Source: Martelella mediterranea (GTDB taxonomy: Bacteria > Pseudomonadota > Alphaproteobacteria > Rhizobiales > Rhizobiaceae). Taken from it: a stretch of 64,000 bases of DNA. The stretch is taken from NCBI RefSeq assembly GCF_021021415.1, contig NZ_JAINWJ010000043.1:1-64000 (forward strand), written 5' to 3'. Shown here piece by piece: positions 1 through 64,000 of the stretch. The position numbers were made by a program, and so were the translations under genes. The notes beneath the pieces were generated by a model. That model was given only the letters and a program-made list of their open reading frames with translations. It was not told the origin of the DNA and made no database searches. Position 1 is the stretch's first letter. Every line of letters begins with the position of its first letter.

Positions 1-80
1 AGGGACCATCAAGAACAACAGAGTTGATGACGCAGAACAGGGGGAGAGGGCGGCCGCATTCTCTTAAGTCAATGTATTAG

Positions 81-118
81 TGAGTTGACCAACTTATATA
101 AGTTAGTTACTCAACTCA
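81..118. promoter_or_regulatory. Nested palindromes upstream of the TetR gene (candidate operator)
   Basis: The 14-bp perfect palindrome AACTTATATAAGTT lies at 91-104. It is enclosed by an outer inverted repeat, TGAGTTGA at 81-88 and TCAACTCA at 111-118. The block is AT-rich in an otherwise GC-rich sequence and ends about 100 bp before the TetR start. TetR repressors commonly bind such dyads near their own promoter. A divergent gene may begin just left of the window. Assignment to this regulator is inference. Confidence 0.45.
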
Positions 119-218
119 TAAGTTTGAGCCGTCGCCGATTGGAACACAGTCGGCTTGGCAGGCAAGTTGAGGGCTCATATGAGCCAGAGCGCAAACAATG
201 CCGCAGGGTGAGGCCGGA

Positions 219-782
219 ATGACCAGGAAAGACATGTCAAAACGCGAGCGGCTGGTGGAGGCGGCGGTCAACCTTGCCTACCGGCAGGGCTATACCCGCA
301 CCACGATCGCCGATATCGCGCGGGAATCCGGCGTGCCCCTCGGCAATGTCTATTATTACTTCAAGACCAAGGACGACATCGCCACCGCGATCCTCGACCA
401 CCATAAGGGCCAGTTCGAGAGTCTGAAAACGGAACTGGCCGAATTGCCGTCGCCCAAGGCCCGGCTCGTCGCTTTCGTCAACAAGACCGTCGGCAATACC
501 GGAGAGATCGCCTTGAGAGGCTGCCCCGCGGGTTCGTTGAGCGCGGAGCTTCTGAAGGCCGGCGACAGGGCGGCGGTGGAAGCCTTTCCGCTGCTCGCCG
601 CGCCAATGGAATGGATGGCGGAACAGTTCGCCGAAATGGGCCATGGCGATGATGCCGAGGCGCTGGCGCTGCAACTGCAGTCATCGCTGCAAGGCGCATC
701 GCTGTTGGCGCAGAACGCCCGCAACCCCGAGCTCCTGGCCCGCGAAGGGGCAAGGCTGAAGATGTGGATCAACGGGCTTTAA
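219..782 (+). CDS. TetR/AcrR family transcriptional regulator
   Basis: DNA-binding repressor of the TetR family. The N-terminal helix-turn-helix covers roughly the first 50 residues and has the typical signature TTIADIARESGVPLGNVYYY followed by FKTKDDI. The C-terminal ligand domain carries RGCPAGSL, which resembles the cysteine region of NemR-like repressors that sense electrophiles or oxidants; that ligand guess is inference. Starts at 198, 219 and 234 are all in frame. I prefer the ATG at 219 because GTGAGG sits 5 nt upstream of it. The target gene is not identifiable here: mntH on the other strand has its own operator, so a divergent gene left of the window is more likely. Confidence 0.85.
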   Translation: MTRKDMSKRERLVEAAVNLAYRQGYTRTTIADIARESGVPLGNVYYYFKTKDDIATAILDHHKGQFESLKTELAELPSPKARLVAFVNKTVGNTGEIALRGCPAGSLSAELLKAGDRAAVEAFPLLAAPMEWMAEQFAEMGHGDDAEALALQLQSSLQGASLLAQNARNPELLAREGARLKMWINGL

Positions 783-786
783 GGCC

Positions 787-2112
787 TCACCCGGCCGCCA
801 GCCCCGGGATCGGCACGCCGAAGGTCTGGGCGAGCAGGATGAAGTTGAGGCTGAGCACGGCGATCGCGGCGAGGATGGCGAGCGCGCCGATCAGGCGGCC
901 ATTGGCATATTCGCCCATGATCTTGCGGTTGCGGGTGAAGATCACCAGGGAGATCATCGGCACCGGCAGCGCGATCGAGAGGATGATCTGACTGACGACC
1001 AGCGCCTGGGTGGCGTTCACGCCAAGGGCGACGACCACGAAGGCCGGCAGCATGGTGATCAGCCGTCGCAGCCAGATCGGGATCCGGAAGCCGACGAAAC
1101 CCTGCATGATCATCTGCCCCGCCATGGTGCCGACAACGGAGCTGGAAATGCCCGATGCGATCAGCGAGATCAGAAAGACGGCCGCCGCAGCGCCGCCGAG
1201 CAGGGGCGTCAGCATATGGTAGGCGGTCTCGATTTCGGCGACCTCGCTGTGGCCTTTATGAAATGCGCCGGCGGCCATCATCACCATCGCCATGTTGACC
1301 ACGCCCGCCACCGCGAGCGCCGCCACCACTTCGATATTGGAAAACCGCAGCACCCGGCGGCGTTCGGTCTCGTTCTTGACCGCGACCCGGTGCTGGGTGA
1401 GGCCGGAATGGAGGTAGACCGCATGGGGCATGACGGTGGCCCCGATAATGCCGACGGCAATCGCCAGCGCCGTGGCATCGGGAATGGCTGGGCGGATAAG
1501 GCCCGTCGTCGCCTCGCCCCAGGCCACGGGCGCGATGAAAAGCTCGATGATGTAGCAAAGCCCGATCACCCCGATCATGGAACCGATGATCAGCTCCATC
1601 GGCCGGAAACCGCGGCGCTCGAACAGCAAAATGCCGTAGGTGACGATGGCGGTAACGCCCATCCCCGCCATCAGCGGCATGTTGAATAGCAGCGCGAGCC
1701 CGATCGCGCCGCCGAGAAACTCGGCCAGATCGGTCGCCATCGCCGCGATCTCGCTGACGATCCAGAGCAGGATAACGACAGGTTTGGAAAACTCGTCGCG
1801 GCAGACTTCCGCCAGATTGCGCCCGGTCACGATGCCGAGCTTGGCCGAGAGCGCCTGAAACAGCATGGCGACCAGATTGGCGAACAGCACCACCCAGAGC
1901 AGCGTGTAGCCATAACCGGCGCCGGCCTGGATATTGGTGGCGTAATTGCCCGGATCGACATAGGCGATCGCGGCGATCACCGCCGGGCCGACAAACAGCA
2001 GGGCCGATTTCGGCCGCACCCGCCCGGAGGCGAGCGCTTGCTCGATGGCCGTATTGGTCCTGTCCGTGAGCGAGCGGCGCTTGGTTGTCAGATCAGTCAT
2101 GGGGCGAGACAT
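787..2112 (-). CDS. mntH: Nramp family Mn2+/Fe2+ transporter MntH
   Basis: Proton-coupled divalent metal importer of the inner membrane, mainly for manganese. The 441-residue length is normal for bacterial MntH. Metal-site motifs of the Nramp family are visible: DPGN in TM1 (within VDPGNYATNIQAGAGYGY) and MPHAVYLHS in TM6. About 11 hydrophobic segments run through the protein. An in-frame ATG 12 bp downstream (2100) would give MTDLTTK and is an alternative start; neither start has a clear ribosome binding site. It is divergent from mntR, and a strong palindrome matching MntR operators lies about 23 bp upstream, so manganese repression is likely. Confidence 0.96.
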   Translation of the reverse strand: MSRPMTDLTTKRRSLTDRTNTAIEQALASGRVRPKSALLFVGPAVIAAIAYVDPGNYATNIQAGAGYGYTLLWVVLFANLVAMLFQALSAKLGIVTGRNLAEVCRDEFSKPVVILLWIVSEIAAMATDLAEFLGGAIGLALLFNMPLMAGMGVTAIVTYGILLFERRGFRPMELIIGSMIGVIGLCYIIELFIAPVAWGEATTGLIRPAIPDATALAIAVGIIGATVMPHAVYLHSGLTQHRVAVKNETERRRVLRFSNIEVVAALAVAGVVNMAMVMMAAGAFHKGHSEVAEIETAYHMLTPLLGGAAAAVFLISLIASGISSSVVGTMAGQMIMQGFVGFRIPIWLRRLITMLPAFVVVALGVNATQALVVSQIILSIALPVPMISLVIFTRNRKIMGEYANGRLIGALAILAAIAVLSLNFILLAQTFGVPIPGLAAG

Positions 2113-2134
2113 GTTGGACGAGTTTGGAATTATT

Positions 2135-2160
2135 AAAAATATAGCCTAGGCTACATTTTT
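2135..2160. promoter_or_regulatory. MntR operator in the mntH-mntR intergenic region
   Basis: A 26-bp imperfect palindrome centred between 2147 and 2148 has the core TAGCCTAGGCTA flanked by A5T on the left and AT5 on the right, with a single mismatched pair (2141/2154). It resembles the E. coli MntR box (AAACATAG...CTATGTTT). It lies between mntH and a DtxR-family regulator gene. It sits just upstream of the mntH start, where binding would block transcription. The match and position are seen; binding is inference. Confidence 0.85.
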
Positions 2161-2296
2161 GTCAATCGTCGTTATCATGGCGCGATCAAGGCCGTCCGCG
2201 AATGGCGATTTGCCTTGTCGGCCGCCACCGGATACAAGAACAAGACAACAATTTACCCTCGGCTACAGATTGATCCTGCATTTCAAGGAGTGACCG

Positions 2297-2749
2297 GTGA
2301 GCGACGATCAAAAACCATCTGATTGCGACGCCGCCGACCGGTTCTCCAAGGCGCGGTCCGAGCGCGCGAGCGCGCTTCTGGAAGACTATACCGAGCTGAT
2401 CGCCGAGCTGATGACCGAACACGGCGAGGCGCGGATCGCCGATATCGCCCGTTCCATGGGGGTCGCCCACCCGACAGCCACCAAGGCGGTGGCGCGGCTG
2501 AAACGCGAGGGGCTTGCGACCTCGCGGCCCTATCGCGGCGTGTTCCTGACGCCGGCGGGTGAGGCGATGGCCGAAAAGGCGCGGCAACGCCACCGGATCG
2601 TGCACGATCTGCTGCTGGCCATCGGTGTGCCGGCGGAAGCGGCCGAACTCGACGCCGAGGGCATTGAACACCATGTCTCCGAAGATACGTTGAGGGCCTT
2701 TGCGGCCTTTCTGGCCGCAAAGGGCGAGGGCGAGCGGCCAATAGACTGA
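2297..2749 (+). CDS. mntR: Manganese-responsive regulator MntR (DtxR family)
   Basis: DtxR/MntR-family metalloregulator of 150 residues, close to E. coli MntR (155). The N-terminal winged helix includes RIADIARSMGVAHPTATKAV, followed by REGLATSRPYRGVFLTPAG. The metal-binding and dimerisation helices include the conserved stretch AEKARQRHRIVHDLLLAIG and the E-G-I-E-H-H-V motif. There is no SH3-like third domain. The start is GTG with AAGGAG 6 nt upstream. It is divergent from mntH with an MntR-like palindrome between them, which supports control of mntH by this protein. Confidence 0.93.
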   Translation: MSDDQKPSDCDAADRFSKARSERASALLEDYTELIAELMTEHGEARIADIARSMGVAHPTATKAVARLKREGLATSRPYRGVFLTPAGEAMAEKARQRHRIVHDLLLAIGVPAEAAELDAEGIEHHVSEDTLRAFAAFLAAKGEGERPID

Positions 2750-2764
2750 GGGCGTCACGGCTGC

Positions 2765-2974
2765 TCAGTCCCAGAATGGCCGGCCGGCCTCCCTGCGGGC
2801 CTCCGCCGGCGTGACGCCGATATCCTTCAGGTGGTCGTCCGATAGTTCAAGCAGATCCATCCGCTGGCGCCGCCGCTGCGGCCAGCGGATGAAAAGGGTG
2901 TTGATCATAAGCCCGGCGGCGCGTCGGATGGCGCTGAAGCGGGCAAGGCTCCGGGCCGGGGCGGAGTCGGTCAT
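2765..2974 (-). CDS. DUF1127 (YjiS-like) small basic protein
   Basis: Small 69-residue protein. The N-terminal half is basic (RWPQRRRQRMD) and the C-terminal half has the DUF1127 pattern LLELSDDHLKDIGVTPAEA. Small DUF1127 proteins in alphaproteobacteria have been tied to RNA turnover and phosphate or stress physiology, but the role of this copy is unknown. The ATG at 2974 is chosen because AGAGGA precedes it at good spacing; the longer upstream reading frame is arginine-rich junk. It is divergent from the ArsR-type gene, with a perfect palindrome between the two. Confidence 0.85.
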   Translation of the reverse strand: MTDSAPARSLARFSAIRRAAGLMINTLFIRWPQRRRQRMDLLELSDDHLKDIGVTPAEARREAGRPFWD

Positions 2975-3026
2975 GGGGGTGTCCTCTCGTTTTCGGGAAG
3001 GTTTATGCCGCCGTCTCGCCCTTTGT

Positions 3027-3042
3027 TTCGGTCGTGACCGAA
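3027..3042. promoter_or_regulatory. 16-bp perfect palindrome between the DUF1127 and ArsR genes
   Basis: TTCGGTC-GT-GACCGAA is a perfect inverted repeat at 3027-3042. It lies 45 bp before the ArsR-type start and 52 bp before the DUF1127 start. Size and position fit an operator for the winged-helix regulator, possibly controlling both divergent genes. Binding is inference. Confidence 0.4.
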
Positions 3043-3087
3043 GCGATCGGCGATGACGGCGCGTGTCCCCGGTGCTAGTTTGGGCCC

Positions 3088-3804
3088 ATGACAAACACGG
3101 TTTCCGCAAACACGCTCGCTTCCGTCGCTGCCCTGATCGGCGATGTCGCGCGGGCGAACATTCTGTCCGCGCTGCTCGGCGGCAAGGCGCTGACCGCCGG
3201 CGAGCTTGCCGGCGTCGCCGGCGTCACGCCGCAGACCGCGAGCGGCCATCTGGCCCGTCTTGTGGATGGCGCGCTGGTGGCGGTCGAAAAACAGGGCAGG
3301 CACCGCTATTTCCGGCTCGCTTCCGCCGATGTGGCCGAGACGCTGGAGCATCTGAGCCTGCTTTCGGCGGCTGGTCCGGCGCGCTATCGCCCCACCGGCC
3401 CGAAGGACGAGGCGATGCGGGTGGCACGCACCTGCTACGACCACATGGCCGGCGCGATTGCCGTCGGCATTGCCGATTCGCTGGTGCAAACGGGATGCCT
3501 GGAATTCGACGGCCCGGCGGGGCTGGTAACCGAGAAGGGCCGGGCTTTCCTTTGCGAGTTCGGGGTGCAGCTCGAAGATGCCCGGAAAAGCCGGCGGGCG
3601 CTGTGCCGCACCTGTCTCGACTGGAGCGAGCGTCGCCACCATATCGGCGGCTGGCTGGGCGCCGCCATGCTTGCGCGTTGCCGCGAGCGCCACTGGCTGC
3701 GCCCGGCGCGGGATGGCCGGGCGTTGACGCTGACGCGGGAAGGGCAGGCGGGCTTTGCCGCCACATTCGCGATCGATCCGGCGGTGCTGCGCATCGTCGC
3801 ATGA
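3088..3804 (+). CDS. ArsR family winged-helix transcriptional regulator (long form)
   Basis: A 238-residue regulator. The N-terminal ArsR-like winged helix covers residues 1-90: LIGDVARANILSALLGGKAL, then the recognition helix region TPQTASGHLARLVDGALVAV and the wing EKQGRHRYFRLASADVAE. The remaining ~150 residues, with CRTCLDWSERRHHIGG, are characteristic of a long ArsR subfamily found in proteobacteria and actinobacteria. The CxxC and histidines there could bind metal or sense redox, but I cannot assign a ligand. It is divergent from the DUF1127 gene with a palindrome between them. The ATG at 3088 lies before the conserved domain. Confidence 0.85.
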   Translation: MTNTVSANTLASVAALIGDVARANILSALLGGKALTAGELAGVAGVTPQTASGHLARLVDGALVAVEKQGRHRYFRLASADVAETLEHLSLLSAAGPARYRPTGPKDEAMRVARTCYDHMAGAIAVGIADSLVQTGCLEFDGPAGLVTEKGRAFLCEFGVQLEDARKSRRALCRTCLDWSERRHHIGGWLGAAMLARCRERHWLRPARDGRALTLTREGQAGFAATFAIDPAVLRIVA

Positions 3805-3942
3805 GGCGGAAAGCTGTGGGTAACGCCCGCCGCGGCACGACCGCGCCCGCACCGACCTGCTATAGCGGGCCAGGCGGATATTCGCGTCCGCAAGCCTCCG
3901 GCAGGCTCCGACAAATCCATCCAAAACGAAGGTGAAGGCGAA

Positions 3943-5457
3943 GTGCAAGTCGACATCGATATGGGAACGACATCGACCGGTGACGTGGCCAGTCTCGATA
4001 TCGAGGAATTGCTGGCGACCCGGCTTCTGGTGCAGGGCAATTCCGGCTCCGGAAAATCGCACCTCCTGCGCCGCCTGCTCGAACAATCGGCCAAATGGGT
4101 GCAACAGGTGGTGATCGACCCCGAGGGCGATTTCGTCACGCTGTCGGATGCCTTCGGCCATGTCGTGGTCGATGGCGAGCGCTCCGAGGGCGAGCTGATC
4201 GGCATCGCCAACCGCATCCGCCAGCACCGCGTCTCCTGCGTTCTGACGCTCGAAGGCCTCGAGATCGAGGACCAGATGCGCACCGCCGCGATCTTCCTCA
4301 ACGCGCTGTTCGATGCCGATCGCGACCACTGGTATCCGGTGTTGACCGTCGTTGACGAGGCCCAGATGTTTGCACCTACCGGCGGCGGCGAGGTGCCCGA
4401 AGAGGTGCGCCGGCAATCGCTCGGCGCCATGACCAATCTGATGTGCCGGGGCAGAAAGCGCGGGCTTGCCGGCGTGATCGCCACCCAGAGGCTGGCCAAG
4501 CTTGCCAAGAACGTCGCCGCCGAGGCCTCGAACTTCCTGATGGGGCGGACCTTTCTCGATATCGACATGGCGCGCGCTGCCGATCTGCTCGGCATGGACC
4601 GCCGCCAGGCCGAGCAGTTCCGCGACCTCAAGCGCGGCAATTTCGTGGCGCTTGGTCCAGCGCTGTCGCGCCGCCCGCTCAAGGTGATCATCGGACCGGT
4701 GGAAACCTCGGCACGCTCCTCCAGCCCCAAGCTGATGCCGCTGCCCGACAAGCCGGAGGATGTCGACGACCTGATCTTCACCCCCGATCCGGAAGATCTG
4801 GCCCGGCAGGCGAGCGCGCCGCGCCGGGTGACGCCGCGCCCGCGCCCGACCGTGGATATCATCGACCAGCTCTCCCAATCCGCCGATGCAGCACCAGAGC
4901 CGCGCGGCCCGCGCGCGAACACGATGACCGACGAGGAGCGGGAGGACTGGATCACCATGACCCTGGCCGAAATCGCGGACGGCAAGGAATCGGCTTTCCG
5001 TTCGGATTCAGAGCTTTACCAGGATTTCCTGATGCGCGGTCGCATGAAGCGGATATCCGGCGCACCGCTCTCCATGTCCGATTTCCGCCGCCGGCTGGCG
5101 GTCGCCCGCTCCGGCGTTGACGATGCGATGGCCGAAAGCGAGGCCTGGCAGATGGCGCTGTCGCTGACGCCGCATGTCACCGATGACCTTCAGGGCGTTT
5201 TCCTGATGCTGGCCAAGGCAGCCCTTACCGGCGAGCCATGCCCCTCCGACGCGACGATCGCGCGCGCTTACGGCACCCATTCCGCCCGCCGCGCCCGCCG
5301 CTTTCTCGACTGGTTCGAGGAGCAGGGCCTGATCGTGCTGCACACCGAGCCCGGCGGCAAACGCGTCGTGGCCTTCCCCGACCTCGACGCCAAGACCGAA
5401 GGCGGCGATCCCGACGCGCCGGCGGATGCGGGCGAGCGGCGGGATGCGGCGGAGTAG
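3943..5457 (+). CDS. HerA-like (DUF87) ATP-binding protein
   Basis: A 504-residue P-loop ATPase of the HerA/FtsK superfamily. Walker A is GNSGSGKS (residues 32-39) and Walker B is VVDEAQMF (about 135-142). An arginine/glutamine-rich stretch, MCRGRKRGLAGVIATQRLAK, follows as in HerA-type translocases. The N-terminal HAS-barrel typical of archaeal HerA is very short or absent. After about residue 270 there is a proline-rich linker, then a C-terminal region ending in a winged-helix-like segment (HSARRARRFLDWFEEQGLIV). No NurA-type nuclease or SIR2 partner is adjacent. The GTG start has GAAGG upstream. Function is unknown; a DNA translocase or DNA-processing role is inference. Confidence 0.85.
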   Translation: MQVDIDMGTTSTGDVASLDIEELLATRLLVQGNSGSGKSHLLRRLLEQSAKWVQQVVIDPEGDFVTLSDAFGHVVVDGERSEGELIGIANRIRQHRVSCVLTLEGLEIEDQMRTAAIFLNALFDADRDHWYPVLTVVDEAQMFAPTGGGEVPEEVRRQSLGAMTNLMCRGRKRGLAGVIATQRLAKLAKNVAAEASNFLMGRTFLDIDMARAADLLGMDRRQAEQFRDLKRGNFVALGPALSRRPLKVIIGPVETSARSSSPKLMPLPDKPEDVDDLIFTPDPEDLARQASAPRRVTPRPRPTVDIIDQLSQSADAAPEPRGPRANTMTDEEREDWITMTLAEIADGKESAFRSDSELYQDFLMRGRMKRISGAPLSMSDFRRRLAVARSGVDDAMAESEAWQMALSLTPHVTDDLQGVFLMLAKAALTGEPCPSDATIARAYGTHSARRARRFLDWFEEQGLIVLHTEPGGKRVVAFPDLDAKTEGGDPDAPADAGERRDAAE

Positions 5458-5550
5458 GCTATCGGTCAGCTCGTCCGGCGCTGTTTCACGCGCCCCGAGA
5501 AGCCGTTGTGGCGGTCGCCACATTTTGCTGAAACCGCCGCCCTCTCATGG

Positions 5551-5630
5551 GTCATGCTCGTGCTTGACACGAGCATCCAGGCAATACGGAGAACACCGCC
5601 TGGACCCTCGGATCAAGTCCGAGGGTGACA
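5551..5630. repeat. Intergenic double-hairpin repeat (CTTGA...TCAAG type)
   Basis: Two small palindromes, at 5551-5580 (GTCATGCTCGTGCTTGACAC...) and 5600-5630 (...CCTCGGATCAAGTCCGAGGG), are themselves inverted relative to each other. Each has a short stem around a CTTGA or TCAAG centre. The design matches the element at 63048-63198, so a dispersed family is likely. It sits between the 3' ends of the convergent HerA-like gene and recG, and could act as a bidirectional terminator or a target for RNase. Confidence 0.65.
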
Positions 5631-5674
5631 CCTGATAGGGGAGAGAACATCAGGCAGGCGAGGCGTGGACCACG

Positions 5675-7774
5675 CTACCCCGCATTCAGATACCGAATCG
5701 CCTCGTCGCGGCGGAACAAATAGAGCAGGGTTCTGAGCGCCGCGCCGCGCTCGCTCTTTAGCTCCGGATCCTTGCTGACGATATAGCCGGCGTCCTTGCG
5801 GGCGATGGCGAGAATGTCGCCATGGGCCTCAAGGCTGCCGAAGCGAAAGCCTGGTATGCCGGACTGGCGGGTGCCCAGCAACTCGCCTTCGCCGCGCAGT
5901 TTCAGATCCTCTTCGGCAATGCGGAAGCCGTCATTGCTTTCGCGCAGCACCGAGAGCCGGGCGTGGCCCATCTCCGATAACGGTCCCTTGTAGAGCAGGA
6001 TGCAGGAGGAGGCCTCGTCGCCGCGGCCGACGCGCCCGCGCAGCTGGTGAAGCTGGGCAAGGCCGAAGCGCTCGGCATGTTCGATCACGATGATCGAGGC
6101 GTCCGGCACATCGACGCCCACTTCCACCACCGTGGTGGCGACCAGCAGGCGGGTCTCGCCCGAGCGGAACGCCTCCATCGCCGCGTCCTTGTCGGCGGAC
6201 GACATCCGGCCATGGATAAGGCCGACCTTGTCGGGGCCGAGCGCCTTTGCCAGCGTTTCATAGCGTTCCTCGGCCGACATCAGCTCGACCGCCTCCGATT
6301 CCTCGACAAGCGGGCATATCCAGTAGGATTTCTTACCTTGGGCCAGCGCATCGCGCAGCCGGCCGACGATATCGCCGATCCGCTCCAGCGGGATCGTGAC
6401 CGTCTGGATCGGCTTTCGCCCGGCCGGTTTCTCGGTGAGGTTGGAGACATCCATATCGCCGAAGGCCGCAAGCACCAACGTGCGCGGTATTGGTGTTGCC
6501 GACATCACCAGAAGATGCGGCGCCATGCCCTTGGCCGTCAACCTGAGCCGCTGATGGACGCCGAAACGGTGCTGTTCGTCGACGATCGCAAGCCTGAGAT
6601 CGTGATAGGCAACATTGTCCTGAAACAATGCGTGGGTGCCGATCACGATCTTTGCCTCACCGCTGGCGATCTTCGCCTCGATCTCCTTGCGCTCTCGCGC
6701 CTTGGTCTTGCCGGTCAAGAGGCTGACGGTCACGCCGGCTTTTTCGGCAAGGGCGGCGATGCCTTCATAATGCTGGCGCGCCAGGATTTCGGTCGGGGCC
6801 ATCAGCACCGCCTGGCCGCCATCCTCGACGACGGCCAGCATGGCGAGCAGGCCGACAATGGTCTTGCCGGAGCCGACATCGCCTTGCAGCATGCGCAGCA
6901 TCCGGGTTTCCGTCGACATGTCCTCGAGGATCGCCGTCACCGCCTGCTGCTGGCCTTCCGTGAGTTGAAAGGGCAGGGCGGCGCGCACCTTGTCCGACAG
7001 CACGCCCGTTGCCCGCACCGGCCGGCCCCTGGCCTTGCGCATCCGGCTTCTGACCAGCGACAGCGAAAGCTGGCCGGCGAGAAACTCGTCATAGGCAAGC
7101 CTGCGGCGCGCGGGGGCCTGCGGCTCGATATCGGTTTCGTCGCGGGGATTGTGGAGAGCGGCAAGCGCCTCGCCGGTCGTCGGAAAGCCCTGTTTCGCGA
7201 CGATTGCGGGATCGATCCATTCGGGAAACACCGGAACGCGCGCGAGCGCCGATTCGATCGACCGGCGCAGGATTTTCGCCGAGAGGCCCGCCGTCATCGG
7301 ATAGACCGGCTCCACCGTCGGCAGCGTGTCGGCTTTCTCGACCGGCACGATATAGTCGGGATGCACCATTGTCGGGCGGCCGTTGAACCATTCGGCGCGA
7401 CCACTCACCACCACCGTCTCGCCGACGGGCAGCGATTTTTCCAGCCAGTCGGCCTTGGCGTGAAAGAAGGTCAGCGTCAGTTCGCCGGTCTCGTCGTGGA
7501 GATAGACGCGGTAGGGCGTGTTGGAGCGGGCAGGGGCGGGCTGGTGGCGGTCGACGCGGCCTTCCACCGTCACGATCGCGCCTTCGGGCAGATGCGCGAT
7601 GCCCGGCTTCAGCCGCCGGTCGATCACCGAGGTCGGCGCATGGAACACGAGATCGATGACGCGGGCCTCGTCCTCGCTGCCCGTCAGCTTCATCAGCAGC
7701 TTGGCAAGTTTCGGCCCGATCCCCGCGAGCGAGGAAGCCGGAGCGAACAGGGGATCGAGCAGTGCGGGTCGCAT
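5675..7774 (-). CDS. recG: ATP-dependent DNA helicase RecG
   Basis: Monomeric helicase that reverses stalled forks and processes branched DNA. At 699 residues it is close to E. coli RecG (693). The N-terminal wedge/OB domain is about residues 1-200. Helicase motifs follow: Walker A GDVGSGKT at 298-305, [12 protein letters not shown], and VVEVGVDVPDA with QLRGRVGRG near the C-terminus. The frame is open for 24 more codons upstream, but MRPALLDPLFAP is the expected RecG N-terminus, so the ATG at 7774 is chosen. It is divergent from sdhE with about 90 bp between them, and convergent with the HerA-like gene. Confidence 0.97.
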   Translation of the reverse strand: MRPALLDPLFAPASSLAGIGPKLAKLLMKLTGSEDEARVIDLVFHAPTSVIDRRLKPGIAHLPEGAIVTVEGRVDRHQPAPARSNTPYRVYLHDETGELTLTFFHAKADWLEKSLPVGETVVVSGRAEWFNGRPTMVHPDYIVPVEKADTLPTVEPVYPMTAGLSAKILRRSIESALARVPVFPEWIDPAIVAKQGFPTTGEALAALHNPRDETDIEPQAPARRRLAYDEFLAGQLSLSLVRSRMRKARGRPVRATGVLSDKVRAALPFQLTEGQQQAVTAILEDMSTETRMLRMLQGDVGSGKTIVGLLAMLAVVEDGGQAVLMAPTEILARQHYEGIAALAEKAGVTVSLLTGKTKARERKEIEAKIASGEAKIVIGTHALFQDNVAYHDLRLAIVDEQHRFGVHQRLRLTAKGMAPHLLVMSATPIPRTLVLAAFGDMDVSNLTEKPAGRKPIQTVTIPLERIGDIVGRLRDALAQGKKSYWICPLVEESEAVELMSAEERYETLAKALGPDKVGLIHGRMSSADKDAAMEAFRSGETRLLVATTVVEVGVDVPDASIIVIEHAERFGLAQLHQLRGRVGRGDEASSCILLYKGPLSEMGHARLSVLRESNDGFRIAEEDLKLRGEGELLGTRQSGIPGFRFGSLEAHGDILAIARKDAGYIVSKDPELKSERGAALRTLLYLFRRDEAIRYLNAG

Positions 7775-7866
7775 ATTTTTGAAATGTACCCGCTGAACGG
7801 CTTTGGCAAGGCTGACAAGCGCGAAACGAGCCGCTATAGAGGCCAATCAACAGAGAAGGTATCGAA

Positions 7867-8169
7867 ATGACCGGTTTGAAGCGCACCAGCGCCGACCTCG
7901 ACCCGCGGCGGCGGCGCATGCTGTTTCGCGCGTGGCACCGCGGCATTCGCGAAATGGACCTGATCCTCGGCCAATACGCCGAGGACAATATCGCCGATAT
8001 GGACGATGCGACGCTGGACCAGTTCGAGACGATCATGGCCGAGGAAGACGCCGACCTGATTGCCTGGATCAATGGTGCTTCGCCCGTGCCGGAACATCTG
8101 CGCATGAAGCTGTTTGAAAGCATCGCCGCCTACCGGCCGGATTTCGATCCGGTCGAGAAGAACGCCTGA
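7867..8169 (+). CDS. sdhE: Succinate dehydrogenase assembly factor SdhE
   Basis: A 100-residue member of the SdhE/CptB/YgfY family, which promotes covalent FAD attachment to SdhA. The signature RGxxE is present as RGIREMD, followed by the acidic stretch typical of the family (LDQFETIMAEEDADLIAWI). AGAAGG precedes the ATG at suitable spacing. It is followed after 14 bp by mfd on the same strand, an arrangement often seen in rhizobia, so co-transcription is likely. Confidence 0.93.
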   Translation: MTGLKRTSADLDPRRRRMLFRAWHRGIREMDLILGQYAEDNIADMDDATLDQFETIMAEEDADLIAWINGASPVPEHLRMKLFESIAAYRPDFDPVEKNA

Positions 8170-8183
8170 AACGGGCGAAAACC

Positions 8184-11100
8184 ATGATTTCCGGATTCAA
8201 CCCGAAGAAACTCGAAAGCCTGAGCGGTGCGGTGACCATCGCCAATGCCGTGCCGGGCACGGAGCCGTTTGTGCTGGCCGAAATGGCGCGGGCCGGGCAA
8301 TCGGTGGCTTATGTGCTTTCCGACGGCCAGCGGATCGCCGATTTCGAGCAGATGCTCGGCTTCGTGGCCCCCGATATTCCGGTGCTCACTCTGCCTGCCT
8401 GGGACTGCCTGCCCTATGACCGGGTTTCGCCCGGGGCCGATACCGAGGCGCGCCGGCTTTCGGCGCTTGCAGGCCTTGTCGCCCATGCGCAAAAGCCGCA
8501 TCCGGCAATCATTCTCGTCACCGTCAACGCGATGCTGCAGAAATTGCCGCCGCGCGAGATCGTCGCCTCGCTCGGCTTTTCCGCCCGCGCCGGGCAGGTG
8601 ATCGACATGGACGCCATCGTGCACCGCCTTGCCGATGCCGGCTTCGAGCGCGTGCCGACCGTCCGGGCCGTCGGCGAATATGCGGTGCGCGGCGGCATTC
8701 TGGATGTGTTCGTGCCGGGCGCGGATAACGGCGTGCGCCTCGATTTCTTTGGCGATACGCTGGAAACCATCCGCGCCTTCGATGCCGCAAGCCAGCGCAC
8801 CATCGGCACGGTCAAGTCGCTCGAGCTCAACGCCATGAGCGAGGTGACGCTTGGCGATGACAATATCGCCCGGTTCCGCAAGAATTACCTCTCCATGTTC
8901 GGCGCGGCGACACGAGACGATGCGCTCTATCAGGCAGTCTCGGAGGGACGGCGCTATGCCGGGATGGAGCACTGGCTGCCGCTGTTCTACGAGCGGCTGG
9001 AAACCATGTTCGACTATCTCGGCGGTTTCAGCGTCGTCGTCGATCACACCGCCCGCGAGGCCGCCGCCGAGCGCGCGGCTCTGATCGAGGACTATTATCA
9101 GGCCCGACGCACCAATATGGGCGGCGCGCGCGGCGGTGCGCCCTACAAGCCCGTTCCGCCGGATACGCTCTATCTCGACGACACGGCGTTTTCGGCCGGC
9201 CTCGATGCCGTCCGGTCCATCCGGCTGTCGCCGTTCAACGAGGCTTCCAGCGTCGGCAAGCCGGTGATTGCACTCGAGGCACATGCCGGCCCGCGCTGGG
9301 CGTCCGAGGCCAAGGCGCGCGATGACGACGCCCGCACCAATGTGTTCGAACAGGCGGTACGCCACATCGCCGACAAGCGCGCTGGCGGCGGCAAGGTGCT
9401 GATCACCGGCTGGTCGGAAGGCTCGCTCGACCGGCTGCTGCAGGTGCTGAAGGAGCACGGGCTAGAGAAGATCAAACCGATAGGCGCTCTGGCCGAAGTC
9501 GAAAAGCTTGGGCGGGGCGAAGCGGCCAGCGCGGTGATGAGCCTTGAGGGCGGGTTCGAGACCGGCGATCTGTTCGTCATCGGCGAACAGGATATTCTCG
9601 GCGATCGTCTGATCCGCAAGAACCGCCGCCGTCGCAAGGCGAGCGATTTCATTGCGGAGGTTTCCGGGCTCGATGAGGGCTCGCTGGTCGTTCACGCCGA
9701 GCACGGTATCGGTCGCTTTATCGGGCTGAGGACGATCGAGGCGGCGGGCGCGCCGCGCGATTGCCTGGAACTGGAATATGCCGACGATGCCAAGCTGTTC
9801 CTGCCCGTCGAAAACATCGAATTGCTGTCGCGCTATGGCTCGGATGCCGCCGAGGCGACGCTCGATCGGCTGGGCGGCGGGGCATGGCAGGCCAAGAAGG
9901 CGCGGCTGAAGAAGCGCCTGCTCGACATGGCCGACGACCTGATCGCCATTGCCGCCAAGCGCGCCACGCGTTTCGCGCCCGTTCTGGCGACGGAGGAGGG
10001 GCTTTACGACGAGTTCGCCGCCCGCTTCCCCTACGAGGAAACCGAGGACCAGTTTAACGCGATCGAATCGGTGCGCGGCGATCTCGGCCTTGGCCGGCCG
10101 ATGGATCGGCTGATCTGCGGCGATGTCGGCTTCGGCAAGACCGAAGTTGCGTTGCGCGCAGCCTTTCTTGCCGCCATGAACGGGGTTCAGGTCGCCGTCG
10201 TTGTGCCGACGACGCTTCTGGCGCGCCAGCATTACAAGACCTTTGCCGAGCGGTTCCGCGGTCTGCCGGTCAAGGTCGCGCAGGCGTCGCGTCTGGTTCC
10301 CGCCAAGGAACTGGCGCAAACCAAGAAGGATCTTGCCGAGGGCAAGCTTGATGTGGTGATCGGCACTCACGCATTGCTCGGAACTTCGATCAAATTTGCC
10401 AATCTCGGCCTGCTGATCATCGACGAGGAGCAGCATTTCGGGGTCAAGCACAAGGAGCGGCTGAAGGAGCTGAAAAGCGACGTTCACGTGCTCACGCTCT
10501 CGGCAACGCCGATCCCGCGCACGCTGCAGCTTGCCATGACCGGCGTGCGCGAATTGTCGCTGATTACCACGCCGCCGGTCGACCGGATGGCGGTGCGCAC
10601 CTTCATTTCGCCCTTCGATCCGCTGGTGATCCGCGAGACGCTGATGCGCGAGCATTTCCGCGGCGGCCAGAGTTTCTATGTCTGCCCGCGTCTCTCCGAT
10701 CTGGAGGAGGTTCAGGCCTTTTTGCAGGCCGAAGTGCCGGAGCTGAAGGTGGCGGTTGCCCACGGCCAGATGGCGGCGGGTCAGCTCGAAGACATCATGA
10801 ATGCCTTTTATGACGGCAAGTATGACGTGCTGCTGTCGACCACGATCGTGGAGTCCGGCCTCGACGTGCCGACCGCCAACACGCTGATCGTCCACCGCGC
10901 CGACATGTTCGGCCTCGCCCAGCTCTACCAGTTGCGCGGGCGCGTCGGGCGCTCCAAGACGCGGGCCTTCGCGGTGTTCACGCTGCCGGTCAACAAGCGG
11001 CTGACCGATACCGCCGATCGCCGGCTGAAGGTGCTGCAATCGCTCGATACGCTTGGCGCGGGCTTCCAGCTCGCAAGCCACGATCTGGATATTCGCGGGG

Positions 11101-11675
11101 CGGGCAATTTGCTCGGCGAGGAGCAGTCGGGCCATATCAAGGAAGTCGGCTTCGAACTTTACCAGCAGATGCTGGAGGAGGCGGTGGCCGAGGCCAAGGG
11201 CGACGAGGAAGCCGGCGGCTCCGACTGGTCGCCGCAGATCGCGCTCGGCACATCGGTGATGATCCCGGAAAGCTATGTTCCGGATCTCAACCTGCGCATG
11301 GGGCTTTACCGCAGACTCGGCGAACTGACCGACGCGACCGATATCGACGGCTTCGGCGCGGAGCTGATCGACCGCTTCGGGCCGATGCCGGAAGAGGTGC
11401 AGTCGCTGCTGAAGATCGTCTTCATCAAATCGCTGTGCCGCATCGCCAATGTCGAGAAACTCGATGCCGGGCCGAAGGGGATCGTGGTGCAGTTCCGCAA
11501 CCGTGAATTCCCGAACCCTGCCGGCCTCGTGCAGTTCATCGCCGAAAACAGCGTTTCGGCCAAGATCCGGCCCGACCACAGTATCTATTTCAACCGCGAC
11601 CTGCCGACGCCCGACAAACGCCTCGGCCAGGCGGCGATCATCATGAACAAGCTGTCGAAACTCGCCGCAGCCTGA
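8184..11675 (+). CDS. mfd: Transcription-repair coupling factor Mfd
   Basis: DNA translocase that removes RNA polymerase stalled at lesions and recruits UvrA. The 1163-residue length is typical (about 1150-1170). The N-terminal UvrB-like module covers roughly residues 1-350. The RNA-polymerase interaction domain is near 500-560 ([13 protein letters not shown] and following). The RecG-like motor starts with Walker [10 protein letters not shown] at about 646-654, followed by [21 protein letters not shown], and [12 protein letters not shown] with QLRGRVGRS. The C-terminal TRCF domain contains [16 protein letters not shown]. It is probably co-transcribed with sdhE. Its 3' end overlaps the convergent methyltransferase gene by 35 bp. 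Confidence 0.98.
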
Positions 11676-12555
11676 AAACGCCGGCCGTCGCCGCTTTGCC
11701 GCCCGAGGCGAAATCGGCGACATCGTAGCGCGCGATAAGCGCGAGGTGCTGTTGCGGCAGATGGTCCCGGAAGGGATCACCGATCAGGATATCCGCGCCC
11801 GTTTCGGCGAGCGTGCTGAGGGCGGCGATTGTTTGTTCGGCGGTTTTGGGGTCGTAGAAAACATCGCCCGCCAGCACGACTGTGGGCTCCGGGTTCGCGG
11901 CATGGGAATTACATTGGGCGTTGCCGCTTGCTCCCACTACTCTCTCCCGCTGGCGGGAGAGATGCCCCGAAAGGGGCAGTGAGGGTGGCGCGGCATCTCG
12001 TCTCGTGAGGGCGTTCGCGGGGATGGACTCCCCCCTCACTGTCGCTTTCGCGACATCTCTCCCCTCCGGGGCGCGAAGATTGGGGGGCTGCGCGGAAGAG
12101 TCATATGCGAGCTTCTTGAGGTTCTCTGAGAGCACGGAGCCACTCCGTTCCCGCTCGATAAGGCACGTAGCGATCTCCACACCATTGAGCGCGGCATTCA
12201 TCGAAGCAGCCTCCAGCGCCAGCGGATCGATATCGCAGGCGAACACCTTGCGCGCACCAGCTTTCGCCGCCGCGATCGCGGCCAGCCCGGAGCCGGTTCC
12301 GTAGTCGATCACGGTCCGGCCACGGACGCAATCCGGCTCCGCTTCGATATGATGCGCCAATGCCAGCCCGCCGGCCCAGACATGTGCCCAATAGGGTGAA
12401 AGCCCGCTGTCCAGTTCGACAAGCAGCCTGCCGAGCCCGCTCGTCTCGGTGGCAAGATGGAGCCTGAGCGAGGAAAGGCCCGGAACCGGCGTGACCGGCA
12501 GCCGGGCCTCGACGATTTCCCGAAACGCGCGCAAACGCGGGTCAGGCGACGGCAA
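11641..12555 (-). CDS. Class I SAM-dependent methyltransferase with an in-frame repeat insertion
   Basis: Predicted protein methyltransferase of the ETFB-lysine/Nnt1-like type. The SAM motif is [20 protein letters not shown] (residues 82-101), then [12 protein letters not shown]. The later catalytic-region motif is [10 protein letters not shown] (226-235), and the fold ends with LIGDPFR. Such proteins are usually about 210-220 residues; this one is 304. The excess lies at about 152-215, exactly where a palindromic intergenic repeat (11918-12097) is read through without a stop. Flanking motifs are intact, so it may be an expressed protein with a surface insert, or an inactivated gene. The start is TTG at 12555, 14 bp inside the end of the DsbA/FrnE gene; this start is uncertain. 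Confidence 0.82.
11918..12097 (-). repeat. Core of mosaic palindromic repeat, copy A (inside a coding sequence)
   Basis: This segment shares long near-identical blocks with the elements at 30356-30602 and 37532-37790. Shared blocks include CTCTCCCGCTGGCGGGAGAG, GATGCCCCGAAAGGGGCAGT, CCCCCCTCACTGTCGC and CATCTCTCCCCTCCGGGGCG. Only the core is present: the outer AATCTCCCCCTTGAGG termini are missing. It lies within the methyltransferase gene and is in frame, encoding about 60 residues. The repetition is seen directly; boundaries are approximate. Confidence 0.9.
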
Positions 12556-13186
12556 GTTGCGTCAGCGCCTGCTGCATCACCTCGACGGGCTGCGCGCCGC
12601 TGACGGCATATTTGCCGTTGAACACGAAGAACGGCACGCCGCTGACGCCCATTTGCTGGGCATTGGCGATTTCGCCGCGCACCATCTCCTTGTCGGCATC
12701 GCTTTCAAGCAGCTTGGCCACCATTTCCCGGTCCATCCCGGCCTCGGCGGCGATATCGGCCAGCACCTTGTGGTCGCCGATATTGCGGCCTTCCTCGAAA
12801 TTGGCGCGGTAGAGCCGGTCGACGACCGCGTTCTGCATGGCGATGCTCTCGGTATGGGCCCAGAGCAGCAGGCGATGGGCGTCGAGCGTGTTGGGGCGCA
12901 CCAGAATCCGGTCGAAATGGAAGGTGATGCCGAGTTCCTTGCCGAGCGCCGTTATCTGCGCATGCATCTCGTCGCGCCGCTCGGCGCTGCCGAGCTTTTC
13001 GGCGAGCATCGCCTGATTGTCCACGCCTTCCGGCGGCACGGTCGGATCAAGCTCGAACGGACGCCATTGCACGGCGACCTCGACGTTTTCCGGCAGCGAC
13101 TTGATCGCCTTGTCGAGACGCGCCTTGCCGAGGTAGCACCACGGGCAGACAACATCGATAATGGCATCGACTGTGACGGTAGACAT
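12542..13186 (-). CDS. DsbA family oxidoreductase (FrnE-like)
   Basis: A 214-residue thioredoxin-fold protein of the FrnE/2-hydroxychromene-2-carboxylate isomerase-like group, cytoplasmic because no signal peptide is visible. The CPWC redox motif is at residues 14-17 ([10 protein letters not shown]). The cis-proline loop, [19 protein letters not shown], lies near the C-terminus. AAGGAA precedes the ATG at 13186, and the 18 extra upstream codons are not family-like. It is followed by the methyltransferase with a 14-bp overlap, so the two are probably co-transcribed. The natural substrate is unknown. Confidence 0.9.
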
Positions 13187-13312
13187 GCCGTTCCTTTCTT
13201 TAGAGTGCGGTATGGCGGGGCACGGCTTCCCCTGTTTCACGTCCTCTCAGAGTCACCCGCGCTGGCTTGTCCCGAGAGTGACCCGAGAGGGGGGGCGGCT
13301 CACCGGCAAGCC

Positions 13313-15130
13313 TCACTGCGCGGTCTGATCCCACCAGGTGGGAAGCTGATAGCCGTAGATAGGTGTCTCAGTCGGATGTTCAATCGTCGCCCAGCGCGCC
13401 ACCCACTGGCCCTCGCGGTGATAGAGCGGCAGCATGAAGTGGCCGTTGACCAGAAGTCTGTCGAAGGCGCGCACCGAATCGGTGAAATGGTCGGTCGAGC
13501 GGGCTTCGAGCATGTCGTTGATCATACGGTCGACATCGGCGCTGGCGACGCCGGCGAAGTTGAACGTGCCCTCGACATCGCGCGAGCGGCTGTCCCAGCG
13601 CCAGATCTGCTCGGCCCCCGGCGACAGCGAGGACTGATACCAGAAGCCCGGCGCCAGCAGCACGATCATGTCGTAATCGAAGGTATTGAGCCGCTTCTGG
13701 TACTGGGCGTCATCGACGGTGCGGATCGAGAGAGCGACGCCGATCAGGTTCAGCGTGTGCTGGTAGGCGAGCGCCAGCTTTTCCTGGCCCTCATTGGTGG
13801 TCATGATCTCGAAGGCGAGCGGCTTGCCGTCCGGCCCCGTCATCTTGCCGTTCGCGATCCTGTAACCGGCCTCGCCAAGCAGCTTGACGGCGGCCGCCAG
13901 CACCTTGCGGTCGGCCCCGGACCCGTCAGTCACCGGCATGGCGTAGTCGCCGACAAGTATCGCCGGATCGATCACGTCGATCGCGTCGCCAAGCAGTTCG
14001 CGCTCCGCTTCGCTTGCCGGATTGCCATAGGCACCGAGCGCGGAGTTCTGCCAGTAGCTCTGCGTGCGCTGATAGGCATTGTTGAACAGCGTCTTGTTGA
14101 CCCATTCGAAATCGAACACGTCGGACAGCGCCTTGCGGACACGGGCATCCTCGAATTTCGGCCGACGGGTGTTGAACACGAAGCCCTGCATGCCGGTCGG
14201 CGTCTTCGGGTGGAACTCATCCTTCACCACCTTGCCCTCACTGGCGGCGGGAAAATCATAGGCGCGGGCCCAATGGCTGGGGTCGTCATCGAGATAGACG
14301 TCGACCGCGCCCTTCTTGAAGGCCTCGAACAGGGTCGAATCCTGAAGGTAATAGTCGATCGTAACCGTGTCGTAATTGGCAAAACCGACCATCGAGGGCG
14401 CGTCCTTGCCCCAGTAATCGTCGCGGCGTTCGTAGACGATCCGCTGGCCGGGCTCGACCTTGGTAATGGCGTAGGGGCCGGAGCCGACAGGCGTCGTCAT
14501 CGTGTCGGTGTCGAAGGTTTCAGCATTGATCGCATGCTGCGGCAGCACCGGCATCAGCGCGAAGATCAGCGGCGTTTCGCGGTTGGCATCGGCGTTGAAG
14601 GTGAATTTCACGCTGTTGTCGCCGACCTTTTCCATGGTCTCGACCAAGGCGAGGCGGCGGTTATAGGGCGGGCGGCCCTTATCCTTCAACAGGTTGAAGG
14701 TGAAGATGACATCATCGGCGGTCACCGGTTCGCCGTCCGACCACTTCGCATCCGGGTTCATGTTGAACTGGACATAGCTGCGGTCATCGTCCCATTCCGC
14801 GCTTTCGGCGAGCAGGCCGTAAAGCGTGAACGGCTCGTCGCGCGAGCGCTGCATCAGCGGTTCGAAGACGAGATTGCCCAGCACCTCGTCCCACAGCCCT
14901 CTGGCCGACGAGCGCATGCCCTTCAGCACGAAGGGATTCAGCGCGTCGAACGAGCCGACGACGCCATAGGTGATCTCGCCGCCCTTCTTGACATCGGGAT
15001 TGACGTAGCTGAAATGCTGATAATCCGCGGGCAGGGCCGGTTCGCCATGCATGGCGATGCCGTGAACGGGTTCGGCCGCGGCCGCGCCCGTAAGGGCTGC
15101 GGAGAGGAGGAGAGTAGCAAGAAAGCGCAT
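13313..15130 (-). CDS. ABC transporter substrate-binding protein, family 5 (YejA-like)
   Basis: Periplasmic solute-binding protein of 605 residues, the size of oligopeptide/microcin-C type YejA proteins. It starts with a signal peptide, MRFLATLLLSAALTGAAAAE, with a cleavage site after AAA. SBP_bac_5 features follow: FDALNPFVLKG, WSDGEPVTADDVIFTFNLL and VRKALSDVFDFEWVNKTLF. The ATG at 15130 is preferred over the upstream frame because the signal sequence begins there. No permease or ATPase genes are nearby, so it is an orphan that must work with a transporter encoded elsewhere. A peptide ligand is inferred from the family. Confidence 0.9.
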   Translation of the reverse strand: MRFLATLLLSAALTGAAAAEPVHGIAMHGEPALPADYQHFSYVNPDVKKGGEITYGVVGSFDALNPFVLKGMRSSARGLWDEVLGNLVFEPLMQRSRDEPFTLYGLLAESAEWDDDRSYVQFNMNPDAKWSDGEPVTADDVIFTFNLLKDKGRPPYNRRLALVETMEKVGDNSVKFTFNADANRETPLIFALMPVLPQHAINAETFDTDTMTTPVGSGPYAITKVEPGQRIVYERRDDYWGKDAPSMVGFANYDTVTIDYYLQDSTLFEAFKKGAVDVYLDDDPSHWARAYDFPAASEGKVVKDEFHPKTPTGMQGFVFNTRRPKFEDARVRKALSDVFDFEWVNKTLFNNAYQRTQSYWQNSALGAYGNPASEAERELLGDAIDVIDPAILVGDYAMPVTDGSGADRKVLAAAVKLLGEAGYRIANGKMTGPDGKPLAFEIMTTNEGQEKLALAYQHTLNLIGVALSIRTVDDAQYQKRLNTFDYDMIVLLAPGFWYQSSLSPGAEQIWRWDSRSRDVEGTFNFAGVASADVDRMINDMLEARSTDHFTDSVRAFDRLLVNGHFMLPLYHREGQWVARWATIEHPTETPIYGYQLPTWWDQTAQ

Positions 15131-15389
15131 CGATTCGCCCTGTCGTGTCCATTCGTGGAAGAATGGTATCATGGCCGCTGACAAAGCTGAAATAGGCCCT
15201 GAAACAGGCTATGAAATCACGTCAACGCGTAAATTTTGGGTGCCGAGGGGGTAGATTGGCGTCCAATGTGACGATATCAGAGGAAACACTGGCGGTTGAG
15301 GCCCGAAACAGGGACGCTTTGCCGCATTTCGGTAACAATAGCGATGCAGGGTCCCCGGACCTTTCGCAGATGAACCAGGAGAGATTTTG

Positions 15390-16037
15390 ATGCTTTCACG
15401 CGCCAGTATTATCAAGCGTGTCGCGGTTTGCGCCTTCACGATTGCGGGCCTTTCGGCCGCCGGCGCTTCGGCTCAGGAACAACAGCAGCCCCAGCAGCCG
15501 CAGGCTGGCGCGGCTCCCACGCAGGGTTGGTTCAAGACCTGCAATGACAACGGCAATGGCGGCGTCTGCATCGTGCAGAACTATGCCCGCGCCGAAAATG
15601 GCCAGGTGCTGACCGCCGTCGGCCTGATCCAGCCGCAGGGCAGCAACGGCCAGGCCATGCTTCAGGTAACCGTGCCGACCTTCCGGCTGATCCCGGCCGG
15701 CGTGCAGATGCAGATCGATACATCCGCGCCGCAGAAGCTCGACTACGCCATCTGCACCAATGAGCAGTGCATTGCCCAGGCGCCACTCAACGATACGCTG
15801 GTCAATGCCATGAAGCGCGGCGGCAAGGTGACCTTCACCTCGGTCAATATGCGCCAGCAGCCGAACCCGGTCGACCTGACGCTTTCCGGCTTCACCGCCG
15901 CCTTTGACGGCGACCCGATCAGCCAGCCCGACCTGGTCGAAAGCCAGCGCAATCTGGACGAGTCGATCAAGAAAATGGCTGTCGATCGCCGCAAGAAGAT
16001 CGAGGAAGCCCAGCAGAGCGCCACGACGGGCAACTGA
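15390..16037 (+). CDS. Invasion-associated locus B (IalB) family protein
   Basis: A 215-residue secreted or periplasmic protein with a signal peptide ending near GASAQ, then a Gln/Pro-rich linker (EQQQPQQPQAG) and the IalB domain. Paired cysteines are visible (FKTCNDNGNGGVCIVQNY; YAICTNEQCIAQAP). IalB proteins, named for Bartonella erythrocyte invasion, are widespread in free-living rhizobia, where the role is unclear. The ATG at 15390 has AGGAGAG upstream; a TTG immediately before it is in frame but less likely. The C-terminus is charged and lysine-rich (KKMAVDRRKKIEEAQQ). A second IalB gene is at 33587-34111. A strong terminator follows. Confidence 0.88.
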   Translation: MLSRASIIKRVAVCAFTIAGLSAAGASAQEQQQPQQPQAGAAPTQGWFKTCNDNGNGGVCIVQNYARAENGQVLTAVGLIQPQGSNGQAMLQVTVPTFRLIPAGVQMQIDTSAPQKLDYAICTNEQCIAQAPLNDTLVNAMKRGGKVTFTSVNMRQQPNPVDLTLSGFTAAFDGDPISQPDLVESQRNLDESIKKMAVDRRKKIEEAQQSATTGN

Positions 16038-16060
16038 TAGGCTCGTCTCTCGGCGACAAA

Positions 16061-16095
16061 AAAAGGCCCGGCTGAATGTCTCAGCCGGGCCTTTT
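16061..16095. terminator. Bidirectional rho-independent terminator
   Basis: A 15-bp perfect stem, AAAAGGCCCGGCTGA at 16061-16075 and TCAGCCGGGCCTTTT at 16081-16095, surrounds a 5-nt loop. An A-run lies before it and a T-run after it, so it can work in both directions. It lies between the convergent IalB and hspQ genes. Confidence 0.95.
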
Positions 16096-16110
16096 GCTGT
16101 TGACGTCCGT

Positions 16111-16440
16111 TCAATGCGTGCTGGCAAAGCGCGGCGCGAGATGGCCGCTGTCGGTCACCATGAATATTTCGCCGACCTGCGGGTTGCGCAACGGCTCGCC
16201 GCTCATGTCCAGCTGGAGATTGCCCTCGGAGACATAGGCGACATACCCCTTTTCTTCGTTCTCGGCCACGAGATGGTAGAACGGCTGATCCTTGCTGGGC
16301 CGGATTTCCGGCGGAATGGAATTGTACCATTCTTCGGAGCGGGAGAACTCCGCGTCGACATCGAATACCACGCCCCGAAAGGGAAGCGCGCTATGGCGGA
16401 CGATATCGCCGATATTGTATTTCGCTTCGCGTATTTTCAT
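16111..16440 (-). CDS. hspQ: Heat shock protein HspQ
   Basis: A 109-residue protein of the HspQ/YccV family, a hemimethylated-DNA-binding-like beta barrel that in enterobacteria modulates Lon proteolysis. Conserved stretches are KYNIGDIVRHSALPFRGVVF, DVDAEFSRSEEWY and DQPFYHLVAENEE. The ATG at 16440 has AAAGGAA with 7-nt spacing, whereas the ATG two codons upstream abuts that site. It is convergent with the IalB gene and lies just downstream of glnA, separated by a terminator. Confidence 0.93.
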   Translation of the reverse strand: MKIREAKYNIGDIVRHSALPFRGVVFDVDAEFSRSEEWYNSIPPEIRPSKDQPFYHLVAENEEKGYVAYVSEGNLQLDMSGEPLRNPQVGEIFMVTDSGHLAPRFASTH

Positions 16441-16518
16441 GAGCATTTCCTTTCGTGTTCTATATGGAAATGCGTTTTGCCAGGTGCAAGGGGTGTGTCC
16501 GCGCTGCGCCGCAGACAC

Positions 16519-16547
16519 AAAAAACCGGCCGCCCGAGGGCAGCCGGC
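16519..16547 (-). terminator. Rho-independent terminator of glnA
   Basis: On the minus strand, a GC-rich stem (CCGGCTGCCC paired with GGGCGGCCGG, one wobble or mismatch) is followed by six T residues. It begins about 20 bp after the glnA stop codon. Confidence 0.85.
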
Positions 16548-16569
16548 TCATCGTCAAGACAGTCCGTGA

Positions 16570-17979
16570 TCAGACCGAGTAGTACATGTCGAACTCGACC
16601 GGATGCGGGGTCATTTCGAAACGCATGACCTCTTCCATCTTCAGAGCGATATAGGCATCGATCTGGTCGTCATCGAACACGCCGCCGGCGGTCAGGAACT
16701 CGCGATCCTTGTCCAGGCTTTCCAGCGCTTCGCGCAGCGAGCCGCAGACGGTCGGGATTTCCTTCAGCTCTTCGGCCGGCAGGTCGTACAGGTCCTTGTC
16801 CATGGCATCGCCGGGATGGATCTTGTTCTTGATGCCGTCGAGGCCGGCCATCATCAGCGCGGCGAAGGCGAGGTAGGGGTTCGCGCCCGGATCGGGGAAG
16901 CGGACCTCAACGCGCTTGGCCTTCGGCGAGGAGCCGAACGGAATGCGGCAGGAGGCCGAACGGTTGCGGGCCGAATAGGCGAGCAGAACCGGAGCTTCAT
17001 AGCCGGGCACCAGGCGCTTGTAGGAGTTGGTCAGCGGGTTGGTGAAGGCGTTGATGGCCTTGGCGTGCTTGATGATGCCGCCGATGTAGTACAGGCAGGT
17101 CTCCGACAGGCCGGCATAACCGTCGCCGGCGAAGGTCGGCTTGCCGTCCTTCCAGATCGACTGGTGCACATGCATGCCCGAGCCGTTGTCGCCGAAGACC
17201 GGCTTCGGCATGAAGGTGGCCGTCTTGCCATAGGCATGGGCAACCTGGTGGACGCCATACTTGTAGATCTGGGTCTTGTCGGCCATGCGGGTCAGCGTGT
17301 CGAACACCATGCAGAGTTCGTGCTGGGCCGAAGCCACTTCGTGGTGGTGCTTTTCGACGACGATACCCATTTCAGCGAGAACCGTGAGCATTTCCGAACG
17401 CATGTCCTGAATGCTGTCGACCGGCGGAACCGGGAAGTAGCCGCCCTTGGTGCGCGGACGGTGGGCCATGTTGCCGGTTTCATATTCGGTGAAGGCGTTC
17501 GACGGCAGTTCGGTGCTGTCGAGCTGGAAACCGGTATTGTAGGGCTCGGCGTTGAAACGCACGTCGTCGAACACGAAAAATTCCGGCTCGGGACCGAAAT
17601 AGGTGGTGTCGCCGATGCCGGTCGACTTCAGATAGGCTTCCGCCTTCTTCGCCGTGGTGCGCGGGTCGCGGTTATAGGCTTCGCCCGTCAGCGGCTCCAG
17701 AATGTCGCAGAACACGACCAGGGTCGACTGGGCGAAGAAGGGGTCCATATGGGCGGTCGCCGTGTCGGGCATCAGCACCATGTCGGACTCGTTGATGGCC
17801 TTCCAGCCGGCGATCGACGAACCGTCGAACATGATGCCGTCGGCGAACAGGTCTTCATCGACAGCCGAGACGTCCATCGTCACGTGCTGCAGCTTGCCCT
17901 TGGGGTCGGTAAAGCGCAGATCCACGAACTTGACGTCGTTGTCCTTGATTTGTTTCATAATTTCAGAAGCTGTCGTCAT
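16570..17979 (-). CDS. glnA: Glutamine synthetase type I
   Basis: Forms glutamine from glutamate, ammonia and ATP as a dodecamer. The 469-residue length is standard for GSI-beta. Diagnostic motifs are FDGSSIAGW (52-60), [26 protein letters not shown] and NRSASCRIP. The adenylylation tyrosine is Tyr398 in DLYDLPAEE, so control by GlnE is expected. AAGGAA lies upstream of the ATG. The gene follows glnB after 69 bp, forming the glnBA unit known from rhizobia. A terminator follows it. Control by PII and NtrB/NtrC (both encoded in this window) is inferred from known alphaproteobacterial biology. Confidence 0.99.
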
Positions 17980-18048
17980 TTAACGTTTTCCTTGCATAAG
18001 AAGATGACGATAGGGATACCCCATCTTTGTCAAAAGAGGAGGGATGGA

Positions 18049-18742
<694 letters not shown>

Positions 18743-20212
18743 TTGCTGATGACACCTGAGGAAATGGGGCGCGCCGACGCGCTTGCCGCTGAGAGCGGTA
18801 TAGACAGCTACGCGCTGATGGTGAGCGCGGGGCGGGCGGTCGCGGCCTGCCTGCTGCGGCACTATCCGGCGGCGCGGCGCGCCGTGGTGTTGTGCGGGCC
18901 CGGCAACAATGGCGGCGATGGCTATGTCGCGGCCCGCGCGCTCGCCGAAACCGGCATGAAGGTGGCGCTGTTTCACCTTGGTGATCCTGCCAGGCTCTCC
19001 GGCGACGTCCTTCGGGCGCGGCAGGATTGCGGCATGGACAGCGCGGGGCTGGATGGCTTTCGGCCGGAGCAGGGCGATGTCATTGTCGATGCGCTTTTCG
19101 GCGCGGGCCTGGCACGGCCGCTTTCCGACGAGATTGCCGCCGTGATCGCACGGACGGAGGGTCTGCCGGTGGTCGCGGTCGACCTGCCGTCTGGGGTCAG
19201 CGGCCTGACCGGCCAGGTGCTTGGCGCGGCCTTCAAGGCCTCGCATACCGTGACCTTCATGGCGGCCAAACCCGGCCATTACGTGCTGCCGGGCCGCGCG
19301 CATTGCGGCCGGCTGGAGGTGTTCGATATCGGTATTCCGCAGCGCATACTGGCGGAGGCGGCGGGCGACCACCATCTCAATATCCCGGCGCTGTGGGCCG
19401 AGAGCCTGCCGTGCGCGGGCGCCGACTCACACAAGTTCAAACGTGGCCATCTCGGCGTTTTTTCCGGCGGCGCCTCGGCCACGGGCGCCGCCCGGCTTGC
19501 CGCGATGGCGGGTTTGAAGGCGGGCGCCGGTCTGGTCACGATCGCGGCCGCGCCGCGGGCGATCCTCGTCAATGCCGCGCATCTGACGGCGATCATGCTG
19601 AAGCGCATCGAGGATGTTTCCGCGCTCAAAGACTGGATCGCCGACAAGCGGCTGTCGGCTTTCGTTCTCGGCCCCGGATTCGGGGTCGGCGCTGAAACGC
19701 GGGATTATGCGGAGACGCTGATCGGACGCCCGCTGGTGCTCGACGCCGACGGGCTGACCGCCTTCGCGGAGCAGCCTCAGGCGCTGTTCAAGCAACTGGA
19801 AGCGGCTCCGGGAACCTGCGTCATGACCCCGCATGCCGGCGAATTCGCGCGGCTTTTTCCCGATCTTGCCGAGGATGGTGGTCTGGGCAAGCCCGAAAAG
19901 GCATTGCGGGCGGCCCGGCGCGCCCATGCGGTGGTGCTTTACAAGGGCGCCGACACCGTGATCGCGTCGCCGGATGGCAGGATCGCGATCAACGCCAACG
20001 CCCCGCCATGGCTTGCCACCGCCGGTTCGGGCGATGTGCTTTCCGGCATCATCGGCGGGTTGCTGGCGCAGGGCGTGCCGGCCTTCGAGGCGGCGGCGGC
20101 CGGGGCATGGCTGCACGGCGAGGCCGGGAGCCGGGCAGGGGCGGGGCTGACGGCGGAGGACCTGCCGACCCACCTGCCTTCCATCCACGAGATTATCGAT
20201 AACGCACGCTGA
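18743..20212 (+). CDS. nnrD: Bifunctional NAD(P)H-hydrate epimerase / ADP-dependent dehydratase
   Basis: Metabolite-repair enzyme that restores damaged NAD(P)HX. The N-terminal YjeF_N epimerase domain (about residues 1-210) has GPGNNGGDGYVAAR and DALFGAGLARPL. The C-terminal ribokinase-like dehydratase (about 220-490) has KFKRGHLGVFSGG, DADGLTAF, PHAGEFARLF and GSGDVLSGIIGGLLAQG. AAGGAG at 18729-18734 has 8-nt spacing to a TTG at 18743. The GTG at 18734 overlaps that site, and the ATG at 18749 is farther off, so the start is uncertain by a few codons. It is divergent from glnB. Confidence 0.95.
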   Translation: MLMTPEEMGRADALAAESGIDSYALMVSAGRAVAACLLRHYPAARRAVVLCGPGNNGGDGYVAARALAETGMKVALFHLGDPARLSGDVLRARQDCGMDSAGLDGFRPEQGDVIVDALFGAGLARPLSDEIAAVIARTEGLPVVAVDLPSGVSGLTGQVLGAAFKASHTVTFMAAKPGHYVLPGRAHCGRLEVFDIGIPQRILAEAAGDHHLNIPALWAESLPCAGADSHKFKRGHLGVFSGGASATGAARLAAMAGLKAGAGLVTIAAAPRAILVNAAHLTAIMLKRIEDVSALKDWIADKRLSAFVLGPGFGVGAETRDYAETLIGRPLVLDADGLTAFAEQPQALFKQLEAAPGTCVMTPHAGEFARLFPDLAEDGGLGKPEKALRAARRAHAVVLYKGADTVIASPDGRIAINANAPPWLATAGSGDVLSGIIGGLLAQGVPAFEAAAAGAWLHGEAGSRAGAGLTAEDLPTHLPSIHEIIDNAR

Positions 20213-20252
20213 GTCGCATTGCCGCCGACAGAGACCGGCCCCTACGCAGATC

Positions 20253-21053
20253 CTACTCATCGACCAGACTTTGCAGCTCCTGCGCACCCGCCGGCGCACG
20301 AACCTTGCCGCCGGTGATGAAGAACGCATAGACGTCGCGCGGTTTCGATTCCAGCGCATCGCCGGCAAGGCGCGGCAGATCATCAGGCGCGCCGCCCTTT
20401 GACCAGAGCTTCAGCTTTTCAGCCCATTCCTTCAGGCCCGCCTCGGGATAACAATGCGGGTTCTCATCCTCGCCCTTTTGCAGGCGAGCATAGACGAAAT
20501 CGCCGGTGACATCGGCGATCATCGGGTATTCGGGATGATCGGCGCAGACGATGGTCGCGCCATATTTGCGGGCGAGCGCGACGAAATCCGGGTCGAGGAA
20601 AGAAGGGTGGCGGACCTCAAGCGCATGTTTCAGCGCCAGCCCATCCCGCTCTTTCGGCAGAAGCTGCAGGAAATCCTCGAAATCCTCCGCCTCGAACTTT
20701 TTTGACGGCATGAACTGCCACAGGATCGGCCCGAGCCTGTCGCCAAGCTCGGTGATGCCCTGGCCGAGAAATTTTTCAATCGAGCCCTCGGCCTCGGCGA
20801 GCTTCTTGCGGTTGGTGCAGAAGCGGCTCGCCTTGAGCGAAAAGACGAAGCCGTCCGGCACGCTCGCCGCCCATTTGGCGAAGGTCGCGGGCTTCTGCGA
20901 GGAGTAATAGGTGCCGTTAACCTCGATCACCTTCAGCTTGTCACCGGCATATTCAAGCTGGCGCGTTTTCGGCAGCTTGTCCGGATAGAAACTCTCGTTC
21001 CACGGATCAAAGGTCCAGCCGCCGATGCCGATGCGAATTGCGCCTGCCGTCAT
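20253..21053 (-). CDS. DUF72 domain-containing protein (YecE-like)
   Basis: A 266-residue TIM-barrel-like DUF72 protein. Characteristic stretches are IRIGIGGWTFDPWNESFYP, KVIEVNGTYYSSQKP, FVFSLKASRFCTN and ALEVRHPSF. Its biochemical function is not established. It starts 10 bp after the uvrA stop, with GGAGACGGG upstream of the ATG, so it is probably co-transcribed with uvrA and may share SOS control. That link is inference. Confidence 0.92.
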   Translation of the reverse strand: MTAGAIRIGIGGWTFDPWNESFYPDKLPKTRQLEYAGDKLKVIEVNGTYYSSQKPATFAKWAASVPDGFVFSLKASRFCTNRKKLAEAEGSIEKFLGQGITELGDRLGPILWQFMPSKKFEAEDFEDFLQLLPKERDGLALKHALEVRHPSFLDPDFVALARKYGATIVCADHPEYPMIADVTGDFVYARLQKGEDENPHCYPEAGLKEWAEKLKLWSKGGAPDDLPRLAGDALESKPRDVYAFFITGGKVRAPAGAQELQSLVDE

Positions 21054-21063
21054 ATCCCGTCTC

Positions 21064-23985
<2,922 letters not shown>

Positions 23986-24115
23986 GGGATCAGGCTTCTC
24001 GAGAAGGGAATTTGCTTCCTATGTAGTTCACGCCGCGGCTCTGTCGAGGTGCAGCAAAACAGACGGTTTGAATGTCCCCGGTTGAATCGCTTGACTCGAT
24101 CATAGCAGAGCAATA

Positions 24116-24130
24116 GAACAAATAAAGAAC
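24116..24130. promoter_or_regulatory. LexA (SOS) box between uvrA and ssb
   Basis: GAACAAATAAAGAAC at 24116-24130 is a perfect match to the alphaproteobacterial LexA site GAAC-N7-GAAC. It lies 131 bp before uvrA and 108 bp before ssb on the opposite strand. It fits DNA-damage induction of uvrA and possibly ssb. Confidence 0.88.
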
Positions 24131-24237
24131 ATTTTTAATTGTGGATTGTCCCGTATCGGTTGATCGCTTTTGGAGAGATCGTCTATGCTGCCGAAAATTC
24201 TCTAAAGCGCCGCAACGCGGTTATACAGGTGGTAGTC

Positions 24238-24750
24238 ATGGCAGGTAGTGTAAACAAGGTCATCCTCGTCGGCAATCTCGGAGCGGACCCGGAAATCCGG
24301 CGCACACAGGATGGCCGGCCGATCGCCAATCTGCGGGTGGCCACGTCGGAGAGCTGGCGCGACCGCAATTCCGGCGAGCGCAAGGAGCGCACGGAATGGC
24401 ACCGGGTGGTGATCTTCAGCGAGGGGCTGTGCAAGGTCGCGGAACAGTATCTGCGCAAAGGCTCCAAGGTCTATATCGAAGGCCAGTTGCAGACCCGCAA
24501 ATGGACCGACCAGGGCGGCCAGGAGCGGTTTTCGACCGAGGTCGTGCTGCAGGGCTTCAACGCCACGCTGACCATGCTGGACGGCCGCGGTGAAGGCGGC
24601 GGCGGTGGCCAAGGCGGCAACTTTGGCGGAGGCCAGGGCGGCGGTGGCTATGACGATTACGGCTCGCAGCCGTCTTCCGGTGGTGGCGGCGGTGGTCGCA
24701 GCAGCGGCGGCGGTTTCTCGCAGGATCTCGACGACGACATTCCGTTCTGA
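24238..24750 (+). CDS. ssb: Single-stranded DNA-binding protein
   Basis: OB-fold protein that coats single-stranded DNA in replication and repair. It has 170 residues. The N-terminal OB domain (1-110) starts [20 protein letters not shown] and includes TEWHRVVIF and [14 protein letters not shown] glycine-rich disordered linker (about 120-160) leads to the acidic partner-binding tip DDDIPF. The ATG at 24238 gives the family N-terminus; the 33 upstream codons are not SSB-like. It is divergent from uvrA with a LexA box between. Confidence 0.98.
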
Positions 24751-24818
24751 TCAACCTCGCATCGCCTTCTTGAGGGCGGTGAGACCGTTTTCCCGCTATC
24801 GGCGGCAGAGCGTAGATT

Positions 24819-25469
24819 TCAGCCGGCGACTGCGGGCGGCGGAGCGTGCATCACCGTCGTAACGCCGTCGATCACGAACTGCACGGCCAGCGCCGTCAGC
24901 ATCATGCCGAGAATGCGGGTGAGAATGTTGCGACCGGTTTCGCCGAGAAGCCGGTCGATCAGGCCGGCGGCGAGCATTGCCAGCAGCACGACCAGCGAGG
25001 CGACGAAGATCACCAGAACGAGCGCCAGCTTGTCCAGCACCGTTTCCATCTTGGAGCCGAGCAGGATCGTCGCGGAGATCGCGCCGGGGCCTGCGATCAG
25101 CGGCATGGCCAGCGGGAAAGCGGCGAGATTGGCCATGCCATCCTTCGTGATGGCGGTTTCCGTGGTCCTCTCCTTTCTTTCAACGCGTTTTTCGAAGATC
25201 ATTTCCACGCCGATCCAGAACAGAAGAATGCCCCCGGCGATACGGAACGCGCTCATGGAAATGCCGAGCGCGTTGAGGATGTCATCGCCCAGCAGGGCAA
25301 AGGCCAGGAGCAGAAAGAACGAAATCAGGCTGCCCCGGATCGCCACCTTGCGGCGCTGCGCCTGGGTCATGCCAACGGTCAGCGCCAGGAAGATCGGCAC
25401 CATGCCGGGCGGATCCATGGTCACCATCAAGGTGGTGAAGCCATTTATCAGCGTTGCCAGTTCGTTCAT
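24819..25469 (-). CDS. MarC family integral membrane protein
   Basis: A 216-residue inner-membrane protein with about six hydrophobic segments, of the MarC/UPF0056 family. Family stretches include TLMVTMDPPGMVPIFLALT near the N-terminus, GGILLFWIGVEMIFEKR and AFPLAMPLIAGPGAISATIL. Function is not established; the early multidrug-resistance link of MarC was not supported. The ATG at 25469 is chosen because the conserved region begins there; the 58 upstream codons are arginine-rich and unlike the family. It is convergent with ssb. Confidence 0.92.
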   Translation of the reverse strand: MNELATLINGFTTLMVTMDPPGMVPIFLALTVGMTQAQRRKVAIRGSLISFFLLLAFALLGDDILNALGISMSAFRIAGGILLFWIGVEMIFEKRVERKERTTETAITKDGMANLAAFPLAMPLIAGPGAISATILLGSKMETVLDKLALVLVIFVASLVVLLAMLAAGLIDRLLGETGRNILTRILGMMLTALAVQFVIDGVTTVMHAPPPAVAG

Positions 25470-25695
25470 CGCCCGTTTCCGCCAGTTTTTTCTTCTTCGT
25501 GGGCCACGCCGCCGCGGCGAAGCGCAGGCGGCATCCGCAGCGCTCTTGCCAGCTTGCCACAAGATCACCACCTGACACGAATAAAAACTTGGAATCCGCC
25601 GTCTGTCCACTGTCAGGAGGCTTGCGCAATTGGCGTCAGCCATCGGATTCGGCTATAAAAAACCAGATGATTCTAGCTTGAGATCGTGATTCACA

Positions 25696-28512
25696 TTGAC
25701 TGATCAAACGACACCATCGGGCGGCGGCCTGCCGCCGGGCATCGAGCCCATCTCCATCATGGAGGAAATGCAGCGTTCCTACCTCGATTACGCGATGAGC
25801 GTGATCGTCAGCCGCGCGCTGCCGGATGTGCGTGACGGCCTGAAGCCGGTGCACCGCCGTATCATGTACGGCATGTCCGAAATGGGCGTGGACTGGAACA
25901 AGAAATACGTCAAATGCGCGCGCGTCACCGGCGATGTCATGGGTAAGTACCATCCCCATGGCAATGCCGCTATCTATGACGCGCTGGCGCGTATGGCACA
26001 GCACTGGTCGCTGCGCCTGCCGCTGATCGACGGGCAGGGCAATTTCGGCTCTGTCGACGGCGATCCGCCGGCGGCCGAGCGCTACACCGAATGCCGCCTG
26101 CAGAAGGTCGCGCATACGCTGCTCGACGATCTCGACAAGGACACCGTCGATTTCCGCGAGAACTATGACGGCACACTGTCGGAGCCGGTGGTGCTGCCGG
26201 CCAAGTTCCCGAACCTTCTGGTCAATGGCGCGGGCGGCATCGCCGTCGGCATGGCCACCAACATCCCGACCCACAATCTGGGCGAGGTGATCGACGGCTG
26301 CATCGCGGTGATGGAAAATCCCGCGATCGAGCTGCCGGAACTGATGCAGATCATTCCGGGACCGGACTTCCCGACCGGCGCGCAAATCCTCGGCCGTGCC
26401 GGCATCAAATCGGCCTATGAGACCGGGCGCGGCTCGGTGATCATGCGTGGACGAGCCACGATCGAGCCGATGCGCGGCGATCGCGAGCAGATCATCATCA
26501 CCGAGATTCCCTATCAGGTGAACAAGGCGACGATGATCGAGAAGATGGCCGAACTGGTGCGCGACAAACGCATCGAAGGCATTTCCGATCTGCGCGACGA
26601 GAGCGACCGCGAAGGCTATCGCGTTGTCGTCGAACTCAAGCGCGACGCCAATGCCGAGGTCATTCTCAACCAGCTTTACCGCTACACCCCGCTGCAGACC
26701 TCGTTCGGCTGCAACATGGTGGCGCTGAACGGCGGCAAGCCGGAACAGCTCACCCTGCTCGATATTCTGCGCGCCTTCGTCTCCTTCCGCGAAAGCGTGG
26801 TCAGCCGACGCACCAAATATCTGCTCAGGAAGGCGCGCGATCGCGCCCATGTGCTCGTCGGTCTGGCGATCGCGGTCGCCAATATCGACGAGATCATCAA
26901 TCTGATCCGCCGTGCGCCCGATCCGCAGACGGCGCGCGAGCAGCTGATGGAACGGCACTGGCCGGCCCGGGATGTCGAGGCGCTGATCCGCCTGATCGAT
27001 GATCCGCGCCACAAGATTTCCGAGGATGGCACCTACCAGTTGTCCGAGGAACAGGCCCGCGCCATTCTTGAACTGCGCCTGTCGCGCCTGACCGCGCTCG
27101 GCCGCGATGAAATCGGCGACGAACTGAACAAGATCGGCGACGAGATTAAGTCCTACCTCGAAATCCTGTCATCGCGGCAGAAGATCCAGGAGATCATCAA
27201 GGAAGAGCTGATCGCGGTTCGCGACGAGTTCGGCACGCCCCGCCGCTCCGAAATCCTCGAAGGCGGTCCGGATATGGACGACGAGGATCTGATCGCCCGC
27301 GAGGACATGGTCGTCACCGTCTCGCGCAACGGCTATATCAAGCGCGTGCCGCTCACCACCTACCGCGCCCAGCGGCGCGGCGGCAAGGGTCGCTCCGGCA
27401 TGTCGATCCGCGACGAGGATTTCGTCACCCGCCTGTTCGTGGCCAACACCCATACGCCGGTGCTGTTCTTCTCCTCGCGCGGCATCGTCTACAAGGAGAA
27501 GGTCTGGCGCCTGCCGATCGGCACGCCGCAATCGCGCGGCAAGGCGTTGATCAACATGCTGCCGCTGCAGCAGGGCGAGGCGATCACCTCCATTCTGGCG
27601 CTGCCGGAGGATGAGGAAAGCTGGGCCGAGCTCGACGTGATGTTCGCCACCACGCGCGGAACCGTACGCCGCAACAAGCTCTCGGACTTCGTGCAGGTGA
27701 ACCGCAACGGCAAGATCGCGATGAAGCTCGACGACGAGAACGATCGCATCCTGTCGGTCTGGACCTGTACGCCGGATGACGACGTGCTGCTGACGACGGC
27801 GATGGGACAGGCCATCCGCTTCCCGGTTCCAGCCATTCGCGTCTTCGCCGGGCGCAATTCGATCGGCGTGCGCGGCATCGGCCTTGCCGAGGGCGACGAG
27901 GTGATCTCGATGACCATCGTCAGCCATGTCGACGCCGAGCCGTGGGAACGCGCCGCCTATCTGAAGCGGGCAGCGCTCGAACGCCGCACCGAAACCGGGG
28001 AGGGCGAGGATATCGCGCTTGTCGGCGAAGAGGTGGCGGAAGAGGGCGTCTTGAGCGATGATCGCTATGAGGAACTGAAGTTCCGCGAGCAGTTCATCCT
28101 GACCGTGACCGAAAAGGGCTTCGGCAAGCGTTCGTCCTCCTATGACTTCCGCATCTCCGGACGTGGCGGCAAGGGCATCCGCGCCACCGACACCTCCAAG
28201 ACGGACGAAATCGGCCGGTTGATCGCGGCCTTCCCGGTTCTCGACGGCGACCAGATCATGCTGGTCACCAATGCCGGGCAGTTGATCCGGGTGCCGGTCT
28301 ACGACATCCGCATCGCCAGCCGCACCGCCAAGGGCGTCACGGTGTTCAAGACCGGCGCCGAGGAAAAGGTGGTCTCGGTCGAGGTCATTAGCGAGCCTGA
28401 CGACGATGAGGCGATCGAGGACGCTGTTGAAGCCGGCGTCGATGTCGAGGCCGGCAGCGAAGGCGCGGCCGAGGCGACGGGGATCCCTGACGAGGGAACC
28501 GACGAGACCTGA
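25696..28512 (+). CDS. gyrA: DNA gyrase subunit A
   Basis: Breakage-reunion subunit of gyrase, 938 residues. The active-site tyrosine is Tyr130 in [10 protein letters not shown]. The N-terminal core includes [20 protein letters not shown]. The C-terminal pinwheel domain has the GyrA-box region [10 protein letters not shown] and repeats such as [12 protein letters not shown]. The quinolone-determining region reads [17 protein letters not shown]: Ala91 stands where E. coli has Ser83, and Asp95 where it has Asp87. The start is TTG without an obvious ribosome binding site but gives the expected N-terminus. The acidic C-terminal tail is extended. It is followed by a terminator and coaD. Confidence 0.98.
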
Positions 28513-28539
28513 TCGGCGAATAACGGGAATGAAGACTGG

Positions 28540-28569
28540 AGCCGGGCCCTGCGCCCGGCTTCTTCGTTT
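28540..28569 (+). terminator. Rho-independent terminator of gyrA
   Basis: The stem AGCCGGGC (28540-28547) pairs with GCCCGGCT (28553-28560), with a 5-nt loop and the T-rich tail TCTTCGTTT. It starts about 27 bp after the gyrA stop codon. Confidence 0.8.
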
Positions 28570-28665
28570 GACCGATCCGTTTGGCGCCTGAACCGGCTTG
28601 CAGCCCGGCACTTTCCATGACAAAAGGCCGTGACCGGAAACGGGGCCGAGGACGCGACGAAGCAT

Positions 28666-29160
28666 ATGGCGAAGGCATTTTACACAGGCTCATTTGACCC
28701 GATGACCAACGGGCATGTCGACGTGGTGCTGCAGGCACTGAACGTCGCGGAAAAGCTCGTCATCGGCATCGGCGTGAATGCCGGCAAAACGCCGCTTTTC
28801 ACCTTCGAGGAGCGGGCGGGTTTTCTGAAGCGGGGCGTGGCTGAAAACCTGCCGGAGCGGGCAGGGGATGTCGAGGTGATCGCTTTCAGCGGCCTTGCCG
28901 TCGATGCCGCGCGCGAGGCCGGCGCCAGCCTGATCATTCGCGGGCTGCGCGATGGCACGGATTTCGATTACGAGATGCAGATGGCCGGCATGAACGGCGA
29001 GATGGCCCCGGAGATCCAGACCGTTTTTCTGCCGGCGAAACCGGCCTCGCGTCCGATATCGGCCACATTGGTGCGTCAGGTCGCGGCCATGGGCGGCGAT
29101 GTGGCGCGCTTCGTGCCGGACTATGTGGCGGCGGCGCTCAGGGCAAAACACTCGCGGTAG
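28666..29160 (+). CDS. coaD: Phosphopantetheine adenylyltransferase
   Basis: Penultimate step of coenzyme A synthesis: adenylates 4'-phosphopantetheine. At 164 residues it has the usual length. The nucleotidyltransferase motif [14 protein letters not shown] is at the N-terminus; [19 protein letters not shown] and [17 protein letters not shown] match the family. The ATG at 28666 gives [12 protein letters not shown], and the 12 upstream codons are not conserved. The order gyrA-coaD-cyclophilins-queA-tgt is a conserved rhizobial arrangement. Confidence 0.97.
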
Positions 29161-29193
29161 CCTGGTGAGGAAACCTTTTTCAAGGAGAACAAT

Positions 29194-29757
29194 ATGCGCA
29201 AGATGATTGCGGGACTGGCAGCGGCAACGCTGATTTCGACATTCGCGGGTACGGCCATGGCTGCCGACACGCTGACCTTCAACACCACCGAAGGTCCTTT
29301 CACCATCGAGCTTTTCGAAGATCTCGCGCCGCAGAATGCCGCGCGCGTCAAGGAGCTTGCCGAAAGCGGCGCCTATGACAACGTCGTGTTTCACCGCGTG
29401 ATCGACGGCTTCATGGCCCAGACCGGCGACGTTCAGTTCGGCGATACCGAGGACGGCTACGACCTGAACCGCGCCGGCATGGGCGGTTCCGACATGCCGG
29501 ACCTGCCGGCCGAGTTTTCCGACGTGCCGTTCAAGCGCGGCGTGGTCGGCATGGCCCGCGCGCAGGACCCGAACTCGGCCAATTCGCAGTTCTTCGTCAT
29601 GCTCGAGGATGGCCCGTTCCTGAACGGCCAGTACACCGTGATCGGCGAAGTGGTCGACGGCATGGACAATGTCGACAAGATCAAGAAGGGCGATCAGGCC
29701 CAGAACGGCAAGGTCAGCGATCCGGACCGGATCCTGGACGTCACCGTCGGACAGTAA
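29194..29757 (+). CDS. Exported cyclophilin-type peptidyl-prolyl isomerase
   Basis: A 187-residue periplasmic PPIase. The signal peptide (MRKMIAGLAAATLISTFAGT, cleaved after AMA) precedes the cyclophilin domain. Catalytic landmarks are VVFHRVIDGFMAQTGD, FSDVPFKRGVVGMARAQDP and NSANSQFFVML. CAAGGAG lies upstream of the ATG. It is followed by a second, cytoplasmic cyclophilin, a tandem pair typical of rhizobia. It probably assists folding in the envelope. Confidence 0.95.
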   Translation: MRKMIAGLAAATLISTFAGTAMAADTLTFNTTEGPFTIELFEDLAPQNAARVKELAESGAYDNVVFHRVIDGFMAQTGDVQFGDTEDGYDLNRAGMGGSDMPDLPAEFSDVPFKRGVVGMARAQDPNSANSQFFVMLEDGPFLNGQYTVIGEVVDGMDNVDKIKKGDQAQNGKVSDPDRILDVTVGQ

Positions 29758-29765
29758 GTTTTGAA

Positions 29766-29792
29766 CCCGCCTTGCCGGACCGGCAGGGCGGG
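29766..29792. other. Hairpin between the two cyclophilin genes
   Basis: CCCGCCTTGCCGG (29766-29778) and CCGGCAGGGCGGG (29780-29792) form a long GC-rich stem with one mismatch. No T-run follows, so it is more likely an mRNA-processing or stability element than a terminator. Confidence 0.5.
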
Positions 29793-29814
29793 CAAACCGC
29801 CACAGGAGAAAATG

Positions 29815-30324
29815 ATGGCCGAAATCAAGGACCCGGAAAACACCTTCATCATGGAAACGACCAAAGGCAAGGTCGTGATCGAGGCGTTTCCGAACGTCGC
29901 CCCCAAACATGTCGACCGCATCCGCGAACTGGTGCGCGAGGGCGCGTATGACGGCGTCGTCTTCCACCGCGTGATCGCCGATTTCATGGCCCAGGGCGGC
30001 GATGTCGAGCACGGCAACAAGACCTCGGACAAATTCAACCCGGGCCGCGCCGGCACGGGCGCATCGAAGAAGCCCGACCTTCCGGCCGAATTCTCCGCCA
30101 CCCGCCATGTGCGCGGCACCTGCTCGATGGCGCGTTCGCAGAACCCGAACTCCGCCAACTCGCAGTTCTTCATCTGCTTCACCGATGCCCCGTGGCTCGA
30201 CAAGCAGTACTCGGTCTGGGGCCAGGTGATCGAGGGCATGGATGCCGTTGACAAGTTCGAAAAGGGCGAGCCGGTCCGCAACCCGGATCACATCATCTCG
30301 ATGAAGGTTGCAGCGGACGTTTGA
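29815..30324 (+). CDS. ppiB: Cytoplasmic cyclophilin-type peptidyl-prolyl isomerase
   Basis: A 169-residue PPIase without a signal peptide. Cyclophilin motifs are VVFHRVIADFMAQGGD, RGTCSMARSQNP and NSANSQFFICF. The ATG at 29815 has AGGAG at 6-nt spacing; the ATG just before it (29812) is slightly too close. The upstream hairpin separates it from the exported paralogue, with which it shares most active-site residues. A mosaic repeat fills the region downstream. Confidence 0.94.
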   Translation: MAEIKDPENTFIMETTKGKVVIEAFPNVAPKHVDRIRELVREGAYDGVVFHRVIADFMAQGGDVEHGNKTSDKFNPGRAGTGASKKPDLPAEFSATRHVRGTCSMARSQNPNSANSQFFICFTDAPWLDKQYSVWGQVIEGMDAVDKFEKGEPVRNPDHIISMKVAADV

Positions 30325-30355
30325 TGCGGGCAGAGGGCGACGCCCTCTTCTTATC

Positions 30356-30602
30356 AATCTCCCCCTTGAGGGGGAGGGCTATGGCATATGGCGTAGCAGC
30401 TTGCTCCCAATACTCTCTCCCGCTGGCGGGAGAGATGCCCCGAAAGGGGCAGTGAGGGTGGATCAGCGTTTCAAATCGTGACGGCGGTCGTGGTGATAGG
30501 CTCCCCCCTCACTGTCGCTGTCGCGACATCTCTCCCCTCCGGGGCGAGAAGATTAGGGGGCTATGCGGGGAGACCATAGCCCTGCCCTCAAGGGGGAAGA
30601 TT
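30356..30602. repeat. Mosaic palindromic repeat, copy B (complete)
   Basis: A 247-bp element fills most of the 356-bp gap between ppiB and queA. Its ends are inverted repeats: 30356-30384 (AATCTCCCCCTTGAGG..., ending GGGCTATGG) and 30574-30602 (CCATAGCCC..., ending GGGGGAAGATT). Inside are nested palindromes such as CTCTCCCGCTGGCGGGAGAG, GCCCCGAAAGGGGC, CACTGTCGCTGTCGCGACA and CTCCCCTCCGGGGCGAG. It resembles the intergenic mosaic elements (RIME-like) of rhizobia. It shares its core with copies at 11918-12097 and 37532-37790. No open reading frame in it looks real. Confidence 0.92.
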
Positions 30603-30680
30603 ATTGGGTACAGAGCGCAACCAGCAGACCCGTCCGGCCAAGGCCGGCGGGTTTTCGAATTTGAGAAATGTCCTGATACA

Positions 30681-31751
30681 ATGCGCGTAGACCTCTTCGA
30701 TTTCGACCTGCCGGACGAGAATATCGCCTTGCGGCCCGCGAGCCCGCGCGACAGCGCGCGGCTCTTGGTGGTGCGGCCGGGCGAGGGGCTAGGCGATCAT
30801 GTCGTCTCCGAACTGCCGTCCTTCCTGCGGCCGGGCGACGCGCTGGTGTTCAACGATACCAAGGTGATCCCGGCCCAGCTTGAGGGCGTTCGGCTGCGCG
30901 AGGGCGGCGAGGAGGTGCCGGTGTCGGCCACGCTGCATCTCAGGAAGGCCGACAATCTCTGGCATGCCTTCGCCCGACCGGGCAAGCGCATCAAGCCCGG
31001 CGATGTGCTGCGTTTCGTTTCCGCCGATGGCGCGACGACGCTTTCCGCGACGGTCGAGGAAAAGCGGGACGGCGGCGAGGTGGTGCTGACATTCGACGCC
31101 CGCGGCGGCGCGCTCGATGAGGCGATGATGCGCGTCGGGCACGTGCCGCTGCCGCCCTATATCGCCTCCAAACGCGCCGAGGACGGCAAGGATCGCGACG
31201 ATTACCAGACCATCTACGCCCGTGAAAACGGCGCGGTTGCCGCGCCCACGGCCGGCCTGCACTTCACGCCGCGCCTGATGCAGGCGCTGGAACAGGCCGG
31301 CATCGAACGCCATTTCGTCACGCTCCACGTCGGTGCCGGCACCTTCCTGCCGGTCAAGGCCGATGACACCGACGACCATGTGATGCATTTCGAGCGTGGC
31401 ATCGTTTCGGCCGAAACGGCCGCGGCGCTGAACGCGGTCAAGGCGCGGGGTGGGCGGATCGTCTCCGTCGGCACCACCTCGCTCCGGCTTCTGGAAAGTG
31501 CCGCGGCCGAGGACGGCCGGATCGCGCCGTGGGAGGGCGAAACCGGCATCTTCATCACGCCCGGCTACCGCTTCCGCGCGGTCGACATGCTGATGACCAA
31601 TTTCCACCTGCCGAAATCGACGCTGTTCATGCTGGTCTCGGCCTTTTCCGGCCTTGAGACCATGCGCGCGGCCTATGCCCACGCGATCGAAACCGGCTAC
31701 CGATTTTATTCCTACGGCGATTCCAGCCTGCTGTTCAGGAAAGACAGATGA
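30681..31751 (+). CDS. queA: S-adenosylmethionine:tRNA ribosyltransferase-isomerase
   Basis: Transfers the ribosyl moiety of SAM to preQ1-modified tRNA to make epoxyqueuosine. At 356 residues it is standard. Family motifs are [19 protein letters not shown] at the start, [44 protein letters not shown] and [17 protein letters not shown]. Its stop overlaps the tgt start by 4 bp, so the two queuosine enzymes are translationally coupled. Confidence 0.98.
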
Positions 31752-32881
31752 GCGAAGACTTCCAGTTCACCCTGAAGGCCACCGACGGCAATGCCCGTCT
31801 TGGCGCGATCACCATGCCGAGCGGCGAAATCCGCACGCCGGCCTTCATGCCGGTCGGAACCGCCGGCACGGTGAAGGCGATGTATCTCGACCAGGTGCGC
31901 GATCTCGGCGCCGATATCATCCTCGGCAACACCTATCATCTGATGCTGCGCCCGGGCGCGGAGCGCGTGGCAAGGCTGGGCGGTCTGCATTCGCTGATCC
32001 GCTGGCCACATCCGATCCTGACGGATTCCGGCGGGTTTCAGGTGATGTCGCTCGCGGCACTGCGTGAAATCGACGAGAACAAGGGCGTGACCTTCAAGTC
32101 CCATATCGACGGTAGTGTCCACCATATGAGCCCGGAACGTTCGATCGAGATCCAGGGGCTTCTGGGCTCCGATATCCAGATGCAGCTCGATGAATGCGTT
32201 CGGCTTCCCGCCGAACGTGCCGAAATCGAAAAGTCCACCGACATGTCGCTGCGCTGGGCCGAGCGCTGCCGCGTCGCCTTCGGCGACCAGCCGGGCAAGG
32301 CGATGTTCGGCATCGTTCAGGGCGGCGACATTCCGGACCTGCGCATCCGCTCCGCGCGCGGCCTCGCCGATCTCGACCTCAAGGGCTATGCCGTCGGCGG
32401 GCTTGCCGTCGGCGAGCCGCAGGCGGTGATGCTGGCGATGCTGGAGACGACGCTGCCGGAACTGCCGGCGGAAAAGCCGCGCTATCTGATGGGCGTCGGC
32501 ACGCCGGACGATATCCTGAAATCGGTGGCGCGCGGCATCGACATGTTCGATTGCGTAATGCCGACAAGGGCAGGGCGCCACGGTCTCGCCTTCACAAGGC
32601 GCGGCAAGGTCAACCTGCGCAACGCCCGCCACGCAGAGGACCTGCGCCCGCTGGACGAGGAAAGCGATTGCCCCGCGACCCGCGACTACTCACGCGCCTA
32701 TCTGCACCATCTGGTGCGCTCCAACGAGTCGCTTGGCGGCATGTTGCTGACTTGGAACAATCTGCATTATTACCAGCAGCTCATGCAGGGCATTCGCAAG
32801 GCCATTGCAGAGGGACGCTACGACGATTTCGTCGCGGAAACCCAGGAAGGCTGGGCGAGGGGCGATGTCGCCGCTATCTGA
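31748..32881 (+). CDS. tgt: tRNA-guanine(34) transglycosylase with a degenerate zinc site
   Basis: Exchanges G34 for preQ1 in tRNAs with GUN anticodons. The 377-residue length is normal. Catalytic residues are kept: Asp93 ([12 protein letters not shown]) and Asp268 ([17 protein letters not shown]). The zinc-binding region is odd. Where Zymomonas/E. coli enzymes have C-x-C-x2-C and a later His, this protein has Ser306, Cys308, Thr311 and Asn337 ([24 protein letters not shown]). Three of four ligands are therefore missing; His340 lies one turn after the lost His. It overlaps queA by 4 bp and the convergent P-loop gene by 8 bp. Confidence 0.97.
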
Positions 32882-33413
32882 CCGGCGGCAACTCCCAGCG
32901 CCGGTAAAGCTCGTCAAGCGCCTTTTCACTGTGGCATTCGACTGTCGGCAAACCGGAGCGGCGTAAGGCCTCGGCGTATTTGGTCGCGCTGTTTTGGGTC
33001 TTGAACAGGATCCAGTCGATCATATCCCATTTGATGCTGTCCTGCGCGCCTTCCAGATGGCCGGCGCGTGCGGCGCGATTGACCGTGGTTCGCCTGATAT
33101 AGCGCGCCAGCCGGCGCCAGCGGCTGGATGTAATGAGGATCGCGCCGGTCGCGCGCGCAAGGCGCTGCGGCATCAACCGGCTGTAATTGCCGTCCATGAC
33201 CCAGTGCTCGCCCATGATGGCGTCATCGTGCAGTCTCGCGAACTCGGCCTCGGGGCGCGGTTTCCAGTCGGTGTTGGGTAGGTGCTGGAACTGATCCAGG
33301 TGGATCGCCTCGATATCCAGCTTTCTGGACAAAGCGACGGCCAGGGTCGACTTACCCGCATTGGAGGGGCCGAGGACGACGATACGCGTCCCGAGAGATT
33401 CCAGACTATGCAT
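32874..33413 (-). CDS. P-loop nucleotide kinase-like protein (AAA/adenylate kinase-related)
   Basis: A 179-residue P-loop protein. Walker A is GPSNAGKS (residues 15-22), followed by the kinase-like pattern [20 protein letters not shown] and [19 protein letters not shown]. This pattern is typical of small 'topology modulation' or adenylate kinase-related proteins whose substrates are unknown. It is convergent with tgt (8-bp overlap). A 16-bp palindrome lies 38 bp upstream of its start. Confidence 0.8.
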
Positions 33414-33450
33414 GAGAGATACGCAGACAGTTTCGCAGATTGTTTCTATG

Positions 33451-33466
33451 TGTTCCGCAGGGAACA
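33451..33466. promoter_or_regulatory. Palindrome TGTTCC-GCAG-GGAACA
   Basis: A perfect 6-bp inverted repeat with a 4-bp spacer lies upstream of the P-loop kinase-like gene, in the 173-bp gap before the second IalB gene. It could be an operator for an unidentified regulator. Only the symmetry supports this. Confidence 0.25.
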
Positions 33467-33586
33467 GTGCCCGGCGGGGTCACTATAACAAAGATCACAT
33501 AATGTGGATTATGGAACTTTCTGATATCGCCGGCAACAAAACTCCATTGTCGCCGGTGCTGATATTTTCTCGCTGACGAATTGCGT

Positions 33587-34111
33587 TTAACGCAGTTCCA
33601 TCAGCCGCTTGTGCGCCGCCGTGAAACCTTTCAGCGAAGCGCCGATGCTGAGCTTTTCGCTCCCGTCGATCGGCTGAGCGATGATATTCAGCGAGCCGCC
33701 ATTCTTCATCCGCTCGGCCATTGCCGCATCGAATTCGACGGGCACGAGGCAGCCCTGCGGAAGACATGTCGAAAAGCCGAATGTCTTTCCTTCGGTCGCA
33801 TCATCGATCGTCAGCGTCACGCCCTGGGCCAGCGCCAGGCCGAACGGCATGATTACCACGCCCTGGATTTTGTCGTCCGGCGTCACCGACAGCTCGACCG
33901 TCATCACCCGCTGGCCGCTATCCTTTGCCACCTGATTATGGATCATCGCGCAGCGGTCGACGCCTTCGTTGGAAATGCAGGTGACGCGCCAGTCCTGATA
34001 GGTTTCGTTGAGCGAGCTTGCGCCCTCCGGCAAGGCCGAAATTGCCGGGCTTGCGGCTGCGCCGAAAAGAAACGCCGAAACGATGCCGGCTGCGATGTGA
34101 CGAGGTTTCAC
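33587..34111 (-). CDS. Invasion-associated locus B (IalB) family protein
   Basis: A 174-residue exported protein. The signal peptide begins MKPRHIAAGIVSAFLFGAAA and is cleaved near AISA. The IalB domain has NETYQDWRVTCISNEGVDRC near the start and the later cysteine pair STCLPQGCLVP. The GTG at 34111 is selected because a GGAG-containing site precedes it and the signal sequence begins there; the long upstream frame is not protein-like. It is divergent from the efflux operon and paralogous to the IalB gene at 15390-16037, but lacks the Gln/Pro linker. Confidence 0.88.
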   Translation of the reverse strand: MKPRHIAAGIVSAFLFGAAASPAISALPEGASSLNETYQDWRVTCISNEGVDRCAMIHNQVAKDSGQRVMTVELSVTPDDKIQGVVIMPFGLALAQGVTLTIDDATEGKTFGFSTCLPQGCLVPVEFDAAMAERMKNGGSLNIIAQPIDGSEKLSIGASLKGFTAAHKRLMELR

Positions 34112-34337
34112 CAGGAATCTCCCAAATCCGTCTGATTTTCGCGTGAAACTAGCATGATTCGCCGGACGCCAACACCGGCAACACGCTCGCGCGATACGCA
34201 TGTTTTCGGGTTCCGCGCAAAGATGTGTGCGGCAATGATGTAGCGCCCGGTTTAATCCGCGGCAATGCTTGCATGGCCGCCGGTTCCTCGCCATAGTCGC
34301 CGGCAAATCGTAAGGCGTACAGACAGGAGAATTCCCG

Positions 34338-35579
34338 ATGTCCTCGCACGGAAGGCGCGATGAACAGGAAGGCCATGCGCGGCCGCCCGTTCCCGATATC
34401 ATGGCGATTCTCGGCGAGAACAAGCCGCGCCGACGCTTCCCCTGGGGCTGGCTGGCGCTCGTCATCGTCCTCATTGCCGCGGGCTATGGCGGCTACCGCT
34501 TCTACCAGAGCGGCGACCTGCAACTGGTCGCGGCCCGGCCCGGCTACACGACCGCCGAGGTGATCCGCGGACCGATGAACATCACCGTGCGCGCCACCGG
34601 CGCGATCGAGCCGATCAACCGCGTCGAGATTTCGAGCGAGCTTTCCGGTACGGTGAAGGACGTGCTTGTGGATTTCAACAGCGAGGTCAAGGCCGGCGAC
34701 GTGCTGCTCGAACTCGAAACCGACGAATTGACGGCCGATATATTGAGCGCCAAGGCCAAGCTCGCCGCCGCCAGTGCCGATGTCGCGTCGAGCGTCTCCG
34801 ATGTCGAATCCGCCAAGGCAACCATGGATCGCGCCGAAACCCTGGCAAAGCGCAATGTCGCGCCGCGCCAGGATTTCGAGGACGCGCAATTTGCCTATGC
34901 GGCCGCTGTTGCCGACCGCCAGAGCGCAGAGGCGCGGCTCGATGTCGCCAAGGCCGAGCTGGCGCTGGCGGAACTGCGGCTCAACAAGGCGACCATTCGT
35001 TCGCCAATCGACGGCGTCGTGCTTTACCGCAATGTCGATGTCGGCCAGACCTTCACGACCTCGCTGGAGGCCCCTACTCTCTTCGTCATCGCCGGCGATC
35101 TCGGCCAGATGGAGCTGCGCGTCGATATTGACGAGGCCGATGTCGGCAAGGTCGAGCCGGGACAGAAGGCAAGCTTCACCGTCGAGGCCTTTCCAGACAA
35201 GCGCTTCCCGGCCGAGATCGATTCGATCCGCTATGCCTCGGAGCTCAACAGCGATGTCGTGACCTACAAGGCGGTGCTTCTGGTCGACAATTCCGAGCGC
35301 CTGCTGCGCCAGGGCATGACAGCGACGGCCGATATTCTGGTCAGCGAATCCGAGGACGTGATCCTGGTGCCGACCGCGGCGCTGCGCTTCGTGCCGGCCG
35401 GCGTCGACGCGCCCACCTCTTCGGGCGACGAGCGCACCGCCTGGCTGCTTCGCAACGGCGAGCCGCTGCCGGTTCCGATCACGGTCGGCGCCAGCGATGG
35501 CCGCTATACCGCCGTCGTGGACGGCGATCTGCGCGTTGGCGACATGGTGGTCACGGGTAACGGCCGGGAGGTTCGATGA
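34338..35579 (+). CDS. MacA-like periplasmic adaptor (RND/HlyD family)
   Basis: A 413-residue membrane-fusion protein that would link an inner-membrane MacB-type transporter to an outer-membrane channel. A single N-terminal membrane anchor (FPWGWLALVIVLIAAGYGGY) follows a short cytoplasmic segment. Then come the lipoyl-like half motif (NRVEISSELSGTVKDVLVDF), an alpha-helical hairpin rich in Ala (about residues 130-205), and the second half (ATIRSPIDGVVLYRNVDVGQ). CAGGAG lies upstream of the ATG. It is the first gene of a three-gene operon; no TolC-like gene is present nearby. Confidence 0.93.
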   Translation: MSSHGRRDEQEGHARPPVPDIMAILGENKPRRRFPWGWLALVIVLIAAGYGGYRFYQSGDLQLVAARPGYTTAEVIRGPMNITVRATGAIEPINRVEISSELSGTVKDVLVDFNSEVKAGDVLLELETDELTADILSAKAKLAAASADVASSVSDVESAKATMDRAETLAKRNVAPRQDFEDAQFAYAAAVADRQSAEARLDVAKAELALAELRLNKATIRSPIDGVVLYRNVDVGQTFTTSLEAPTLFVIAGDLGQMELRVDIDEADVGKVEPGQKASFTVEAFPDKRFPAEIDSIRYASELNSDVVTYKAVLLVDNSERLLRQGMTATADILVSESEDVILVPTAALRFVPAGVDAPTSSGDERTAWLLRNGEPLPVPITVGASDGRYTAVVDGDLRVGDMVVTGNGREVR

Positions 35580-35580
35580 T

Positions 35581-36312
35581 ATGAACGCGGCTCCTCCTCT
35601 TATCGAATTCCGCAAGGTCTCGCGGATCTACGGCTCCGGCGAAGCGGAAATCGCGGCCCTGAACAGCGTCGATTTCTCGATCGAGGCCGGCGAGTTCCTC
35701 TCGATCATGGGCCCGTCAGGCTCCGGCAAGTCGACGGCGATGAACATTCTCGGTTGGCTCGACCGGCCGACCAGCGGCCAGTTCTTCTTCCAGGGCGTCG
35801 ACACGACCGAACTGCCCGGCCCCAAGCTGACCCTGCTGCGCCGCCATCTGCTGGCCTTCGTGTTCCAGCGCTACAACCTTCTGCCGCGCTCCTCGGCGAT
35901 CGAGAATGTCGAGCTGCCGCTGCTCTATCGCGGCATCAGCCGCACCGAGCGCCGCGAGCGGGCGGAAAACGCGCTTGACCAGGTGGGGCTCGGCGATCGG
36001 CTGCACCAGCGCACCATGGAGCTTTCCGGCGGCCAGCAGCAGCGCGTGGCGATTGCCCGGGCGCTGATCACCGAACCCGCCGTTCTGCTCGCCGACGAGC
36101 CCACCGGCAATCTCGACACCAAATCCAGCAACGAGATCATGGAACTCGTCACCAGCCTCAATGTCGATATCGGCATCACTGTGGTGATGGTCACCCATGA
36201 CGAGAATGTGGCGCGCTACGCCAGCCGGCGCATGCATTTCCTCGACGGCAGGGTCGATGGCAGTTATCGGCCGGGCCGCGGCGAACGGCGGGAGGACGAC
36301 CATGTTTCTTGA
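35581..36312 (+). CDS. ABC transporter ATP-binding protein (MacB-type, LolD-like)
   Basis: A 243-residue ATPase. Walker A is GPSGSGKS, the Q-loop region is FVFQRYNLLPRSSA, the ABC signature is LSGGQQQRVAIARAL and Walker B is VLLADEPTGNLD. These are the features of the MacB/LolD subfamily. The ATG at 35581 starts 1 bp after the adaptor stop, and the end overlaps the permease by 11 bp, showing tight coupling. In E. coli MacB the ATPase and permease are fused; here they are separate genes. Confidence 0.95.
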   Translation: MNAAPPLIEFRKVSRIYGSGEAEIAALNSVDFSIEAGEFLSIMGPSGSGKSTAMNILGWLDRPTSGQFFFQGVDTTELPGPKLTLLRRHLLAFVFQRYNLLPRSSAIENVELPLLYRGISRTERRERAENALDQVGLGDRLHQRTMELSGGQQQRVAIARALITEPAVLLADEPTGNLDTKSSNEIMELVTSLNVDIGITVVMVTHDENVARYASRRMHFLDGRVDGSYRPGRGERREDDHVS

Positions 36313-37507
36313 GATGCTGAAACTCGCGCTGCGGGCCGTTAGGCGCAATCTGCTGCGCTCGTTCCTTACCGTGCTCGGCGTCATCATCGGCGTTTCGGCG
36401 GTGATCATCATGGTCACGGTGGCGAACGGCACGGCGGAACAGGTGCGCACCGAAATCGCAAGGCTTGGCACGGATGTGCTGTTCGTGCGGCCCGGCCAGC
36501 GCGCGCCCGGCGCTGCCTCCGAAGCAGCCAAGGGCTTCACCGAGCGCGATATCGCGGCGCTCCGCAACCAGATACCGGACCTGCGCGCCGTAGCACCGCA
36601 GAACATTGTCGATGCGACCGTGGTGGCCGGCGGCAATAACCGCAAGACGGTGGTCATCGGCACCAGCGATGCGTTTCTCGACGCTCAGGACTGGACCATC
36701 GAAAGCGGCAGCGATTTCGCCGGCGCCGAGGTCGCGGCCGGCGATACCGCCTGCATTCTCGGCGCGACGGTCAAACAGACGCTGTTTGCCGATGACGATC
36801 CTGTCGGCCGCAATGTCCGCGTCGGAAATATTTCCTGCGCCGTTATCGGCACGCTCGGGGCCAAGGGCGAGGCCGGCATAGGCCGCGATCAGGACGATAT
36901 CGTACTGATGCCGATCGCCACATTCCAGCGCCGCCTCGGCGGCGACAGCTATATCGAAAGCATCGTGCTCGCCGCGAAAGACGGCGTTTCCACGCAGGAT
37001 CTGAAGGCCGAGGTCGGCGACCTGCTGCGCGAGCGCCGCAACATCCTGCCGGGCCGGCCGGACGATTTCGAGGTCAACGACATGACCGAGATCACCAACG
37101 CCGTGTCCGGTACGAAAAGCCACCTCACCGGTATGCTGGCGGCGATTGCCGGCGTCAGCCTGCTGGTCGGCGGCATCGGCATCATGAACATCATGCTGGT
37201 GTCGGTCACCGAGCGCACCCGTGAGATCGGCCTCAGGCTCACCGTCGGCGCGCTGGAGCGGCAGGTTCTGCTGCAATTCATCGTCGAGGCGCTGGTGCTG
37301 TCGATCTCGGGCGGGGTAGCCGGCATCGTCATCGGCCTCGGCCTCGCCTATGCCGCCGTGCAGTATCTATCCCTGCCCTTCGTCATCGACCCATGGATGA
37401 TCGCCGGCGCCTTCGGCTTCTCGGCCCTGATCGGCCTGATCTTCGGCTATTTCCCGGCCCGGCGGGCAGCACGGCTCAGCCCGATCGATGCGTTGCGGTT
37501 TGAGTGA
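36302..37507 (+). CDS. MacB-type ABC transporter permease
   Basis: A 401-residue permease with four membrane segments. TM1 lies in RSFLTVLGVIIGVSAVIIMV, a large periplasmic domain spans about 45-270, and three TMs at the C-terminus include GGIGIMNIMLVSVTERTREI, a MacB-family hallmark. The final FGYFPARRAARLSPIDALR is typical. The ATG at 36302 overlaps the ATPase gene by 11 bp. With the two upstream genes it forms a tripartite efflux system; the substrate (macrolide, peptide, lipid or siderophore) cannot be told from sequence. Confidence 0.94.
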   Translation: MFLEMLKLALRAVRRNLLRSFLTVLGVIIGVSAVIIMVTVANGTAEQVRTEIARLGTDVLFVRPGQRAPGAASEAAKGFTERDIAALRNQIPDLRAVAPQNIVDATVVAGGNNRKTVVIGTSDAFLDAQDWTIESGSDFAGAEVAAGDTACILGATVKQTLFADDDPVGRNVRVGNISCAVIGTLGAKGEAGIGRDQDDIVLMPIATFQRRLGGDSYIESIVLAAKDGVSTQDLKAEVGDLLRERRNILPGRPDDFEVNDMTEITNAVSGTKSHLTGMLAAIAGVSLLVGGIGIMNIMLVSVTERTREIGLRLTVGALERQVLLQFIVEALVLSISGGVAGIVIGLGLAYAAVQYLSLPFVIDPWMIAGAFGFSALIGLIFGYFPARRAARLSPIDALRFE

Positions 37508-37531
37508 GGGAACCGAGGCCTCTCAGCCAAC

Positions 37532-37790
37532 AATCTCCCCCTTGAGGGGGAGATGTCGCGTCTGACCTTGCCGCACAGCCCCCCAATCTTCTCGCCCCGG
37601 AGGGGAGAGATGTCGCGACAGCGACAGTGAGGGGGGAGCCTATCACCGCGAGCGCTCTAACGATCTGAAGCACTGCGCCACCCTCACTGCCCCTTTCGGG
37701 GCATCTCTCCCGCCAGCTGGAGAGAGTATTGGGAGCAAGCTGCTACCTGCTACGCCAGATGCGATAGCCCTACCCTCAAAAGGTGAGATT
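37532..37790. repeat. Mosaic palindromic repeat, copy C (inverted relative to B)
   Basis: A 259-bp element fills most of the 334-bp gap between the efflux permease and fpr. Read on the minus strand, it repeats the copy B core with few changes: the GCTTGCTCCCAATACTCTC block, GATGCCCCGAAAGGGGCAGT, GATAGGCTCCCCCCTCACTG and CTCCCCTCCGGGGCGAGAAG. The end near 37532 carries AATCTCCCCCTTGAGGGGGA; the end near 37790 is more degenerate. It lies between two convergent genes, so it may also act as a transcription terminator. Confidence 0.92.
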
Positions 37791-37841
37791 AAAGGCTGCT
37801 ATGCCTTAGCAAAATCCAGGACTGCAAAGGGCTGAAGCGCC

Positions 37842-38654
37842 CTATCCCACAAAGGCCCGCTCGATCACAAACTGCGAAGGCTTGTTGTTCGCACCTTCGG
37901 TCAGGCCGGCGGCCTCCAGCAGGGCCTTGGTGTCCTTCAACATCTCGGTCGAGCCGCAGATCATGGCGCGGTCCGTCTCCGGGTTCAGCGCGGGAACGCC
38001 GAGGTCCTCGAACAGCTTGCCGCTGGCGATGAGATCGGTGATCCGGCCGGTGCGCACGAAGTCCTCGCGGGTGGCGGTGGCGTAATGGCGCAGCTTGTCG
38101 CCGACGACCTCGCTCAGGAGTTCATCGTTCTCGATCTCGTTCACCAGGTCGAAGCCATATTTGAGCTCGGCGACCTCGCGGCAGGTGTGGGTCAGGATCA
38201 CCTCGTCGAACTTTTCAAACGTTTCCGGCTCGCGGATCAGGCTTGCGAACGGAGCAATCCCGGTTCCGGTCGAAAACATATAAAGCCGTTTGGCGGGCGT
38301 CAGCGCATCAAGCACCAGCGTGCCGGTCGGCTTCTTGCGCATCAGAACCGTGTCGCCGGGCTGGATTTTCTGCAGGTGCTGGGTCAGCGGGCCGCCCGGA
38401 ACCTTGATCGAGAAGAATTCCAGCGTATCGGCCCAGGCCGGGCTTGCGATCGAATAGGCGCGGTAGATCGGCTTACCGTCGACCATCAGGCCGATCATCG
38501 CGAATTCGCCCGAGCGGAAGCGGAAACCGGCCGGCCGCGTCATGGTGAAGCGGAACAGATGGTCGGTATAATGCTCAACGCTCAGCACGGTCTCGCCATA
38601 AACCCCGGCGGGCAACGCAGTCGCAAGATCGTCGGTTTTGGTCTGCACGTTCAT
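37842..38654 (-). CDS. fpr: Ferredoxin--NADP(+) reductase
   Basis: FAD enzyme of 270 residues that moves electrons between NADPH and ferredoxin or flavodoxin. The FAD-binding motif is PIYRAYSIASP, with FRFRSGEFAMIGL before it; the NADP-binding region is LYMFSTGTGIAPFASLIREP. The family-typical C-terminal FVIERAFVG is present. The ATG at 38654 has AGGACC upstream; the ATG at 38669 is an alternative five codons earlier. It lies 118 bp downstream of the sulfite reductase cluster on the same strand and may supply its electrons. Confidence 0.95.
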   Translation of the reverse strand: MNVQTKTDDLATALPAGVYGETVLSVEHYTDHLFRFTMTRPAGFRFRSGEFAMIGLMVDGKPIYRAYSIASPAWADTLEFFSIKVPGGPLTQHLQKIQPGDTVLMRKKPTGTLVLDALTPAKRLYMFSTGTGIAPFASLIREPETFEKFDEVILTHTCREVAELKYGFDLVNEIENDELLSEVVGDKLRHYATATREDFVRTGRITDLIASGKLFEDLGVPALNPETDRAMICGSTEMLKDTKALLEAAGLTEGANNKPSQFVIERAFVG

Positions 38655-38772
38655 GTCTGGTCCTGTCATTCTGTCTCGTCGGCGCCTTCGATCCGCTTGC
38701 GGGTCATATCCTCCAGCGCTCAAATACTACCGCTGGCCGACAATTGCAAAGTCAGCGGAAAATTCTTGGCTT

Positions 38773-39276
38773 TCACGCGCCCGCCTGGCGCCGCCAACTG
38801 TAACCGGGCACCGTGGCGGCGGGTTTTGCGGCGGGCTGGTAGTAGCGCGTCACCGCCGGCAACCGCCCTTCCCCTAGCCTGCGGATCGCGGTCTCGTTGG
38901 TCACAGCGAAGCTGTCGAAGCCGCAGCGCAGCATATGCACCAGCGGATCGATCAGCACGTCGCCGATGGCGCGCAGCTCGCCGGTATAGCCCAGCCGCTC
39001 GCGCAGCAGCGTCGCCTGCGAAAATGCCCTTCCGTCGCTGAAGGCCGGGAACGTCAGCGCCACCAGCATGATCCGGTCGAGATAGGGCGCAAGCCGCGTC
39101 GGGTCATCGAACGGTCCGAGTACGACGCCGACCGGCTCATTGCCTTCGACGCCATGCTCGATGATATCGGCGTAGGGGATGAGCACCCGCTCCCCCTCGC
39201 CCGCCTTGCGCTCTTCGGTTTCCACCACCCAGGGGTCGTTTTCGACAAAGCCGCCTTCTTTCCAGATTGCAGTCAT
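38773..39276 (-). CDS. DUF934 protein of the sulfite reductase operon
   Basis: A 167-residue DUF934 protein. The family is nearly always encoded next to assimilatory sulfite reductase and is described as probably involved in sulfite reduction, but its biochemistry is not settled. Conserved stretches are ALTFPAFSDGRAFSQATLLR, GELRAIGDVLIDPLVHMLRC and AVTRYYQP. It begins 11 bp after the cysI stop, with GGAGACC upstream of the ATG at 39276. The longer upstream frame is a shadow inside cysI. Confidence 0.92.
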   Translation of the reverse strand: MTAIWKEGGFVENDPWVVETEERKAGEGERVLIPYADIIEHGVEGNEPVGVVLGPFDDPTRLAPYLDRIMLVALTFPAFSDGRAFSQATLLRERLGYTGELRAIGDVLIDPLVHMLRCGFDSFAVTNETAIRRLGEGRLPAVTRYYQPAAKPAATVPGYSWRRQAGA

Positions 39277-39287
39277 GTGCGGTCTCC

Positions 39288-40943
39288 TCAGGCGGCCTTG
39301 GCTTTTTCGGGATAGAGCGCGTCCTTGAAGGGTTGCGCGCCGAGCCTGCGATAGGCCTCGATGAAGGTTTCCGACCTGTCGGTCCGGAGCGAAAGATAGG
39401 TATCGACGATCGTCTCCACCGCATCGGTCACCTTCGACGGCTCGAAGCCGCGGCCGATGATCTCGCCGATCGAGGTGTTCTCGTCCGCCGATCCGCCAAG
39501 CGTGATCTGGTAGAGCTCGGCGCCCTTCTTCTCCACGCCAAGAAGGCCGATGTGGCCGACATGGTGGTGACCGCAGGCATTGATGCAGCCGGAAATCTTG
39601 ATCTTCAGATCGCCGATTTCGGCCTGACGCTCGGCATTGCCGAAACGGGTGGAAAGCTCCTGTGCGAGGGGGATCGACCGCGCATTGGCGAGCGCGCAAT
39701 AATCGAGCCCGGGACAGGCGATGATATCGGTGATCAGCCCGGCATTGCCGGTCGCAAGCCCCGCTTCCTCAAGCGCGCGATAGACCGCCGGCAGATCAGC
39801 GCGGGCAACGTGCGGCAGAACGAGGTTCTGTTCGTGGCTGACGCGGATTTCATCGAAGCCGTAGCGCTCGGCGATATCGGCGACCGCCTCCATCTGGGCG
39901 TCGGTCGCGTCTCCGGGAATGCCGCCGATCGGCTTCAGCGAAATCGTCACCATCGCATAGTCGTCACGCTTGTGGGCGACGGTGTTGCGGGTCAGCCAGT
40001 TGATATAGCCGGCATTGGCGGTGTCGAACCGGTCGCGCTCGCGTGCCGGCAATTCGGGCAGCGCGAAGTAGGCGCGGATCGCCTCGACGTCGCCTTCCGG
40101 CAGCGTCAATGCGCCGCCCTTTAGCGCCTCGAATTCCTGCTCGATCTGGGCCTTCAGCTCTTCGAGCCCGGTCTCGTGAACGAGGATCTTGATGCGCGCC
40201 TTGTACTTGTTGTCGCGGCGGCCGTTGAGGTTGTAGACGCGCAGGATCGCCGTCGCATAGGCCAGGAGATCGGCTTCCGGAAGAAAGTCGCGAACCTTCT
40301 TGGCGATCATCGGCGTGCGCCCCTGCCCGCCGCCGACATAGACGGCAAAGCCGAGTTCGCCGGCCTCGTTCCGCTTCAGATGCAGGCCGATATCATGGAC
40401 CTGGATCGCCGCACGGTCGCGTTCGGCGCCGGTCACCGCGATCTTGAACTTGCGCGGCAGGAACGAAAACTCGGGATGCAGCGACGACCACTGCCGCAGG
40501 ATTTCCGCATAGGGTCGCGGATCGGCGACCTCATCGGCGGCAGCGCCCGAGAAATGGTCGGCGGTCACATTGCGGATGCAGTTGCCCGAGGTCTGGATCG
40601 CATGCATCTCGACGCTTGCGAGATCGCGCAGGATCGCCGGAATATCGGACAGCTTCGGCCAGTTGAACTGGATGTTCTGGCGCGTCGTGAAGTGGCCATA
40701 GCCGCGGTCATAGGTGCGCGCGACATGGGCGAGCATGCGCATCTGCCGGGCATTCATCGTGCCATAGGGCACGGCAATGCGCAGCATATAGGCGTGAAGC
40801 TGCAGGTAAACGCCGTTCATCAGCCGCAGCGGCTTGAACTGATCCTCGGTGATTTCGCCGGAAAGGCGGCGCTCGACCTGATCGGTGAACTGGTCCACCC
40901 GCTGGGAAACGAAATCGCGGTCGAATTCATCATAACGATACAT
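39288..40943 (-). CDS. cysI: Nitrite/sulfite reductase hemoprotein (assimilatory sulfite reductase)
   Basis: Siroheme and [4Fe-4S] enzyme reducing sulfite to sulfide; 551 residues. Cluster and siroheme ligands are visible as C-x5-C (CPGLDYC) and C-x3-C (GCINACGHHH). The first substrate-binding region is FTTRQNIQFNWPKLSDIP and TSGNCIRNVTADH. No CysJ-type flavoprotein is adjacent, so reduction by ferredoxin, fed by Fpr, is likely. The siroheme is supplied by cysG upstream in the same cluster. Sulfite is preferred over nitrite because of the DUF934/DUF2849/cysG context. Confidence 0.94.
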   Translation of the reverse strand: MYRYDEFDRDFVSQRVDQFTDQVERRLSGEITEDQFKPLRLMNGVYLQLHAYMLRIAVPYGTMNARQMRMLAHVARTYDRGYGHFTTRQNIQFNWPKLSDIPAILRDLASVEMHAIQTSGNCIRNVTADHFSGAAADEVADPRPYAEILRQWSSLHPEFSFLPRKFKIAVTGAERDRAAIQVHDIGLHLKRNEAGELGFAVYVGGGQGRTPMIAKKVRDFLPEADLLAYATAILRVYNLNGRRDNKYKARIKILVHETGLEELKAQIEQEFEALKGGALTLPEGDVEAIRAYFALPELPARERDRFDTANAGYINWLTRNTVAHKRDDYAMVTISLKPIGGIPGDATDAQMEAVADIAERYGFDEIRVSHEQNLVLPHVARADLPAVYRALEEAGLATGNAGLITDIIACPGLDYCALANARSIPLAQELSTRFGNAERQAEIGDLKIKISGCINACGHHHVGHIGLLGVEKKGAELYQITLGGSADENTSIGEIIGRGFEPSKVTDAVETIVDTYLSLRTDRSETFIEAYRRLGAQPFKDALYPEKAKAA

Positions 40944-40949
40944 GAGGTC

Positions 40950-41267
40950 TTACGCCTCCACGCGTTCTGGTTTGGCGGCGGCATAGCCGGCCGCGTAGGG
41001 AATGGTCGGGCCTTCGGCGCGGATGCGCTCGCGCAGCCTGAGCGGCCAGATGCGGCCGTCGGGACGCTCCTCGACATCGATGACGGCAAGATCGACCACC
41101 TTGTTGGCCGAGAAGTCACGCTTGCCGATCTCATCAAGGCTTTCGATCGCCGCGTCGTGACGGGCGACGAGCGCTGTCTGCAGATCCTCGCACCAGCGGC
41201 CATTGGCATCGAGCCAGACGGCCAGACCGTCGGTCAGGCGATTTGCGGTCAGAACCTTAGCGGACAT
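40950..41267 (-). CDS. DUF2849 protein of the sulfite reductase operon
   Basis: A 105-residue DUF2849 protein, a family of small alphaproteobacterial proteins encoded between cysG and cysI. Visible conserved parts are VLTANRLTDGLAVWLDANG and VVDLAVIDVEERPDGRIWPL, followed by LRLRERIRAEGPTIPYA. Function unknown. AAAGGAG precedes the ATG at 41267, which overlaps the end of cysG by 11 bp. It ends 6 bp before cysI. The placement implies a role in sulfite reduction, possibly as an accessory protein. Confidence 0.9.
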   Translation of the reverse strand: MSAKVLTANRLTDGLAVWLDANGRWCEDLQTALVARHDAAIESLDEIGKRDFSANKVVDLAVIDVEERPDGRIWPLRLRERIRAEGPTIPYAAGYAAAKPERVEA

Positions 41268-42708
41268 GGGCAACTCCTTTGAATTTCGTCTGGGCGACCT
41301 TGTTATCCTGCGAAAGCGCGCTCGAATGCTTCAGATTGGCGCCGGCGACCGCGTCGCCGATGATCACCATCACCGGGCCGGCGAGGTCGTCGCGCGCTTC
41401 CAGCAGCGCCATTTCGGACAACACGCCGTGAAACAGGCGCTGGTTGTTCCGGCTGGCGTTCTCGATCACCGCGATCGTGGTATCGGCGGGCACGCCCGCC
41501 TCCTGAAGCCGGGCGCCGAGTTTGGCGGCGACGGAACGGCCCATATAGACGGCAATAGTGGCGCCCCGGACCGCAAGCGCGGCCCAGTCCGGCAGGGTGT
41601 CACCATTGAGGTCGTGGCCGGTCGTAAAAACCAGGGTCGAGGCAACGCCGCGCAGCGTCAGCGGCAGTTCGAAATCGGCCGCCGCCGCCGTGGCCGAGGT
41701 GATGCCGGGCACGACCTCGTAGGAAACCCCGGCCGCGCGCAACGCCGCCATTTCCTCGCCGGCACGGCCGAAGATCAGCGGATCGCCGGATTTCAGCCGC
41801 ACGACGCGCTTGCCTTCTTTCGCAAGATCGACAAGCAGGTCGTTGATTTCATTCTGAGACTTCGAATGACAGTTCTTGCGCTTGCCGACGGCGATACGCT
41901 CGGCATCGCGCCGGCCCATATCGACGACGGCCTGGGGCACGAGCGCATCATAGGCAATCACATCGGCTTCCATCATCAGCCGGTGGGCGCGGATCGTCAG
42001 CAGGTCCTCCGCGCCCGGCCCCGCGCCGACAAGCGCCACATGACCGGAAACCTCGGCTCCGTCCGCGATGATCTCGTCGGCAAGGCACTCGGCCTCGAGC
42101 GCCCTTCCCTTTTCGATGGCATTCGCAACCGAACCGTTGAAGAAGCGCGACCAGAAGGCGCGGCGCGGCGCACCCCGCGGAATATTGGCATCAACCTTGT
42201 CGCGCAGGCGATTTGCAAGCTGCGCCAGCGGGCCGAGCGAGCGCGGCAGCATGGTGTCGATCTGCGCCCGGATCATCTGGGCCAGCACCGGACCGGCCCC
42301 CTCGGTGCCGATGGCGACGGCGATCGGAGGACGCGTGACCAGAGCGGGCGTATAGAAGTCGCAATCGTCCTTCTGGTCCACGGCGTTGACAGGGATGGAG
42401 GCCGCACGGGCCGCCTCGGCGATCAGGTGGTCCTTGTCGCTGATTCCTGTCGCGGCAAACACCAACACCGCGCCTTCGAATTGCGCGGGCGAGAAAGCGT
42501 CCTCCACCAACTGGTAGCCGTGCTCGGCGAGAAACGCGCGGTAGTCGTCCTCGGCGTTTTCGGCGTAAGCTGCAATCACGGCAGAGGTCTTTGCCATCAG
42601 CCGGGCCTTGGCGAAAGCCTCGTCGCCGCCGCCGAAAATCGCGACCTTGCGGCCATCGACCCGGAAAAACGCCGGGAAAGTCGTCAACAAATCGTCTTTC
42701 GTGCCCAT
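41257..42708 (-). CDS. cysG: Siroheme synthase CysG
   Basis: Multifunctional enzyme of 483 residues that makes siroheme from uroporphyrinogen III. The N-terminal part (about 1-215) has the NAD-binding dehydrogenase/ferrochelatase fold (VAIFGGGDEAFAKARLM). The C-terminal part is the SAM-dependent methyltransferase, with LVGAGPGAEDLLTIRAHRLM, RLKSGDPLIFGRAGEEM, GVSYEVVPGITSA and VFTTGHDLNGD. It is first in the cluster with DUF2849, cysI and DUF934 and supplies the cofactor of the reductase. A 14-bp palindrome lies 120 bp upstream. Confidence 0.96.
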   Translation of the reverse strand: MGTKDDLLTTFPAFFRVDGRKVAIFGGGDEAFAKARLMAKTSAVIAAYAENAEDDYRAFLAEHGYQLVEDAFSPAQFEGAVLVFAATGISDKDHLIAEAARAASIPVNAVDQKDDCDFYTPALVTRPPIAVAIGTEGAGPVLAQMIRAQIDTMLPRSLGPLAQLANRLRDKVDANIPRGAPRRAFWSRFFNGSVANAIEKGRALEAECLADEIIADGAEVSGHVALVGAGPGAEDLLTIRAHRLMMEADVIAYDALVPQAVVDMGRRDAERIAVGKRKNCHSKSQNEINDLLVDLAKEGKRVVRLKSGDPLIFGRAGEEMAALRAAGVSYEVVPGITSATAAAADFELPLTLRGVASTLVFTTGHDLNGDTLPDWAALAVRGATIAVYMGRSVAAKLGARLQEAGVPADTTIAVIENASRNNQRLFHGVLSEMALLEARDDLAGPVMVIIGDAVAGANLKHSSALSQDNKVAQTKFKGVAHVR

Positions 42709-42827
42709 TGCGCACAGTCCTTCTCAAGATTGGCACAACAATCGCTCTGCGGCGGCAATGTTTGAAGAAACGAAAATGCGCGGGCGCGCGGGATGGAACA
42801 TTTCATTCCTCAATTCCGCGCAATGCA

Positions 42828-42841
42828 GGGCAAATTTGCCC
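42828..42841. promoter_or_regulatory. Palindrome GGGCAAATTTGCCC between cysG and the deaminase gene
   Basis: A perfect 14-bp palindrome lies in the divergent 214-bp region between cysG and the deaminase gene. It could be an operator for either promoter. Symmetry and position are the only evidence. Confidence 0.3.
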
Positions 42842-42922
42842 GCTGGGCCAGGCCGAGGCTTGCGCTCGCCCGCCAATGCCCCTTTAAGTCAGGCTATGCA
42901 ACCTTCTGAACGGGGAATCGAC

Positions 42923-43510
42923 GTGGACGACAAGACCCTTACCGACCGCCTTCTCGCCGTGATCGAAGACGATATCCTGCCCAAGACGCTCAAGGGCGTC
43001 AGCGGCGGCAACAAGGTTTTCGGCGCGGCCATCCTGCGCAAGGACGATCTCTCCCTGGTGATCGCCGGCACCAATGCCGAGACCAGCAATCCGCTCTGGC
43101 ACGGCGAGGTCCACACGCTGAAACAGTTCTACGAACTGCCCGACCCGCCCGCCACGCGTGATCTTCTCTTCCTCTCGACCCATGAGCCCTGCACCATGTG
43201 CATGTCGGCGATCACCTGGGCCGGCTTCGACAATTACTTCTATTTCTTCAGCCACGAGGATTCGCGCGACAGCTTCGCCATTCCCCACGACCTGAAGATC
43301 ATGAAGGAACTTTACGGTCTGGAGCCCGGCGGCTACCGCCGCAAGAACGCCTTCTTCACCGCGCGCTCGATCATCGACATGGCGGATGCAAGCGCGGAGC
43401 CGGCGCGCAGCCGCTTCATGGAACGGATCGACGGTATCCGCAAAACCTACGCCCTTGCCTCCGACACCTATCAGGCCCACAAGGGCGAAACCAAAATACC
43501 GCTCGGCTAA
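42923..43510 (+). CDS. Cytidine/deoxycytidylate deaminase superfamily protein
   Basis: A 195-residue zinc-dependent deaminase-like protein. The zinc/catalytic motif reads HGE (NPLWHGEVHTLKQFYELP) rather than the usual H[AP]E, and the second motif is canonical PCTMC (STHEPCTMCMSAITWAG). After that it has FYFFSHEDSRDSFAIPHDLK and a helical C-terminus, unlike tRNA adenosine deaminases. The substrate is unknown. The GTG at 42923 follows GGGGAA and gives MDDKTLTDRLLAV; an ATG at 42896 is also in frame. It precedes mazG by 34 bp, and a joint role in nucleotide sanitation is inference. Confidence 0.85.
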   Translation: MDDKTLTDRLLAVIEDDILPKTLKGVSGGNKVFGAAILRKDDLSLVIAGTNAETSNPLWHGEVHTLKQFYELPDPPATRDLLFLSTHEPCTMCMSAITWAGFDNYFYFFSHEDSRDSFAIPHDLKIMKELYGLEPGGYRRKNAFFTARSIIDMADASAEPARSRFMERIDGIRKTYALASDTYQAHKGETKIPLG

Positions 43511-43544
43511 CGCCCGGCCCGAAAGCAATACGGAGTCTCAAACC

Positions 43545-44381
43545 GTGGAAGCCTCCCGCGACATCACGCGCCTTCTGGACATCATGGCCGCCCTTCGCAC
43601 GCCCGAAACCGGGTGCCCGTGGGATCTGAAACAGGATTTCGACAGCATCAAGCCTTACACGATCGAGGAAGCCTATGAGGTGGCGGACGCGATCGAGCGC
43701 AAGGATTTCGACGATCTCTGCGACGAACTCGGCGATCTGCTGCTTCAGGTCGTGTTCCACGCCCGCATGGCGGAGGAAAAGGGGCTATTTTCCTTCGGCG
43801 ATGTCGTCCACGCGATTACTACCAAGATGATCCGCCGCCACCCGCATGTCTTCGCCGTCAACGCGGCGGATACGCCGGAAGCGGTCAAGATCCAGTGGGA
43901 CGAGATCAAGCGGCAGGAGAAGGCCGAGCGCGCCGAACGTCGGGCGAAAAACGGGATCACCGAAGACTTCAAGGCCGGCCATCTCGGCGGCGTCCAGCGC
44001 TCCTTCCCCGCGCTGACGGAGGCGCTCAAATTGCAGGAACATGCCGCCCGCGTGGGCTTCGACTGGTCCGAGCCGGAGCCTATCCTCGCCAAGTTCGAGG
44101 AGGAAATCGGCGAGTTGCGCGAAGCGCTTCAGTCCGATGACAGATCCCGAATTTCCGACGAACTCGGCGACCTGATCTTCGCCGCCGTCAACCTCGCCCG
44201 CCACACGAAGACCGATCCCGAGCAGGCGCTGCGCGGCACCAACACCAAATTCCGCCGCCGCTTCAACCATATCGAGGAATCGCTCAATGCGTCGGGAGAA
44301 ACCCTCGACGCCGCCACGCTGGAACGCATGGAAGCGCTCTGGCAGGATGCCAAGGCGATCGAGCGGCAGCTTTCCGAATAG
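43545..44381 (+). CDS. mazG: Nucleoside triphosphate pyrophosphohydrolase MazG
   Basis: House-cleaning enzyme of 278 residues that hydrolyses (d)NTPs to NMP and PPi. Two MazG-like halves are visible: EEAYEVADAIERKDFDDLCD with ELGDLLLQVVFHARMAEE, and later FEEEIGELREAL with ISDELGDLIFAAVNLAR. The metal-binding ExxE...ExxD pattern is intact in both. KIQWDEIKRQEK and LPALTEALK-like sequence (SFPALTEALKLQE) match the family. The start is GTG with GGAG 9 nt upstream. It follows the deaminase gene and may be co-transcribed with it. Confidence 0.95.
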   Translation: MEASRDITRLLDIMAALRTPETGCPWDLKQDFDSIKPYTIEEAYEVADAIERKDFDDLCDELGDLLLQVVFHARMAEEKGLFSFGDVVHAITTKMIRRHPHVFAVNAADTPEAVKIQWDEIKRQEKAERAERRAKNGITEDFKAGHLGGVQRSFPALTEALKLQEHAARVGFDWSEPEPILAKFEEEIGELREALQSDDRSRISDELGDLIFAAVNLARHTKTDPEQALRGTNTKFRRRFNHIEESLNASGETLDAATLERMEALWQDAKAIERQLSE

Positions 44382-44416
44382 CCGGAACTTTTTTCGTCGT
44401 CCTCGTCTTTTGGCCG

Positions 44417-44447
44417 TTGACTTAGAGCGCGCTCGAAGCCGTAGCTT
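44417..44447 (+). promoter_or_regulatory. MerR-type promoter with 19-bp spacer and operator dyad
   Basis: The -35 element TTGACT (44417-44422) and the -10 element TAGCTT (44442-44447) are separated by 19 bp, the over-long spacing typical of MerR-activated promoters. The spacer holds the dyad CTTAGAGCGCGCTCGAAG (44421-44438, one mismatch), similar to sites of the NmlR/AdhR subgroup. It lies 30 bp before the MerR gene, consistent with autoregulation and control of the downstream gene. Confidence 0.75.
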
Positions 44448-44477
44448 TGCCCGCGTCGTGACGAAAGCAGGACTTCG

Positions 44478-44840
44478 ATGAAGATTGGTGAACTCGCAAA
44501 ACGCTCCGGCCTGACGGCGCATACCCTCCGCTATTACGAGAAGATCGGCCTTTTGCCCGATGCCGACCGCGATCGCTCAGGCCATCGCGACTACGACGCA
44601 TCGGCGCTGGTCTGGATCGAATTTCTCGGCCGGCTGAAGACCACCGGCATGCCGATCAGGCAAATGCTGCACTATGCCGAACTCAGACGGCAGGGGCCTG
44701 CCACGGAAAAGCAGCGTCAGCGCCTGCTCGAACAGCATCGTGATGCGGTGCGCGAGCACGTTTACGAACTCCAGTCCTGTCTTGATGTCCTCGACGACAA
44801 AATCGCCGGCTATGCCGGAAATGATCGCAACAAGGATTGA
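44478..44840 (+). CDS. MerR family transcriptional regulator
   Basis: A 120-residue MerR regulator. The N-terminal winged helix starts MKIGELAKRSGLTAHTLRYY and continues EKIGLLPDADRDRSGHRDYD. A long dimerisation helix follows (HRDAVREHVYELQSCLDVLD). The size and the single central cysteine (SCLDV) resemble NmlR/AdhR-type sensors of aldehydes or oxidants; this assignment is inference. A 19-bp-spacer promoter with a matching dyad precedes it, and a carboxymuconolactone decarboxylase-like gene follows after 7 bp. Confidence 0.9.
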   Translation: MKIGELAKRSGLTAHTLRYYEKIGLLPDADRDRSGHRDYDASALVWIEFLGRLKTTGMPIRQMLHYAELRRQGPATEKQRQRLLEQHRDAVREHVYELQSCLDVLDDKIAGYAGNDRNKD

Positions 44841-44847
44841 TGACGTG

Positions 44848-45255
44848 ATGAATGAACAGAACCAGACAATCGGCGAAACCCGCCTGGACCGCGGCAAGCG
44901 CATGCTTGCGGCTATCGACGGGCAGGCGGGACAGAATGTCATCGACGCGCTCGATGATATCGCCCCCGATTTCGCCCGTTATGTCTTTGAATTCCCCTTC
45001 GGCGATATCTATGCCCGCCCCGGGCTCGGCTTGCGCGAACGCGAGATTGCCACAGTCGCCGCCCTCACCGCGCTCGGAAACGCAGTCCCTCAGCTCAAGG
45101 TCCATATCGAAGCCGGGCTCAATGTCGGGGTGAGCCAGGAGGAAATCGTCGAAACCATCATGCAGATGTCGGTCTATGCCGGCTTTCCAGCCGCGCTGAA
45201 CGGTCTGTTCGCGGCAAAGGAGGTCTTCGCAGCTCGTTCCGACGCGAACGCCTGA
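44848..45255 (+). CDS. Carboxymuconolactone decarboxylase family protein
   Basis: A 135-residue protein of the CMD/AhpD-like fold. Conserved features are YARPGLGLREREIATVAALT, LGNAVPQLKVHIEAGLNVGV and EEIVETIMQMSVYAGFPAAL. The CxxC of AhpD peroxidases is absent, so a peroxidase role is unlikely; it is nearer to the decarboxylase-like branch. The MerR gene directly upstream probably controls it. AAGGA lies upstream of the ATG at 44848; an in-frame GTG one codon earlier is possible. Confidence 0.88.
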   Translation: MNEQNQTIGETRLDRGKRMLAAIDGQAGQNVIDALDDIAPDFARYVFEFPFGDIYARPGLGLREREIATVAALTALGNAVPQLKVHIEAGLNVGVSQEEIVETIMQMSVYAGFPAALNGLFAAKEVFAARSDANA

Positions 45256-45267
45256 TCCGTCCCGGAA

Positions 45268-46548
45268 TCACTCCGCCAGCATGCTCTCCAGCCGCTGGGC
45301 CTCGCCGCCGGCGAGCCGCAGGTCGAGGCTGACGGAGCCGTCCTCGAGATCGCGGCGCTCGTCGACGAGCGCGTGCTCGTAAAGCCAGGGCAGCAGGTGC
45401 AGTTGATCGGGCGAAAGCGTGATGGTCGTTTCCGTCAGGACGCCCGCGAGCCGGTCGGCGATGCGATCTACCAACACGTCGACGCCCTCGCCGGAAATGG
45501 CGGAGACGGCCATGACGTTCTCGGTGGCCGAAGCCCGCGCCATGATGGCGTCATGCTCTTCCGGGCCCAAAAGGTCCACCTTGTTCCAGACCTCCAGAAT
45601 GCGGGCATTCTGCTCGGCCTCGTCAATGCCGAGTTCGCCGAGGATGCGCAGCACATCGGCCGATTGCGCATCGCGGGCAGGATCGGCCATGTCGCGGACA
45701 TGGAGGATCAGGTCCGCCTCCAGCACTTCTTCCAGCGTCGCGCGGAAGGCGGCGACCAGATGGGTCGGCAGATCCGAGATGAAACCGACGGTGTCGGAGA
45801 GGATCACGGTGCGGCCATGCGGCAGCTTCATCCGGCGCAACGTCGGGTCGAGGGTTGCAAACAGCATGTCCTCGGCCAGCACCCCTGCCCCGGTGATCCG
45901 GTTGAACAGCGTCGACTTGCCGGCATTGGTGTAGCCCACCAGCGCCACGATCGGATGCGGCACCTTCTTGCGCTTGGAGCGGTGAAGCTTTCGGGTGCGC
46001 ACCACCTGCTCCAGCTCGCGTTCAAGCTTCGTAATGCGCTCGCGCAGCATTCGTCGGTCGGCCTCGATCTGGGTTTCGCCGGGACCGCCCATGAATCCGC
46101 CGCCGCCGCGCTGGCGCTCAAGGTGGGTCCAGCTTCTGACCAGACGGCCGCGCTGATAGTTCAGATGCGCAAGCTCGACCTGAAGCCGGCCCTCCTTGGT
46201 GGAGGCACGCTCGCCGAAAATTTCGAGAATCAGCCCGGTGCGGTCGATCACCTTGGCAACCCAGGCCTTTTCAAGATTGCGCTGCTGCACCGGCGACAGC
46301 GGGTGATCCACGACCACGAGGCCAATATTCTTCTCATCCAGCAACGCGTCGAGCTCTTCGATCTTGCCGGTTCCGAGCAGGGTCGCCGGGCGCGGATCGT
46401 TGATTGTCACGATCTCGGAGGCTGCCACCTCAAGCCCGATTGCGCGGGCAAGGCCCTCGGCCTCCTGCAAGCGGCTTTCAGGCGCGCGGGAAGACAGCGC
46501 GGTGCGTTCGGCCTCGGCCCGCGACTGCTTGATAACCGGCACGATCAC
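45268..46548 (-). CDS. hflX: GTPase HflX
   Basis: Ribosome-associated GTPase that splits stalled ribosomes. It has at least 426 residues. The N-terminal HflX domain includes LLGTGKIEELDALL and VDHPLSPVQQRNLEKA. The signature GGPGETQIEADRRML precedes the G-domain: GYTNAGKST, SDTVGFISDLP and NKVD. The conventional start is GTG at 46548, but it has no ribosome binding site. The frame is open to an ATT at 46611 (21 more codons), which is preceded at 5-nt spacing by AGGTGAG, so the true start may be that ATT. It lies directly downstream of hfq and converges on the CMD gene. Confidence 0.95.
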   Translation of the reverse strand: MIVPVIKQSRAEAERTALSSRAPESRLQEAEGLARAIGLEVAASEIVTINDPRPATLLGTGKIEELDALLDEKNIGLVVVDHPLSPVQQRNLEKAWVAKVIDRTGLILEIFGERASTKEGRLQVELAHLNYQRGRLVRSWTHLERQRGGGGFMGGPGETQIEADRRMLRERITKLERELEQVVRTRKLHRSKRKKVPHPIVALVGYTNAGKSTLFNRITGAGVLAEDMLFATLDPTLRRMKLPHGRTVILSDTVGFISDLPTHLVAAFRATLEEVLEADLILHVRDMADPARDAQSADVLRILGELGIDEAEQNARILEVWNKVDLLGPEEHDAIMARASATENVMAVSAISGEGVDVLVDRIADRLAGVLTETTITLSPDQLHLLPWLYEHALVDERRDLEDGSVSLDLRLAGGEAQRLESMLAE

Positions 46549-46624
46549 GAGAACGCGGGAGGAATCCCTGTTCTCGTATTCGCTCTCGGGAAATTGGGTA
46601 TTGTCGGAAATGGAAGCTCACCTA

Positions 46625-46867
46625 TCAGGAAGCGTTGTCATCGCCTTCGAACATCTGCACCGGCTGGCCCGGCATGATCGTCGAAATGGCGTGCTTGTAG
46701 ACAAGCTGCGAATGACCGTCACGGCGCAGCAAGACACAGAAATTGTCGAACGACGTCACCACGCCGGTCAGTTTCACGCCGTTGATCAGGAAGATCGTCA
46801 GGGAAATTTTCTGCTTGCGAACCGTGTTGAGAAAAAGATCCTGCAAATTCTGAGAACGTTCCGCCAT
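46625..46867 (-). CDS. hfq: RNA chaperone Hfq
   Basis: Sm-like hexameric RNA-binding protein that helps small RNAs pair with targets. It has 80 residues, typical for rhizobia. The Sm1 motif region is [20 protein letters not shown] and the Sm2 motif is YKHAIST. It sits between trkA and hflX, the conserved hfq-hflX order; the hflX ribosome binding site overlaps the region just after its stop. In rhizobia Hfq also affects nitrogen control, which fits the neighbouring ntr genes. Confidence 0.98.
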
Positions 46868-46989
46868 AGCGCCGCTTCTTTCTTTCTCTTGCCGGCCGGG
46901 GCCGGTTCCACCTCTTTGTTGCCATCGAAAACGTCAGGGCAACAGATCATGAACTTTTGGTAGCAAATCACCGGCGCTTCCGCAACGGC

Positions 46990-47026
46990 GAAAAACATGA
47001 GCCCCCGAGACTCCTTTTTCGGGGGC
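46990..47026 (-). terminator. Terminator downstream of trkA
   Basis: On the minus strand GCCCCCGA pairs with TCGGGGGC (47019-47026 with 47001-47008) across a 10-nt loop. TCATGTTTTT follows on the minus strand. It lies about 20 bp after the trkA stop and before hfq. Confidence 0.8.
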
Positions 47027-47047
47027 CTTGCCTGAAGGCCGGATCGC

Positions 47048-48424
47048 TCAGAAATACTGGATCGAAACCCGGAAGAGCTGCTCGACGTGACGCACCGCGG
47101 AAGCGGCGGCAAACAGGATCACCCGGTCATGCGCCTTGATCTTGAGATCGCCATGCGGCCGGATGACCTCCTCGCCCCGGTAGATCGCGCCGATGCGGAT
47201 GCCGTCGGGCAGGTCGAGGTCGCGGAACGGCGTACCGACGAGCGGCGATGTCGCGAGCGCCTCCGCCTCGATCACCTCGGCGGCACCCTTCTGCACCGCG
47301 TAGACCGAGCGGATGCGCCCCTTGCGCACATGCTGAAGCACGCGTGAGATCGTGACCGCGCGCGGATTGATATAGGCATCGATACCGAGCGATTTGGTGA
47401 CATCGTGAAACGACGGGTTGTTCAGGAGCGCCAAATTGGACTTGCAGCCAAGCTGCTTGGCGATCACCGAGGCCAGGATATTGGTCTGGTCGTTATTGGT
47501 CAGAGCGACCATCAGATGGGCGTCGGGCACATCGGCCTGCACCATGATGTTCTGGTCGAGCGCCGAGCCATGGATGACGATGCCGTGGTGCAGCGCATCC
47601 GACACCGCCACCGCCTTGTCACGGTCCTGCTCGATCATCTTGATGCGGGTCTTGGGCTGCAGGTCCTCGATCGACTTGGCGACGAAGAAGCCGATATTGC
47701 CGCCGCCGGCGATCACGATCCGCCGCGCCTCCTGCTCCTCATGGCCGAACAGCGCCAGGGTGCGCCGGATATGCTCATGTTCGCACACAACATAGACGAG
47801 GTCGCCAGCGAGAATCTGGTCGGTCGAATGCGGAATGATCACCTCTTCATGGCGATAGATACCGGTCACCGTCGCGTTCAGGTCCGGAAACAACTGGCTG
47901 AGCTGGACGAGCGGCGTGTTCAACACCGGGCAGTCGTCATTGCACTCCACGGCAAGCATCGCGATCTTCTCGTCGGCGAAACGCACGATATCGGTGGCGC
48001 CGGGGAAGGAGATGCGGCGTAGCACCATCTTGCCGACTTCGACTTCGGGCGAAATCGTGACATCGATCGGCATGTGGTCGCGCGAAAACAGGTCCGAATA
48101 ATGCGAATGCAGATAGCTTTGCGAGCGGATGCGGGCAATCTTGGTCGGCACATTGAACAGCGAATGCGCGACCTGGCAGGCGACCATGTTGATCTCGTCA
48201 TGCAGCGTCACGGCGATGATCATGTCCGCCTGATCGGCGCCGGCCTTGGCCAGCATGTCGGGGTGGGCGCCGTGGCCGACATAGCCGCGCACGTCCAGAA
48301 GCTCGGTGATGGCGGTGATGAGCGACGCGGACGTGTCAATAACGGAGACGTCGTTATATTCCTGGGAAAGCCGTTCGGCGATGCCGAAACCGACCTGACC
48401 AGCGCCGCAGATGATGATTTTCAT
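47048..48424 (-). CDS. trkA: Trk system potassium uptake protein TrkA
   Basis: Cytoplasmic NAD(H)-binding regulator of Trk potassium uptake, 458 residues. Two RCK units are visible: the first begins MKIIICGAGQVGFGIAERLS, and the second Rossmann motif is RIVIAGGGNIGFFVAKSIED near the middle. Each is followed by a TrkA_C-like region (IRIGAIYRGEEVIRPHGDLK in the second). No TrkH/TrkG membrane subunit is in the window. It follows ntrX by 56 bp on the same strand, a conserved alphaproteobacterial arrangement, and a terminator separates it from hfq. Confidence 0.97.
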   Translation of the reverse strand: MKIIICGAGQVGFGIAERLSQEYNDVSVIDTSASLITAITELLDVRGYVGHGAHPDMLAKAGADQADMIIAVTLHDEINMVACQVAHSLFNVPTKIARIRSQSYLHSHYSDLFSRDHMPIDVTISPEVEVGKMVLRRISFPGATDIVRFADEKIAMLAVECNDDCPVLNTPLVQLSQLFPDLNATVTGIYRHEEVIIPHSTDQILAGDLVYVVCEHEHIRRTLALFGHEEQEARRIVIAGGGNIGFFVAKSIEDLQPKTRIKMIEQDRDKAVAVSDALHHGIVIHGSALDQNIMVQADVPDAHLMVALTNNDQTNILASVIAKQLGCKSNLALLNNPSFHDVTKSLGIDAYINPRAVTISRVLQHVRKGRIRSVYAVQKGAAEVIEAEALATSPLVGTPFRDLDLPDGIRIGAIYRGEEVIRPHGDLKIKAHDRVILFAAASAVRHVEQLFRVSIQYF

Positions 48425-48480
48425 AAGAACCCCTCTGGGGTTTGGTAAGTTCAGTTGGCCGCAATCTGCCCGGTTTTGGC

Positions 48481-49845
48481 CTAAATGCCAAGCGACTTAA
48501 GCTTGCGGTGCAGCGCGGATCGCTCCATCCCGACAAATTCGGCGGTGCGCGAAATGTTCCCGCCGAACCGGTTGATCTGCGCCATCAGATAGTCGCGTTC
48601 AAAGCGCTCGCGCGCCTCTCTCAGCGGCAGCGTCATGATATGCGCATCGCCCGAGGTCTGGATCTGCGGCAACACGTCGGAAAGGTCGGCCGGCAGCAGG
48701 TCGGCGGAGATCGGCGCGGACGCGTCCTCCTCGCGCGACAGGATCAGCAGCCGCTCGAGATTGTTGCGCAACTGCCTGATATTGCCCGGCCAGTCATGGG
48801 CCTGCAGGATCGCCATCGCGTCATCGCCGATCGAGCGCTGGCGGATGCCGGCCTGCTCACAAAGCTGGCGCATAACGAAATCGACCAGGAAGGGAATATC
48901 CTCGCGCCGTTCGGAGAGCGAGGGAATGCGCACCGGCACCACCGCCAGCCTGTGAAACAGGTCCTGCCGAAACTGACCCTCGTCGATCCGCGCCTGAAGG
49001 TCGAGCGCGGTCGAGGACAGGATCCGGACATCGACCGATACCCGCCGGCTGCCGCCGACCCGCTCGAACTGCTGATCGACCAGCACCCGCAGGATCTTTT
49101 TCTGGGTTTCCAGCGGCATTTCGCCGATCTCGTCCAGGTAGAGCGTGCCGCGATGGGCGCGCTCCAGCGCGCCGGTCTTGCGCGTCCGCCCACCGCCACC
49201 TTCCACGCCGAAAAGCTCGGTCTCCATGTTTTCGGGCGTGATCGCAGCCGCGTTCAGCGCCACGAACGGGCCCTCGGCGCGCAGGCTCTTCTTGTGCATC
49301 AGCCGGGCCACCACCTCCTTGCCGGAGCCGGAAGGGCCGAAGATCATCACGCGGGAGTTGGTCGGGCCGACCTTGTCCACCATCTGGCGCAGTTGCGACA
49401 CCAGCAGAGAGGAACCGACGAGCTCTTCCGGGTCGCCGCTCTTGCGCTTGAGTTCCTGCACCTCGTTCTTCAGCCGCGAATTCTCCAGCGCGCGTTCGGC
49501 GATCAGCACCAGCCGGTCGGCCTTGAATGGCTTCTCGATGAAATCGAAAGCGCCGCGCTTGATGGAGGAGACCGCCGTCTCGATATTGCCGTGACCGGAG
49601 ATCATGACCACCGGCAGGTCTGCGTAGCGCGACTTGATTTCCTCCAGCAGCGCCAGCCCGTCGAGACGGCTCCCCTGCATCCAGATATCGAGGAAGATCA
49701 GACGCGGGACCCGGTCGGCGATCGCCGCCAGCGCGCTATCGCTGTCATGGGCAACCCTGGTTTCGTGTCCCTCGTCGGACAGGATACCCGAGACGATATC
49801 GCGGATATCGGCTTCGTCGTCGACGACAAGAATATCAGAGGCCAT
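48481..49845 (-). CDS. ntrX: Nitrogen assimilation response regulator NtrX
   Basis: A 454-residue response regulator of the NtrC family. The receiver domain has phosphoacceptor Asp53 (LIFLDIWMQ). The AAA+ domain has Walker A GPSGSGKE and LYLDEIGEMPL. The C-terminal Fis-like helix ends in ISRTAEFVGMERSALHRKLK. The sigma-54 contact loop GAFTGA is missing: the equivalent region reads EGGGGRTRKTGALERA. Alphaproteobacterial NtrX is therefore not expected to be a standard sigma-54 activator. The ATG at 49845 has GGGAG upstream and overlaps the ntrY end by 11 bp, showing coupling to its kinase. Confidence 0.97.
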   Translation of the reverse strand: MASDILVVDDEADIRDIVSGILSDEGHETRVAHDSDSALAAIADRVPRLIFLDIWMQGSRLDGLALLEEIKSRYADLPVVMISGHGNIETAVSSIKRGAFDFIEKPFKADRLVLIAERALENSRLKNEVQELKRKSGDPEELVGSSLLVSQLRQMVDKVGPTNSRVMIFGPSGSGKEVVARLMHKKSLRAEGPFVALNAAAITPENMETELFGVEGGGGRTRKTGALERAHRGTLYLDEIGEMPLETQKKILRVLVDQQFERVGGSRRVSVDVRILSSTALDLQARIDEGQFRQDLFHRLAVVPVRIPSLSERREDIPFLVDFVMRQLCEQAGIRQRSIGDDAMAILQAHDWPGNIRQLRNNLERLLILSREEDASAPISADLLPADLSDVLPQIQTSGDAHIMTLPLREARERFERDYLMAQINRFGGNISRTAEFVGMERSALHRKLKSLGI

Positions 49846-52132
49846 CTTGTTTCTCCCTGTCCGTTTCCTGGCGCTCGCCGTCGTGGATATGCGGCAGTTC
49901 AACGCGGATCATCGCCCCTCGCCCGCCGGCGAAGTCGTGCGGCGCATCATGCAGTTCGAGCTTGCCGCCATGCTCCTCAATGATCTTGCGAACGATCGCG
50001 AGACCAAGGCCTGTCCCCTTTTCGCGCATGGTGATGTATGGCTCAAGGATCATGTGGCGATTTTCGAGCGGCAATCCCTTGCCGTTGTCGATGAAGTCTA
50101 TGACGTAGCGATCGCGGCTCTCGTCATGAGATGCCCGCACCAGTATCTTGCGTTCACCGTCGAACTCATTTGTTGGAACCGCTTCAATGGCTTCGACGGC
50201 GTTCTTGATCAGGTTTCCGAAGGCCTGGCCAAGCATGCGATCGTCAAACAGCCCCGTCAGCGGCTCATCGCCAAAATCGCGCATGAAGGTTACGTCGGTA
50301 CGGCCCATCTCCAGCAGGAAAATCGCGTCGGAAAGGATCGTGCGCAGGTCACCCCGGGTCTTGGAAGGCTTCGGCATGCGGGCGAAGGAGGAGAACTCGT
50401 CCACCATCCGACCGATATCGCCGACCTGGCGGACGATTGTATCAGTACATTGATCGAAGACCTTGCGGTCCTCCTCGTCCTCAATCTTGCGGCCGAAGCG
50501 GCGCTTGATCCGTTCCGCCGAAAGCTGGATCGGCGTCAGCGGGTTCTTGATCTCGTGGGCGATACGCCGCGCCACGTCCGCCCAGGCGGTGGAGCGCTGG
50601 GCGATGATCAGATCGGTGATGTCGTCGAGCGTGATGACATAGGCATTGGAGCCGTCGCGCGAATCCTCGCGCGTCACCTGAACCGAAAGCGTGCGTTCCT
50701 TGCCGAGCCGCACGAGATTGATCTGCTGGCGGAAATTCTGCCGGCTGCGGCGCATGGCGGCGGTCATCACCAGATCGATCTCGGGTGAGATCTCCTCCAG
50801 TTTGCGGCCGAGCAATTCGTCGTCCCGTGCCGCCAGAAGCTCGCCGGCGGAGACGTTCACGATCGTGACCATACGGTTTTCATCGACGCCGATCACCGCT
50901 GCGGTCACCCCGGAAAGCACGGCCTCGATAAACCGGCGGCGGTCATCGACCTCGTCCTTGGCGACAAGAATCTCGCGCTGCTGCTCGCGGATTTCGGCGA
51001 CCATCTTGTTGAACGTGCTGGAAAGCCTGCCGACATCGCCGTCGATGGAGCGCACCGGCACGGCGACCTTCATGTCGCCGGAGGCGACCTGGTCCGCGGC
51101 CCCGATCAGCATGCGGATCGGCAGCACGATGCGGTCGGCAACCGCGATGCCGGTCCAGATCGCGGCAAGCAGAACGATCAGCGCGAAGCCGAGATAGAGC
51201 ACGGCGAAGGCGACCTGGATGGAGACCCGGCCCTCCTCCATCGAACTGTATTCGGAGACGTTGTCCTCGATCATCCGCATCGCACCCATCACGGTCGGGT
51301 CGACGGCGCGGACGGTGTAGAGCAGGCTGTCGGGGATCGCCTCGAGCGCGATGATCGCGCCAACCAGATTGGTGTCGCCCGGCGGGATCAGCGTCGGCGT
51401 ACCTGCGGCCGCCTTTTCCAGCGCGTCCTTGGGGATGTCGGGGAGCGGCTTGTCGTCACCGAGGTCTGCCTCGACGATGACGCTGCCATCCGCGCGCACC
51501 AGCGAGGCGCCAAGAAGGCCGCGTCCGCGCGCCTGCCGCGCCATCAGGTCGGAGAAGCCGCGGCGATCGAGCAAATAGAGTGACCGGTTGCGCTCCAGAT
51601 CATTGCCCATGGATAGCGTCTGGCCCTGCAGATAGCTCGCGTTCTCCATCATATAGGCCTGCGCCACATTGAGCGAGGACTGGACGATGGACTGTGTTCT
51701 GAGCGCAAACCAGCGGTCCAGCCCGGCATTCAGCGTCAATGTCGCGAAGATCGCCACCAGAATGGCGGGCGTGATCGCCACGATCGAAAACAGCGCCACA
51801 ATGCGGATATGAAGCTGAGCCGCCGCCCGGCCGCGCCGGCGCGCTTTCAGAAGCTGATTGACCTCCCGCCCGATCAGGAAAACCATGGCGAGGACGAACA
51901 GCGAGTTGGCCGCGACCAGCGCGATCACGACCTTGCCGGTTGGCTTGATCGGCGTCAGCCCAAGCAGGATGAACAGCGACAAAAAGGCGGTGATCAGAGC
52001 GCCGCTGACAACGAACATGCCGGGCGATCTAAGAATAGCCCGCGCGCCGCCGCGCCCATAGGGCGCGCCATCGTGGGTCCCCTCCTGATGGACGGAATGC
52101 GTATCCGCCGCGCTGCCTTGTGCAGTCATCAT
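49835..52132 (-). CDS. ntrY: Nitrogen regulation sensor histidine kinase NtrY
   Basis: Membrane-bound kinase of 765 residues paired with NtrX. Three hydrophobic segments near the N-terminus (for example MFVVSGALITAFLSLFILLG and IVALFSIVAITPAILVAIFA) and another at about residue 300 (FAVLYLGFALIVLLAAIWTG) flank a periplasmic sensing region. HAMP and PAS domains follow. The phosphorylated His lies in [20 protein letters not shown], and the ATP-binding boxes include NLIKNAVEAIE and GTGLGLAIVRKI. Two adjacent ATGs (52132, 52129) are possible starts. Confidence 0.97.
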   Translation of the reverse strand: MMTAQGSAADTHSVHQEGTHDGAPYGRGGARAILRSPGMFVVSGALITAFLSLFILLGLTPIKPTGKVVIALVAANSLFVLAMVFLIGREVNQLLKARRRGRAAAQLHIRIVALFSIVAITPAILVAIFATLTLNAGLDRWFALRTQSIVQSSLNVAQAYMMENASYLQGQTLSMGNDLERNRSLYLLDRRGFSDLMARQARGRGLLGASLVRADGSVIVEADLGDDKPLPDIPKDALEKAAAGTPTLIPPGDTNLVGAIIALEAIPDSLLYTVRAVDPTVMGAMRMIEDNVSEYSSMEEGRVSIQVAFAVLYLGFALIVLLAAIWTGIAVADRIVLPIRMLIGAADQVASGDMKVAVPVRSIDGDVGRLSSTFNKMVAEIREQQREILVAKDEVDDRRRFIEAVLSGVTAAVIGVDENRMVTIVNVSAGELLAARDDELLGRKLEEISPEIDLVMTAAMRRSRQNFRQQINLVRLGKERTLSVQVTREDSRDGSNAYVITLDDITDLIIAQRSTAWADVARRIAHEIKNPLTPIQLSAERIKRRFGRKIEDEEDRKVFDQCTDTIVRQVGDIGRMVDEFSSFARMPKPSKTRGDLRTILSDAIFLLEMGRTDVTFMRDFGDEPLTGLFDDRMLGQAFGNLIKNAVEAIEAVPTNEFDGERKILVRASHDESRDRYVIDFIDNGKGLPLENRHMILEPYITMREKGTGLGLAIVRKIIEEHGGKLELHDAPHDFAGGRGAMIRVELPHIHDGERQETDREKQDGL

Positions 52133-52288
52133 CGCCCTTCTTGTCAGGTCAGGCGCACCGTCATACGCCGACCATGGAGCGGGTGAACGCGGCCTGTCAA
52201 ACCGACTCGCGCTTTCCCCTTATGAGGAGGATATGCAACAGATTGTGGCACAAATGCAACGGAAAGCTGCAACAGAAGTCCGGTAAGC

Positions 52289-53740
52289 TCAGGAACTGCG
52301 GGAACTGCGATAGACCGAAACGCCCAGTTCGCGGATCTTTTTGCGCAGCGTATTGCGGTTGAGGCCGAGAAGATCGGCGGCCCGGATCTGGTTGCCGCGG
52401 GTCGCCGTCAGCGCCGCCAGGATCAGCGGATATTCGACCTCGTTGAGCACCCGCTCGTAAAGGCCCGACGGCGGCAGGCCGTCGCCGAATCCGGCGAAAT
52501 AGGTGCGCATGTTCTCCTCCACCGCCTGGGCGATGGTCGGCATGCCGTTTCTGACCGTTGCGCCCTCCGCGGGCGCTTCCGGCTGATCGGCTTGCAATTC
52601 CTGTTCCACGATCTCGCGGGTGATCACTTCCTGCGGATAGAGCGCCATCAGGCGGCGAACGAGATTCTCAAGTTCGCGGACATTGCCCGGCCAGCCATAG
52701 GATTTCATCGCGTCCAGCGCCTGCTGCTCGAAGCGCTTGCCGCCCAAGCCCTCGACCTCGCCCTCATTGACGAAATGGCGCACCAGATCGCCGATATCCT
52801 CAGCCCGTTCGCGCAGCGGTGGCAGGCGCAGCGGCACAACGTTGAGTCGGTAATAGAGGTCTTCGCGGAACAGGCCCTGATTGATCGACTGCTTCAGGTC
52901 CTTGTTGGTGGCGGCCACGATCCGGACATCGGTGCGGATCGGCGTGCGCCCGCCGACGGTGGTGTATTCGCCCTGCTGGAGTACGCGCAAAAGCCTTGTT
53001 TGCGCATCCATCGGCATGTCGCCGATCTCGTCCAGAAACAGCGTGCCGCCCTCGGCCTGTTCGAACCGGCCGGAAGACCGGGTCTGCGCGCCGGTGAAGG
53101 CGCCCTTCTCATGGCCGAAAAGCTCAGACTCGATCAGGTCGCGCGGAATGGCCGCCATGTTGATCGCCACGAACGGGCCATTGCGACGCTTGCCGTAATC
53201 ATGCAGCGCGCGGGCCACCAGTTCCTTGCCGGTGCCGGATTCGCCGGTGATCATCAGCGTCAAATCGGTCTGCATCAGGCGGGCGAGGACGCGGTAGATT
53301 TCCTGCATCGCGGCGGACCGACCCACCAGCGGCATGCCGTCCTGCATGTCATCGCCGAGCGGCGCCGGCTTGCGCTTCGGCTCCGACAGCGCGCGGCCAA
53401 CGATCGCGATCAGTTCCGTCAGGTCGAAGGGTTTCGGGAGATAGTCGTAGGCGCCCTTTTCCGAGGCGCGCACCGCCGTCATGAAGGTATTCTGCGCGCT
53501 CATGACGATGACCGGCAGTTCCGGCCGCGACTTCTTGATGCGCGGCAACAGGTCGAAGGCGTTTTCGTCCGGCATCACCACGTCGGTCAGCACCAGATCG
53601 CCTTCCCCGGCGGAAACCCAGCGCCACAGCGTGGCGGCGTTAGAGGTGATGCGGACGTCATAACCGGCCCGGCTCAGCGCCTGGTTCAGCACGGTGCGGA
53701 TCGCCGCGTCGTCATCGGCAACAAGGATCGTAGCTGTCAT
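52289..53740 (-). CDS. ntrC: Nitrogen regulation response regulator NtrC (NRI)
   Basis: Sigma-54-dependent activator of 483 residues. The receiver domain has Asp53 ([11 protein letters not shown]). The central AAA+ domain has Walker A GESGTGKE, the sigma-54 contact motif GAFTGA in [11 protein letters not shown], and FLDEIGDMP. The C-terminal Fis-type HTH ends in [20 protein letters not shown]. The ATG at 53740 begins 1 bp after the ntrB stop. It should act on the glnBA sigma-54 promoter in this window. Confidence 0.98.
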
Positions 53741-53741
53741 G

Positions 53742-54893
53742 TCATGTATCCATATTCGGGCTGGCCATTTCCGGCGGCAGCGGCAATACATCTTTCGAGA
53801 CCGGCATGAGAATGCGGAATGTCGTACGGCCGTTCATGTTCTCGCATTCGATGATGCCGCCGTGACCGCCGATGATCTTGGCGACCAGCGCGAGGCCGAG
53901 GCCGGTGCCGTTCGGCTTGGTGGTGATGAACGGATCGAACAGATGCGGCATCAGGTCGGCCGGCACACCGGGACCATTGTCCTGCACGCAGAATTCCAGC
54001 GGCAGCGATATCTTCTCCCTTGTGCCTGCGACCGACATGCGGATGCCGGGGCGGTAGGCCGAGGTCAGGGTGATCTCGCCATCGGGCTTGTCGCCGACGG
54101 CCTCGCACGCATTCTTGACCAGATTGAGAAACACCTGAACCATCTGGTCGCGATTGGCAAAGACCTGCGGCAGCGACGGGTCGTATTCCTCGGTGATCTT
54201 GATGTCGCGGGCAAAACCGGCCTTGGCCACCGCCTTCACATGGTCGAGCACGGAGTGGATGTTGAGCGGAACGCGGTCGATCGGCCGCTCGTCGGAAAAC
54301 ACCTCCATCCGGTCGACCAGCGAAACGATCCGGTCCGACTCATCGCAGATCAGCCGCGTCAGCGCCCGGTCGTCGTCGCTGGCATTGGTTTCCAGAAGCT
54401 GGGCCGCGCCACGAATACCGGAGAGCGGGTTCTTGATCTCATGGGCAAGCATCGAGGCAAGCCCGGTGACCGAGCGGGCCGCGGCGCGATGCACCAGTTG
54501 CCGGTCGATCTTGTCGGCCATGGAGCGGACCTGGAAGACGAGAACCACGCCGCCTTCTTCGCCCACCGGCGCAACATAGATGTCCACCAGCTTGTCCTGG
54601 CCAAGACGCGGCGACGACAGGTCGACGCGATATTCGTTGACCGGCGCGCGGCGTTCGCGCACCTGGGCGATCAGCGCCAGAAGCGGGCTGTCGAAGGGAA
54701 TGAAATCGGACAGCGTCTTGCGCGACAGGTGTGATGCACTCGCCCCGAAGAACACCTCCGCTTCCCAGTTGGTATAGGAGATGCGGCCGTCCTGCTCGAT
54801 CAGCACGACGGGGTTTTGAATGGCGTTCAAAACCTGCAGAGCGACGGCCTCCGCGCCGAGGCGCTGTCTGCCATTGCCGATAACGGAATTCAT
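53742..54893 (-). CDS. ntrB: Nitrogen regulation sensor kinase NtrB (NRII)
   Basis: Soluble histidine kinase/phosphatase of 383 residues for NtrC. The N-terminal PAS domain has [20 protein letters not shown]. The phosphorylated His is in [20 protein letters not shown]. The ATP-binding region contains [18 protein letters not shown] and [18 protein letters not shown]. There are no membrane segments. PII (glnB here) is its known regulator. Its start overlaps the dusB stop (ATGA), as in the classical nifR3-ntrB-ntrC operon. Confidence 0.97.
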
Positions 54894-55909
54894 GCCGCTT
54901 TCCTTTCGGGCGATGCATATTCGAAGATGGCGGCAAGCTGCGCTGACACGAAATCCGGGTCGTCGGCGGTCATGATCGAGGACCGCGCCTCCGCGCCGAC
55001 GCCGGGCGCAAGCCGCTCAAGGTACCAGCCGAGATGTTTGCGCGCATGACGGACGCCGACTTCAGGACCGTAGAAGCCGATCATGGCCTGATAATGCGCG
55101 ATCGCGATCCGCGCCTTTTCGTCAAAAGCGGGTTCGGCCCGTCCCGCCAGATAGCCGGCATGCCAGGGACGGCCCTGACACGAGCGGCCGACCATCACGG
55201 CCGTGATGCCGGGTCGCGACAGCAGATAGGCGGCATCTTCCCGGCTCTCGATATCGCCATTGGCGATGAAGGGCAGGGAGACGACCTCGGCAACGCGCTC
55301 GATCGCCTGCCAGTCGGCTTCGCCCTTGTAGAACTGCATGCGGGTGCGGCCATGCACTGTGACCGCCTGAACGCCCGCCTCTTCCGCGCGCCGCGCCAGA
55401 TAGGGCGCGTTGATGCTGTCATGGTCCCAGCCGAGCCGCATCTTGACGGTGACCGGCACCTTTACCGCGCCGACGGTCGCCTCGATGATTTCGAGCGCCC
55501 GCTCGGGCTCGCGCATCAGCGCCGAGCCGGTATAGCCGCCGACCACCTTCTTGGCCGGGCAGCCCATGTTGATATCGATGATATCGGCGCCGTTCGCTTC
55601 GGCGATCCGCGCCGCTTCCGCCATGTAATGCGGATCGCGCCCGGCAAGCTGCACCATATGCGGCTTCAGCCCCGCCCCGCGCAGCCGAACCCAGCTCTCG
55701 GCGGTATTGAACGTCAGTTCGCGGCTTGCGATCATCTCCGTCACCACAAGCCCCGCGCCGTGCCGCCACGCAAGCGCGCGAAACGGCAGATCGGTGACGC
55801 CCGACATCGGCGCGAGAATCACGCGGTTGCGGATCTCGATCGGGCCGATCCGAAAAGAATCTGATGGTTTGCGGTGAGGCAAATGGCTATCTTTCATGCA
55901 GCACATCAC
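54890..55909 (-). CDS. dusB: tRNA-dihydrouridine synthase DusB (NifR3)
   Basis: FMN enzyme that reduces uridines in the tRNA D-loop; 339 residues. Motifs are [20 protein letters not shown], the catalytic cysteine in [38 protein letters not shown] and [13 protein letters not shown]. It heads the ntr operon as 'nifR3', with its stop overlapping the ntrB start. The first ATG at 55909 and a fourth-codon-later ATG (55897, MKDSHLPH) are both possible; neither has a strong ribosome binding site. Confidence 0.95.
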
Positions 55910-56051
55910 TTTGCCCTATTTTTAGACAAGACGCCATTCCTTGCCAAGCACTTTCGCTGGCGCCTTATAAAATTTAGGCAAATGCTGGAAAATTGGGTCA
56001 ATCCGGGTAAGTTCCGGCCAACAGGAATCAACACGCAGGTTCTAGCCGAAC

Positions 56052-57263
56052 ATGGCAGCGGGTGAAAGCTACAATCCAGGGGTGGTCGTGGTTGCCGCCG
56101 GGCGCGGCGAACGCGCCGGCGCGCCCGAGGAAGGGCCGAAACAATATCGGCTGATCGGCGGCATGCCGGTGATTGCCCACACCTTGCGCGAATTTGCCGC
56201 ATGGGGACGCGCGACGGCCGGCATCGTGGTTGTCATTCATCCGGATGACGAGGCCCTTTTTGCCGATGCGCTGTCTCACCTGACAAACCAGGTCGGCATC
56301 CGTTTCGTCCACGGCGGCGCGACGCGCCAGCAATCGGTCCTCAACGGCCTTGCGGCGCTCGCGGCGAACGCACCCAGCCACGTGCTGATCCATGACGCGG
56401 TGCGGCCCTTCTTCGATGCTGCTCTGCTTGAGCGGGTGTCCGATGCGCTCAATGCCGGCCACGCCGCCGTCCTTCCGGCTGTGGCCGTGGCCGATACGCT
56501 GAAGAAGGCGGATAGTGACGGCAATGTCGGCGTAACCGTATCGCGCTCCGGCCTCTACGCCGCACAGACCCCGCAGGCCTTCAGCTTTCCGGTTATTTAT
56601 GACGCCCACCGCAAGGCGGCCGCTGAAGGTCGCACCGATTTCACCGATGACGCCGGCATCGCCGAATGGGCCGGTCTCGCGGTGCGGCTGGTGGACGGGC
56701 TCGCCGACAATGTGAAACTGACATACAAGAGAGAGATCGCCATGGCCGACGAGAAGCTGTCACGCCCCCCGATCGCCGATATCCGCACCGGCAATGGCTA
56801 CGACGTCCATCAACTGGTGCCCGGCGACGGCGTCACGCTGTGCGGCATCAAGATCCCGCATGACATGGCGCTTTCCGGTCATTCCGACGCCGATGTGGCC
56901 TTCCACGCGCTGACCGACGCCCTGCTCGCGACCTGCGGCGAAGGCGATATCGGCGACCACTTCCCGCCATCCGACCCGCAGTGGAAGGGCGCCGCCTCGC
57001 ATATCTTCCTTGCCCATGCGGCAAAGATCGTACGCGAACATGGCGGCGTGATCCTCAACGCCGACGTTACCCTGATCGCCGAAGCGCCGAAGGTCGGACC
57101 GCATCGCCTCGCCATGCGCGAAAATATCGCAGCCTGCCTCGGCATTGATCTCGCCCGCTGCTCGGTGAAGGCCACGACCAACGAGACCATCGGCTTCGTC
57201 GGCCGCCGCGAAGGCATCGCGGCGATTGCCACGGCCAGCGTGAACTATGGAAATATGACATGA
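56052..57263 (+). CDS. ispDF: Bifunctional IspD/IspF enzyme of the MEP pathway
   Basis: A 403-residue fusion making isoprenoid precursors. The N-terminal half (about 1-225) is 2-C-methyl-D-erythritol 4-phosphate cytidylyltransferase: [44 protein letters not shown]. The C-terminal half (about 240-403) is MECDP synthase: [47 protein letters not shown]. Fusion is normal in alphaproteobacteria. It is divergent from dusB. The stop overlaps the next gene by 4 bp. Confidence 0.97.
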
Positions 57264-57754
57264 TCGACGCCGATATCGCCGAACGCGCCCGTACCCTGAT
57301 CGAACATTGCAAGGCCGCCGGCCTCACCATCGCCACCGCCGAATCCTGCACCGGTGGGCTGGTGGTCGCAGCACTCACGGATATCGCCGGCTCTTCGGCG
57401 GTCGTCGATCGTGGCTACATCACCTATTCCAACGAAGCGAAGATGGAGATGCTCGGCGTCAGCGCCCGCACGCTCGAAGCCCATGGCGCGGTTTCGCGCG
57501 AGACCGCGCTGCAGATGTCGGCGGGCGCGCTGCTGCGCTCCGGCGCCGATCTGGCGGTCGCGGTCACCGGCATTGCCGGCCCCTCCGGCGGCAGCGCGGA
57601 CAAGCCGGTCGGTCTCGTTCATCTCGCGGCGCGCGATCGCCGCGGACACCTGCACCATATCGAAAGCCGCTATGGCGATATCGGCCGCCACGGCATCCGG
57701 CTTGCCACCGTGCAGACGGCGCTCGGCATGCTGGAAGGTCTGATTCAGGCGTAG
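57260..57754 (+). CDS. CinA-like nicotinamide-nucleotide amidohydrolase (PncC)
   Basis: A 164-residue protein made only of the C-terminal CinA domain, which in several bacteria is NMN deamidase. Motifs are [40 protein letters not shown] and [15 protein letters not shown]. It is translationally coupled to ispDF by a 4-bp overlap. Its 3' end overlaps the convergent Coq10/RatA gene by 10 bp. Confidence 0.93.
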
Positions 57755-58191
57755 ATTTCGTCCGCCCGCGCCTCGAAGGCCTCGGAGAACTTGCGGAATG
57801 CCCGCTCGAACATCGAGCCCATCATTGCGCCCAGAATCCGGTTCTTGAATTCGTAATTGATGTAGAACTGGATCGCGCAGGCGCCCTCGCCTTCCGGCTC
57901 GAACCGCCAGCGATTGTCGAGAAAGCGGAACGGCCCATCGACATAGCTGACATCGATCTTGCGCTCGGCCTGATTGAGAAGCACCTGGGTGGTGAAGCTC
58001 TCGCGGATGCCCTTGTAGCCAACGGTCATGTCGGCGATCAGCAGCGTCTTGCCGTCCTTTTCGCGCGAGGAGCGCACGGTCAGCGCCTCGCACAGCGGCA
58101 GGAATTCGGGATAGCGTTCAACGTCGGCAACCAGATCGAACATGCGATCGGCGGAATGGCTGACGTGGCGGGTTGTCTTGAACTCTGGCAT
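57745..58191 (-). CDS. Coq10/RatA family START-like protein
   Basis: A 148-residue protein of the polyketide-cyclase/START-like fold: [20 protein letters not shown] at the N-terminus, [37 protein letters not shown] and [20 protein letters not shown]. In alphaproteobacteria this protein is the likely counterpart of mitochondrial Coq10, a ubiquinone-binding protein needed for respiration. The related enterobacterial RatA was described as a toxin inhibiting ribosome association; a toxin role here is doubtful because no antitoxin gene is adjacent. It is convergent with the CinA-like gene. Confidence 0.9.
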
Positions 58192-58335
58192 GATGTTTCA
58201 GCTAATGCGCCGGGAAGAAAATGGCAAGTGCAACGGATCGCCGGTGCGCAATTTCGCGTCTGCCGGTGGATTTCGCGCCCGCCACACGCTTGCCCCTTGC
58301 AAATTGCGCCGCATACCGGATAATCCATGTCGTAT

Positions 58336-58498
58336 CGCGCTGGGAGAAGCCACGTCACTGTGGTGCCGAAGGAGCAACCGCCCCGGAAACTCTCAGGCAA
58401 AAGGACCAGCGCGAGGTTCTGAACTCTGGAGACGAGGTCGCGGTTCGCTGTGGCTGGCCGAAGGGATAATAATCTCAGGCACATGGGACAGAGGGGGC
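58336..58498 (+). ncRNA. Tandem glycine riboswitch upstream of gcvT
   Basis: Two consecutive glycine aptamers are readable. The first (about 58336-58414) has GGGAGA, then GCCGAAGGAGCAA and CTCAGGCAAAAGGACC. The second (about 58415-58498) has GGAGACGAGG, GGCCGAAGGGAT and CTCAGGCACATGGGACAGAG. These are the conserved blocks of the gcvT RNA motif. It precedes gcvTHP by about 80 bp, so glycine binding is expected to turn on glycine breakdown. The remaining part of the 386-bp gap (58192-58335) is the leader/promoter region; no gene is visible there. Confidence 0.95.
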
Positions 58499-58545
58499 TC
58501 ATTCGCTTTGGCGTTCTTTGGAACGTCGACCCTTGAGCCGGCGTT
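58496..58545 (+). promoter_or_regulatory. Possible expression platform of the glycine riboswitch
   Basis: GGCTCA (58496-58501) can pair with TGAGCC (58534-58539). An inner hairpin, CGTTC-TTTG-GAACG, lies between them, and GGCGTTTTTC follows. This could be a terminator that ligand binding to the second aptamer prevents, because the stem begins at the aptamer's end. Pairing is seen; function is inference. Confidence 0.45.
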
Positions 58546-58577
58546 TTTCATGAAAGACGCAATCCGGAGGCAATCTC

Positions 58578-59720
58578 TTGGTCTCGCAAGAACCGCTGAA
58601 ACAAACCCCGCTTCACGCGCTTCATCTGGAGCTTGGCGCCCGCATGGTGCCATTCGCCGGCTACGACATGCCGGTGCAATATCCGATGGGCGTTCTCAAA
58701 GAACATCTCCACACCCGGCAAAAGGCCGGCCTTTTCGATGTCTCGCATATGGGACAGGTGTGGCTGAAGCCGATTTCCGGCAATCTCGCCGATGCGGCGC
58801 TGGCGCTCGAAAAACTGGTGCCGGTGGATATCGCCGGGCTGAAACCCGGCCGCCAGCGCTATGCCTTCTTCACCAATGAGGACGGCGGCATTCTGGACGA
58901 TCTGATGGTCGCAAACCGCGGCGACCATCTTCTGGTTATCGTCAACGCCGCCTGCAAGCATGCCGATCTCGCCCATATGAAGGCGCATCTTTCCGACCTC
59001 TGCAATGTCGAGGCTTTCTTCGAGGAAAAGGCGCTGCTGGCGCTGCAGGGCCCGAAGGCGGAAGCCGTGCTCTCGCCGCTCTGCCCTTCCGTTGCCGAGA
59101 TGAAATTCATGGATGTGCGCGCATGCGAAGTCCTCGGCTTCACCTGCGTCATCTCCCGCTCCGGCTATACCGGCGAGGACGGGTTCGAGATTTCCGTGCC
59201 GGCCGACAATGCCGAGGAACTCGCCCGCGCGCTGCTGGCGCACGAGGATTGCGAGGCGATCGGCCTTGGCGCGCGCGATTCGCTCAGGCTCGAAGCCGGG
59301 CTCTGCCTCTATGGCAACGACATCGACGAGACCACCACGCCGGTCGAGGCGGCGCTTGTCTGGGCCATCCAGAAGGCCCGCCGGCCGGGCGGGATCCGCG
59401 GCGGCGGTTTTCCCGGCCAGGAGCGCATCTTCCGCCAGCTCGAGGACGGCGTGCGCCGTAAACGCGTCGGCCTTAAGCCCGAGGGCCGCGCCCCGGTGCG
59501 CGCGCCGGCGAAGCTGTTTGCCGATGACGCTGGCCAGCACGAGATCGGCCACGTCACCTCCGGCGGCTTCGGTCCTTCCGCTGAAAGCCCGGTCGCCATG
59601 GGCTACGTGTCCGCAGAACACGCCGCCGCCGGCACCACGATTTTCGCCGAGGTGCGGGGCAAATACCTGCCCGTCACCATCGCCGACATGCCTTTCGTCA
59701 CACCCACCTACAAGCGCTAA
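58578..59720 (+). CDS. gcvT: Glycine cleavage system T protein (aminomethyltransferase)
   Basis: Transfers the methylene group from the H-protein-bound intermediate to tetrahydrofolate; 380 residues. Family motifs are QTPLHALHLELGARMVPFAG near the start, FDVSHMGQV, RSGYTGEDGFEISVP and GLGARDSLRLEAGLCLYGND. The start is TTG at 58578, supported by GGAGG with 7-nt spacing. It is the first gene of gcvTHP, behind a tandem glycine riboswitch. Confidence 0.97.
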   Translation: MVSQEPLKQTPLHALHLELGARMVPFAGYDMPVQYPMGVLKEHLHTRQKAGLFDVSHMGQVWLKPISGNLADAALALEKLVPVDIAGLKPGRQRYAFFTNEDGGILDDLMVANRGDHLLVIVNAACKHADLAHMKAHLSDLCNVEAFFEEKALLALQGPKAEAVLSPLCPSVAEMKFMDVRACEVLGFTCVISRSGYTGEDGFEISVPADNAEELARALLAHEDCEAIGLGARDSLRLEAGLCLYGNDIDETTTPVEAALVWAIQKARRPGGIRGGGFPGQERIFRQLEDGVRRKRVGLKPEGRAPVRAPAKLFADDAGQHEIGHVTSGGFGPSAESPVAMGYVSAEHAAAGTTIFAEVRGKYLPVTIADMPFVTPTYKR

Positions 59721-59738
59721 TCAGCGGGAACAGCAGAA

Positions 59739-60104
59739 ATGACCATCAAATTTACCGAAGAACATGAGTGGCTGAAGATCGAGGGCGATGTCGCCACCGT
59801 GGGCATCACTCAGCATGCCGCCGAACAGCTCGGCGACCTCGTTTTCGTCGAACTGCCCGAGGTGGGTGCGACTTTTTCCAAGAATGACGACGCGGCGACC
59901 GTCGAATCGGTCAAGGCCGCTTCCGATGTCTTTTGTCCGCTCGATGGCGAGATCACCGAGGTCAACCAGGCGATCGTCGACAATCCGGAACTGGTCAACT
60001 CCGCGCCGATGGGCGATGGCTGGTTCTTCAAGCTGAAGCTCGCCAACACTGCCGATGCCGACGCGCTGATGGACGAAGCCGCCTACAAGGAGTTCATCGC
60101 CTGA
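59739..60104 (+). CDS. gcvH: Glycine cleavage system H protein
   Basis: Lipoyl carrier protein of 121 residues that shuttles the aminomethyl group between P and T proteins. The lipoylated lysine is Lys59 in [10 protein letters not shown]. The N-terminus [11 protein letters not shown], then the [20 protein letters not shown] block and the C-terminal [19 protein letters not shown] stretch are typical. It lies 18 bp after gcvT, and its TGA overlaps the gcvP ATG (TGATG), so it is translationally coupled. Confidence 0.98.
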
Positions 60105-62968
60105 TGACGACCCCTGCGGAATTCCAGTTCACCGACTACCAGCCCTATGACTTCGCCAACCGCCGCCATATCGGCCCCTCGCCCGCCGAGATGGAGGCGA
60201 TGCTGGAGGCGATCGGCTATGACAGTCTCGACGCGCTGATCGACGCCACCGTGCCCGCCGGCATCCGCCAGAAGACGCCGCTCGCCTGGGGCCCCGCCAT
60301 GACCGAGCGCGAGGCGCTCGACAAGCTGCGCGAGACCGCCAACAAGAACAAGCCGCTCATCTCGATGATCGGCCAAGGCTACAACGCCACCATCACGCCG
60401 CCGGTGATCCAGCGCAATATTCTGGAAAACCCGGCCTGGTACACCGCCTACACGCCCTATCAGCCGGAAATCTCGCAAGGGAGGCTGGAAGCGCTCCTGA
60501 ACTTCCAGACGATGATGGCCGACCTGACGGGCCTCGACATCGCCAATTCTTCGCTGCTCGACGAGGCGACGGCGGCGGCCGAAGCCATGGCGATGGCGAA
60601 CCGCGTGGCGAAATCCAAGGCCACTGCCTTCTTCGTCGACGAGAACTGCCACCCGCAGACCATTGCCCTGATCAAGACCCGCGCCGAACCGCTCGGCTGG
60701 GAGGTGATCGTCGGCGATCCCTTCAAGGACCTCGCGCCCGACGCCGTGTTCGGCGCGATCTTCCAGTATCCCGGCACCTATGGCCATGTGCATGATTTCA
60801 CCGGCGTGATCGCCGATCTCCATGCCGCAAACGCCATCGCCACCATCGCCGCCGATCCGCTGGCCCTCACGCTCCTGAAATCACCGGGCGAGATGGATGC
60901 CGATATCGCCATCGGTTCCTCGCAGCGCTTCGGCGTGCCGCTCGGCTATGGCGGCCCGCATGCGGCCTATATGGCGGTCAAGGACACCTACAAGCGCTCG
61001 ATGCCCGGCCGCCTCGTCGGCGTGTCGGTGGATAGCCGCGGCAACCGCGCCTATCGTCTGGCGTTGCAGACCCGCGAACAGCACATCCGCCGCGAAAAGG
61101 CGACGTCGAACATCTGCACCGCCCAGGTGCTGCTCGCCGTCATGGCCTCGATGTATGGCGTGTTCCACGGCCCGGACGGGCTGAAGGCAATTGCCCAGCA
61201 GGTCCACCGCAAGGGCGTGCTGCTCGCCAAGGGCCTCGAGGCGCTCGGCTTCGCGGTGGAGCCGGAAACCTTCTTCGACACGGTCACGGTCGAGGTCGGC
61301 GCGTTCCAGAGCCTGATCATGAAGAACGCGGTCGAAAACGGCGTCAACCTCAGGAAGGTCGGCGACACGAAGATCGGCATTTCCGTCAACGAGCGCACGC
61401 GGCCGGCCCATGTCGAAGCCGTCTGGGATGCCTTTGGCGGCAAATTCTCGATTGCCGAATTCGAGGCCGATTACCGCCTGCCGCAAAGCCTTTTGCGAAC
61501 AAGCGCTTACATGACGCATCCGATCTTCCACATGAACCGCGCCGAAAGCGAGATGACCCGCTATATGCGCCGCCTCGCCGACCGCGATCTCGCGCTCGAC
61601 CGGTCGATGATCCCGCTCGGTTCCTGCACGATGAAGCTCAACGCGACGGCGGAAATGCTGCCGATCACCTGGCCGGAATTCGCCGACATTCACCCCTTCG
61701 CGCCGGAAAGCCAGACGGCCGGCTACCGCGAGATGATCGCCGACCTGTCGGAAAAGCTCTGCCAGATCACCGGCTATGACGCCTTCTCGATGCAGCCGAA
61801 TTCGGGCGCGCAGGGCGAATATGCCGGGCTTCTGACGATCCGCCGCTATCACCGCGCCAATGGCGAGGCCCACCGCAACATCTGCCTGATCCCGACCTCG
61901 GCCCACGGCACCAACCCGGCCTCCGCGCAGCTTGCCGGCATGAAGGTGGTGCCGGTGAAATCGCGCGACAATGGCGATATCGACATCGACGATTTCCGCG
62001 CCAAGGCCGAGCAGCATGGCGAAAACCTTGCCGCCTGCATGATCACCTACCCCTCCACCCATGGCGTGTTCGAGGAGACGGTGACCGAGGTCTGCGCGAT
62101 CACCCACGCCCATGGCGGCCAGGTCTATCTCGACGGCGCCAATATGAACGCGATGGTGGGTCTTTCCCGGCCGGGCGATATCGGCTCGGATGTCAGCCAT
62201 CTGAACCTGCACAAGACCTTCTGCATACCGCACGGCGGCGGCGGTCCGGGCATGGGGCCGATCGGCGTCAAGGCGCATCTGGCGCCGCACCTGCCGGGCA
62301 ATCCGGCGACGGACCGGACAAGCGGCGCGGTCTCGGCCGCCCCGTTCGGCTCACCGTCGATCCTGCCGATCTCCTGGAGCTACTGCCTGATGATGGGCGG
62401 CGAAGGGCTGACGCAGGCAACCCGCGTGGCGATCCTCAACGCCAACTATATCGCGGCCCGGCTGAAGGGGTCCTACACGGTGCTCTACAAGTCGGACAAG
62501 GGCCGCGTGGCGCATGAATGCATCATCGACACGCGCCCGCTGAAGGATAGCGCCGACGTCTCCGTCGACGACATCGCCAAGCGCCTGATCGATTGCGGCT
62601 TCCACGCGCCCACGATGAGCTTCCCCGTCCCCGGCACGCTGATGATCGAGCCGACGGAATCGGAGACCAAGGCCGAGCTCGATCGTTTCTGCGACGCCCT
62701 GATCGCGATCCGCGCCGAGATCACCGATATCGAGGAAGGCCGCGCCGACCGGGACGACAACCCGCTGAAGAACGCCCCGCACACGGTGGAAGATCTCGTC
62801 GGCGAATGGACCCATTCGTACTCCCGCGAACAAGCCTGCTTCCCCCCCGGCGCCTTCCGCGTCGACAAATACTGGCCGCCGGTCAACCGCGTGGACAATG
62901 TCTATGGGGATCGGAATCTGGTGTGCGCCTGCCCACCGATGAGCGAGTATGCGGAGGCGGCGGAGTAG
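60104..62968 (+). CDS. gcvP: Glycine dehydrogenase (decarboxylating), P protein
   Basis: PLP enzyme of 954 residues that decarboxylates glycine and loads the remaining group on GcvH. Motifs are [18 protein letters not shown] near the N-terminus, [37 protein letters not shown], and the PLP lysine in [20 protein letters not shown]. Both halves of the ancestral duplication are present in one chain, as in other proteobacteria. The ATG at 60104 overlaps the gcvH stop. The operon ends in a strong terminator. Confidence 0.99.
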
Positions 62969-62997
62969 CGGCGAACGACAACGCTAAACGGAAATTG

Positions 62998-63026
62998 AGG
63001 CCGGCGGAAACGCCGGCCTTCGTTTT
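62998..63026 (+). terminator. Rho-independent terminator of gcvTHP
   Basis: AGGCCGGCG (62998-63006), loop GAAA, CGCCGGCCT (63011-63019), then TCGTTTT. The stem is perfect and begins about 30 bp after the gcvP stop. Confidence 0.93.
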
Positions 63027-63047
63027 GCGGAAAGCCTCGCAACGCTT

Positions 63048-63198
63048 TCTGCGTCATCCTCGGGCTTGACCCGAGGATCCAATCACATCTGTCGCGAGAG
63101 GAGCTTGCGGTTGAATTGAGGTACTTACGCAACGCCGCCCGCGCTTTTCGTGGGGAAAGGTGCTTAGATCCTCGGGTCAAGCCCGAGGATGACGCAGA
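63048..63198. repeat. Element bounded by 32-bp perfect inverted repeats
   Basis: 63048-63079 and 63167-63198 are exact reverse complements over 32 bp (begins TCTGCGTCATCCTCGGGCTT). Each arm is itself a small hairpin (CCTCGGGCTTGACCCGAGG). The spacer of 87 bp has no gene. The two-hairpin design matches the element at 5551-5630. No transposase is present, so it is a non-autonomous repeat or a miniature element. It lies between the gcvP terminator and an atypical gene. Confidence 0.9.
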
Positions 63199-63350
63199 GT
63201 ATAAGTGGCCTGATAAACGAAAGCCTATAGGCCGAAAGCCCAGGCCGGCGGGGCCCACCCCAACTCGAGCGAATAGGCCGACTTTACCGCGCCTTCCGTG
63301 TCAACCAGTACTGGACGCTGGTGAGCCGGTTCTCATACTCAGGCGTGCCG
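63199..63350. other. Gap between the inverted-repeat element and the terminal gene
   Basis: This completes the 382-bp stretch after gcvP. I see no gene, promoter or structured RNA in it. Base composition falls from GC-rich to more mixed across this stretch, suggesting a junction between core and acquired DNA. Confidence 0.35.
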
Positions 63351-64000
63351 TTAACAAAACGACGTCTCAGTCAGCAACTCGTCGAGATCTTCTGCAGCAA
63401 GCTCATCGATCCATCTCAAAGAGAGCTTCATCTCACCGTCAATAGGACCAACTGGAGATAAAGCAATTCCGATCTGGCCACCGGTTGGCACACCAAATCT
63501 TTCTCGCAACGTCAGAATACGTTTCGCACTCAACCCAGCGGGCCTAATCCGCAACTCTGTTCCTCTGATTTGAATTTGTTGGAAAGCTTCATTCCATTCG
63601 TCGAGGGTACGCCACAGTGAAATACCCTCATCGAACGAATTAATGTATCGGCGCATCTGTGCGGACCACTGCGCTCCACGAGCAAGAAGTTTATCCTTTT
63701 TCAGCTTTACAGAGATGCTTACCTCCCCCGGAGAATCAGCGAAAAGTTCAATGGCCAAGGGGGGCATGTCAACGTGCTGAATGTAATTGCGAAGCCCATA
63801 GATCAGTTCATAGCTTCTGTTTTTGCGCTCGACTTCCCCTATGAAACTGCGCCAATTAATCCAACCCTCCGAATCCCGCCCTAGCTCTGTCTTAAGATGG
63901 GTTTCTTGGTGTTCGAGATATGAACGAAACGACGCGCACAAGTTCAATAATTTCCGCGAGATTTCCGCCATGCCTCTATCAAAAGAAATTGTGTAACTAC
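63351..64000 (-). CDS. Uncharacterised protein, probably 5'-truncated by the window edge
   Basis: I do not recognise this family. The frame runs from a stop at 63351 up to an ATG at 63971 (206 residues, MAEISRKLLNLCASFRSYLE) and stays open to the window edge, adding SYTISFDRG-like residues. No ribosome binding site precedes the ATG, so the true start is probably outside. The visible part is hydrophilic and mostly helical at the N-terminus (a segment with LRNYIQHVDMPPLAIELFAD, then KLKKDKLLARGAQWSAQMRR), and ends with acidic DELAAEDLDELLTETSF. No membrane segment or catalytic motif is evident. Codon use is less GC-biased than in the neighbours, which suggests recent acquisition. Confidence 0.7.
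   Translation of the reverse strand, partial: SYTISFDRGMAEISRKLLNLCASFRSYLEHQETHLKTELGRDSEGWINWRSFIGEVERKNRSYELIYGLRNYIQHVDMPPLAIELFADSPGEVSISVKLKKDKLLARGAQWSAQMRRYINSFDEGISLWRTLDEWNEAFQQIQIRGTELRIRPAGLSAKRILTLRERFGVPTGGQIGIALSPVGPIDGEMKLSLRWIDELAAEDLDELLTETSFC

Follow-up and report, generated by a model that had tools for sequence, protein, structure and literature searches.

A probably zinc-free tRNA-guanine transglycosylase in Martelella mediterranea and the loss of zinc ligands across its order

A tRNA-guanine transglycosylase (Tgt) gene of Martelella mediterranea is located in a 64,000-nucleotide stretch of contig NZ_JAINWJ010000043.1 (assembly GCF_021021415.1), here called the window. 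Its product lacks three of the four residues that hold zinc in the Zymomonas mobilis enzyme (Cys318, Cys320, Cys323, and His349). The question is whether this protein works without the metal, holds it by other side chains, or is losing its function. We consider it very likely that it is an active and probably zinc-free Tgt, in which the C-terminal dimer subdomain folds without metal and the loss of the site was inherited. The gene and its neighbor are as follows.

30681 to 31751, plus strand: queA, S-adenosylmethionine:tRNA ribosyltransferase-isomerase (PF02547, 408.3 bits).
31748 to 32881, plus strand: tgt, tRNA-guanosine(34) transglycosylase of 377 amino acids, by its sequence probably a zinc-free form.

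The tgt reading frame is open, with neither an inner stop codon nor a frameshift in its translation. The product belongs to the Tgt family, as its match to the equivalog model TIGR00430 (474.7 bits) is above the cut-off of 306.75 bits, and it matches PF01702 with 511.1 bits. Its best solved relatives in a phmmer search against PDB chains are TGT chains of the Zymomonas group, and it contains the preQ1-type base pocket GGLAVGE (G217 to E223), the meaning of the GGLAVG motif being described in PMC10723273. The predicted coupling to queA was borne out: the two genes overlap by the four bases ATGA (31748 to 31751), the tgt ATG starting at 31748 and the queA TGA occupying 31749 to 31751. By protein and family searches, this is the single Tgt found in its own genome (106 contigs totaling 5.4 Mb, with completeness rated at 100%). 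The same searches gave no second, zinc-type tgt, and thus no copy was seen that could do the work in its place. Two peculiarities of the protein are located elsewhere, in residues 107 to 112 (32066 to 32083): Glu107 stands where at least 90% of one Tgt alignment has Lys, and the stretch has one extra residue that is absent from 15 other sequences of a Tgt alignment.

In the phmmer alignment with PDB chain 1ozm, the four zinc positions were read as in the original prediction, with Ser306, Cys308, Thr311, and Asn337 standing opposite Zymomonas Cys318, Cys320, Cys323, and His349, respectively. Three of the four Zymomonas-type ligands are therefore replaced, and the Cys-Cys-Cys-His set (CCCH; patterns are given in this order below) is absent. 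The alignment passes through the site without gaps; the window stretch around residues 306 to 311 lies opposite ECHCAVCQKWS, and LTWNNLHYY lies opposite MTEHNIAFY. The codons, with the residues found at each position in 126 sequences of the same order, are as follows.

32663 to 32665, plus strand: codon of Ser306, in the place of Zymomonas Cys318; Ser in 114 of 126.
32669 to 32671, plus strand: codon of Cys308, the sole zinc ligand left, equivalent to Zymomonas Cys320; Cys in 108 of 126.
32678 to 32680, plus strand: codon of Thr311, in the place of Zymomonas Cys323; Ala in 86, Ser in 19, and Thr in 12 of 126.
32756 to 32758, plus strand: codon of Asn337, in the place of Zymomonas His349; Asn in 50, Ala in 32, Ile in 19, and Val in 13 of 126.

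A sequencing, assembly, or alignment artefact could mimic such replacements, but we regard it as having a negligible chance here, given the intact frame, the ungapped alignment, and the recurrence of similar replacements in independent genomes of the order, taken from two collections. A search of the order gave a match in 143 of 150 genomes, and 102 same-order loci were examined, including the window and one fragment. CCCH was found in none of these 102 loci, compared with 53 of 77 loci from other orders of the class. All 102 lack at least two of the four ligands, which shows that the pattern is not an error of one assembly.

This set was enlarged with loci from a search of the phylum and with 80 named genome records; removal of the fragment (L129) left 296 rows, and removal of identical rows left 292. 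In the nonredundant set, CCCH is kept in none of the 126 same-order rows, in 82 of the 128 rows from other alphaproteobacteria, and in 37 of the 38 from outgroups. The order or outgroup of the named records was assigned from their titles, which for a few of the 128 do not give the class. Genomes were drawn evenly, and loci were then taken mostly one per genus and, for the class, from the better-scoring matches; the 82 of 128 is not a census, because divergent Tgts of the class (E values of about 1e-45 to 1e-84) lie outside the sample. Among the 126 same-order sequences, three ligands are lost in 107, all four in 15, and two in 4. Aligning Tgt across Hyphomicrobiales, as the original prediction had proposed, therefore showed loss of the zinc site throughout the order, and its expectation of a lineage-wide change rather than decay held in this respect. 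The change proved to be wider than Hyphomicrobiales, however, since Caulobacterales and other alphaproteobacteria show a partial loss (SCSH) and Pelagibacteraceae a loss of another pattern.

The named records illustrate this distribution. Zinc-less enzymes are found in Rhizobium metallidurans and Brucella rhizosphaerae (both SCTN), in two Mesorhizobium records (SCAN), and in Xanthobacter (SCLA). The loss is partial in Caulobacter segnis and Phenylobacterium (SCSH) and in Brevundimonas (IGSH), and the full set is present in Paracoccus, Gemmobacter, Rhodobacter, Loktanella, Sphingomonas, and Roseomonas. The Pelagibacteraceae patterns are CNLH, CNLN, CLLH, and VKLN, and Acetobacteraceae bacterium B3987 has DSAH beside the zinc-type Acidocella. 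In another class of the phylum, one locus (L202, genome G514) has the spacing CxCxC instead of CxCxxC (DEACGCTCTSG) and keeps the His, possibly representing a shifted zinc site.

If the canonical ligands are gone, zinc or another metal might still be held near the old place by Cys308 together with His278, His320, His340, or acidic side chains. Cys308 is indeed kept in most of the order, and His278 (codon 32579 to 32581; GRHG, ten residues past the nucleophile Asp268) is invariant in all 126 same-order Tgts and found in none of the 82 zinc-type alphaproteobacterial rows, where Thr or Asn predominates; beside the ligands, this is the strongest difference between the zinc-less order and those rows. 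However, 18 same-order sequences have W, N, V, S, E, A, T, or H at position 308, and three of these have a Cys at position 311 instead (SNCI). Some of the other zinc-less rows have Thr, Asn, or Phe in place of His278, and three clostridial enzymes with full CCCH have His there. We therefore read His278 as a mark of the lineage and rejected it as a replacement ligand. His320 and His321 are about equally conserved in the zinc-type enzymes (77 of 82 and 82 of 82, respectively), and His321 corresponds to a dimer hot spot of Zymomonas. His340, which the original prediction had offered as a partial substitute, is present in the window protein but did not survive the comparison: the position is His in only 22 and Ala in 63 of the 126 same-order sequences, and His in only 36 of the 82 zinc-type enzymes. 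Since no Cys or His close by in the sequence is conserved instead, except His278, which other zinc-less rows lack, and 15 of the 126 lack all four ligands, a changed ligand set is improbable.

The catalytic pair is encoded as follows, both positions having been assigned by alignment and found conserved in the survey loci.

32024 to 32026, plus strand: codon of catalytic Asp93 (Zymomonas Asp102).
32549 to 32551, plus strand: codon of the nucleophile Asp268 (Zymomonas Asp280).

Both aspartates had been predicted to be intact, and the alignment with Zymomonas confirms this. They are kept in 178 of the 179 surveyed loci, the other locus being a fragment. Zymomonas Asp156 lies opposite Asp148 of the window protein, and Gln191 and Cys150 also match their counterparts. 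Selection on tgt is purifying: dN/dS of the window gene against nine relatives is 0.11 to 0.21 (Nei-Gojobori). In residues 290 to 345 the ratio is lower than in the whole gene in all eight computable pairs, with dS near saturation in this stretch and one of the nine pairs not computable there; it is 0.07 against 0.17 for the whole gene in the Rhizobium metallidurans pair and 0.09 against 0.15 in the L002 pair.

Tyr318, His321, Glu327, Asn338, and Tyr342 are invariant in all 126 same-order sequences. Tyr330 and His333 of Zymomonas, which correspond to Tyr318 and His321, are reported to be part of an aromatic hot spot in the TGT dimer interface (PMC5395182), and Zymomonas Trp326 and Phe92 are represented by Tyr314 and Leu83 in the window protein. 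The retention of Tyr318 and His321 suggests that dimerization through the C-terminal subdomain appears to be kept.

AlphaFold2, given an input of 60 sequences (the window and named loci), predicted the full TGT fold with the C-terminal subdomain for the window protein, with a mean pLDDT of 92.6 and block means of 94 to 97 over residues 301 to 340. The model matches TGT chain 7apl with a Z score of 56.0 and an rmsd of 1.4 over 370 residues (57% identity over 370 aligned residues). The zinc-type control from Pseudooceanicola (L230) has a mean pLDDT of 92.5, with 89 to 96 in the region of residues 301 to 340, and fits the solved TGT better (Z score of 58.4; rmsd of 1.0 over 370). As AlphaFold2 is blind to metal and gives the family fold regardless, the model indicates that nothing in the sequence disfavors the fold. 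Together with the conserved catalytic residues, the low dN/dS, and the published complementation of an E. coli tgt mutant by a Tgt of the same order (PMC10723273), these results support the proposal that the protein is functional and probably zinc-free or differently stabilized.

The same residues bear on whether Tgt is decaying or has switched function in a bacterium that no longer makes queuosine. Such a course has a precedent in Bartonella, where loss of other pathway genes was reportedly followed by breakage of tgt in several B. quintana strains (PMC10723273), and the window genome lacks two de novo genes. QueC matches reached only 32.7 and 25.1 bits, the cut-off being 150.3 (the same search was positive in 12 of 14 control genomes), and QueF gave no match in the window genome (positive in 9 of 14 controls). 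With queC and queF absent, preQ1 would not be made at home. The salvage set is complete, however: tgt, queA, queG (442.7 bits), and a QPTR-family transporter gene (PF02592) are all present, and the genome is thus probably that of a preQ1 salvager. Decay is also at odds with the intact catalytic and pocket residues, the full-length ORF overlapping queA, the low dN/dS that includes the C-terminal part, and the reported presence of queCDE, queF, tgt, and queA in Sinorhizobium meliloti, a member of the order (PMC3568095). We consider decay or a switch of function very unlikely. Within the genus, QueF is patchy, being above the cut-off in 5 of 13 genomes with the window genome counted. A small genome of the window's family (G446, 1.5 Mb) has an SCAN-type tgt (L190) and a QPTR-family transporter gene, and queA was not found in it; this gene set fits the report on Bartonella (PMC10723273), and the genome may itself be that of a Bartonella.

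Sequences with intermediate patterns suggest that the ligands were lost in an order. The three sequences that have lost one ligand all lack Cys311 (CCSH, CCLH, and CCTH), the CCTH row being an outgroup sequence in which the alignment is possibly shifted, with a Cys one place earlier. Of 29 rows with two losses, 26 lack Cys306 and Cys311 and keep the His; the remaining three come from Pelagibacteraceae and have lost Cys308 and Cys311. Only Cys308 is left in 115 of 124 rows with three losses. Two loci of one genus differ at the first position, L041 (genome G271) having CCSH and L037 (genome G374) having SCSH, possibly a live transition; each of these genomes has two Tgt matches, and G374 is rated 10% contaminated.

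On a tree of the 292 rows, built without the columns around the zinc site, a single large node of 158 tips, with an SH-aLRT of only 52, marks the loss of Cys306 and Cys311. Within it, His337 is lost at a node of 145 tips with support of 97, and Cys308 is lost at 13 places of at most 7 tips each. Parsimony gave 12, 13, 14, and 12 changes for ligands 306, 308, 311, and 337, respectively, on this tree. For the whole site, it gave 8 changes on a 93-row subset tree (same-order and zinc-type rows sampled; L249, L256, L272, L275, L277, L050, L048, and L254 left out) and 9 on a QueA-plus-Tgt tree using 70 of 113 rows; all counts except that for position 308 include apparent regains, which may come from weak deep nodes. 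The zinc-type rows L136, L235, and L166, and on the QueA-plus-Tgt tree also L057 and L268, fall inside the largely zinc-less clade. Close to the window, L002, L180, and L218 (82 to 84% identical to the window protein) have SCSH, so that His337 seems to have been regained or to have lingered there, which fits a position that is no longer tied to metal. The suggested order of loss is built on the three single-loss sequences and on weak deep nodes.

Separate losses are called for Pelagibacteraceae and Acetobacteraceae, from the named records, with the caveat that the 292-row tree places two same-order rows from small genomes (L127 and L128) with Pelagibacteraceae (support of 80.5), perhaps because of long branches. 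A second clade with Ser-Cys-Ala-Asn (L044, L051, L232, and L247) stands apart on the Tgt tree and on the QueA-plus-Tgt tree lies inside a mostly zinc-type clade supported at 97. Joining these four with the zinc-less rows was not rejected on Tgt (p-AU of 0.197) or, with a differently drawn group, on QueA plus Tgt (p-AU of 0.379); as these values leave one origin acceptable, we do not claim convergence on Ser-Cys-Ala-Asn. A broader reading, to which we would give somewhat less than even chances, is that zinc is dispensable to the bacterial Tgt family as a whole and that the alphaproteobacterial site was dismantled more than once in a repeatable order (Cys311, Cys306, His337, and Cys308 last), at times ending in Ser-Cys-Ala-Asn.

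The loss might have been an adaptation to zinc scarcity (zinc sparing), as opposed to a neutral change in which a dispensable prop was replaced. In favor of zinc sparing, ribosomal protein S4 is reported to exist in zinc and non-zinc forms (PMC3087516). The parallel with Tgt is that some members of the family lack the zinc site of a translation protein. The two differ in that the S4 forms reportedly spread by gene transfer, whereas the Tgt change looks inherited through the order, with intermediates. Zinc sparing is disfavored by the single tgt copy found in the window genome and by the absence of the zinc form from all 126 same-order sequences, by which the two forms do not alternate there. 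We regard it as rather unlikely.

Compared with the TGT of Z. mobilis and the E. coli type, the window protein shares the whole fold, the catalytic Asp pair, the GGLAVG pocket, the dimer-interface Tyr and His, and the adjoining queA, and it differs in the three missing ligands. The eukaryotic QTRT1/QTRT2 heterodimer has the same fold and a C-terminal subdomain linked to dimerization, but both of its subunits, including the noncatalytic one, are described as keeping the zinc ligands (PMC4425180, PMC6165067). The closest described counterpart is the Tgt of Bartonella henselae, of the same order, which has the GGLAVG pocket and in which the zinc ligands are expected to be absent by analogy with the order-wide pattern; the Bartonella genome differs from that of the window in having tgt and the transporter without the other pathway genes (PMC10723273). 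The B. henselae tgt is reported to complement an E. coli queDF tgt mutant with preQ1 as low as 10 nM, although preQ1 was present merely in trace amounts in B. henselae tRNA; zinc is not mentioned in either version of that paper's main text (PMC10723273). The Tgt of S. meliloti is likewise expected to be zinc-less from the order-wide pattern. Disruption of its gene reportedly harmed nitrogen fixation and, at low serum, abolished actin changes in HeLa cells; disruption of queC or queF acted like that of tgt, and a queA mutant showed at most a slight symbiotic defect (PMC3568095). One published statement speaks against a zinc-free enzyme: TGT is said to depend on zinc for its activity (PMC9508795, citing Chong 1995). 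Although the Tgt family is known and such sequences are already in databases, we found no report of zinc-site loss in bacterial Tgt, or of an order-wide zinc-free bacterial Tgt, in the literature searched (titles and abstract openings, with subscription journals mostly outside).

For the active, probably zinc-free Tgt that we favor, the following course is proposed. The window enzyme would exchange guanine 34 of tRNAs with GUN anticodons for preQ1, and QueA and QueG would then finish queuosine. Its C-terminal subdomain, which in Zymomonas holds one zinc and is part of the homodimer interface, would fold metal-free, the zinc clamp between the loop of residues 303 to 314 and the long helix of residues 328 to 354 being replaced by direct packing of small polar or hydrophobic side chains (Ser306, Cys308, Thr311, and Asn337). 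In the line leading to Hyphomicrobiales, the site would have been taken apart stepwise, apparently with Cys311 going first, then Cys306, and then His337; Cys308 would have lasted longest. Purifying selection would meanwhile have maintained the catalytic pocket and the dimer contacts.

As the ligands are lost order-wide in an enzyme that still looks functional, zinc in TGT was probably no more than a structural prop that could be replaced. Should a whole order carry out the TGT reaction metal-free, zinc would be such a prop and not part of the mechanism. Bacterial TGT is reported as a drug-design target, with the homodimer interface among the sites aimed at (PMC5395182), and inhibitors that depend on the zinc subdomain may not be transferable to zinc-less Tgts. 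The proposed link of queuosine to zinc supply would then break down in these bacteria at the level of Tgt. With the living intermediates, the loss of a structural metal site becomes directly testable on single enzymes, and if the site was indeed dismantled in a repeatable order, they would form a natural series of stable stages in the loss of a metal site by an enzyme whose reaction stays the same.
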